Shown here: in pieces, positions 1 to 35,976 of the stretch
Layout: each line of letters opens with the position of its first letter
How positions within the stretch are numbered: the stretch's first letter is position 1
Assembly: GCF_000204015.1 (NCBI RefSeq)
Contig: NZ_GL883077.1
Span: 1,232,171 to 1,268,146, forward strand
From: Asticcacaulis biprosthecium C19
GTDB taxonomy: Bacteria > Pseudomonadota > Alphaproteobacteria > Caulobacterales > Caulobacteraceae
Length of the DNA stretch: 35,976 bases
Reading direction: 5' to 3'
Program-made: the position numbers and the translations under genes
The notes under the pieces: generated by a model
Database searches by the model: none
What the model saw: only the letters and a program-made list of their open reading frames with translations
What the model was told of the DNA's origin: nothing

Positions 1-2
1 TT

Positions 3-62
3 GAAGCGATTCCAACCTTGGCCTATGAGAGCCAGGAATTCGCAAAGCTGGCGCACCCATGA
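3..62 (+). CDS. 3' end of an upstream gene (partial)
   Basis: A frame open from the window edge reads EAIPTLAYESQEFAKLAHP and stops at TGA 60-62, overlapping the ATG of the next gene (ATGA, 59-62). This tight coupling is typical of an operon, so the fragment is probably the true C-terminus of a gene cotranscribed with the ligase-like gene. Only about 19 residues are visible and no family can be assigned. Confidence 0.5.
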   Translation, partial: EAIPTLAYESQEFAKLAHP

Positions 63-1048
63 AACCCACCATCCTTTTCGGCGGCACCAGCCGCGAACGT
101 CTTGTCTCCGTCGCTTCGGCCCAGGCCCTGGCGCATGCCCTGCCCGACGCCGACCTGTGGTTCTGGGATCATGACGGAACCGTCAATGTGACCTCGCCGG
201 CGGCGCTCCACGCCCACGATCGGCCGTTCGAGTTGCCGTTCCGTGCCGATGGAATCCTGATCGGCGACATGGCCGGGTCGCTGGATCTGGCGGTGCACGA
301 GAACCGCGTCCTGGTCTTGGGCCTGCATGGCGGCTCGGCCGAAAACGGCGAGTTTCAGGTCCTGGCCGAGGCGCGCGGCGTACCTTTCACCGGCTCGGGC
401 TCTGCGGCGTCTCACCTGGCTTTCGACAAGACCGCCGCCAAGCGGTTCGCCGGCCTGGCTGGGGTCCATTCGCCGTCATCGGTGTCGCTGGATGAACTCG
501 ACGAAGCCTTTTCGCACTATGGCAAGCTGATCGCCAAACCGGCCCAGGATGGCTCGTCGTTTGGCCTGATCTATGTCAATTCGTCCCAGGATCTGGCCGC
601 CGTCCGCCGCGAAGCGAAGACCACGGCCTATGTCATCGAGCCCTTCGTCACCGGCCCGGAAGCCACCTGTGGCGTGCTGGAACAGGCGGACGGTTCGCTG
701 ATCGCCCTGCCACCCGTCGAGATCGTGCCGGCAGAGGGGACGTTCGACTACAAGAGCAAGTACCTGGCCGCCGCAACGCAGGAAATCTGTCCGGCCCGGT
801 TCGCGTCCGAAATCATGGCGCAACTCCGGGACCTGTCCATCAAGGCCCATAAGGCCATGTCATGTCGCGGCTATTCGCGGTCGGACTTCATCATCTCGGA
901 CCATGGGCCGGTCTATCTCGAAACGAACACCCTCCCGGGCCTGACCAAGGCGTCGCTATATCCCAAGTCGCTGAAAGCCCAGGGTATAGAGTTTGTCGAC
1001 TTCCTGAACGGCCAGATCGAGCTGGCGGTAAAGCGGGCAGGGCGCTGA
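59..1048 (+). CDS. D-alanine--D-alanine ligase-like ATP-grasp protein
   Basis: A 329-residue ATP-grasp protein of the D-Ala-D-Ala ligase family, which joins two D-alanines (or related substrates) with ATP for peptidoglycan precursors. Family marks are an N-terminal FGGTSRER (usual form GG.S.ER), LHGGSAENGEFQ near residue 92, FTGSGSAASHLAFDK with the usual domain-junction Lys, and a C-terminal RSDFIISDHGPVYLETNTLPG where the E and N fit the metal-binding pair. LETNTLPGLT replaces the common LEVNTLPGMT, and HGGSAENG differs from the usual HG..GEDG, so the substrate may not be D-Ala-D-Ala. It overlaps an upstream coding end by ATGA and the downstream DUF4259 gene by TGATG, so it sits in an operon rather than in a dcw cluster. 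I leave the ddl symbol off. Confidence 0.75.
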   Translation: MKPTILFGGTSRERLVSVASAQALAHALPDADLWFWDHDGTVNVTSPAALHAHDRPFELPFRADGILIGDMAGSLDLAVHENRVLVLGLHGGSAENGEFQVLAEARGVPFTGSGSAASHLAFDKTAAKRFAGLAGVHSPSSVSLDELDEAFSHYGKLIAKPAQDGSSFGLIYVNSSQDLAAVRREAKTTAYVIEPFVTGPEATCGVLEQADGSLIALPPVEIVPAEGTFDYKSKYLAAATQEICPARFASEIMAQLRDLSIKAHKAMSCRGYSRSDFIISDHGPVYLETNTLPGLTKASLYPKSLKAQGIEFVDFLNGQIELAVKRAGR

Positions 1049-1443
1049 TGGGCGCCTGGTCACACGGTCCGTTCGACAATGACGATGCCGTCGACTTCAT
1101 GATGGAGCTGGAAAACGCACCATCATGGGAGACGGTGCGCGCCATTTTCGACGCCGTGCTGGCCCATGACAGCTATATCGAACTTCCCGAGGGCGCCCGG
1201 GCCTACGCAGCTGCCGCCCTGATAACCGTGGCCACCGGCAAGAGTGACGTCTCTGCCCAGGACATCTATATGACCGTCGACGCCATGGGCCCCCCGCCCG
1301 ATGGCCTGGTCGCCGTGGCCAAGCGCGCCTTGCGCCAGATCACCCGCGGCGATTCCGAAATACGTGAACTCTATCTCGACAGTGGCAGTTATAACGAATG
1401 GCTCGATACCGTGGCCGAAGTTGACAAGGCACTAGCCGTATAG
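1048..1443 (+). CDS. DUF4259 domain protein
   Basis: A 131-residue protein starting MGAWSHGPFDNDDAVDF, the N-terminal signature of the DUF4259 family (MGAWG.GPF.NDDA.DW). The family has no established function. I chose ATG 1048, which overlaps the stop of the ligase-like gene, because the family signature begins exactly there; the frame is open further upstream, but that part is antisense-like sequence inside the previous gene. No signal peptide or membrane segment is seen, so it should be cytoplasmic. Translational coupling to the ligase-like gene suggests co-expression, not necessarily shared function. Confidence 0.75.
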   Translation: MGAWSHGPFDNDDAVDFMMELENAPSWETVRAIFDAVLAHDSYIELPEGARAYAAAALITVATGKSDVSAQDIYMTVDAMGPPPDGLVAVAKRALRQITRGDSEIRELYLDSGSYNEWLDTVAEVDKALAV

Positions 1444-1518
1444 ACGAGATCATGCCTTAAATCAGCCATTGATGTCCGACGTGACCAATCAATCTCCCAA
1501 GGGAAAGGGCTAGAAAAC

Positions 1519-2163
1519 ATGACGCTCGATTTGCCGGCAATGTCTGCACAGTTTTCGGTAACTATCGAAACCCTCGCAAACCTTGTTACGCTTCTGTCGT
1601 TCCCGATTATCGTCGCCTCGATTTTTGCTGCGTTTCAGCAGATTCGATCTCAAGCAAAATTGTCGGCAAATGAGATTTCCATAAAGGCCCTGGATCACTT
1701 TTACGGAAGCTTCATGGCGACATCGGCCTTGCGGCGTGATCTTCAAGCGAGGTTCGACCGGGGTGATACAACTGTCTCGCGCCAGGAAGCCATGCAATAT
1801 TATTATCAATATTGGCAGCAGCGTGAATTGGAGTGGGAGTATTTTGTCCGAGGCCTGATCTCGGTCGACATGTTTGCGCGTTGGAGTGAAAACTGCGTTC
1901 GTCACATAATCGGGCTACGTGACTTGAACTATTACGACCATGGGCAGACGCACAAACTGAGTTCACGAGAAATTTTTGAAAACAACGTCCTTGGAAGCAT
2001 TTTGCGTCGAAGCGACGATTGCCGCAATTTTTATGCCGACCTGTTGGCCCTAACGGACAAGATAACTACCTCGGGCATTGACCCCCAATCGGACGAAGCT
2101 TATCGCCTCATCAAACTGTTTGTTTTTAGACGGGCGCGCTCGCTGAAAATCAAAGCCCCGTAA
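1519..2163 (+). CDS. membrane-anchored protein of unknown function
   Basis: A 214-residue protein I do not recognise with certainty. It has one hydrophobic segment at about residues 19-40 (LVTLLSFPIIVASIFAAF) and then a soluble, probably helical part rich in aromatic residues (QYYYQYWQQRELEWEYF). The layout resembles the small DUF4760-like proteins with an N-terminal anchor and a cytoplasmic helical tail, but that is only a resemblance. The start is ATG 1519 with an AAGGG element about 12 bases upstream. Its base composition is clearly more AT-rich than its neighbours, with many TTT, AAT and ATA codons, which suggests recent acquisition. It stands directly in front of metH, where the missing homocysteine-binding half of MetH is often found in related bacteria. 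Confidence 0.6.
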   Translation: MTLDLPAMSAQFSVTIETLANLVTLLSFPIIVASIFAAFQQIRSQAKLSANEISIKALDHFYGSFMATSALRRDLQARFDRGDTTVSRQEAMQYYYQYWQQRELEWEYFVRGLISVDMFARWSENCVRHIIGLRDLNYYDHGQTHKLSSREIFENNVLGSILRRSDDCRNFYADLLALTDKITTSGIDPQSDEAYRLIKLFVFRRARSLKIKAP

Positions 2164-2175
2164 TCTGCTGGAATT

Positions 2176-4833
<2,658 letters not shown>

Positions 4834-4848
4834 TCGATTGTAATCGTA

Positions 4849-4877
4849 TTGACGAAACTTGATTTTAAGCTGACTAT
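4849..4877 (+). promoter_or_regulatory. possible promoter of the toxin-antitoxin pair
   Basis: TTGACG at 4849-4854, a 17-base spacer, and GACTAT at 4872-4877 lie between the metH stop and the antitoxin. The -35 matches well, the -10 poorly. Transcription from here would begin only some 10 bases before the antitoxin start, giving a very short leader. A short inverted repeat, CGATT-GT-AATCG (4835-4846), lies just upstream and could be an operator half-site for the antitoxin. Both are weak calls made by eye. Confidence 0.3.
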
Positions 4878-4894
4878 GTCTACCTGTCCACGAG

Positions 4895-5140
4895 ATGTCC
4901 ATGAGCACGCGCACCGTCACCGCCCATATCCCCGTTGAACTGGCCGAACAAGTTGACGCCTACGCGAACAAGTTGGATCGTCCACGCGGTTGGATCGTGA
5001 AGCAGGCGCTGCAGAATTGGGTCAGCCTCGAAGAGCGCCGCCATCAGATGCTGCTGGAGGGGCTCAAGGATATCGATGAGGGACGGGTTGTTGATCACGC
5101 CGAGATTGTCGTTTGGGCCAAGACTCTTGGCGAATCATGA
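4895..5140 (+). CDS. ribbon-helix-helix antitoxin (ParD/CopG type)
   Basis: An 81-residue protein with a ribbon-helix-helix DNA-binding N-terminus (TRTVTAHIPVELAEQVDAYA, then the helix RPRGWIVKQALQNW) and an acidic C-terminal tail that would wrap the toxin. Such antitoxins neutralise their toxin and repress the operon. The start may be ATG 4895 or ATG 4901; neither has a good Shine-Dalgarno, which would fit a nearly leaderless transcript. Its last four bases overlap the toxin start (ATGA), the standard arrangement for type II pairs. The family call rests on fold pattern and context. Confidence 0.8.
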   Translation: MSMSTRTVTAHIPVELAEQVDAYANKLDRPRGWIVKQALQNWVSLEERRHQMLLEGLKDIDEGRVVDHAEIVVWAKTLGES

Positions 5141-5412
5141 AGATCCAATGGTCCTCGGCTGCCAACAGGGACCTTGTCCGGCTGGCGGAATTTCTCAAGC
5201 CTGTTAATCCGCGTGCTGCGGCTCAAGTAGTTCTCAACATCATTGTCGCCGTTGAAAAGCTAGCCGACTACCCCGAAATCGCGCCACGAATCGAAGGCCA
5301 TGATGACCGGGATATCCGTTCGCTGATGATAGGCGATTACAATTTGCACTACGAAATCAAGGGTGACTTACTTCTGATCGTCCGCATCTGGCATGGCCGG
5401 GAAGACCGCTGA
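5137..5412 (+). CDS. RelE/ParE-family toxin
   Basis: A 91-residue basic protein with the RelE/ParE pattern: KIQWSSAANRDLVRLAEFL at the start, a helical EKLADYPEIAPR segment, IGDYNLHYEIKGDLLLIVRIWHGRE at the end. ParE members poison DNA gyrase and RelE members cleave mRNA; the RIWHGRED ending is common to both, so the target is not decided. I use ATG 5137, which overlaps the antitoxin stop. The gene ends at TGA 5410-5412 and the next gene, on the other strand, has its stop at 5413-5415, so there is no space for a terminator between them. Confidence 0.85.
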   Translation: MKIQWSSAANRDLVRLAEFLKPVNPRAAAQVVLNIIVAVEKLADYPEIAPRIEGHDDRDIRSLMIGDYNLHYEIKGDLLLIVRIWHGREDR

Positions 5413-7812
5413 CTACCCCTGCGCCAGCAAACGTGCTTCCGCCGCCTCAACGGCTTCCGGGCGCCCGAACAGGTAACCCTGGGCCTCCTCGCAGCCTTCC
5501 AACTTGAGCAGGTCCAACTGGTTCTTGGTCTCGACGCCCTCAGCCAGGACCTTGATCTCCAGGCTGCGGCCCAGGGCCACAATCGCTCGGATGATGGTCC
5601 GGGCCTGCGGATTGGTCTCGCTGTCCTTCAGGAACGAACGGTCGATCTTGATCTTGTCGAACCGGAACGCGTTCAGTGTGTCCAGCGACGAATAGCCGGT
5701 GCCGAAATCGTCGATCGCGATGGTCACGCCCAGAGCCTTCAACTGCCGCAAGATATGCAGGGCGCGCGTCCGGTCGGCGATGACCATCGACTCGGTGATT
5801 TCCAGTTCCAGCCGGCGCGGCGACAGGCCGGTGCGGTACAGCGCCTGACGCACAAATGCCACCAGATCCGGATCGGTCAGTTGCGCCGGCGACAGGTTGA
5901 CGGCGATCTTGATGTCGCCGTTCCACTTGGCGGCGTCCTCACAGGCCTGGGCCAGAACCCACTTGCCGATCTCGATGATGGCGCCGCATTCTTCGGCAAT
6001 CGAGATGAATTCGACCGGCGGCACCAGGCCGCGCGTCGGGTGCTGCCAACGCACCAGGGCCTCGTAGCCGACGATACTGTTGTCACCCAGCGAGCGCTGG
6101 ACCTGGTACAGCAGGCGCAGTTCGTCGTTCTCCACGGCAGTCCACAGGTCGCGGGCGGTGTTGCGGCGGACGCGCGCGGCCTCATCCATGCTGGATTCGT
6201 AGTAGCAGATTTTTTCCGCCAGGCCTGACTTGGCGCGGTACATGGCCAGGTCGGCATTGTTCAGCAGCACGTCGCGACTGTCACCGTCCTGGGGGAAGAT
6301 GGCGACCCCTAAGCTGGCGCCCGGCTTGACTTCGAAGTTGTCGATCAGCATCGGCTCGTTCAGGGCCACGCTTACCCGTTCCAGAAAGGCTTCCAGGTCG
6401 CGGGCGTCATCGTGGCGCATGACGGCGACGAATTCGTCGCCGCCGACGCGTGCGATGGCTTCCTGGCCGTAGACGATGGATTTCAAGCGGGTGCCCAGGA
6501 TCCGCAATACCTCGTCACCGGTGGCGTTGCCGTTCTGATCGTTGATTTCCTTGAAGCCGTCCAGATCGATACCGATGACCGCGACCTGCTCGCCGCGCGC
6601 ATTGGCCACGGCCAGGTCCTTGTCCAGCAGGTCCAGGAAGTGGGTACGGTTGGGCAGGCCGGTGAGGGCGTCATGGCGTGCCATATAGGTGATGCGGGCC
6701 TCGTCGCGCTTGCGCGAGGTAATATCCCGGGTGACCTTGGAAAATCCGATATGCCGGCCGTCCTCGTCGAACATCGGCGTAATGACCAGGTCGACCCACA
6801 AGGTGGTGCCGTCCTTGCGGACGCGTTGTCCCTCGGGTTCGTGATAGCTGCCACTGTGCAGGGCCAGGTCGAGGATGTGGCGCGGTTCTCCGTCCTTCTG
6901 TTCCTGAGGCGTGTAGAAGATCGAGAAGTTGCGGCCGAGGATTTCTTCGGCTTTGTAGCCCTTGATGTCCTGGGCGGCGCGATTCCAGTCGGTGACGTTG
7001 CCATCCACGTCCAGCATGCAGATGGCGTAGTCCTTCACGCTCTCGACCATCAGCCGATAGCGGTTTTCATTGCGGGCGCGAACCTTGTCCAGCTTTTGGC
7101 CGAACAGGGCGGCCAGCAGGCTGCCCAGCAGGACGCTGAAGGCGGACACCGCGATCAGGGTCGACATATGGGTAGGCGACAATTGCACACCGCTGGTGAT
7201 GCGCGTCGGATCGGGCTGGATGGTCACTGCGCCCATGGCGGTAAAGTGCAGGGAGGCAATAGCGAGGACCAGAAGGCCTGTGGCGCCGGCGATGTGCAGC
7301 CGGGTGTTGCCTCTTGCCGCAACGGCGACCGCTGCCGCCGCCAGCCCAGCGCCCAACACAACGGACGCAGCCACCAGGTCAACCGCCCACAGGATCTGAG
7401 CCGGGACTTCGATAGCGGCCATGCCGATAAAGTGCATGGCGCCTATGCCGCTGCCGGCGATGGCACCGCCGGCCCAGGCGGCGTGTCGGAACGGCTGGTA
7501 GACCGCCAGGGCGAGACCGCTGCCCGTGATGGCGATGGCGATGATTAGCGAAATGAGGGTCAGGCTGATGTTGAACCCCAGCGGAATGCCTGGGTTATAG
7601 GCCAGCATGGCGATGAAGTGCGTGGCCCAGATGCCGAATCCGGTGGCCACCCCGGCCAGGCTCAGCCATTTGATCCGCTGCGACGCCTCGGCGCGCTGAG
7701 ACCAGTGCAGCAGGTGGATCGCCGCAAAGCTGGACGTCAGGCAGATGACAACGGCCAGCAAAACCAGGCCATAGTCATGCTGGTCGCGAAGGCAGAACAG
7801 GGTGCGAAACAT
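5413..7812 (-). CDS. MHYT-PAS-GGDEF-EAL cyclic-di-GMP protein
   Basis: A 799-residue membrane sensor for cyclic-di-GMP turnover. The N-terminal 220 or so residues form an MHYT-type integral domain of about seven helices with repeated H-F-x-x-M motifs (WATHFIAM, GAMHFIGMA, SLHFTAMGA), thought to bind copper and sense a gas. A PAS domain follows (about 250-375; NRYRLMVESVKDYAICMLD...WNRAAQDIKGY), then GGDEF (457-461, intact) and EAL (584-586, intact, with NLSPAQL, ITESM, IDDFGTGYSS and the GVE Glu). The RxxD inhibitory site usually just before GGDEF is not present (SIVYGQEAIARV). Both activities are therefore possible; the complete EAL set points to phosphodiesterase function. It is monocistronic and converges on the toxin gene. 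Confidence 0.93.
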   Translation of the reverse strand: MFRTLFCLRDQHDYGLVLLAVVICLTSSFAAIHLLHWSQRAEASQRIKWLSLAGVATGFGIWATHFIAMLAYNPGIPLGFNISLTLISLIIAIAITGSGLALAVYQPFRHAAWAGGAIAGSGIGAMHFIGMAAIEVPAQILWAVDLVAASVVLGAGLAAAAVAVAARGNTRLHIAGATGLLVLAIASLHFTAMGAVTIQPDPTRITSGVQLSPTHMSTLIAVSAFSVLLGSLLAALFGQKLDKVRARNENRYRLMVESVKDYAICMLDVDGNVTDWNRAAQDIKGYKAEEILGRNFSIFYTPQEQKDGEPRHILDLALHSGSYHEPEGQRVRKDGTTLWVDLVITPMFDEDGRHIGFSKVTRDITSRKRDEARITYMARHDALTGLPNRTHFLDLLDKDLAVANARGEQVAVIGIDLDGFKEINDQNGNATGDEVLRILGTRLKSIVYGQEAIARVGGDEFVAVMRHDDARDLEAFLERVSVALNEPMLIDNFEVKPGASLGVAIFPQDGDSRDVLLNNADLAMYRAKSGLAEKICYYESSMDEAARVRRNTARDLWTAVENDELRLLYQVQRSLGDNSIVGYEALVRWQHPTRGLVPPVEFISIAEECGAIIEIGKWVLAQACEDAAKWNGDIKIAVNLSPAQLTDPDLVAFVRQALYRTGLSPRRLELEITESMVIADRTRALHILRQLKALGVTIAIDDFGTGYSSLDTLNAFRFDKIKIDRSFLKDSETNPQARTIIRAIVALGRSLEIKVLAEGVETKNQLDLLKLEGCEEAQGYLFGRPEAVEAAEARLLAQG

Positions 7813-7882
7813 GGACCACTCAAGAAAGGTGCTTACGCCTGTCTACACCAAAAAACCGCTACGCCCGGTTAACACATGGCTG

Positions 7883-8134
7883 TCAACCCTTGGCATAGCC
7901 CCGTGCGATCGATTGCTGTCCTGCCTTGCCCTGAAGCAAAGCCTGGGCTTCGCCGGACAGGGAAACCACATCCCACTTTCGGTTGAGGGCATCCTGGACG
8001 ACGGGCAGCACCTTGGGCATCGGACTGGCGTATTTGCCGACATAGTCCGGTTCCTTTGGCTTGTACTTGCCGATGTAGTCCTGAAATTGCGGGCGATAAA
8101 TCGCCGCGCCGTGGGTAAAGACAGGTCCGCTCAT
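7883..8134 (-). CDS. small protein of unknown function
   Basis: An 83-residue protein, not recognised. It has a doubled YxGKY motif (DYIGKYKPKEP, DYVGKYASP), no signal peptide and no membrane segment. A GGAG element lies some 24 bases before the ATG, farther than ideal, so the start is uncertain. Codon use fits a real gene of this genome. It is transcribed in the same direction as the cyclic-di-GMP gene, 70 bases away, and may share a transcript with it. Half-sites of CtrA type (GTTAA...TTAAC, 8213-8228) lie about 80 bases upstream but with a 6-base spacer. Confidence 0.5.
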   Translation of the reverse strand: MSGPVFTHGAAIYRPQFQDYIGKYKPKEPDYVGKYASPMPKVLPVVQDALNRKWDVVSLSGEAQALLQGKAGQQSIARGYAKG

Positions 8135-8234
8135 GGTCGCCGCTCGTGGGTTGAGAAGTCTCTCCTGTGTAAACAGAGTTTAAGACTACCTTGAGCGGCT
8201 GAATAAGAGGTTGTTAAACAAGCTTAACAGTCTC

Positions 8235-9002
8235 TTACCGGCTTTCGGGCTTGGTGTCCGGCAATTTCGGCAGGGACTGGGATTGTGTGGCGCGACGGGC
8301 CAGGGTGTTGGTGGCAATCGGCGCGTCCGGATCGGCATGGTCCACTGTTTCGGCCGTCAGCACCGGCTTGGGCAGTTCGTTGTAGTCGTGCGGCCCACCC
8401 GAGGTCATGACCGCCTCGATGGCGTCCAACTCGGCATCCGTGGCCATCTCGGCAAACAGGTTGGGGTGGCCCGACAGCCGAACGGCGGCGTGTTCGCAAT
8501 CGCCCGGCAACTGCCAGGTGGCATGGGCGCCCGCGGCCTTGGGCAGTTCCGAGGCCCGCGCCCCTTTCCAGGCATCATAGCCCAACTGGCGCGCCTTTTC
8601 GGCCTGGGCATGACCCGCCGGCGTTGCGCCCTTGCCCGACAGGGTGAGGGCGGCCTCATAGGCGCGCAGATAGGACTTACCGATGGTCTGCAAGGTTTCG
8701 TCGACAGGCAGGACCGGATCGACCTGTTTCGCCAGTTCCATATTCCCGGACAGGATGCCGTGGCACCAGGCGACACGCTGGTAATCATCGGCGGGCGCAT
8801 CCTCGATAACCGGCGCATGGATCGAGCCATCGGGATTGAAGCCGGTTTCGATGACCGCATTGACCGGTGCCGGCGCGGGTTTGGCAGCAACCTTGACGGC
8901 GGCGGGCTTGCGCCGGGGCTTGGCGTCGGCCGGCGTCACGGCGGCACTGAAGGCAAAGAGGCTGGCGGTCAGGCTGAGGGCGGTCGCGGTCAAAAGGCGC
9001 AA
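8235..9002 (-). CDS. exported protein of unknown function
   Basis: A 255-residue protein with a clear signal peptide (MRLLTATALSLTASLFAFSA, cleavage likely after ADA at about 27), followed by a basic, Ala/Pro/Lys-rich linker and a mostly helical domain. That domain carries a possible disulphide pair, Cys in RVAWCHGILS and Cys in LPGDCEHAA. The C-terminus is low-complexity. It should be periplasmic. I do not recognise the family. No co-transcribed partner is obvious apart from the small gene at 7883-8134, 100 bases downstream on the same strand. Confidence 0.65.
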   Translation of the reverse strand: MRLLTATALSLTASLFAFSAAVTPADAKPRRKPAAVKVAAKPAPAPVNAVIETGFNPDGSIHAPVIEDAPADDYQRVAWCHGILSGNMELAKQVDPVLPVDETLQTIGKSYLRAYEAALTLSGKGATPAGHAQAEKARQLGYDAWKGARASELPKAAGAHATWQLPGDCEHAAVRLSGHPNLFAEMATDAELDAIEAVMTSGGPHDYNELPKPVLTAETVDHADPDAPIATNTLARRATQSQSLPKLPDTKPESR

Positions 9003-9159
9003 GGACTAAACTCCGTTTACGGTCGTAAAGGTCTTATACAGCAACCAAGGCAAAAAATCGGCGTCCTTTTTAGGGGTTGCTCTGATTATGTAGCGTTACA
9101 AAAACTTTAGGACATCCTTTGCCTAAATTCGGCTATACTCCCCCCTTAAGGGAGTGGAT

Positions 9160-9837
9160 ATGTCGTTTTGGAAGAGTTTGGCGCAGAAGGCGATCCGTCA
9201 CTTCGATGCCGCGGAATGTACGGAATGTCCCAAGGGGGCGCCTGGCGCCGACCCGGCTTTCGCCACGGCCGTCACCGCGCTCGGCGCCAAGCTGGCCATG
9301 GCCGACGGCCTGGCCCAGGAGGTCGAACAGGCTGCCTTCCTCAATGTCTTCCAGCCCGAGGCCGGTGCGCGACGCGACGTCCTGCGCCTGTACGATCTGG
9401 CGCGGCAGACCAGCCTGGGTTTCGAATCCTACGCCCGCCGTCTGGCCAAGCGTTACCATAGCTGCCCGCAGATCCTCGAAGATGTGCTGGAAGGTTTGTT
9501 CCATATTGCCGTGGCCGATGGCCATCTGAGCCACCCGGAAGAAACCTATCTCGAAACCGTCGCCGAATTGTTCGGCTTGTCGCGGACGACCTATCGCAAG
9601 GTCCGTGCCGGCTATGTCGAACCGGACGCGCACGATCCCTATTACATACTGGGCCTGACGCCGGCAGCGTCCGACGACGAGATCCGCGTGGCGCGCCGCC
9701 GCCAGCTGACGGAATACCACCCTGATACCCTGCGTGCCCGTGGCCTCCCGGTCGATTTCGAGCCGCTCTATACGCGCAAGGCCGCCCTGATCAACCATGC
9801 CTACGACCAGATCAGCCGCGAACGCGCGCTGATGTAA
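9160..9837 (+). CDS. DjlA-like TerB + DnaJ-domain co-chaperone
   Basis: A 225-residue protein with a TerB/DjlA-type helical domain (about 30-140; TALGAKLAMADGLAQEVE, then GLFHIAVADGHLSHPEE) and a C-terminal J domain (about 155-225; DPYYILGLTPAASDDEIRVA, HPD at 187-189). The J domain stimulates DnaK ATPase; DjlA proteins usually have an N-terminal membrane anchor, which is missing here. I chose ATG 9160 because AAGGGAG at 9148-9154 is a good Shine-Dalgarno for it; GTG 9154 lies within that element and cannot be the start. Upstream, GGCTATAC (9132-9139) resembles a Caulobacter -10 but no -35 fits. Confidence 0.85.
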   Translation: MSFWKSLAQKAIRHFDAAECTECPKGAPGADPAFATAVTALGAKLAMADGLAQEVEQAAFLNVFQPEAGARRDVLRLYDLARQTSLGFESYARRLAKRYHSCPQILEDVLEGLFHIAVADGHLSHPEETYLETVAELFGLSRTTYRKVRAGYVEPDAHDPYYILGLTPAASDDEIRVARRRQLTEYHPDTLRARGLPVDFEPLYTRKAALINHAYDQISRERALM

Positions 9838-10182
9838 AAAAATGCGCCAGGCGGGTCTGCAAAGGGCCGTTTTCTGCGCTTCCGGTGCTCACGTACGAAA
9901 TGTTGGTTGTGCTAACGCTTCGCTCTTTGAGCACGGGACGCTCCGCTCCGGTTCTCGAAACCAGCCTTTTTCGACTCAGCCTGACGTTTTTCCCGAGCAC
10001 GTCCGTTCAGGGGAATGTTAACCCTGTAACGAGATTGTGAGTGTTGGCAAATTGACAGCCATGCTTAAAAAAATCTTAAAAACTGGTATGTCAGACTGCG
10101 CAGAGGTTGACGGCAGGCAATTTCGTGCCAATCTGTACAATGCGGGACCGAGCTCGTCCCTGCGTGTGAGGTGTTAGTTTCC
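9838..10182 (+). other. structured intergenic region without a gene
   Basis: These 345 bases hold no convincing gene. The first part has several pairing segments: GTGCTCA (9885-9891) can pair with TGAGCAC (9928-9934), GGTT/AACC flanks a small loop near 9950-9962, and another GAGCAC lies near 9995. Its pyrimidine-rich blocks (TTTTCGACTC, GACGTTTTTCCC) remind me of structured intergenic elements recurring in related genomes, but I cannot confirm this. The second part (10017-10182) is the probable promoter region of the next gene, with a CtrA-type box, TTGACA at 10052 and TTGACG at 10107. Confidence 0.4.
10065..10079 (+). promoter_or_regulatory. candidate CtrA-binding site
   Basis: TTAA-AAAAATC-TTAA matches the full CtrA consensus TTAA-N7-TTAA exactly. 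It lies 104 bases before the ATG of the small membrane protein at 10183, directly after TTGACA (10052-10057), so CtrA bound here could act as activator or repressor at the promoter. CtrA is the cell-cycle master regulator of Caulobacterales. The tract is A-rich, so chance occurrence is somewhat more likely than for a mixed sequence. Confidence 0.5.
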
Positions 10183-10503
10183 ATGTCCGATCAAGACACA
10201 AACTTTGCGGCTTTCTCGCGGACCTACCGGCCCTGGGGTCAGGTGCGTCGCAAGAACCTGATCTCGCGTATCCTGTACGGCATGGTGATGACCCTGGTCG
10301 GTCTTGCTGTCCTGGCCGGGCTGGCGGTACTGGTGGTGTTTGCGGGCATGGTCGTGGTCGCCGGTGTCGTGGCCTTCGCCCTGATCGCTGTGGCTGCCCT
10401 GTTCACACGCAAGCCCTCCAAGGTGTTCGTCCGGACGCAAGCGCCCCGCGCCGACGGCGTGATGGAAGCCCGCAAAAAAGGCTCGACCTGGACGGTTTAC
10501 TAG
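10183..10503 (+). CDS. small inner-membrane protein of unknown function
   Basis: A 106-residue protein with a charged, Arg-rich N-terminus (FSRTYRPWGQVRRKNLISR), then two adjacent hydrophobic stretches at about 35-75 forming a helical hairpin, and a basic C-terminal tail (ARKKGSTWTVY). ATG 10183 is chosen; GAGGTG at 10168-10173 is a plausible Shine-Dalgarno and includes the GTG that could otherwise be read as an earlier start. The family is unknown to me. A candidate CtrA site upstream hints at cell-cycle control. The amidase gene starts 15 bases downstream, so the two may be cotranscribed. Confidence 0.7.
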   Translation: MSDQDTNFAAFSRTYRPWGQVRRKNLISRILYGMVMTLVGLAVLAGLAVLVVFAGMVVVAGVVAFALIAVAALFTRKPSKVFVRTQAPRADGVMEARKKGSTWTVY

Positions 10504-10518
10504 GTCTAATCAGGGCAT

Positions 10519-11274
10519 ATGGCCCTGATCGAACTGCCTTCACCCAATTTCAACGAACGCACGACGCCGCCCGATATGGCGGTGTTGCACTATACCGGCA
10601 TGCGCACAGCCCAGGCAGCTCTGGACCGGCTGCGCGACCCCGCGGCCCAGGTGTCCTCGCACTACTGCGTCGATGAAGACGGCAGCGTCTATCGCCTGGT
10701 CGCCGAAGAGCGCCGCGCCTGGCACGCCGGCCTTTCCTTTTGGAAAGGCGCCAGCGACATCAATGGCGTGTCGATCGGTATCGAGATCGTCAATCCCGGC
10801 CATGAGTTCGGCTACCGCGACTTCCCGGCCGCCCAGATCGATGCGGTGATCGGCCTGCTCGACACTATCCGTACGCGCTGGGACATTCCGGATTCCCGAA
10901 TTGTCGGTCATTCGGACGTCGCGCCGGCGCGCAAGGCTGATCCCGGTGAGCGTTTCCCCTGGCCCGTCCTGGCAGATCATGGTCACGGTCTCTGGGTCGA
11001 GCCTGCTTTGCCGCCGGAGGGTGTCATGGGCCCCGCCCTGACGGTCGGCGACACCGGACCCGGCGTCTTTGCCCTGCAGGGCGCGCTGGGCAAGCTGGGC
11101 TACAACATCCTGCCCGGCGGGCCCTATGATGACGAAACCGCGACCCTCGTTCGCGCCTTTCAACGCCACTGGGCGCCGGACCGTATCGGCACCGATCTCG
11201 AAGGCAAGGCGGACGCCCTGACGCGCGTGCGGCTGATGGCTCTACTGCGACACATAACCCTGATGGAGGCCTGA
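10519..11274 (+). CDS. N-acetylmuramoyl-L-alanine amidase (Amidase_2) with PG-binding domain
   Basis: A 251-residue zinc amidase of the AmpD/AmiD family, which cleaves the bond between N-acetylmuramic acid and L-alanine in peptidoglycan or its fragments. Zinc ligands are visible as His24 (AVLHYTG), His131 (VGHSDVAPARKADPG) and Asp141; the SIGIEIVNPG block is also typical. The C-terminal part (about 170-245; TVGDTGPGVFALQGALGKLGY...TLVRAFQRHW) is a PG_binding_1 domain. No signal peptide is evident, so it is either a cytoplasmic recycling amidase or exported in an unusual way. The next gene begins one base after its stop, which implies cotranscription. Confidence 0.9.
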   Translation: MALIELPSPNFNERTTPPDMAVLHYTGMRTAQAALDRLRDPAAQVSSHYCVDEDGSVYRLVAEERRAWHAGLSFWKGASDINGVSIGIEIVNPGHEFGYRDFPAAQIDAVIGLLDTIRTRWDIPDSRIVGHSDVAPARKADPGERFPWPVLADHGHGLWVEPALPPEGVMGPALTVGDTGPGVFALQGALGKLGYNILPGGPYDDETATLVRAFQRHWAPDRIGTDLEGKADALTRVRLMALLRHITLMEA

Positions 11275-11275
11275 C

Positions 11276-11644
11276 ATGACGGATCTACCTGAGCCGGAAA
11301 CCAAATTGCCGTACTTCTTTGCCGGTATGATGGGCTTTGTCGGTGTCATTATGCTGGCCATGGGGTCGCACCCGCCGTCCACGGGAATCCTGGCGACCGG
11401 CGGGCAGTTCCTGCTGCTGCATGCGCCTGCCGTCATGACCATAACGACCCAGCGTGGCTTTAGCGGCGTTTACAAACGCGCGGCCCAGGCCCTGTTGCTG
11501 GTCGGCCCCGCCGTTTTCGCCGGGCAGATAGCGATCCATGCCGGCAGCGGAAATCCCGTTCCCTTTCTGGCCCCGATCGGTGGCGGCCTGACCATACTGG
11601 GCTGGCTCTGCGCTGCGATCGGCGCGATCCGCGCGGTGAAGTAG
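11276..11644 (+). CDS. DUF423-like small membrane protein
   Basis: A 122-residue protein with about four membrane segments. Its layout matches the DUF423 (YgdD) family: a first helix with GFVGVIMLAMGSH, a polar LLLHAPAV where the family has an ALHALA-like motif, and a C-terminal PFLAPIGGGLTILGWL close to the family's ITPIGG..F..GW. The function of that family is unknown. It starts one base after the amidase stop (TGAcATG). rnpB begins about 37 bases downstream. Confidence 0.6.
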   Translation: MTDLPEPETKLPYFFAGMMGFVGVIMLAMGSHPPSTGILATGGQFLLLHAPAVMTITTQRGFSGVYKRAAQALLLVGPAVFAGQIAIHAGSGNPVPFLAPIGGGLTILGWLCAAIGAIRAVK

Positions 11645-11680
11645 CTTGCTTTCCATCGACTTACAGCGCACATAGGCGCC

Positions 11681-12066
<386 letters not shown>

Positions 12067-12171
12067 ATCAAATTCGTTGTCCTGACTTTGCGTGTTGGTT
12101 CCGCGACCGAAGGCCCCGCGGCGGATGCCGTTACCGTCGCAACCGCCGCTCTTGACGCAGGCGTAAGCCGG

Positions 12172-12198
12172 GCGCAGTCTCCCACGTTTGGGAGGCGC
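12172..12198 (+). promoter_or_regulatory. hairpin covering the permease Shine-Dalgarno
   Basis: CTCCCA (12179-12184), loop CGTT, TGGGAG (12189-12194) form a 6-bp stem. GCGC on each side (12172-12175 and 12195-12198) can extend it with a 3-base bulge. The Shine-Dalgarno GGGAGG (12190-12195) is on the 3' arm, 5 bases before ATG 12201, so folding would block ribosome binding. This could be a simple translational control element. A TTGACG at 12152-12157 lies upstream; if it is the promoter -35, transcription would start near or inside the hairpin and the element might not form. Confidence 0.4.
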
Positions 12199-12200
12199 GT

Positions 12201-13544
12201 ATGGACTCAGCGAAAAAAGTTGGCCTGTGGGACATCGTCCTTTATGCCGTCGCCATGAATTTTGGCATCCGCTGGCTGGCTGTCGGTGCCGCGACAGGGC
12301 CCGTCGCCATTCCCATCTGGATCCTTGCCGCCATCCTGTTCCTGGTGCCCTTGTCCCTGGCCACAATGGCGCTGTCGGAGAAATTTCCCGGTGAAGGCGC
12401 CATCTATGCCTGGACGCGCGAGACCATGGGGCCGTTCGCCGGATTTCTGTGCGGCTGGATCTATTGGGCGTGCAACCTGCCCTTCTTTGCCTCGCTGATC
12501 GTCTTCGTCATTAATCTGGCCGCCGGGGTTATCGGTGGCGATGTCGCGGCGGCGTTGCGGCACCCGGCCGGCGCCCTGGCTGCAACCGCGGTCATCGTTG
12601 TCGTCATGGCGTTCACCCACGCCCGCGGCATCGGCACCGGCAAGTGGATTTCCAGCATTGGCGCCGTGGTGTCGATCATCCTGGCCCTGTTTATCATTGG
12701 CGCCGGCTTCCGCCTGGCCGGCGTTCAGGGCTCGGCCACCGATTTCGCCACTGCCGACTACCTGCCGAAACTGGACGCCAATGCCGCCGTGCTGTGGGCA
12801 ACCATGGTCTTCGCCTATGGTGGCGCGGAAGGCGTCGCCCTGTTGCGCAACGAGGCCAAAGGCGGAGCGCGGACCATTGTCACCGCCCTGATTATGGTCG
12901 GGGCCGGCCTGACCGTGGCCTATGTGTTGGGCACGGCCGGCATGCTGATGATCCTGCCTCAGGCGGAAGCTTCGGCTCTGGGCGGCTTGCCCGATGCGCT
13001 GGGCGTGGCGGCACAGAAGCTGGGCGTGGCCAATCTGGGCCCGTGGCTGGTTGGTGGGCTGGCGATCGTGATGCTGGGCGGGCTCAATGCCTGGTTTGGT
13101 GTGGCAGCGCGGTTGCCCTTCGCCGTCGGTATCGACAACATGCTGCCCGCCGTCATCGGTCGGCGAGATCCCAAGACCGGCGCGCCGTATGTCGCGATCT
13201 TGCTGCAGGCGTTTCTGGTCATTGTCATCACTGCCCTGACCCAGGTGGGCGTCGATAGCCTCAATAAGCTCTATGGCCTGATCCAGGCCATGTCGACCCT
13301 GACCTATACTTTGCCATTCCTGTTCCTTTTTGCCGCCTGGTGGAAGGCCGATGCGCGGCCATGGGCACGGTGGACGGCTGTGCTTGGTTTCCTGGTGGCG
13401 CTCAGCGGCGTCTTGTGCAGCCTGGTGCCGGGTGCGGGAACGACTGTTGCCGATGTCCTGAAACTGGCCGGGTCGGGCGCCGTCCTGGTGGTGTCGGGCT
13501 GCATCATCTATCTGGCTTACCTCCTGCGAAAGAAAGCGTCATGA
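12201..13544 (+). CDS. APC-family amino acid/amine permease
   Basis: A 447-residue integral membrane protein with about 12 hydrophobic helices and the features of the amino acid-polyamine-organocation superfamily: a broken first helix (LWDIVLYAVAMNFGIRWLAVGAATG), PGEGAIYAWTRETMGPFAGFLCGWIYW between helices 2 and 3, and FAYGGAEGVALLRNEAKGG after helix 6. It imports an amino acid or amine; the substrate cannot be read from sequence. Its stop overlaps the start of the Rieske oxygenase (ATGA, 13541-13544), so uptake and oxidation of the same compound is a reasonable inference. Start ATG 12201 has GGGAGG at an ideal distance. Confidence 0.88.
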   Translation: MDSAKKVGLWDIVLYAVAMNFGIRWLAVGAATGPVAIPIWILAAILFLVPLSLATMALSEKFPGEGAIYAWTRETMGPFAGFLCGWIYWACNLPFFASLIVFVINLAAGVIGGDVAAALRHPAGALAATAVIVVVMAFTHARGIGTGKWISSIGAVVSIILALFIIGAGFRLAGVQGSATDFATADYLPKLDANAAVLWATMVFAYGGAEGVALLRNEAKGGARTIVTALIMVGAGLTVAYVLGTAGMLMILPQAEASALGGLPDALGVAAQKLGVANLGPWLVGGLAIVMLGGLNAWFGVAARLPFAVGIDNMLPAVIGRRDPKTGAPYVAILLQAFLVIVITALTQVGVDSLNKLYGLIQAMSTLTYTLPFLFLFAAWWKADARPWARWTAVLGFLVALSGVLCSLVPGAGTTVADVLKLAGSGAVLVVSGCIIYLAYLLRKKAS

Positions 13545-14575
13545 GTCACGACACGGCCCCCAAGCTCAGTGCTATCGTCACTGCGCCGGCCGATTGGTAT
13601 GTCGATCCCGCTCTGTGGCAGGTCGAACGGCGCAAGGTCTTCGCCGGCAACTGGCAATTCCTATGTCACGAAAGCGATGTCGAAGCGCCGCGGCAATGGC
13701 GTGCCGATGTCCTGGCCGGCTACCCAGTGGTCGCCGTGCGTGGCGATGACGGCGTGTTGCGCGGCTTCCACAATGTCTGCCGCCACCGTGCCGGTCCACT
13801 GGTCAAGGACGAGGCCGGCGTCTGCGATGGTCATCTGACCTGCGAATACCATGGCTGGAAGTACATGCTGGACGGCCGGCTGCGCATGGCGCGGGACTTC
13901 GGCGCGGCCTCCGATTTCGACCCGCGCGAGTACGGTCTGTTCCCCATCCGCCTGGCCGTGTGGCGCGGCCTGGTCTTTGCCGGCCTGAACGAGGTTCTGC
14001 CGGACCTGGACGAAGAGCTGAAGCCGCTGGACGCGCGGCTGGGTGTGCTCGACTGGTCGGGCTTTCGGGTGGGGTTGCGCCGTTCGCACCTGCTGGACTG
14101 CAACTGGAAGACCTATGTCGAGAACTATCTCGAAGGCTATCACGTGCCCAATGTCCATCCGAGCCTCGATGCCGAGATCCTGTCGGACCAGTACAAGGTG
14201 ACGGTTGACGGCAAGGTGGCGCTGCACGAGGTGCCGCCGCGGTCGCAGGATGCGGTCTATGATGGCGTCTGGGCGTGGCTGTGGCCCAATGTCGCCATCA
14301 ATGTCTATCAGCGCGGCCTGATGATCGAGCGCATGTCGCCGGTTGGTCACGACAACACGCGGCTGGACTATACCTATTTGACGCCGGGCGGAGAAAAGGT
14401 GGCCGCCGAGACGCTGGCCATGTCCGATCAGGTGACGGCCGAGGACAAATGGATCGCCGAAAGGGTCCAGGAAAACCTGAATGCCGGGGTTTATCGGACG
14501 GGGCGGTTGTCGCCGAAGCACGAGATTGCCGTGGCGGCATTCCAGACCTGGGTGAGGGATGCATTGGAGATTTAA
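13541..14575 (+). CDS. Rieske non-heme iron oxygenase, alpha subunit
   Basis: A 344-residue ring-hydroxylating-type oxygenase. The Rieske [2Fe-2S] ligands are Cys80-X-His82 (CRHRAG) and Cys101-X2-His104 (CEYHGWKY). The mononuclear iron site has His201 and His206 (ENYLEGYHVPNVHP) and probably Asp302 (AEDKWIAERVQ). The short length, NWKTYVENYLEGYH and the C-terminal VQENLNAG...GRLSP..E...FQTWV are closer to choline/carnitine/betaine monooxygenase-type members than to aromatic dioxygenases. ATG 13541 overlaps the permease stop; earlier in-frame codons lie inside the permease and are rejected. No reductase or ferredoxin gene is adjacent, so electrons must come from elsewhere. The substrate is unknown; a quaternary amine or amino acid derivative is an inference. 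Confidence 0.9.
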   Translation: MSHDTAPKLSAIVTAPADWYVDPALWQVERRKVFAGNWQFLCHESDVEAPRQWRADVLAGYPVVAVRGDDGVLRGFHNVCRHRAGPLVKDEAGVCDGHLTCEYHGWKYMLDGRLRMARDFGAASDFDPREYGLFPIRLAVWRGLVFAGLNEVLPDLDEELKPLDARLGVLDWSGFRVGLRRSHLLDCNWKTYVENYLEGYHVPNVHPSLDAEILSDQYKVTVDGKVALHEVPPRSQDAVYDGVWAWLWPNVAINVYQRGLMIERMSPVGHDNTRLDYTYLTPGGEKVAAETLAMSDQVTAEDKWIAERVQENLNAGVYRTGRLSPKHEIAVAAFQTWVRDALEI

Positions 14576-14604
14576 CTTATCGTATGGTGATTGACGGCTA
14601 AGAA

Positions 14605-14690
14605 GACCCCTCCGTCTCGACGCGTTTCGCCCCGTAGGGGGCTCACTTGCTCGCCACCTCCCCATCTTCGATAGGGAGGAGAAGAAAGAA
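14605..14690 (+). repeat. palindromic intergenic repeat, copy 1
   Basis: A C-rich block (CCCCTCC...CCCCGTAGGGGG) leads into GCTCACTTGCTCGCCA and a hairpin: CCTCCC (14657-14662), ATC-TTC-GAT, GGGAGG (14674-14679), followed by AGAAGAAAGAA. The same order, GCTCgCTTGCTCaCCA then CTCCCCATCTTC..ATGGGAGGAGAAGgAAGAA, recurs at 34263-34330. It is a dispersed REP-like element rather than a gene. It may also act as a terminator after the Rieske gene, but no U-tract follows. Confidence 0.65.
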
Positions 14691-14794
14691 CAGGTGCCGC
14701 GCTTATGAAGACGTCATAAAACCTACACCGGTCTGGTAAAAACCCGACACAAAACCCGGTCATCAGGGACTTCCCAATTCTCGAGGAGGCTCCC

Positions 14795-17233
14795 GTGTCC
14801 GAACATCATCTTACTGGCCGTCATGACGACGGCGATATCCAGCTCAACACCTCGGCCAATCCCAGCCTGAACGATATGATCGCCGAACGGGGTTCGCGCC
14901 GGCAGATCCTGGGCGGCATGGCCTCGGTGGCCGCCCTGTTCGGTCTCAGCGCCTGCGGCAACGATAAGAGCGACTATAAGGTCGGGGCACCGATCCTGGC
15001 GGGATCGTCGGGCGCCTCGTCCTCGGGCCGCGTGGTCACCCTGACCGGCGTCCCGGGTGAGGCCACCGATCCGAAGTGGACTCAGGTCTCCGGCCCCGCG
15101 GTCACCCTGACCACGGTCGATGCCGTTACGGCGACCTTCGTGGCGCCGTCGGTCTTTACCGCTACCGACCTTGTTTTCGCCTTCTCGGGGACCCGCAACG
15201 GCGCGGCCGTCAGCCAAGCCACCGTTCTGACCGTCAGCCCGGCCCAGCTCGGTTTCCCCGCCATCGCCAAGAACCGTGACGACGTCGTCACCGTGCCGGA
15301 AGGCTACAAGGTCACGGTGCTGTACCGGATGGGCGATCCGATCCTGGCCGGCGTTGCGGCCTTCGCCAACAACGGGACGGACACGAACTTTGCAGGGCGC
15401 GCCGGCGATCACCACGACGGCATGGCCTATTTCGGCCTGAACGCCGGCGGAACGCGTGATGATTTAAGCTCGGTGCGCGGCCTGCTGGTCATGAACCACG
15501 AGAACATCACCGACCAGTACCTGCACACTTCGGGCCCGACCTCGGCCGGCGGCGTCCGTCCGGAAGCCGAAGCCATCAAGGAAATCGAAGCCCACGGCGT
15601 CAGTGTCGTCGAAGTCGTCCAGACTGGCGGCGCCTGGACCTACGTCCAGGGCAGTGCCTTCAACCGCCGGGTCACGCCGAACACACCGACGACCTTGCGC
15701 GGGCCTGTGCGCGGCGACGCCCTGGTGAAGACGGCCTATTCCACCGACGGCACGGCCGGCCGCGGCACGGTCAACAACTGCGCCAACGGCTATAGCGCCT
15801 GGGGAACCTATCTGACCTGCGAGGAAAACTGGGCCGGTTATTTCCGTCGCGCCGCCGGTGACAATGCCGCGCGCACGGCCAAGGAGGTCACCGCGCTGGG
15901 ACGTTATGGTCTCTCGGCCGGCGCCGGTGGGGCCGGCAACTGGGCCTCGGTGACGGCGGCCAATGCGGCTGACCAGTCGCTGTTCTCCAAGTGGAACCTC
16001 ACGGTGACCGCGGCCGACGCGACGGGCGATTACCGCAACGAAGCCAACCAGTATGGCTGGGTCGTCGAAATCGATCCGTACAATCCGGCCGCGACGCCGC
16101 GCAAGCGCACGGCTTTGGGCCGCATGGGCCACGAAGGCGCCTGGCCGGCCCCGTTCGTCGCCGGCCGCAAGCCGGTCTTCTATATGGGTGACGATTCGCG
16201 CGGCGAATATTTCTACAAGTTCGTCTCCGCAACCGCGTGGAGCGAGGCCGACGCCACGGCGACCGACCGCCTGGCCATCGGCGACAAATATCTCGACAAC
16301 GGCACCCTCTATGTCGCGCGTTTCGACGCCACCGGCCAGGGCGTGTGGTTGCCGCTGACCTTCGGCACCGGCCCGCTAACCGCTGCCAATGCCGCCTACG
16401 CTTTCGCCAGCCAGGCCGACGTCCTGGTCAATGCCCGTCTGGCCGCCGACGCCCTGGGCGCCACCAAGATGGACCGTCCGGAATGGGCCGCCGTCAATCC
16501 GGCCAATGGCGAGGTCTACCTGACCCTGACCAACAACAACGCGTCCTTACGTCCGCTGAATGGCACCAATGCCGCCAATCCGCGCCACTATAACGATCCG
16601 AAGGGGGCTGCGAACCAGTTCGGCAACCCCAATGGCCACATCATCCGTCTCCACGAAGCCGGCGACACCCCGGAAGCGACCAGCTTCCAGTGGGACATCT
16701 ACGCCTTTGGCGCCGGTTCCGACCTGGATGCTGCGATCAATGTCTCGGGCCTGACCGCTGACAACGACTTCTCCAGCCCCGACGGCCTGTGGTTCTCGCG
16801 TGCGTCCAGCCCTGCCGGCAAGGTCAATCCGCTGCTGTGGATCCAGACCGACGACGGCGCCTTTACCGATGTGACCAACAATCAAATGCTGGCGGCCATG
16901 CCGGGCAAAGTCGGCGACGGGGGTGCGAAGACCATCACCAACACCGGCGCAGGTGGCGCCACGGCTACGCAGGCGACCTTCGTCGGCAAGGCGCCGGGTC
17001 TGCAATTGCGCCGCTTCCTGGTCGGTCCGAAGGAATGCGAGATCACCGGTATCGACTCGACGCCGGACGGCCGCACCCTGTTCGTCAACATCCAGCATCC
17101 GGGTGAAGCTGGTACCGCCGCGGCACCGTCGTCCAACTGGCCGGCCAGCCAGTCGGGCGCGGCGGCCGGTTCGCGTCCGCGGTCGGCTACGATCGTGGTC
17201 ACCAAGAACGACGGTGGCGTGGTCGCGCTGTAA
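14795..17233 (+). CDS. phoX: PhoX-family alkaline phosphatase, Tat-exported lipoprotein
   Basis: An 812-residue protein of the PhoX (DUF839) family, secreted Ca/Fe-dependent phosphatases that release phosphate from esters. A twin-arginine signal (SRRQILGG, about residue 35) is followed by a lipobox-like LSAC (about 52-55). Residues 60-150 form a beta-rich, Ig/PKD-like insert (TQVSGPAVTLTTVDAVTATF). Typical PhoX blocks follow: DHHDGMAYFGL, LLVMNHEN (near 235), HEGAWPAPF, YMGDDSRGEYFYKF (near 466), RPEWAAVNPANGEVYLTLTN, SPDGLWFS, LLWIQTDDG and the late GPKECEITGIDSTPDGRTLF. The start is GTG 14795 with a strong GAGGAGG at 14783-14789. It is monocistronic. No convincing Pho box was found upstream. 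Confidence 0.88.
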   Translation: MSEHHLTGRHDDGDIQLNTSANPSLNDMIAERGSRRQILGGMASVAALFGLSACGNDKSDYKVGAPILAGSSGASSSGRVVTLTGVPGEATDPKWTQVSGPAVTLTTVDAVTATFVAPSVFTATDLVFAFSGTRNGAAVSQATVLTVSPAQLGFPAIAKNRDDVVTVPEGYKVTVLYRMGDPILAGVAAFANNGTDTNFAGRAGDHHDGMAYFGLNAGGTRDDLSSVRGLLVMNHENITDQYLHTSGPTSAGGVRPEAEAIKEIEAHGVSVVEVVQTGGAWTYVQGSAFNRRVTPNTPTTLRGPVRGDALVKTAYSTDGTAGRGTVNNCANGYSAWGTYLTCEENWAGYFRRAAGDNAARTAKEVTALGRYGLSAGAGGAGNWASVTAANAADQSLFSKWNLTVTAADATGDYRNEANQYGWVVEIDPYNPAATPRKRTALGRMGHEGAWPAPFVAGRKPVFYMGDDSRGEYFYKFVSATAWSEADATATDRLAIGDKYLDNGTLYVARFDATGQGVWLPLTFGTGPLTAANAAYAFASQADVLVNARLAADALGATKMDRPEWAAVNPANGEVYLTLTNNNASLRPLNGTNAANPRHYNDPKGAANQFGNPNGHIIRLHEAGDTPEATSFQWDIYAFGAGSDLDAAINVSGLTADNDFSSPDGLWFSRASSPAGKVNPLLWIQTDDGAFTDVTNNQMLAAMPGKVGDGGAKTITNTGAGGATATQATFVGKAPGLQLRRFLVGPKECEITGIDSTPDGRTLFVNIQHPGEAGTAAAPSSNWPASQSGAAAGSRPRSATIVVTKNDGGVVAL

Positions 17234-17336
17234 GGCGCAAGTTCTGACGTCTCCAATGCCGATGGTCGTGGCCTGTTCTCCATTATGGGAGGGCAGGTCA
17301 CGGGTCGTCGGCATTTTGCGTTTTCGGGCCCTATAG

Positions 17337-17546
17337 CGGCCGCTCGACCTCGGCCGCAACGACCGCGCCCAGCCTCTGGCCGCCTGGATAGCCGAAGACA
17401 GCATCGGCGCGCTGATCGACGAATACTTGGGCGTGCGCAACCCGTTGAGCCATCCTGAAATCCGTGATGATCCGAGGCTAAAAATTCCTGTCCATCGAAT
17501 CCAACGGACACTCTGTTTCAGGATGGTTGTGAAGCCGGGTGGATAG
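17337..17546 (+). pseudogene. decayed coding remnant
   Basis: A 69-codon open stretch ends at TAG 17544-17546 and is closed upstream by TAG 17334-17336. It has no good start codon. The translated text is protein-like in its first two thirds (LGRNDRAQPLAAWIAEDSIG, then ALIDEYLGVRNPLSHPEIRD), with normal codon bias for this genome, and turns into unlikely sequence afterwards. I read it as a fragment of a formerly longer gene. The family is not recognised. Confidence 0.35.
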
Positions 17547-17581
17547 CCGGACGTATCTTGAAGAGGGGAGCCACAGATCAT

Positions 17582-17618
17582 CACGGATGCCGCTTCGCGG
17601 ACACGGATCGACACGGAT
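17582..17618 (+). repeat. phased CACGGAT repeats
   Basis: CACGGAT occurs at 17582, 17602 and 17612, that is, in 10-base register, with a small CCGC-TTC-GCGG palindrome (17590-17600) in the skipped position. Related 10-base phased GGAA/ACGGA repeats occur in the other large noncoding stretch at 31903-32170. The function is unknown. Confidence 0.5.
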
Positions 17619-17846
17619 TTCATTGTGGGAGAGCCGGTCGCTCGAAATCACCCCGATCTCAGGGCGTTGCTATCGCGCGACGTCGATGAAGCTGACATTT
17701 CATCCCCAGCCATCGCGGTAAAATCCGGGATGGATCCCCACCGTTTGCAGAAAATTAATAAAAATCAGACTTTTGTCGCCAATTCCTGAGTATTTTTGCG
17801 CATATGTTCTATGTATGTTCCTGTTATTGCTGTCCTTTCTTCTTCA

Positions 17847-17902
17847 GAATCCGGTTTAAGTGTGGCCTAGAGTCATTGCGTCCCATTTAATCCCATGTTA
17901 AC
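17847..17902 (+). promoter_or_regulatory. mraZ/dcw control region: GANTC sites, CtrA box, MraZ-type repeats
   Basis: Three kinds of site are packed here. GAATC (17847-17851) and GAGTC (17870-17874) are GANTC sites, the target of the CcrM methyltransferase. TTAA-TCCCATG-TTAAC (17887-17902) is a perfect CtrA consensus. TCCCA at 17881-17885 and 17891-17895 are direct repeats with a 5-base spacer; read on the other strand they are TGGGA-N5-TGGGA, the arrangement described for MraZ operators in E. coli. The second TCCCA lies in the CtrA spacer, so CtrA and MraZ would compete. Binding by either is inferred, not shown. Confidence 0.6.
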
Positions 17903-17968
17903 TCTAAGGGGTGGTGCGGCGCTTCGGCCCCGTCCAGGCTGGGACTTTTACGGGGCCAATGACATTTC

Positions 17969-17990
17969 AGGGAGCGGGCTGATAAGCCCG
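17969..17990 (+). promoter_or_regulatory. Shine-Dalgarno plus hairpin before mraZ
   Basis: AGGGAG (17969-17974) is directly followed by a perfect hairpin, CGGGCT-GATA-AGCCCG (17975-17990), then GC and the GTG start (17993). The linear distance from Shine-Dalgarno to start is about 18 bases, too long. If the hairpin folds, the effective distance becomes 2 bases to GTG 17993 or 8 bases to TTG 17999. Such a hairpin could set translation of MraZ. Confidence 0.45.
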
Positions 17991-17992
17991 GC

Positions 17993-18460
17993 GTGGGCTT
18001 GTTTCTCTCGAGTCACGAGAAGCAATTGGATGGTAAGCGTCGCCTGCTGGTGCCGTCGGACTATCGCGCCTCTGCGCTTCAGCCCCATGAGGGTGTCGAT
18101 CCTTTTGAGGGCGTCTACTGTTTCGCCGCCATCAACGCGCCCTGCCTCGAATGCGGTGGTGCCGCCTTTTTCGCCACCTACCGCGATGTGATCGACGAAT
18201 ACCCAAAGCTGTCGCCGACCCGCGCCGCCCTGCAACGCCGCTTCTATGCCTCGATGAACCGTCTGGGCTTCGATACCGCTGGCCGTATCACTCTGCCCGA
18301 AAAGCTATGCGATCAGTTCAACCTCTCCGGTGACGTCGTCCTGGCCGGCCTTGGCGAGTCCTTCCAGATCTGGGAGCCGAGCGCCTATGAGGCCTGGGCC
18401 GCCGAGCAGGACAAGCTGGTCGAGGACGCCTTCGCCAAGCGGGAGGTGTTGTATCAATGA
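17993..18460 (+). CDS. mraZ: MraZ transcriptional regulator
   Basis: A 155-residue protein with two SpoVT-AbrB-like MraZ domains, the first gene of most dcw clusters and a repressor of its own operon in E. coli. Visible marks are FLSSHEKQLDGKRRLLVPSDYR at the start and LGFDTAGRITLPEKL in the second half, both carrying the D-x-x-x-R pattern. The annotated start is GTG 17993. TTG 17999 would give MFLSSHEKQLD, closer to the family N-terminus, and is a real alternative; there is no ATG in a suitable place. The last bases overlap rsmH (ATGA). Confidence 0.95.
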   Translation: MGLFLSSHEKQLDGKRRLLVPSDYRASALQPHEGVDPFEGVYCFAAINAPCLECGGAAFFATYRDVIDEYPKLSPTRAALQRRFYASMNRLGFDTAGRITLPEKLCDQFNLSGDVVLAGLGESFQIWEPSAYEAWAAEQDKLVEDAFAKREVLYQ

Positions 18461-19410
18461 CCGAAGCCGCCGCCCACCTGTCCGTCCTGTTGCCCGAGGT
18501 GCTAACCGTACTTGGTAACCTTGAGGACAAGCTGATTGTCGATGGCACCTTTGGCGCCGGCGGTTATTCGCGCGCCTTCCTGCTGGGTGGCGCTCGTGTC
18601 GTGGCCTTCGATCGCGATGCCCGCGTGCGGCCCTTTGTCGAGGCGCTAAGCCAGGAATTTCCCGACCGCTTCCAGTGGGTCAATCGTTGCTTTTCCGAAA
18701 TGGCCGAGGGTTTGGCTGAGCTCGGACACGCCTCTTGCGACGCTATCGTACTCGATATCGGCGTATCGTCGATGCAGCTCGACGAGGCCGATCGCGGCTT
18801 TTCCTTCATGCGCGACGGGCCGCTGGACATGCGGATGAGCGTCGATGGGCGCTCCGCTGCCGATATCGTCAATGATGACGACAAGGACGATATCGCCCAC
18901 GTCATCTGGCTGTACGGTGAAGAACACAAGTCGCGCAGTATCGCTTCGGCCATTGTCCGCCGCCGCGAAGCCCAGCCGTTTGAACGCACCCTGGACCTCG
19001 CCGAGGTTGTCGAACGCGCCCTGGGCGGGCGACGTGGCGCGCCGGTCCATCCGGCGACGCGGACCTTCCAGGCCTTGCGCATAGCGGTGAATGACGAGCT
19101 GGGCGAACTGGAACGCGCACTTGAAGTGGCCGAAATCCTGCTCAGGCCCGATGGCGTGCTCGCCGTGGTTACCTTCCACTCGCTCGAAGATCGTATTGTT
19201 AAGAACTTCTTTAACGACCGCTCCGGTAAGATGGCCGGCGGGTCGCGTCATGCGCCACAGAAATTGGCAACGCGCACACCCGTCTACACCCTCATTACCC
19301 CCAAGGCGGTCCAGGCATCGGAAGCTGAAATCGCCGGCAATCCGCGTTCGCGGTCGGCCAAGCTGCGTGCTGTGCGCAGGAACCGCGCCCCCGCAGGAGT
19401 TGTGTCATGA
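18457..19410 (+). CDS. rsmH: 16S rRNA (cytosine-1402-N4)-methyltransferase RsmH
   Basis: A 317-residue methyltransferase that adds the N4 methyl group to C1402 of 16S rRNA. Family motifs: HLSVLLPEVL at the start, the AdoMet loop VDGTFGAGGYSRAFL (about residues 28-42), DIGVSSMQLDEADRGFSFM, GPLDMRM, HPATRTFQALRIAVNDEL and VVTFHSLEDRIVKNFF. The length is normal for the family. It starts with ATG 18457, overlapping the mraZ stop, and its stop overlaps ftsL in the same way. Confidence 0.98.
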   Translation: MTEAAAHLSVLLPEVLTVLGNLEDKLIVDGTFGAGGYSRAFLLGGARVVAFDRDARVRPFVEALSQEFPDRFQWVNRCFSEMAEGLAELGHASCDAIVLDIGVSSMQLDEADRGFSFMRDGPLDMRMSVDGRSAADIVNDDDKDDIAHVIWLYGEEHKSRSIASAIVRRREAQPFERTLDLAEVVERALGGRRGAPVHPATRTFQALRIAVNDELGELERALEVAEILLRPDGVLAVVTFHSLEDRIVKNFFNDRSGKMAGGSRHAPQKLATRTPVYTLITPKAVQASEAEIAGNPRSRSAKLRAVRRNRAPAGVVS

Positions 19411-19850
19411 ATGCCGTCCTTCGTCTGTTCGAACAACGCGTTCGCGGCATCCGTCTGATCGAACTGGTCGGTATCGTCCTGGCGCTCGGTATGATCTTCT
19501 GGGTCTGTCTGTCGAAGGCGCGCGAGGGCGAAGACATCCGCCGGATGAACGAACTCGACGCCCAGATCGCTGCCGAGCAGGGCGCCGTCCAGACCCTGAA
19601 GATCAAAGTCGCCCAGTTAGAAAAGCCGTCACGCCTTGAAGCTCTGGCCAAGCAATATCTCGGCATGCAGCCGATCTCCGCGGCGCATGAGGCCGATATC
19701 GATTCCTTGAGCGAAATCTCGCGCGCCACCTCGCGTCCCGTCACCAGCCCTGTGCCGCTCGCGCCTGAGCCGCCGGCTGCGCCGGCTGCGGCCGATGCGC
19801 CGGCCGAACCCGAACTGATCACCACGGCCAAACCGACAGGAGACCATTGA
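19407..19850 (+). CDS. ftsL: cell division protein FtsL
   Basis: A 147-residue bitopic protein: a short cytoplasmic N-terminus, one membrane helix at about residues 19-38 (IELVGIVLALGMIFWVCL), a periplasmic coiled-coil segment (RRMNELDAQIAAEQGAVQTL) and the PSRLEALAKQYLGM motif seen in alphaproteobacterial FtsL. A Pro/Ala-rich tail follows. FtsL forms a complex with FtsB and FtsQ and helps activate FtsW-FtsI at the septum. The identification relies on position between rsmH and ftsI as well as on topology. Confidence 0.92.
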   Translation: MNAVLRLFEQRVRGIRLIELVGIVLALGMIFWVCLSKAREGEDIRRMNELDAQIAAEQGAVQTLKIKVAQLEKPSRLEALAKQYLGMQPISAAHEADIDSLSEISRATSRPVTSPVPLAPEPPAAPAAADAPAEPELITTAKPTGDH

Positions 19851-21604
19851 TGCGGGTCTCGCTGTTCGAAACGACTCAATCGGGCTTTCAATGGGTGGCC
19901 GACCGCGTCTGGAAGGTTGAGCACGCCTTCGAACGCGCCAATGCCTCCAACAAGAAGGCGACCTCGACGCGGATGCGCATCTTCGCCGTCCTGTGCGGCC
20001 TGGGCTTCGCCTATGCCATCCTGATGCTGTTCGCGGCCCGCGCCTCCCTGTCTGGCTCGCCTGGCAATATGGCCGCCCTGAGCGGTGAGCCCAATGCCCG
20101 GGCGCAACTGGTCGACCGCAACGGCCAGCTTCTGGCCACCGATGTTAACGATTACAGCCTGTTCGTCGACCCCACCGACATGACCTCGGAAGACCGCGGC
20201 ATGGTTCGCCAGGCCCTGATGCAGATCTTCCCCAACCTGCCGCGCGAGGATATCGCCAAGGTATTCGGCAGCGGCAAGCGCATGCTGCTGACCAACAATC
20301 TGAAGGCCATCGAACGTGAACGTATTCTCAACTACGGCTTGCCAGGCATCAGCTTCGAAGCCCAGCTGGTGCGTGACTATCCGCTGGGTGAAACGGGTGC
20401 CGCCTATATCGGCATGACCAAGCGTGGCGGCGAAGGTATGTCCGGTGCCGAGATGGCGCTTCAGGACGAGATCAAGCAGGCCGCGCTGAACAATATGCCG
20501 GTCGCCCTGGCCATGGACCTGCGCGTCCAGGGGGCGTTGGAAAACGAGCTGCGCGCCGTGGCGATCGACCAGCGTGCCGAAGACGCCATCGGCATCGTCA
20601 CCAATGTCCGCACCGGCGAAATCATCGCCATGGCGTCGTGGCCAGAATTCGACCTTAACAAGCCGGGCGCCTACACCGAACAGGCCAAGCGCAATCACGC
20701 CGCCGTCGACCGCTACGAGCTGGGTTCGATCTTCAAGGCGATCTCGGTCGGCATCGGCCTCGACACCGGCACCGCCTCGATGAACTCGGTCTACGACGCC
20801 CGCCAGCCCCTGGTGATCAGCGGCCGCAAGATCCACGACGACCACGCCGTCAACGCTTTCATCGGTCTGGAAGACGTGTTCATCAAATCATCCAACATCG
20901 GCACGGGGCATCTGGCCATGACGGCCGGCGCCGGCAACTTTACCCGCTATTACGAAGCCCTGGGCCTGTTCCGCTCGGCCGATACCGAACTGACCGAGCC
21001 AGCGGCGCCGCTGTACCCGAAGAAGTGGACCGATCTGTCCCTGGTCCAGACCGCCTTTGGCCAGGGCATGGCCATCACCCCCCTGAGCTTCGCTGAAGCC
21101 ATCGGTGGCCTGCTGAACGGCGGTTACCGCCGGCCCCTGACCATCAAGAAGTATGACGGCACCTCGCCGATCGCCGGCACGCGCGTCTTTTCGGCCGCGA
21201 CCTCGCGCACCATGCTGGACCTGATGCGCGCCAATGTCATCAAGGGCACCGGCTCGCGCGCCAATGCCCCCGGGCTGCGGGTCGGTGGCAAGACCGGCAC
21301 GGCGCAGAAGCCGGAAAATGGCCGTTACGGCAGCAACCGCATCTCGTCCTTCGCCGCCGTCTTCCCGACGGATGGTCCGCTGGACGGCGATCGATATCTG
21401 GTTCTGGTTATCTTCGACTCGCCGCAAGGTGGGCCGTCCAGCAGTGGTTTGAAAACGGGCGGCTTCGTCGCCGCCCCGGTTGCCGGTCGCGTGATTGACC
21501 GGGTAGCGCCCTTCCTCGGCGTACAACGAAAAGAGGACAAGTTCACCTCGGCACAGTGGGACAAGGCCCCCGTCGCGCCGGAAGATGCAACAGGGGAAGA
21601 GTAA
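19850..21604 (+). CDS. ftsI: peptidoglycan transpeptidase FtsI (PBP3)
   Basis: A 584-residue class B penicillin-binding protein, the septal cross-linking enzyme. A membrane helix at about residues 45-65 is followed by the pedestal domain (ARAQLVDRNGQLLATDV) and the transpeptidase domain with the serine motif Ser293-IFK (YELGSIFKAI), SxN (Ser347-Ser-Asn349) and Lys481-Thr-Gly (GGKTGTAQKP). YELGS replaces the frequent YEPGS. I start at ATG 19850, which has AGGAGA (19838-19843) at the right distance and overlaps the ftsL stop; the TTG three bases earlier is less likely. The stop is directly followed by murE. Confidence 0.97.
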   Translation: MRVSLFETTQSGFQWVADRVWKVEHAFERANASNKKATSTRMRIFAVLCGLGFAYAILMLFAARASLSGSPGNMAALSGEPNARAQLVDRNGQLLATDVNDYSLFVDPTDMTSEDRGMVRQALMQIFPNLPREDIAKVFGSGKRMLLTNNLKAIERERILNYGLPGISFEAQLVRDYPLGETGAAYIGMTKRGGEGMSGAEMALQDEIKQAALNNMPVALAMDLRVQGALENELRAVAIDQRAEDAIGIVTNVRTGEIIAMASWPEFDLNKPGAYTEQAKRNHAAVDRYELGSIFKAISVGIGLDTGTASMNSVYDARQPLVISGRKIHDDHAVNAFIGLEDVFIKSSNIGTGHLAMTAGAGNFTRYYEALGLFRSADTELTEPAAPLYPKKWTDLSLVQTAFGQGMAITPLSFAEAIGGLLNGGYRRPLTIKKYDGTSPIAGTRVFSAATSRTMLDLMRANVIKGTGSRANAPGLRVGGKTGTAQKPENGRYGSNRISSFAAVFPTDGPLDGDRYLVLVIFDSPQGGPSSSGLKTGGFVAAPVAGRVIDRVAPFLGVQRKEDKFTSAQWDKAPVAPEDATGEE

Positions 21605-23068
21605 ATGAGTACAGTGCGTTTGTCGGATATCCTGCGTCGGGACCTGGATCATGATCCATTCGTTACCGGGGTCACCGCGGACAGCCGCAAGGTCGATAAG
21701 GGCACGCTGTTTTGCGCCTTGCCGGGCACGGCTATCGACGGGCGGGACTTTATTCCCCAGGCCCTGGCCAAGGGGGCGGCTGCGGTTCTGGCGCCGGACG
21801 ATACGGCGGCTTTGGAGTCCCCGGACTCGCTTCTGGTCAAGGTGTCGGACGTCCGCCGGGCTTACGCCCTGGCCGCCAAGGCCTTCTACGGTTCGCAGCC
21901 CAAGATCTGCGTCGCCGTGACCGGCACTAACGGAAAAACCAGCGTCGCCACCTTCTGCCGCCAGATCTTTTCGACCCTGGGCAAAAAGTCGGCCAGCATG
22001 GGCACGCTGGGTGTCGTCAAGTCCGACATCGACGGCACCGAGACGGCAGTGACCGGACCGGGCCTGACCACGCCGGATGCTGCCGACATGGCGCGCCACC
22101 TGTCCGAACTGGCCGCCGACGGCGTCACCCACCTGGCCTTGGAAGCGTCGTCGCACGGTATCGACCAGCGCCGCCTGGACGGCGTCTCGCTGACCGCAGC
22201 CGGCTTTACCAACCTGACCCAGGACCATCTCGACTATCACGCCACCATGGAGGCCTACAGGTGCGCCAAACTGCGCCTTTTCGAAAGCCTGTTGCCGCGC
22301 GGCCGTACCGCCGTGCTCAACGCCGATTCCGACGCCTATAACAGCTTTGCCGCCATGTGCGTCCTGTCGGGGACCAGCGTCATGAGTGTTGGCGAACGCG
22401 GGCGTGGCCTGGCCATGGTCGGGCGCGACTTGACGGTGGACGGCCAGATCCTGTTCATCGAACACCAGGGCCGCAAGTACGAGACCAAGCTGCCCCTGGC
22501 CGGTCTGTTCCAGGCGTCGAACGCCCTGGTCGCAGCGGGCCTGTGTATCGCGGCCGGCGAGGACCCCGGCGCCGTCATCCATGCCCTGTCGCTGTTGAAG
22601 GGCGCGCGTGGACGGTTGGAACGCGTCGGGGCCAAGCGCAACGCCGCCGAGGTTTATGTCGATTATGCCCACACGCCCGATGGCCTGGAGACGGTGCTGA
22701 AGGCGCTGCGTCCGCACACCCAGGGCAAGCTGGTTGTGGTGTTCGGCTGTGGCGGCGACCGTGACAAGGGCAAGCGTCCACAGATGGGCGCCATTGCCGC
22801 CCGTCTGGCTGACCGCGCCATCGTCACCGATGACAATCCGCGCAGCGAAGACCCCGCCACCATCCGCGCCGAGGTTCTGGCCGGCATGTCGTCGGAGACA
22901 GTGGAAATCGGTGATCGTAAGAAAGCCATTCTGGAAGCCGTGTCGGGCTTGAAGACTGGCGATGTCCTGGTGGTGGCCGGCAAGGGTCATGAACAGGGCC
23001 AGATCATCGGCGACAAGGTGCTGCCGTTCGACGACGTAGCGGTGGTTCAGCAGGCTTTGAAAGTATGA
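21605..23068 (+). CDS. murE: UDP-MurNAc-L-Ala-D-Glu:meso-diaminopimelate ligase
   Basis: A 487-residue Mur ligase that adds meso-diaminopimelate to the UDP-MurNAc dipeptide. The P-loop GTNGKT is at 107-112; other marks are GLTTPDAADM, LEASSHGIDQRRL, the YRCAKLRLF lysine expected to be carbamylated, VYVDYAHTPDGLE and DNPR (410-413), the motif that selects meso-diaminopimelate over lysine. The ATG follows the ftsI TAA without gap. In Caulobacter-like dcw clusters murF comes next; here a lipoprotein gene overlaps the murE stop instead. Confidence 0.98.
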   Translation: MSTVRLSDILRRDLDHDPFVTGVTADSRKVDKGTLFCALPGTAIDGRDFIPQALAKGAAAVLAPDDTAALESPDSLLVKVSDVRRAYALAAKAFYGSQPKICVAVTGTNGKTSVATFCRQIFSTLGKKSASMGTLGVVKSDIDGTETAVTGPGLTTPDAADMARHLSELAADGVTHLALEASSHGIDQRRLDGVSLTAAGFTNLTQDHLDYHATMEAYRCAKLRLFESLLPRGRTAVLNADSDAYNSFAAMCVLSGTSVMSVGERGRGLAMVGRDLTVDGQILFIEHQGRKYETKLPLAGLFQASNALVAAGLCIAAGEDPGAVIHALSLLKGARGRLERVGAKRNAAEVYVDYAHTPDGLETVLKALRPHTQGKLVVVFGCGGDRDKGKRPQMGAIAARLADRAIVTDDNPRSEDPATIRAEVLAGMSSETVEIGDRKKAILEAVSGLKTGDVLVVAGKGHEQGQIIGDKVLPFDDVAVVQQALKV

Positions 23069-23511
23069 GACTCGCGGTTGTCCTGAACCTGGCTTTCCTG
23101 CTGGCTGCCTGTGACAAGGCGCCGGAACCCGAACCTGCGCCGGTTGTGACGGCTGAGGTTGTGCCGCAGGCCCAGGCGGAGTTCGTGGCGGCGGTCGATC
23201 TGACCGACGACCAGGCGGGTATCGACAAGTTTTGCAGCGAGTTTGTGCGAACGCCGGGTTTTGAGAGCTGGGTCGTCACGGTGCGCGAATCTCAAGTGTC
23301 GACCTTGAACCGCTCGGTCGGGATAACCTTCGACGCCGGGACCGGCGTGAAGCTGGAACAGGTCGTTCAGGCCGACAATCCGCTGCATGGGGCGGTGGAG
23401 CGGCTGCTGATCGGCGACAAGGTGACGATCAGCGGGGAGTTCACCCACGGCAATGGCGAATGCGGCTATTCACTGGATACCTTCGGGATCCGGCTGAGCA
23501 AGGTGGGTTAA
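23065..23511 (+). CDS. small lipoprotein, possible OB-fold
   Basis: A 148-residue protein with a lipoprotein signal (LAFLLAACDKAPEPEP; lipidation Cys at about 16) and a Pro/Glu-rich linker. The remainder (about 45-148) alternates short hydrophobic strands, e.g. WVVTVRES, RSVGITFD and LIGDKVTISGEFTHGNGEC, which fits a tRNA_anti-like OB-fold of the kind found in small exported proteins; this is an inference. It overlaps murE by ATGA, so it is the last gene of this transcript, ending before a strong hairpin. Confidence 0.75.
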   Translation: MRLAVVLNLAFLLAACDKAPEPEPAPVVTAEVVPQAQAEFVAAVDLTDDQAGIDKFCSEFVRTPGFESWVVTVRESQVSTLNRSVGITFDAGTGVKLEQVVQADNPLHGAVERLLIGDKVTISGEFTHGNGECGYSLDTFGIRLSKVG

Positions 23512-23526
23512 AGCGCTGTAGAATCC

Positions 23527-23550
23527 CCTCTCCCCGTTTACGGGGAGAGG
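23527..23550 (+). terminator. strong hairpin, probable bidirectional terminator
   Basis: CCTCTCCCCGT (23527-23537), loop TT, ACGGGGAGAGG (23540-23550): an 11-bp perfect stem followed by TAATATTTT. It lies between the lipoprotein gene (+) and the nitroreductase gene (-), which converge on it. Related C-rich hairpins occur elsewhere in the window, so it may be a repeat used as terminator. Confidence 0.7.
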
Positions 23551-23561
23551 TAATATTTTGC

Positions 23562-24149
23562 CTATCCGCTGATCTTACCCTTGAAGGCCATGGCCGAAAG
23601 CGGTTGCCGCGTCGACGGCATTTCACGCTTTTGAAGCGATTCCGACAGGGTCGCCGGATCGCCCTGATAGCCCACGGCAATCCCGGCCTCCAGCTTCAGG
23701 TTATCGTTCAGCCCGAGGATCAGCGGTGCCTTCTCGAACTCCAGCCCGCCCATGCCATGCGTCACCAGACCCATGCTGTGGGCCTGCAAGGCCAGCGACA
23801 TCCAGGCCGAGCCGGCATCGAAACTGTGGGTCGCCACCGGGCGTTCGCCGTCGAAGGACTTGACCGAAACGACAAAGATCAGGGCCGCCGCCCGTTTGGC
23901 CCAGCCCTCATTGAACGGGATCAGCAGGCTCAGCAGGGTATCGAATTCCGGCTCACCCTTGATGCCGTAGATGAACCGCCACGGTTGCAGGTTCGACGCC
24001 GACGGCGCCCAGCGCGCCGCTTCCAGCAGGGTCAGGATCTGGTCTTCCGTCACCGGCTGATCGGAGAAGGCGCGCGGCGACCAGCGCTCCGTAAACATGG
24101 GGAGGATATCGTGGGTGGTTTGGCGAGTCTGGGCTTGGCTATCGGCCAT
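23562..24149 (-). CDS. nitroreductase-family flavoprotein
   Basis: A 195-residue FMN-dependent oxidoreductase of the nitroreductase superfamily. Marks: RWSPRAFSDQPVTEDQI and LLEAARWAPSASNLQPWRFI, where the RWS and SxxNxQPW residues bind the FMN phosphate, and HGMGGLE...PLILGLN near the C-terminus. I start at the ATG at 24149 (MADSQAQTRQ); the open frame reaches further upstream but that part does not look coding. The substrate is not predictable. It diverges from the first hydrolase gene; the space between them is 124 bases. Confidence 0.9.
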   Translation of the reverse strand: MADSQAQTRQTTHDILPMFTERWSPRAFSDQPVTEDQILTLLEAARWAPSASNLQPWRFIYGIKGEPEFDTLLSLLIPFNEGWAKRAAALIFVVSVKSFDGERPVATHSFDAGSAWMSLALQAHSMGLVTHGMGGLEFEKAPLILGLNDNLKLEAGIAVGYQGDPATLSESLQKREMPSTRQPLSAMAFKGKISG

Positions 24150-24273
24150 GGGGGGAGGGCTCCGACGTTTTAAGCTGGCTATTTGGGGCGAATTCTGATT
24201 GATCCCGGAATGTCCGGATGTCAATTCGTAACTATTATTGTGACAGTTCCGGCGCAATGCAAGAGGTGTTTGC

Positions 24274-25032
24274 GTGCTGGATACTGTTGAACGTCGATTC
24301 GCGCGCCTGGAACCCCACATCACCGCCTACGGTCCGGCGACGGACGACAAACTTCCGGCGGTGCTTCTCTTCCACGCCTGCAACGGTGTCAGGGAACATA
24401 TTCACGGCTATGCCCGCCAGGTCGAGGCGGCCGGTTACCGCGCCTTCGTCATCGATTCCTTCACGCCGCGTGGCTGGGACGAATCCGCCGCCATGAGCCT
24501 GGTCTGTTCCGGCCTGGCTCTGCACGGCTATGAACGCTCAGGTGATGTCCTGGCCGCCGTCTGGGGCGTTCAGCAACGCGCCGATGTCGACGGCGACCGC
24601 ATCCTCCTCGCCGGCTGGAGCCATGGCGGCTGGGCCATCATGGACCTGATGACCCAGAAGCTTACCCGCGACGGCGAGGCCCGCCTGCACAATCCGGATC
24701 CGGCGCCGCTTGCCGGCGTCAGGGGTGTGTTCCTAGTCTATCCGTACGCCAACTTCCCGGCACGGTCGAACATCCACCACTGGTACTACACGCCGAAGAC
24801 CAAGGTAGTGCTGCCGCGGCAGGATTTCCTGACCGCCCACAGCCACTCCGAAACCGTCTTCCGTCACCTGGCCGAGGAAGGTCTGCCGGTCGATATCCTG
24901 ACCCTGAATGCGACCCATTGTTTCGACGAAGACAGCCCCCTTCATTTTGGTCCGTTTATGACCTATGATCGTGCTTCGCATCAGGCAACAGGGGCCGCGC
25001 TGGATGCGTTTTTAGCGGAAACGCTGAGCTAA
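24274..25032 (+). CDS. dienelactone-hydrolase-like alpha/beta hydrolase, paralogue 1
   Basis: A 252-residue alpha/beta hydrolase. Nucleophile Ser116 sits in GWSHGGW and the catalytic His is His215 (NATHCFDED); the acid is probably Asp in PRQDFL. True dienelactone hydrolases use Cys, so this is a serine relative. The start is GTG 24274, supported by AAGAGGTG seven bases upstream and by alignment with the ATG starts of the two following paralogues (DTVERRF / DTLEQRY / ETMAERF). It differs most from its sisters: FHACNGVREH replaces FHGCGG at the oxyanion loop. No signal peptide is seen. Confidence 0.85.
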   Translation: MLDTVERRFARLEPHITAYGPATDDKLPAVLLFHACNGVREHIHGYARQVEAAGYRAFVIDSFTPRGWDESAAMSLVCSGLALHGYERSGDVLAAVWGVQQRADVDGDRILLAGWSHGGWAIMDLMTQKLTRDGEARLHNPDPAPLAGVRGVFLVYPYANFPARSNIHHWYYTPKTKVVLPRQDFLTAHSHSETVFRHLAEEGLPVDILTLNATHCFDEDSPLHFGPFMTYDRASHQATGAALDAFLAETLS

Positions 25033-25082
25033 CCGGGCGGGGACGTGGACAAGCCCTTTCATGATGAAGGACTTATCGATCC

Positions 25083-25859
25083 ATGGATACACTCGAACAA
25101 CGCTATGCCCTGCTGAAACCTGACATCACCGTTTACGGCCCGCAGGACGATGTCGTGCGCCCGGCGGTAGCGCTGTTTCACGGCTGCGGCGGCATGCGCG
25201 AACACATCCACATCTATGCCCAGGCGGTCGCTGATCTGGGCGTGCGCGCCTATGTCGTCGACTCGTTCAAACCGCGCGGCTGGGACCGCAAGTTCGCGGT
25301 GTCGCTGATCTGCACCGGCGCGGTGATGCAGGGCTATGAGCGTTCCGGCGACGTGCTGGCCGTGATGTGGGGGCTGAAACAGTCGGGCCTGGTCGATATG
25401 TCCAAGGTCATCCTGTGCGGCTTCAGCCATGGCGGCTGGTCGATCATGGACCTGATGACCGAAAAGCTCGACAAGCCGGGCGCGTCCAAGCTGAAAGACC
25501 CCGATCCAGCTCTGGCCGAGGTCGCCGGCATCTTTCTCGTCTATCCCTATATCAACTTTCCGGCGCGGTCGAACCGTAAGAAGTGGGTGCGGGCGCCCAA
25601 GACCTTCGCCGTCCTGGCCGAGAAGGATCACCTGACGCCGTTCAAACATTCCGGCAAGATCTTCGACAATATCAAGGCCGGTGGCGCCCAGGTCGATATT
25701 CTCAGCCTGGACGCCAGCCACGCCTTCGACGAAAAGGACAACAAGGGCATGGTGATGAGCTTCTCGGAAGAGGCCATGCACCTGTCGATGGACGCCCTGG
25801 TCGGGTTCGTGAAGACGACCTTCGCCATGTCGGCGGAACCGGAAAAGTTGGCGATGTAA
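25083..25859 (+). CDS. dienelactone-hydrolase-like alpha/beta hydrolase, paralogue 2
   Basis: A 258-residue paralogue of the previous gene. Shared blocks include LFHGCGGMREHIHIYAQ, YVVDSFKPRGWDRKF, GYERSGDVLAVMWG, GFSHGGWSIMDLMTEKL with Ser115, VYPYINFPARSN, LAEKDHLTPF with the likely catalytic Asp, and ASHAFDEK with His213. It lies 50 bases after paralogue 1 and overlaps paralogue 3 (TAATG), so all three should be one operon. The substrate is unknown; the family hydrolyses esters or lactones. Confidence 0.88.
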   Translation: MDTLEQRYALLKPDITVYGPQDDVVRPAVALFHGCGGMREHIHIYAQAVADLGVRAYVVDSFKPRGWDRKFAVSLICTGAVMQGYERSGDVLAVMWGLKQSGLVDMSKVILCGFSHGGWSIMDLMTEKLDKPGASKLKDPDPALAEVAGIFLVYPYINFPARSNRKKWVRAPKTFAVLAEKDHLTPFKHSGKIFDNIKAGGAQVDILSLDASHAFDEKDNKGMVMSFSEEAMHLSMDALVGFVKTTFAMSAEPEKLAM

Positions 25860-26611
25860 TGGAGACGATGGCGGAGCGTTTCGAGCGGCTGATGCCGCAT
25901 GTGCAGGTCTACGGGCCTGCCGACGCGCATCCGCGTCCGACCATCCTGATTTTCCACGGCTGCGGTGGCATAGCCGCCAATATGGGCCTGTATGCCGAGG
26001 TCGCGGTGGCGCTGGGCGTGCGGGTCTATGTCGTCGATTCCTATGGCCCGCGCGGATGGAGCCGCAAGTTCGGCGCCAACTTCGTTTGCAAGGGCTTCAA
26101 GCTGCGCGGATTCGAACGCTCGGGCGATGTTCTGGCCATGCTGTGGGGCTTGAGCCGGCGTTACGAGGTCGACCCCAAGCGGATCATGCTGGCCGGGTGG
26201 AGCCATGGCGCCTGGGCGATCATGGACCTGATGACCCAGGAGCTGGCGCGGCCGGGCGAGGCACGCCTGGCCGATCCGGCGCCGCAGTGGCTGGACGGGG
26301 TGCGGGGCCTTTTCCTGGCCTATCCCTATATCAACTTTATGGCCCGGTCGGTGACCCGGCCGTGGCACCACAAGCCGCCGGTGTTTACTGTCCTGACCCT
26401 GAAGGACCACCTGGCCAGCTACAAGCAGTCGCTACGGCTGGTGAAGGGGTTAAGGGCGCAGGGGGTGTCGGTGGACACCATGACTTTGGATTCGACCCAC
26501 GCCTTCGACGAAGAGGGCATCGATAAGACGAAGATCATGCGGTATGATGAGGCCGGGTTGCAGTCGACCCTGGATGCGTTCGGGGCGTTTACGAAGCGGG
26601 TGTTGTTATAG
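25859..26611 (+). CDS. dienelactone-hydrolase-like alpha/beta hydrolase, paralogue 3
   Basis: A 250-residue third copy: IFHGCGGIAANMGLYAE, YVVDSYGPRGWSRKF, GFERSGDVLAMLWGL, GWSHGAWAIMDLMTQEL with Ser115, LAYPYINFMARSV, LTLKDHLASY and STHAFDEEG with His214. ATG 25859 overlaps the stop of paralogue 2; the frame is open further upstream, but that is a shadow of paralogue 2. The retained catalytic set in all three copies argues for active, diverged enzymes rather than decay. Confidence 0.88.
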   Translation: METMAERFERLMPHVQVYGPADAHPRPTILIFHGCGGIAANMGLYAEVAVALGVRVYVVDSYGPRGWSRKFGANFVCKGFKLRGFERSGDVLAMLWGLSRRYEVDPKRIMLAGWSHGAWAIMDLMTQELARPGEARLADPAPQWLDGVRGLFLAYPYINFMARSVTRPWHHKPPVFTVLTLKDHLASYKQSLRLVKGLRAQGVSVDTMTLDSTHAFDEEGIDKTKIMRYDEAGLQSTLDAFGAFTKRVLL

Positions 26612-26620
26612 GGACGTGAC

Positions 26621-27424
26621 ATGCAGAAATTTTTGAAATATGCCGCCTTTGCGGCGATGGTTTTGGCGTCTGCCGGCAAAACCATCGCCGCGGAACCTTT
26701 GGAAAGCGTTAGTTCTCATCTTCGAATTGATGGCGTTGCGTCACAGGAAGAACGCGAACTCCTGCAATCCCTCATTCAGACGTCTAACGATCTTCTGGCT
26801 TCCCCCCACTTCGAGGAAAACCTGCTGTCGTTGGAAGGCGACTATCCCGAGATATTTGCTAATCCGGAATGGCAAGCCGTTTCCATGCGTCGTTTGACGG
26901 ATATCGTGGCGCTGAGAGAGCCTGGCCTGACGATTATTCCGGTGCCGGTCGCACTATTTGGAAGCGAAGCCTACAGCGACAACACAATGTTTAATTACGT
27001 CGCAAGAACCGGTAGCACGCATTTCAATGGAATCGACTTACCCGGAGCCATGTCGATTGGGCGCGTAAATATGTATCGCTACAGACAGAATGATGTCGTC
27101 GACAAATCTTGCGCGATAAATACCATTACCCATGAACGCCTGCACCAGATTTCCAGAAGCCCAGACAAATTCGACCACGCTATTGCGGATACCTTTGCGA
27201 ATAAGCGCACAAACACGACTTTACCCTTGGCAAGCTATCTGGTCGGGGCCGTCGCGCAGTGCACGTGGTTGCAGGAACAGGGACGCGTTCCGTCCGGAGG
27301 GCTCAAGTCGTGTGTCCAGGTATTTGGCACACAAAACTTTAACAACGAACGCTGCTCGCAATTTGTCGACGGACAGGATGTGGTTGATCGTAAAGGTTTG
27401 GCGAAGCCTGCGGAACCACTTTAG
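26621..27424 (+). CDS. exported protein with HExxH motif (putative zinc metallopeptidase)
   Basis: A 267-residue protein with a signal peptide (KYAAFAAMVLASAGKTIAA). HERLH at 171-175 fits the HExxH zinc motif, in the context NTITHERLHQISRS, with FDHAIADTF downstream offering possible third ligands. Five or six Cys (SCAIN, AQCTW, KSCVQ, ERCSQ) suggest disulphides in the periplasm. I do not recognise the family. Codon use is AT-richer than the neighbours, suggesting recent transfer. The same frame continues as protein-like sequence beyond the TAG at 27422-27424, so the gene may have been truncated by a nonsense change. Confidence 0.6.
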   Translation: MQKFLKYAAFAAMVLASAGKTIAAEPLESVSSHLRIDGVASQEERELLQSLIQTSNDLLASPHFEENLLSLEGDYPEIFANPEWQAVSMRRLTDIVALREPGLTIIPVPVALFGSEAYSDNTMFNYVARTGSTHFNGIDLPGAMSIGRVNMYRYRQNDVVDKSCAINTITHERLHQISRSPDKFDHAIADTFANKRTNTTLPLASYLVGAVAQCTWLQEQGRVPSGGLKSCVQVFGTQNFNNERCSQFVDGQDVVDRKGLAKPAEPL

Positions 27425-27561
27425 TGCGACCAAGTTAACTGGCACGGTCAGGCGGTGTCCTGCCGAACCTATACCACGTCCCGGGACACGACCGAATACG
27501 ATCCGCACTTTGTCTGGCAGCATATGTCAGTCTCTGTTGGGGGGGGTAACTGCAATCCGGT
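27425..27561 (+). pseudogene. possible detached C-terminus of the HExxH gene
   Basis: Directly after TAG 27422-27424 and in the same frame, the sequence reads VNWHGQAVSCRTYTTSRDTT, then EYDPHFVWQHMSVSVGGG and NCN, which looks like real extracellular protein with Cys pairs. It includes a run of eight G (27539-27546), where a one-base slip would change the ending; one extra G would place TAA right after the run. It then runs antisense into the methyltransferase gene. Either the TAG is a premature stop or this is leftover sequence. Confidence 0.4.
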
Positions 27562-28200
27562 TCAGACCTTCCTGGCGACGATAAACGGCCGGGTGTCCTT
27601 GCCCTTGCTGGCATGGCGGGCGATTTCGACGATCTCGAAGCCCGCCGCCATGATCATCGTTTCCAACTGACGCGACGTGAAGACCGACACATTGGGCGCC
27701 TTACCCAGGGCCTGCATCACCGGCAAGGCGACCCGGATCAGTAGGTTCATCTCCTTCAGGCACGGCGTTTTGGTGATGAGCAGCCCGCCAGGTTTCAGCA
27801 GACTGCGCGCCCGCCGCACCGTCGCCGACACTTCCGTCACCAGGTGCAGGATGTTGAACCCCAGGACCGCGTCGAACGAGTCGGGCGCGGCATTGAGATC
27901 GTCCAGGGTCGTGGCCGCGAACTCGAGCCCGGCAACAGGGGTTTCGGCCAATTTTTCGCGAGCGATGGTGACCATCTCGGCGGATATATCCGTCGCCAGA
28001 TACGACGCCGCGTGGGGCGCCAGCTTCAGCGCCGTCGTCCCTGTACCGCAGCCGAATTCGAGCACCTTGTCGGCAGGTTTCAGATACTGCCGGGTGCGCT
28101 CCAGGGTGCGCTCATAGCCTTCCACGTCCTCGATCTTGTCGGCAGCGTATTTGCGCGCGATGCGATCCCAGAAGCGGGCGTCCTTCGTGATGTCCGGCAT
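27562..28200 (-). CDS. class I SAM-dependent methyltransferase
   Basis: A 212-residue methyltransferase with the Rossmann fold: motif I VLEFGCGTGTTALKL (about 47-61), LATDISAEMVTIA, FDAVLGFNILHLV and RSLLKPGGLLITKTP. It is similar to UbiE/Methyltransf_11 proteins; the substrate is unknown. The start is ATG 28200 with GGGAG five bases before it. It diverges from a LysR regulator with 85 bases between starts, the classic arrangement for a regulator and its target. Confidence 0.9.
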   Translation of the reverse strand: MPDITKDARFWDRIARKYAADKIEDVEGYERTLERTRQYLKPADKVLEFGCGTGTTALKLAPHAASYLATDISAEMVTIAREKLAETPVAGLEFAATTLDDLNAAPDSFDAVLGFNILHLVTEVSATVRRARSLLKPGGLLITKTPCLKEMNLLIRVALPVMQALGKAPNVSVFTSRQLETMIMAAGFEIVEIARHASKGKDTRPFIVARKV

Positions 28201-28285
28201 GGTGTCTCCCGTGGTGACCCGTGGAGTACCATATACAGATAGGAATGATATTGCCGAAATTCGCACATCGCTTATACGTATGCGC

Positions 28286-29167
28286 ATGAATAATCCGGAC
28301 TGGAACCAGCTTCGCGCCTTTTACGCTACCGCCGTGCATGGCTCGCTGTCGGCGGCGGCGCGCGAGATCGGCCTGACGCAGCCGACCCTGTCGCGTCAGA
28401 TCGCGGCGTTGGAATCCGCACTGAACCTCACCTTGTTCGAGCGCGTCGGCAAGCGGCTGGTGTTGACCGAGACGGGTCATGGCGTGTTGGAACATGTGCG
28501 GGCGATGGGCGAGGCCGCCATGGCGACCACCCTATCGGCCACGGGGCATGCCGAAACCATCGAAGGCCGGGTCAGCATTTCGGCGTCCGACGCCTATGCC
28601 GCCTATGTCTTGCCCGACATCGTGGCGCGTATCCGGCGGGAGGCGCCGCAGGTGACGATTGTGGTGGTGGCGTCCAACAAGCTGAGCGACCTGCGCCGGC
28701 GGGAGGCTGACATCGCCCTGCGCCATGTCCGGCCGGAAGAGCCCGATCTGATCGGCAAGCAAGTTCGTACTTCGAAGGCCGCCTTCTTCGCCAGCCGTGA
28801 CTGGGTGGCGCTGCATGGCCTGCCGCAGAAGCCAGCCGACATTGCCGGCGCCCTGATCGGGTTCGAGGATGTCGGACGGTTTGCCGCCTTCATGCGGGAT
28901 GTCGGCGTTCCGGTCGAAGGGCGCGATTTCCGGCTCGTGTCCGAGAATTCCGTTGTGGTGTGGGAGATGGTCCGGCGGGGATTGGGCGTCTGCGCCATGC
29001 TGCGCGAAATCGCCGCCCGTGTGCCGGATGTTGTCGAGGTCCTGCCGGACCTGAACCCGGTCGAGGTGCCGCTGTGGCTTGTCACCCACCGCGAACTGCG
29101 CACCAGCCGGCGTATTCGGGTGGTCTATGATATACTGGCGGAGGAACTGTCGCGGTTGGGCGGTTGA
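28286..29167 (+). CDS. LysR-family transcriptional regulator
   Basis: A 293-residue LysR regulator: N-terminal winged helix (NQLRAFYATAVHGSLSAAAR, then EIGLTQPTLSRQIAALESAL) and a periplasmic-binding-like effector domain (about 90-293). ATG 28286 is preferred; ATG 28280 in the same frame is possible. Neither has a Shine-Dalgarno, and the TATAC element (28273-28277) just upstream suggests a leaderless or very short mRNA. By location it probably controls the divergent methyltransferase; ATACGTAT (28275-28282) is a small palindrome in the shared promoter. Confidence 0.92.
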   Translation: MNNPDWNQLRAFYATAVHGSLSAAAREIGLTQPTLSRQIAALESALNLTLFERVGKRLVLTETGHGVLEHVRAMGEAAMATTLSATGHAETIEGRVSISASDAYAAYVLPDIVARIRREAPQVTIVVVASNKLSDLRRREADIALRHVRPEEPDLIGKQVRTSKAAFFASRDWVALHGLPQKPADIAGALIGFEDVGRFAAFMRDVGVPVEGRDFRLVSENSVVVWEMVRRGLGVCAMLREIAARVPDVVEVLPDLNPVEVPLWLVTHRELRTSRRIRVVYDILAEELSRLGG

Positions 29168-29218
29168 CAACGGGCCGATCCCGCAACAGGGTATAGCCTT
29201 TCCGGGGGAGATACCTTC

Positions 29219-29683
29219 ATGCGCCTTGTTTTGCTGACTGCCGCTTTTCTGTGCCTGGCAACACCGGTTGTTGCCCAGGACGATCCGATCGTCGTCGTGG
29301 AAGAAGGCGATGCCGCCATGAACGCGGCTATTGCCAAGGCGCGCTCCACCCTGCCGGTGTTCTGGGCCGAACTCGCCGATCCGAAGCCGAACGAAAGCGA
29401 CTTCGCGCTGAAGATCGAGATTAGCGATGGTGAGGCGGTCGAGCACTTCTGGTGTACCGATATCGTCGGTGACGGCAAGGCCGCTCGCTGCGCTATAGGA
29501 AATGATCCTCAATGGGTAACCAATGTCAAGCTCGGTCAGGTGATCGACGTGAAGCCCGATGACATTTCCGACTGGATGTACTTCCGAGACGGCAAGATTG
29601 TCGGTGGCCAGACCATTCGCGCCCTCCTGCCGCACCTGCCGCCGGAAGAGGCGGAGGTTTACCGCAACATGCTGGCGAACTAA
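29219..29683 (+). CDS. exported DUF2314-domain protein
   Basis: A 154-residue protein with a signal peptide (MRLVLLTAAFLCLATPVVAQ) and a DUF2314 domain: DAAMNAAIAKARSTLPVFWA, EHFWCTDIVGDG, IGNDPQWVTNVKLGQVI and ISDWMYFRDGKIVGGQTIRA. The family function is unknown (YegJ-like). It ends 3 bases into the convergent methyltransferase gene, so no terminator separates them. Confidence 0.85.
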   Translation: MRLVLLTAAFLCLATPVVAQDDPIVVVEEGDAAMNAAIAKARSTLPVFWAELADPKPNESDFALKIEISDGEAVEHFWCTDIVGDGKAARCAIGNDPQWVTNVKLGQVIDVKPDDISDWMYFRDGKIVGGQTIRALLPHLPPEEAEVYRNMLAN

Positions 29684-30303
29684 ATGCGAATAGCCGTGAG
29701 ATAGATCCGGCGGACGTCTATCTCCTGGGCGTGCGGCTTGCGGACTTGGCAGTCAGAAATGGTGAAGCCGTTGTCTGTTAGCAGGTTTTGCAGATCGGCG
29801 AGAGACGGTGCCGACCAAAAGACCTGGTCGGTTATGCCCATCGGGTCGTCGATCCAGCCTTCGCCGTCGCCTTCCTTGGCGACCAGAAGCAAGCGGCCGC
29901 CGGGTTTCAGCACACGGGCGAATTCGCGGATGACACCGGGCAGGTCGGAGATTGGCGTATAGTGCAGGACGTAGTAGGCGACCAGGCCGTCGAAACCCTT
30001 GTCCGGAAAGGACATTTTGGCCATGTCCATGACCTGGAAATCGAGGTCGGGTTGTTCGGTTTTGGCCAATGCCACGCATTTATGGGAAATGTCGATTCCG
30101 GTCACCGTCAGGCCGTAGCCCGACAGTATGCGTGACAAGGCTCCGCAGGGTCCGCAACCGACATCGACGATACTTCGCGTTTGCTGGAAGTGTGCGGCAA
30201 AGCTTCGCAGAATCGCGAGGTCAAAGGGTTTGTCGTCGAATTCGTCGCGGAACAGGTCGAGGTAGCGTTGCGCCACCGCATCCCAGTAGTCAGTTACCGT
30301 CAT
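29680..30303 (-). CDS. class I SAM-dependent methyltransferase
   Basis: A 207-residue methyltransferase: motif [17 protein letters not shown] (about 45-60), [27 protein letters not shown] and [17 protein letters not shown], of the Methyltransf_11/25 type. The start is ATG 30303 with GGAG at a proper distance; codons further upstream in the same frame are noncoding. It is not closely similar to the methyltransferase at 27562-28200. The substrate is unknown. It diverges from the RTX gene, 64 bases away. Confidence 0.88.
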
Positions 30304-30367
30304 CCGTATCTCCTTGCGCCAGGTCGCGGTATCTGGGTATCCTCCCGCAAAATCCCGGGAGAAAACT

Positions 30368-31876
30368 ATGCCAAGTCGTGTCTCCGGTAAAAGCGTAATC
30401 GCAGCCATCTGGGCCGGTGGCCCCGACAATGATACCTATACCGGCAGCGACAGCGCCGATACCATCGAAGGGCGCGGCGGCGATGACCTGCTCGACGGCG
30501 GCGGCGGCCATGATTCCATCGCTGGCGAAGACGGCAACGACCAGATTTATGGCGGTACCGGCAATGACACCTTAAATGGCGGTGACGGCGATGACACGGC
30601 GTGGGGCGGGACAGGCCACGACATGCTGAACGGCGGCTTCGGTGATGACAGCCTGACCGGCGGAACGGGCAACGATACCTATGTCGTCAATGCGGTCGGC
30701 GATGTGATCGACGAACAGAGCGGTCAGGGGGCGGATGTCGTACAGGCTTCGATCACCTTTTCGCTGGCGGGCACCTATCTCGAACACCTGGTTCTGATTG
30801 GCATCGCCAACATCAACGGCACCGGCAGCGCCTCGGCCAACAGCCTGACCGGCAATAACAGCTCCAATCTTCTGGACGGTGGTGACGGCAGTGACACCCT
30901 GACCGGCGCCGCCGGTTGGGACACCTATGTCGTCAACACCGCGTCTGATGTGGTGATCGAGGTGGCCGGTCAGGGCGACGACCTGGTCCAGGCAGGGGTG
31001 AGCTATACACTCGGCGACTATGTCGAACGGATGACCCTGACCGGAACGGGCGATATCAATGCCACCGGCAATAGCGCGCACAACCAGTTAATCGGCAACA
31101 GCGGAAATAACGTGCTGGATGGCGCCACCGGCGGTGACTACCTGACCGGCGGGCTGGGCAATGATACCTATTACCTGGATCATTCCGGCGACAAGATCTT
31201 CGAACTGGCCGGCGAAGGGGTAGACCTGGCCTATTCGTCGGTAAGCTATGTGCTGGTCGGGACGGTGGTCGAGAACCTGATTCTGACGGGGACGGCGGAC
31301 CTGAACGCGACGGGCAATGGCGTCGGCAATAAGCTGACCGGCAATTCCGGAAACAATGTGCTGGACGGGCTGGTGGGTAACGATACCCTGACCGGCGGGC
31401 TGGGGGACGACACCTATTATGTTCAGAGCTCTGGCGACAAGGTGGTCGAGGCCAGTGGTGAAGGCTATGACGTGGTGTATGCGTCGGCGACCTATACACT
31501 GACGGGTCGCTATGCCGAGGAACTGCGGCTGACGGGGGCGGCGGACATTGAAGCGTCGGGTAACAGTGTTGGTAACGTCCTGGTCGGCAATGACGGGGAC
31601 AATGTGCTGAACGGGCTGGGCGGGAATGATAGCCTGACCGGCGGGCTGGGGGGGGATACCTTCCTGTTCACGGCGGGCAACCGGACGGACACGGTCACCG
31701 ACTTCAGCGCCGTTGAAGGGGATATGATCAATGTCAACGCCTATACCGGCGGGGTGGACAATGCCGGCTTGGTGAGCCAGGTGGGGCTGAACGTGGTCAT
31801 CGACTTCGGCAGTGGGAATGTTGTGACGGTGCTCAATGCGGTCCAGGCGGACGTGTTGAGCCATATGGTCTGGTAG
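30368..31876 (+). CDS. RTX calcium-binding secreted protein with four long repeats
   Basis: A 502-residue acidic, Gly/Asp-rich protein. Nonapeptide RTX repeats (GGxGxDxLx) at about 18-100 bind calcium in a parallel beta-roll. Then a unit of about 80-85 residues occurs four times, each beginning (N/D)DTYVV/YY, then a DV..E..GQG.D.V segment, a Y.L.....E.L.LTG...INATGN segment and NVLDG..G.D.LTGG; units start near residues 100, 182, 264 and 346. It ends with a serralysin-type cap ([16 protein letters not shown]). There is no Sec signal; such proteins leave by a type I exporter through the C-terminus. No exporter genes are near. It may be a surface or biofilm protein. ATG 30368 has GGGAG six bases upstream. 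Confidence 0.9.
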
Positions 31877-32350
31877 GCCGGTAAAATGTTACCACCGAAG
31901 GCACGGAAAGAGATGGAAATACGCGGAATTTCGGTTAGGGGATCTCCCGCGCGAAGCGCCTTTATTCCCGGAGGCTGTGAGGGTTTGTACCTTGGTGCAG
32001 CATCCTGAATTCCGTGTTTTCAGTGGCGCCGCGCAGCGGCCTCCGTGTGGTCCGTGTTCCCTTTCACTGTCTCAGGGAACGCCCAGTCAGCCGGCCTGCC
32101 GCCAGCATTTAAGAGGAACACTGAAAACACGGAAGCGCAGCCTGCGGCTGCGTGCACGGAAGTCACGGAAAAAACCGAGTGACGCTCTGTTCATCTGGCT
32201 TATCTGGCTTATTTGGGGGCCAAATTTGACGGTTCGCGGCTCGGTTCCTAGGTGAACCTCCGTGCCGTCGCTCCATAAATCGCATTCGTGTCTGTACGCG
32301 TGCCGGAGGCGCCGGTAGTGTGCGGTCAAAGCTATTGAAACAGGGGGCCA
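31877..32350 (+). repeat. noncoding stretch with phased ACGGA repeats and a 16-bp inverted repeat
   Basis: These 474 bases show no gene. After a small hairpin (GGTAA-AATG-TTACC, 31880-31893), GGAA cores recur every 10 bases: ACGGAA 31903, ATGGAA 31913, GCGGAA 31923. TTCCGTGTTTTCAGTG (32010-32025) is repeated as a perfect inverse at 32119-32134; the arm pair is flanked by more TCCGTG (32042, 32051) on the left and ACGGAA (32157, 32165) on the right. A CTGGCTTAT tandem lies near 32190-32215. This could be a decayed mobile or structural element; I see no transposase. Confidence 0.6.
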
Positions 32351-33250
32351 ATGAACAGGATCGCGATGGGTTTGTGTGTGCTGGTTCTGGCCTTTTGGGG
32401 TGGGGTGGCGCAGGCGGCCGGATGTGGCGCCGCCGGGATGACCCAGGCAGTCGTTATCGGCGAGACCGGCCGGTCGATGCTGATCCATCTGCCGGCGGAA
32501 TTCGACCCGGACCGGCCCTTGCCGCTGGTCGTTTTGCTGCACGGATCGGGCGGGACGGGGGCCAATATGCTGAAAAGTGCCGGGCTGGCGCTGGCGGGCG
32601 ACCGGCATGGCTTTATCGTTGCCGCGCCCGACGGCGGGATTCCCCACGACAAGGGGTATGTGTGGAACATACCGGGCGTTCCGACCGTATCGGGCGAAGT
32701 ACCGGGGCCTGAGGATGCCGACGACGTCGCCTATATCCGGACGTCAATCGACTGGCTGGTGGCTCAGGGCTGTGTTGATGCCACGCGGGTTTATGCCACC
32801 GGGCTGTCGGGTGGAGGGCGGATGACGTCATGGCTTGGCTGCGTCGCCGCAGACCGATTTGCGGCGATTGCGCCGGTGGTCGGGCTTCGCGCGGGCAATC
32901 CGTCGAAGGACGATCCCCACACACCGGATCCGGCGACCTGTACGCCGTCACATGCCATGCCGGTGATGGCCTTTGCCGGTGATCGGGACGCGACCAACCC
33001 CATTCAGGGTGGCGGCGCAGGCTATTGGCAATATACCATGCATGCAGCGCAACAGAGATGGGCGCAGTTGAATGGCTGTAAGGCCGCGCCGGTCACTCGG
33101 TGGGTGGCGGTGGATGTTTACGAAGAGTGGTATACCGGGTGCCGCGACGATGCCGATGTCGCGGGCCGGATCACGGTCGGAGGTGGGCATAGCTGGGTTG
33201 CCGATAACGATGCGATGTGGGCGTTTTTCTCACGCTTCCGCCGGAAATGA
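32351..33250 (+). CDS. LpqC-type secreted esterase (PHB depolymerase / feruloyl esterase family)
   Basis: A 299-residue exported alpha/beta hydrolase with a signal peptide (CVLVLAFWGGVAQAA). Oxyanion region VVLLHGSGGTGANM, nucleophile Ser153 in TGLSGGGRM, acid Asp211 or Asp213 in AGDRDATNP, His280 in GGGHSW. Members of this group (COG3509) hydrolyse polyhydroxybutyrate or feruloyl esters on plant polysaccharides; which one applies is not clear. The start ATG 32351 has GGGGG upstream. The gene stands alone, downstream of the repeat stretch. Confidence 0.88.
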   Translation: MNRIAMGLCVLVLAFWGGVAQAAGCGAAGMTQAVVIGETGRSMLIHLPAEFDPDRPLPLVVLLHGSGGTGANMLKSAGLALAGDRHGFIVAAPDGGIPHDKGYVWNIPGVPTVSGEVPGPEDADDVAYIRTSIDWLVAQGCVDATRVYATGLSGGGRMTSWLGCVAADRFAAIAPVVGLRAGNPSKDDPHTPDPATCTPSHAMPVMAFAGDRDATNPIQGGGAGYWQYTMHAAQQRWAQLNGCKAAPVTRWVAVDVYEEWYTGCRDDADVAGRITVGGGHSWVADNDAMWAFFSRFRRK

Positions 33251-33310
33251 CGGCCTGACCCATTTTACATTCGACAACCGGTCCCGGTTTGGTCCCAATT
33301 AATGACTCTG

Positions 33311-33325
33311 CCCCCTTCACGGGGG
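33311..33325 (+). terminator. C-rich hairpin between convergent genes
   Basis: CCCCC-TTCAC-GGGGG with AGTTTCC after it, between the esterase (+) and the gene ending at 33339 (-). It is short but stable and could stop transcription from either side. It resembles the CCCCGT/ACGGGG hairpins elsewhere here, so it may be a member of the same repeat group. Confidence 0.4.
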
Positions 33326-33338
33326 AGTTTCCATCCCA

Positions 33339-33923
33339 TCACGGCTTTGCGGGCGGCTGTGGTTCACCTGGCGGCCAGTCCACCGGGGCCTTGGTTCTGA
33401 GATCAAAGCGCTTCGGCGGAAGCTGGCTTCGCGTTCCCTCAGTGACATCGATCAACTGGGCATCGTCGAAATACATCTCGCCCATGAGGATCATGGCATT
33501 GTCCTCGTGAGCGACATGCTGCTCAGCAGTCGCGTTGGGGTCACGTAAGTAAGACAGATCCGGGTGAAGTTCCTCCGGATAAACGGTGCGAATGGAGAAC
33601 TGGTCGCCTTCAACCAGTAACCTGATCTGGCCATCGAAACGCAGCGGGATTATATCGGGTCCATACTGCCCCGTGATTCCGTGCGCCTCAAAGAGTTTGC
33701 TGATCAGATCATCCAGCGTATGGTCCGCGGGGTCGATTTCGATCTGCGGGTTCACCACCCGAACACGCCCAGGTTGTTCCTCAATGTAGAGGAGTGCATG
33801 ATTGCTCTCGCTGGAGCCCATCATGAACAGAACCATCTTATGATCGGCATAACGCCCCGCGGCAACCCGCATCTGGGCGATCGTATCCTGGATCGTTTGT
33901 TCAAAGTTCTCGTCGAAGATCAT
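33339..33923 (-). CDS. hypothetical protein, candidate immunity protein
   Basis: A 194-residue soluble, acidic protein, not recognised, with a Pro-rich C-terminal tail (PVDWPPGEPQPPAKP). ATG 33923 has AAGGAA in front and lies 10 bases after the stop of a nuclease-toxin-like tail on the same strand. In polymorphic toxin systems a small acidic gene directly downstream of the toxin encodes its immunity protein, and this is my reading of the position; nothing in the protein itself proves it. Confidence 0.6.
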   Translation of the reverse strand: MIFDENFEQTIQDTIAQMRVAAGRYADHKMVLFMMGSSESNHALLYIEEQPGRVRVVNPQIEIDPADHTLDDLISKLFEAHGITGQYGPDIIPLRFDGQIRLLVEGDQFSIRTVYPEELHPDLSYLRDPNATAEQHVAHEDNAMILMGEMYFDDAQLIDVTEGTRSQLPPKRFDLRTKAPVDWPPGEPQPPAKP

Positions 33924-33933
33924 CGCACTTTCC

Positions 33934-34269
33934 TTACGGTCGTTGTGGCAATGGCGGTTGTCGGACTGTGACGCTGCCTTTAAGCCCATGCGCGGCAGTG
34001 ATGGTGCTGGAACGGCCGCTGCAAGCGCCGTAGGTGATGGTTGCGTTAAAAGTAGTAACGCCATTACGGCCAAGCTGGTCCGCCAACTCTTGCTCGAACC
34101 GCAGATAACGCCCACCATTTTGAACTCCTTCAAACGCCACCAGATTGTAGCGATCGGCCGCCCCGCCGAATAGAGCGCCCAAGACGTGAAAACCAACATC
34201 GGGAATAGGGTGAAAGGAGCGCCTGTCACCCCAGTACACCTTCACTATTGGCCTGCGGCCTAGCTCGCT
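33934..34269 (-). pseudogene. C-terminal tail of a nuclease toxin (5'-truncated)
   Basis: A frame open from 34269, with a first possible start at GTG 34245, encodes VKVYWGDRRSFHPIPDVGFHVLGAL, given here in part, then FGGAADRYNLVAFEGVQNGG and RYLRFEQELADQLGRNG. It fits the DNA/RNA non-specific endonuclease type (Endonuclease_NS_2-like): a D.G.H metal/catalytic segment, then FGG..D..NLV, N.G.Y..E..A..L..G and a closing VTTFNATITYG strand. Such domains form the C-terminal tip of large secreted toxins. No N-terminal part precedes it; a palindromic repeat begins at once. The active-site spacing is D-V-G-F-H, one residue longer than usual, so activity is doubtful. Confidence 0.5.
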
Positions 34270-34330
34270 TGCTCACCATGGCACGGGCCACCCCGCTCCC
34301 CATCTTCCCATGGGAGGAGAAGGAAGAAGG
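34263..34330 (+). repeat. palindromic intergenic repeat, copy 2
   Basis: GCTCGCTTGCTCACCA, then CTCCC (34296-34300), CATCTTCCC, ATGGGAG (34310-34316) and GAGAAGGAAGAAGG, the same sequence order as at 14640-14690. Its left edge coincides with the point where the toxin tail loses its coding character. It may also terminate the PCu(A)C gene on the minus strand. Confidence 0.65.
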
Positions 34331-34357
34331 GGCATTTGGGTAGGACAGCGTTATGCC

Positions 34358-34873
34358 TTAATGCGCGTGCTCTTCCGAGGTGCCGCTCTTGGCCAGGGGA
34401 GCGTTCGAGACTGGCATCGCCAAGGTCACCGGACCGGCGCCGTCGAAGGTCAAGGTAACATTCACAGTCTGGCCTTCCGCCGGGCGGTCGGTCAGGCCTT
34501 CCAGCATGATGTGGTTGCCGCCCGGCGCCAGGACCAGGGTCTCGCCCGGCTTGATCTCGAAGCCGCCCGTGTTCTCGCCCATCGACATGACACCGTCCTT
34601 CATGGTCATCTCATGAAGGGTGGTTTTTGTTGCGCAGGCGCAAGTGGCGGACAACAGCTTTTCGGACTTGTCGCCGCCGTTCTTGATGGTGACATAGGCC
34701 GCCGTGTTGGGATTGGTCCCCAGAGCCGCGCGCATGGCGTAGTCGGTCATCAGCACCTTGGTGTTGGTGATGACGCCGTTGACGTTGGATGTCGCGGCGG
34801 CAGTGGTCTGTTGTTTGCCTTCGCAGGCCGTCAGGGCGAGCAGCGATAGGGCGAATACGGTGGCGATTTTCAT
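34358..34873 (-). CDS. periplasmic copper chaperone PCu(A)C
   Basis: A 171-residue lipoprotein (SLLALTACEGK, Cys17) of the PCu(A)C/DUF461 family, which delivers Cu(I) to the CuA site of cytochrome oxidase. The copper motif is complete: His87, ten residues, Met98, twenty-two residues, His121-X-Met123 (GGNHIML). The C-terminus is His-rich (SEEHAH). Two Cys (ATCACAT) near residue 78 are an unusual addition. It starts 4 bases after the trpS stop and must be cotranscribed with it; the association seems incidental. Confidence 0.92.
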   Translation of the reverse strand: MKIATVFALSLLALTACEGKQQTTAAATSNVNGVITNTKVLMTDYAMRAALGTNPNTAAYVTIKNGGDKSEKLLSATCACATKTTLHEMTMKDGVMSMGENTGGFEIKPGETLVLAPGGNHIMLEGLTDRPAEGQTVNVTLTFDGAGPVTLAMPVSNAPLAKSGTSEEHAH

Positions 34874-34877
34874 AGGC

Positions 34878-35873
<996 letters not shown>

Positions 35874-35924
35874 ATCGTTTTAGATCCCAATTTTAGCTCG
35901 GAAGGGCTATTCCACTGACGGCAA

Positions 35925-35976
35925 AGCCCCTCCCACCGCTTCGCGGTCCCCCTCCCCGTGAAGAACGGGGCGGGAG
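35925..35976 (+). repeat. GC-rich palindromic repeat at the window edge
   Basis: CCCCTCCC, then ACCGC-TTC-GCGGT (a 5-bp hairpin), CCCCCTCCCCGT, GAAGA and ACGGGGCGGGAG. The second part folds as CTCCCCGT against ACGGGGCGGGAG. It is of the same type as the C-rich hairpins at 14605, 23527, 33311 and 34296. It is cut by the window end. Confidence 0.55.

Follow-up and report, generated by a model that had tools for sequence, protein, structure and literature searches.

What governs transcription of the dcw cluster, whose genes are central to cell division and the cell wall, in Asticcacaulis biprosthecium C19, and which regulators meet in front of its leading gene, mraZ? Several motifs lie upstream of mraZ in the 35,976-nucleotide stretch of DNA analysed here (the window), and we read positions 17804-17905 as the control region of an mraZ-led dcw operon. 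This region would combine a promoter repressed by MraZ itself, a probably repressing site for CtrA, the master cell-cycle regulator, and an SOS input. We put the probability of this reading at about 0.6. What was observed is that the motifs are present, how they are spaced and how far relatives keep them; binding, the positions of both promoters and the directions of the effects are deduced from this. If the reading is true, growth, cell cycle and DNA damage would be joined at one compact point. The motifs set before the dcw cluster by the first-pass annotation, a CtrA box and MraZ-type repeats among them, were found in place; conservation in relatives is broad for the repeats and partial for the CtrA box. 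That annotation missed a LexA box and a predicted promoter within the repeat array.

The mraZ locus and the genome sets

mraZ lies on the plus strand at 17993..18460, as identified by Pfam (PF02381, E 3.1e-15) and by alignments. The gene starts at GTG 17993 or TTG 17999, probably at the latter, which aligns with the GTG of most relatives. Downstream on the same strand, the dcw block (18457..23068) consists of mraW (18457-19410), an ftsL-like ORF (19407-19850), ftsI (19847-21604) and murE (21605-23068). The names mraW, ftsI and murE come from Pfam domains and gene order; the ftsL-like ORF has no Pfam match and is named by position only. Upstream, rnpB occupies 11684-12067 and is separated from mraZ by other genes. 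The interval (12068-17992) measures about 5.9 kb here and contains phoX, recognized by Pfam, together with genes that by eye resemble those for a Rieske oxygenase and an amino-acid permease.

The alignment of the mraZ leader revealed a probable ribosome-binding site, AGGGAG, at 17969..17974 on the plus strand. A 6-bp stem-loop (17975..17990, plus strand) lies between this site and the start codon. In Asticcacaulis, its pairing was found in 93.5 percent of cells, as compared with at most 50.5 percent when the stem was slid. Two pairs were changed on both sides, a count reached by 132 of 500 shuffles. The RNA fold of the leader showed nothing notable (z = −0.93), and an Rfam search at the mraZ promoter gave no match.

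Conservation was followed at the level of genus, family, order and class. The Asticcacaulis set contained 24 of 25 genomes. It did not include G014, which falls on two contigs (L025, L027), the second fragments L026 and L028, or the named loci L029-L031; two of these three named loci repeat genomes present elsewhere in the set. Alignment A1 covered 20 of these 24 genomes. In Caulobacteraceae, mraZ was found in 114 of the 119 genomes searched. The family set comprised 98 regions from 22 genera, made up of the 24 Asticcacaulis regions and 74 of the 98 non-Asticcacaulis matches, picked to cover all genera. Strict anchoring on the operator kept 96 of the 98 regions; the other two, L052 and L065, have decayed operators. 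For the order set, 45 of 81 non-family mraZ matches were taken from four other families, and 39 were anchored for the CtrA register. The class set was drawn as 30 loci from 100 mraZ-positive genomes and reduced to 29 by dropping L232, a family member; 18 were anchored for the CtrA register. Distances in the class loci are rough, several start codons being wrongly assigned, and rnpB was recognized there by eye. All conservation counts were made without a tree, and genomes within a family are not independent.

The proposed MraZ operator and the predicted promoter

A pair of TCCCA motifs separated by five bases (17881-17895; TGGGA-N5-TGGGA on the minus strand) had been proposed as MraZ-type repeats. 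The pair is present, and it is the only exact copy in the window, where 0.11 copies are expected by chance and a copy turned up in 11 of 100 shuffles. When a single mismatch is tolerated, the pattern is no rarer than expected at random, one copy being seen versus 2.57 expected in the window. Genome-wide, it showed no enrichment (3+3 copies versus 4+4 for the reversed control). The evidence for the pair therefore resides in its position and conservation, and not in its number.

Phased TCCC repeats were found in all 24 Asticcacaulis mraZ upstream regions, and an operator block with the consensus GTGTCATTGtATCCCAnTTnATCCCATGTTAACCCA in 96 of the 98 Caulobacteraceae regions, across 22 genera. The proposed operator thus held, but not as a site of two copies; this form was rejected, the relatives revealing about four phased units. 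In A. biprosthecium, the array spans 17872..17905, with TGGGA on the minus strand. Its predicted units lie at 17872 (GTCA, decayed), 17882 (CCCA), 17892 (CCCA) and 17902 (CTCT, decayed), in a 10-bp phase. Among the 96 anchored family regions, repeat 2 is CCCA in 91 and repeat 3 has CCC in all. Repeat 4 has CCC in 88 regions and reads CTCT in the A. biprosthecium window, while repeat 1 takes the form nTCA in 82 and CCCA in 9. All four units are intact CCCA in six of the nine regions of genus g3, as well as in L094 and L095, which identifies GTGTCA/GAGTCA as a decayed repeat. Beyond the family, same-strand in-phase CCCA units were read from match lists for 40 of the 45 regions of the order and for 25 of the 29 loci of the class.

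An MraZ operator is defined by at least three direct repeats with a TGGG core and a 10-bp period, located upstream of mraZ. Against the three-repeat definition, this genome has repeats 2 and 3 intact and repeats 1 and 4 decayed. The operator is conserved ahead of mraZ in the family, the order and the class, and the identification of the array as an MraZ operator is strongly supported by the sequence comparison.

As Eraso et al. reportedly found in 2014, the mraZ promoter of E. coli is repressed by MraZ. The E. coli K-12 sequence, which we read directly, has three GTGGG repeats in the sense orientation, between −44 and −20 relative to the mraZ start codon. The Asticcacaulis array is similar in its TGGG-core repeats, its 10-bp period and its position just upstream of mraZ. 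It differs in that the repeats are antisense and the predicted −35 and −10 elements lie inside the array; to our knowledge, repeat strand is not a defining feature of MraZ operators. For mollicutes, the accessible text of PMC8475190 gives the MraZ sites as direct repeats of AAAGTG[T/G]. A direct-repeat operator at the mraZ promoter, with MraZ as the repressor, would be common to both systems, whereas the repeat sequence differs and the mollicute description (PMC8475190) has no CtrA or LexA layer.

The position of the promoter, PmraZ, was suggested by the relatives. Four regions of family f5 (L197, L200, L202 and L206) carry, by eye, TTGACG 17 bases before NTATCC. In L222, L223 and L238, all from the class set, repeat 1 is continuous with TTGACG, giving CCCATTGACGCCCA. 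Since TTGACG and NTATCC of the relatives fall within the array, the core of PmraZ appears to lie inside the MraZ operator. In A. biprosthecium, the predicted −35 is TTGCGT (17876..17881, plus strand; TTGACG in some relatives), chosen by eye. The predicted extended −10 is TGTTAACT (17896..17903, plus strand; TGnTATCC in relatives), placed with the help of the order and class regions. Repeats 1 and 2 would flank the −35, and repeats 3 and 4 the −10. A transcription start around 17908-17912 is a guess. A sigma70 consensus and terminator scan found nothing, and gave no promoter in 17600-18050. MraZ on the array should block RNA polymerase and would in this way repress its own mraZ-led dcw operon.

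The LexA-type box upstream of the array

A candidate LexA (SOS) box, ATGTTCTATGTATGTTC, was recognized at 17804..17820 on the plus strand, with the core GTTC-N7-GTTC at 17806-17820. The Caulobacter LexA consensus is given as (T/A)TGTTC-N6-TGTTC in PMC13384398 and as GTTCN7GTTC in PMC12700426. The site fits both forms, and the stricter (T/A)TGTTC-N6-TGTTC occurs in 31 of the 98 family regions. LexA-type boxes are also present upstream of the lexA and recA genes of A. biprosthecium C19 itself. In the window, GTTC-N7-GTTC is about as frequent as chance predicts (2 seen versus 1.09 expected), and it exceeds its reversed control about twofold genome-wide (97+93 versus 48+43), partly through one repeated element. 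The box is unremarkable in the window alone, so it is conservation that carries the case for LexA.

Within the 120 bases before the operator, an exact GTTC-N7-GTTC was found in 78 of the 98 family regions. Other permutations of the half-site reached at most 10 of these regions, other spacings from 3 to 12 at most 4, and the box before the operator was found in 0.4 percent of shuffles. Among the matches listed, box and operator occur together in 306 of the 390 family genomes, which represent 18 of the 22 genera; the genome count is somewhat high, some matches lying away from mraZ. The reversed-pattern control gave four genomes, by eye, among the matches listed. In genera g2, g9, g12 and g16, the box was found neither in the 98 family regions nor among the matches listed.

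Outside the family, the box was present in 9 of 14 regions of f4, 8 of 15 of f5, 1 of 4 of f3 and 1 of 12 of f2. At the class level, the form on the other strand, GAAC-N7-GAAC, was found in 9 of 29 loci and GTTC-N7-GTTC in one; the 11 other permutations of GAAC were found in none. A class-wide search for the LexA box pattern matched 58 of 290 genomes, versus 9 of 290 with a match to the reversed control. The match stood beside mraZ, by eye, in 19 of the 23 matching genomes that were also searched for mraZ. The site thus agrees with an alphaproteobacterial LexA box in its fit to the consensus and in its conservation before mraZ, the latter extending outside the family in part.

Measured from start to start, the LexA box and repeat 2 are 71-87 bp apart in Asticcacaulis. 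In most regions of 11 of the 18 box-bearing genera, the box–operator distance is nearly fixed at 96-98 bp, and the intervening sequence is poorly conserved. The end of the box is 55 bp from the predicted −35 here and about 75 bp from it in the genera with the 97-bp spacing. This is too far for blocking PmraZ directly, so a second, upstream promoter is required. Through the LexA box, this second mraZ promoter would respond to DNA damage. MraZ would increase upon SOS induction and would then turn down PmraZ. In agrobacteria, mraZ is among the ortholog groups with secondary transcription starts, according to the accessible text of PMC10469942, which would fit two promoters. In Corynebacterium, mraZ mRNA is described as falling under ciprofloxacin (PMC5055667), and we count this against our reading.

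One direct precedent for a link between LexA and mraZ was found. The accessible part of PMC3998124 predicts a LexA-controlled mraZ in a human gut SOS meta-regulon and gives EMSA binding with B. subtilis LexA. There, as here, mraZ is placed under SOS control; the site in PMC3998124 is bound by a Gram-positive LexA, whereas ours is of the alphaproteobacterial GTTC-N7-GTTC type and extends over most of a family. A literature search of limited depth, covering partial texts, found no LexA–mraZ link in alphaproteobacteria.

The GTTC-N7-GTTC box could instead serve another transcript, either a small RNA or a divergent gene, and not be a LexA operator for mraZ. Consistent with this, the sigma70 scan of 17600-18050 found no upstream promoter near the box, and the word mraZ is absent, gene tables apart, from the accessible text of the Caulobacter SOS papers PMC12700426 and PMC13384398. 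In addition, a divergent ORF that could own the box lies upstream of mraZ in the Asticcacaulis loci L012, L016, L020 and L023. However, in 7 of the 10 relatives' loci scanned, rnpB is the neighbour upstream and shares the strand of mraZ, though it is about 1.1 kb away in L012, and the box recurs ahead of mraZ outside Caulobacteraceae. We consider a separate transcript unlikely, and an SOS input to mraZ is our preferred reading.

This input can tentatively be extended, at somewhat short of even odds, to an old alphaproteobacterial DNA-damage input to the whole division cluster. In such a scheme, the upstream promoter would be controlled by LexA, damage-made MraZ would shut PmraZ, and the CtrA site would have been written in later by Caulobacteraceae. 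If true, a transcriptional division brake would exist beside SidA-type inhibitors. The mraZ control region as a whole makes the purpose of MraZ and the SOS route to the alphaproteobacterial division genes directly testable in Caulobacter crescentus. As a further observation, a DnaA-box-like TGTGGATA stands immediately after the LexA box in some genera (L037, L061, L089 and L091); anywhere upstream of the operator, it was found in 19 of 96 family regions.

The CtrA box and the GANTC sites

The CtrA consensus is TTAA-N7-TTAAC. The perfect match claimed at 17887..17902 on the plus strand, TTAATCCCATGTTAAC, was borne out with zero mismatches. It is the only exact TTAA-N7-TTAAC in the window, where 0.01 is expected by chance and 1 of 100 shuffles has one. 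The box lies over MraZ repeats 3-4 and the predicted −10. Among the 96 family regions, the exact form occurs in 11, all of them Asticcacaulis (11 of 24; L001-L011). This group was defined by its TTAA, and its members are also the genomes whose MraZ shares 72 percent identity or more with the query.

With the register set by repeat 3 and at most one mismatch of nine allowed, a near-CtrA box was found in 63 of the 96 anchored Caulobacteraceae regions. These are all 11 regions of L001-L011 (every one exact), 12 of the 13 other Asticcacaulis and 40 of the 72 other Caulobacteraceae. At least one genome has the near match in 15 of the 22 genera; the seven genera without it include some with one region. 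Outside Caulobacteraceae, it was found in none of the 39 sister-family and none of the 18 class anchored regions, where nTATC usually stands in place of the TTAAC that most Caulobacteraceae carry. The CtrA box was rejected as the main cause of the conservation, the near match being confined to Caulobacteraceae. What remains of the original claim is a gain in this family, with the exact form restricted to part of one genus and with GTTAAC open to another explanation as well.

The distribution looks like a CtrA site gained over an older MraZ operator in Caulobacteraceae; CtrA is a probable but lineage-specific part of the control. Substitutions in the family would have turned the −10 segment into GTTAAC and provided TTnA seven bases upstream, creating a CtrA box on top of the −10. 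Activation by CtrA can occur from a box lying over a −35, and Caulobacter has promoters that CtrA represses via a box in the promoter. The predicted box resembles the latter in covering core promoter elements, and it differs from them in being made from MraZ operator sequence. Since the −10 would lie under the box, we favour repression. CtrA~P would act mainly as a repressor of PmraZ and compete with MraZ; the two sites overlap, which predicts mutual exclusion. The accessible text of PMC12421884 describes Caulobacter mraZ and ftsL as rising when CckA function is lost, which repression by CtrA would predict. In S. meliloti, mraZ is listed among genes with CtrA motifs (PMC3616915). A different regulator, CenR, was located at mraZ in Rhodobacter by ChIP (PMC9275681), which we count against our reading.

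It is also conceivable that the MraZ operator-promoter alone is functional and the CtrA match is a by-product. The GTTAAC half-site would then be explained by the predicted −10 together with the margin of the final MraZ repeat, and the TTAA by one substitution in some Asticcacaulis. Operator and promoter do account for most of the conserved bases, and only 11 of the 24 Asticcacaulis, with no other family region, combine an exact TTAA half with TTAAC. On the other hand, TTAAC and TTnA are common in Caulobacteraceae and were not seen together elsewhere (at most one mismatch in 63 of 96 regions versus 0 of 57 outside), and mraZ rises when CckA is lost (PMC12421884). A pure by-product therefore seems doubtful, and we prefer a CtrA site that probably represses. 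Activation of PmraZ by CtrA through a box near the −35, with MraZ competing, has a precedent in activation from boxes overlying that element, but it is very improbable here: in the layout of the relatives the box covers the −10 and not the −35, and mraZ and ftsL go up without CckA (PMC12421884).

Two GANTC sites had been taken to add a methylation input, and both are present. Promoters of the GcrA/CcrM type have a conserved GANTC at their core. GAGTC at 17870..17874 overlaps the decayed first MraZ repeat, immediately ahead of the predicted −35, and is conserved in 24 of 24 Asticcacaulis. At the same position, the other Caulobacteraceae have GTGTC in 50 of 72 regions and GAGTC in 9. GAATC at 17847..17851 is not conserved, and the idea of a conserved methylation site there was rejected: of the 24 Asticcacaulis, 11 have any GANTC in the interval 25-60 bp before repeat 3. 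A methylation input would be genus-level at most. In the window as a whole, GANTC is under-represented, with 58 sites seen versus 149 expected.
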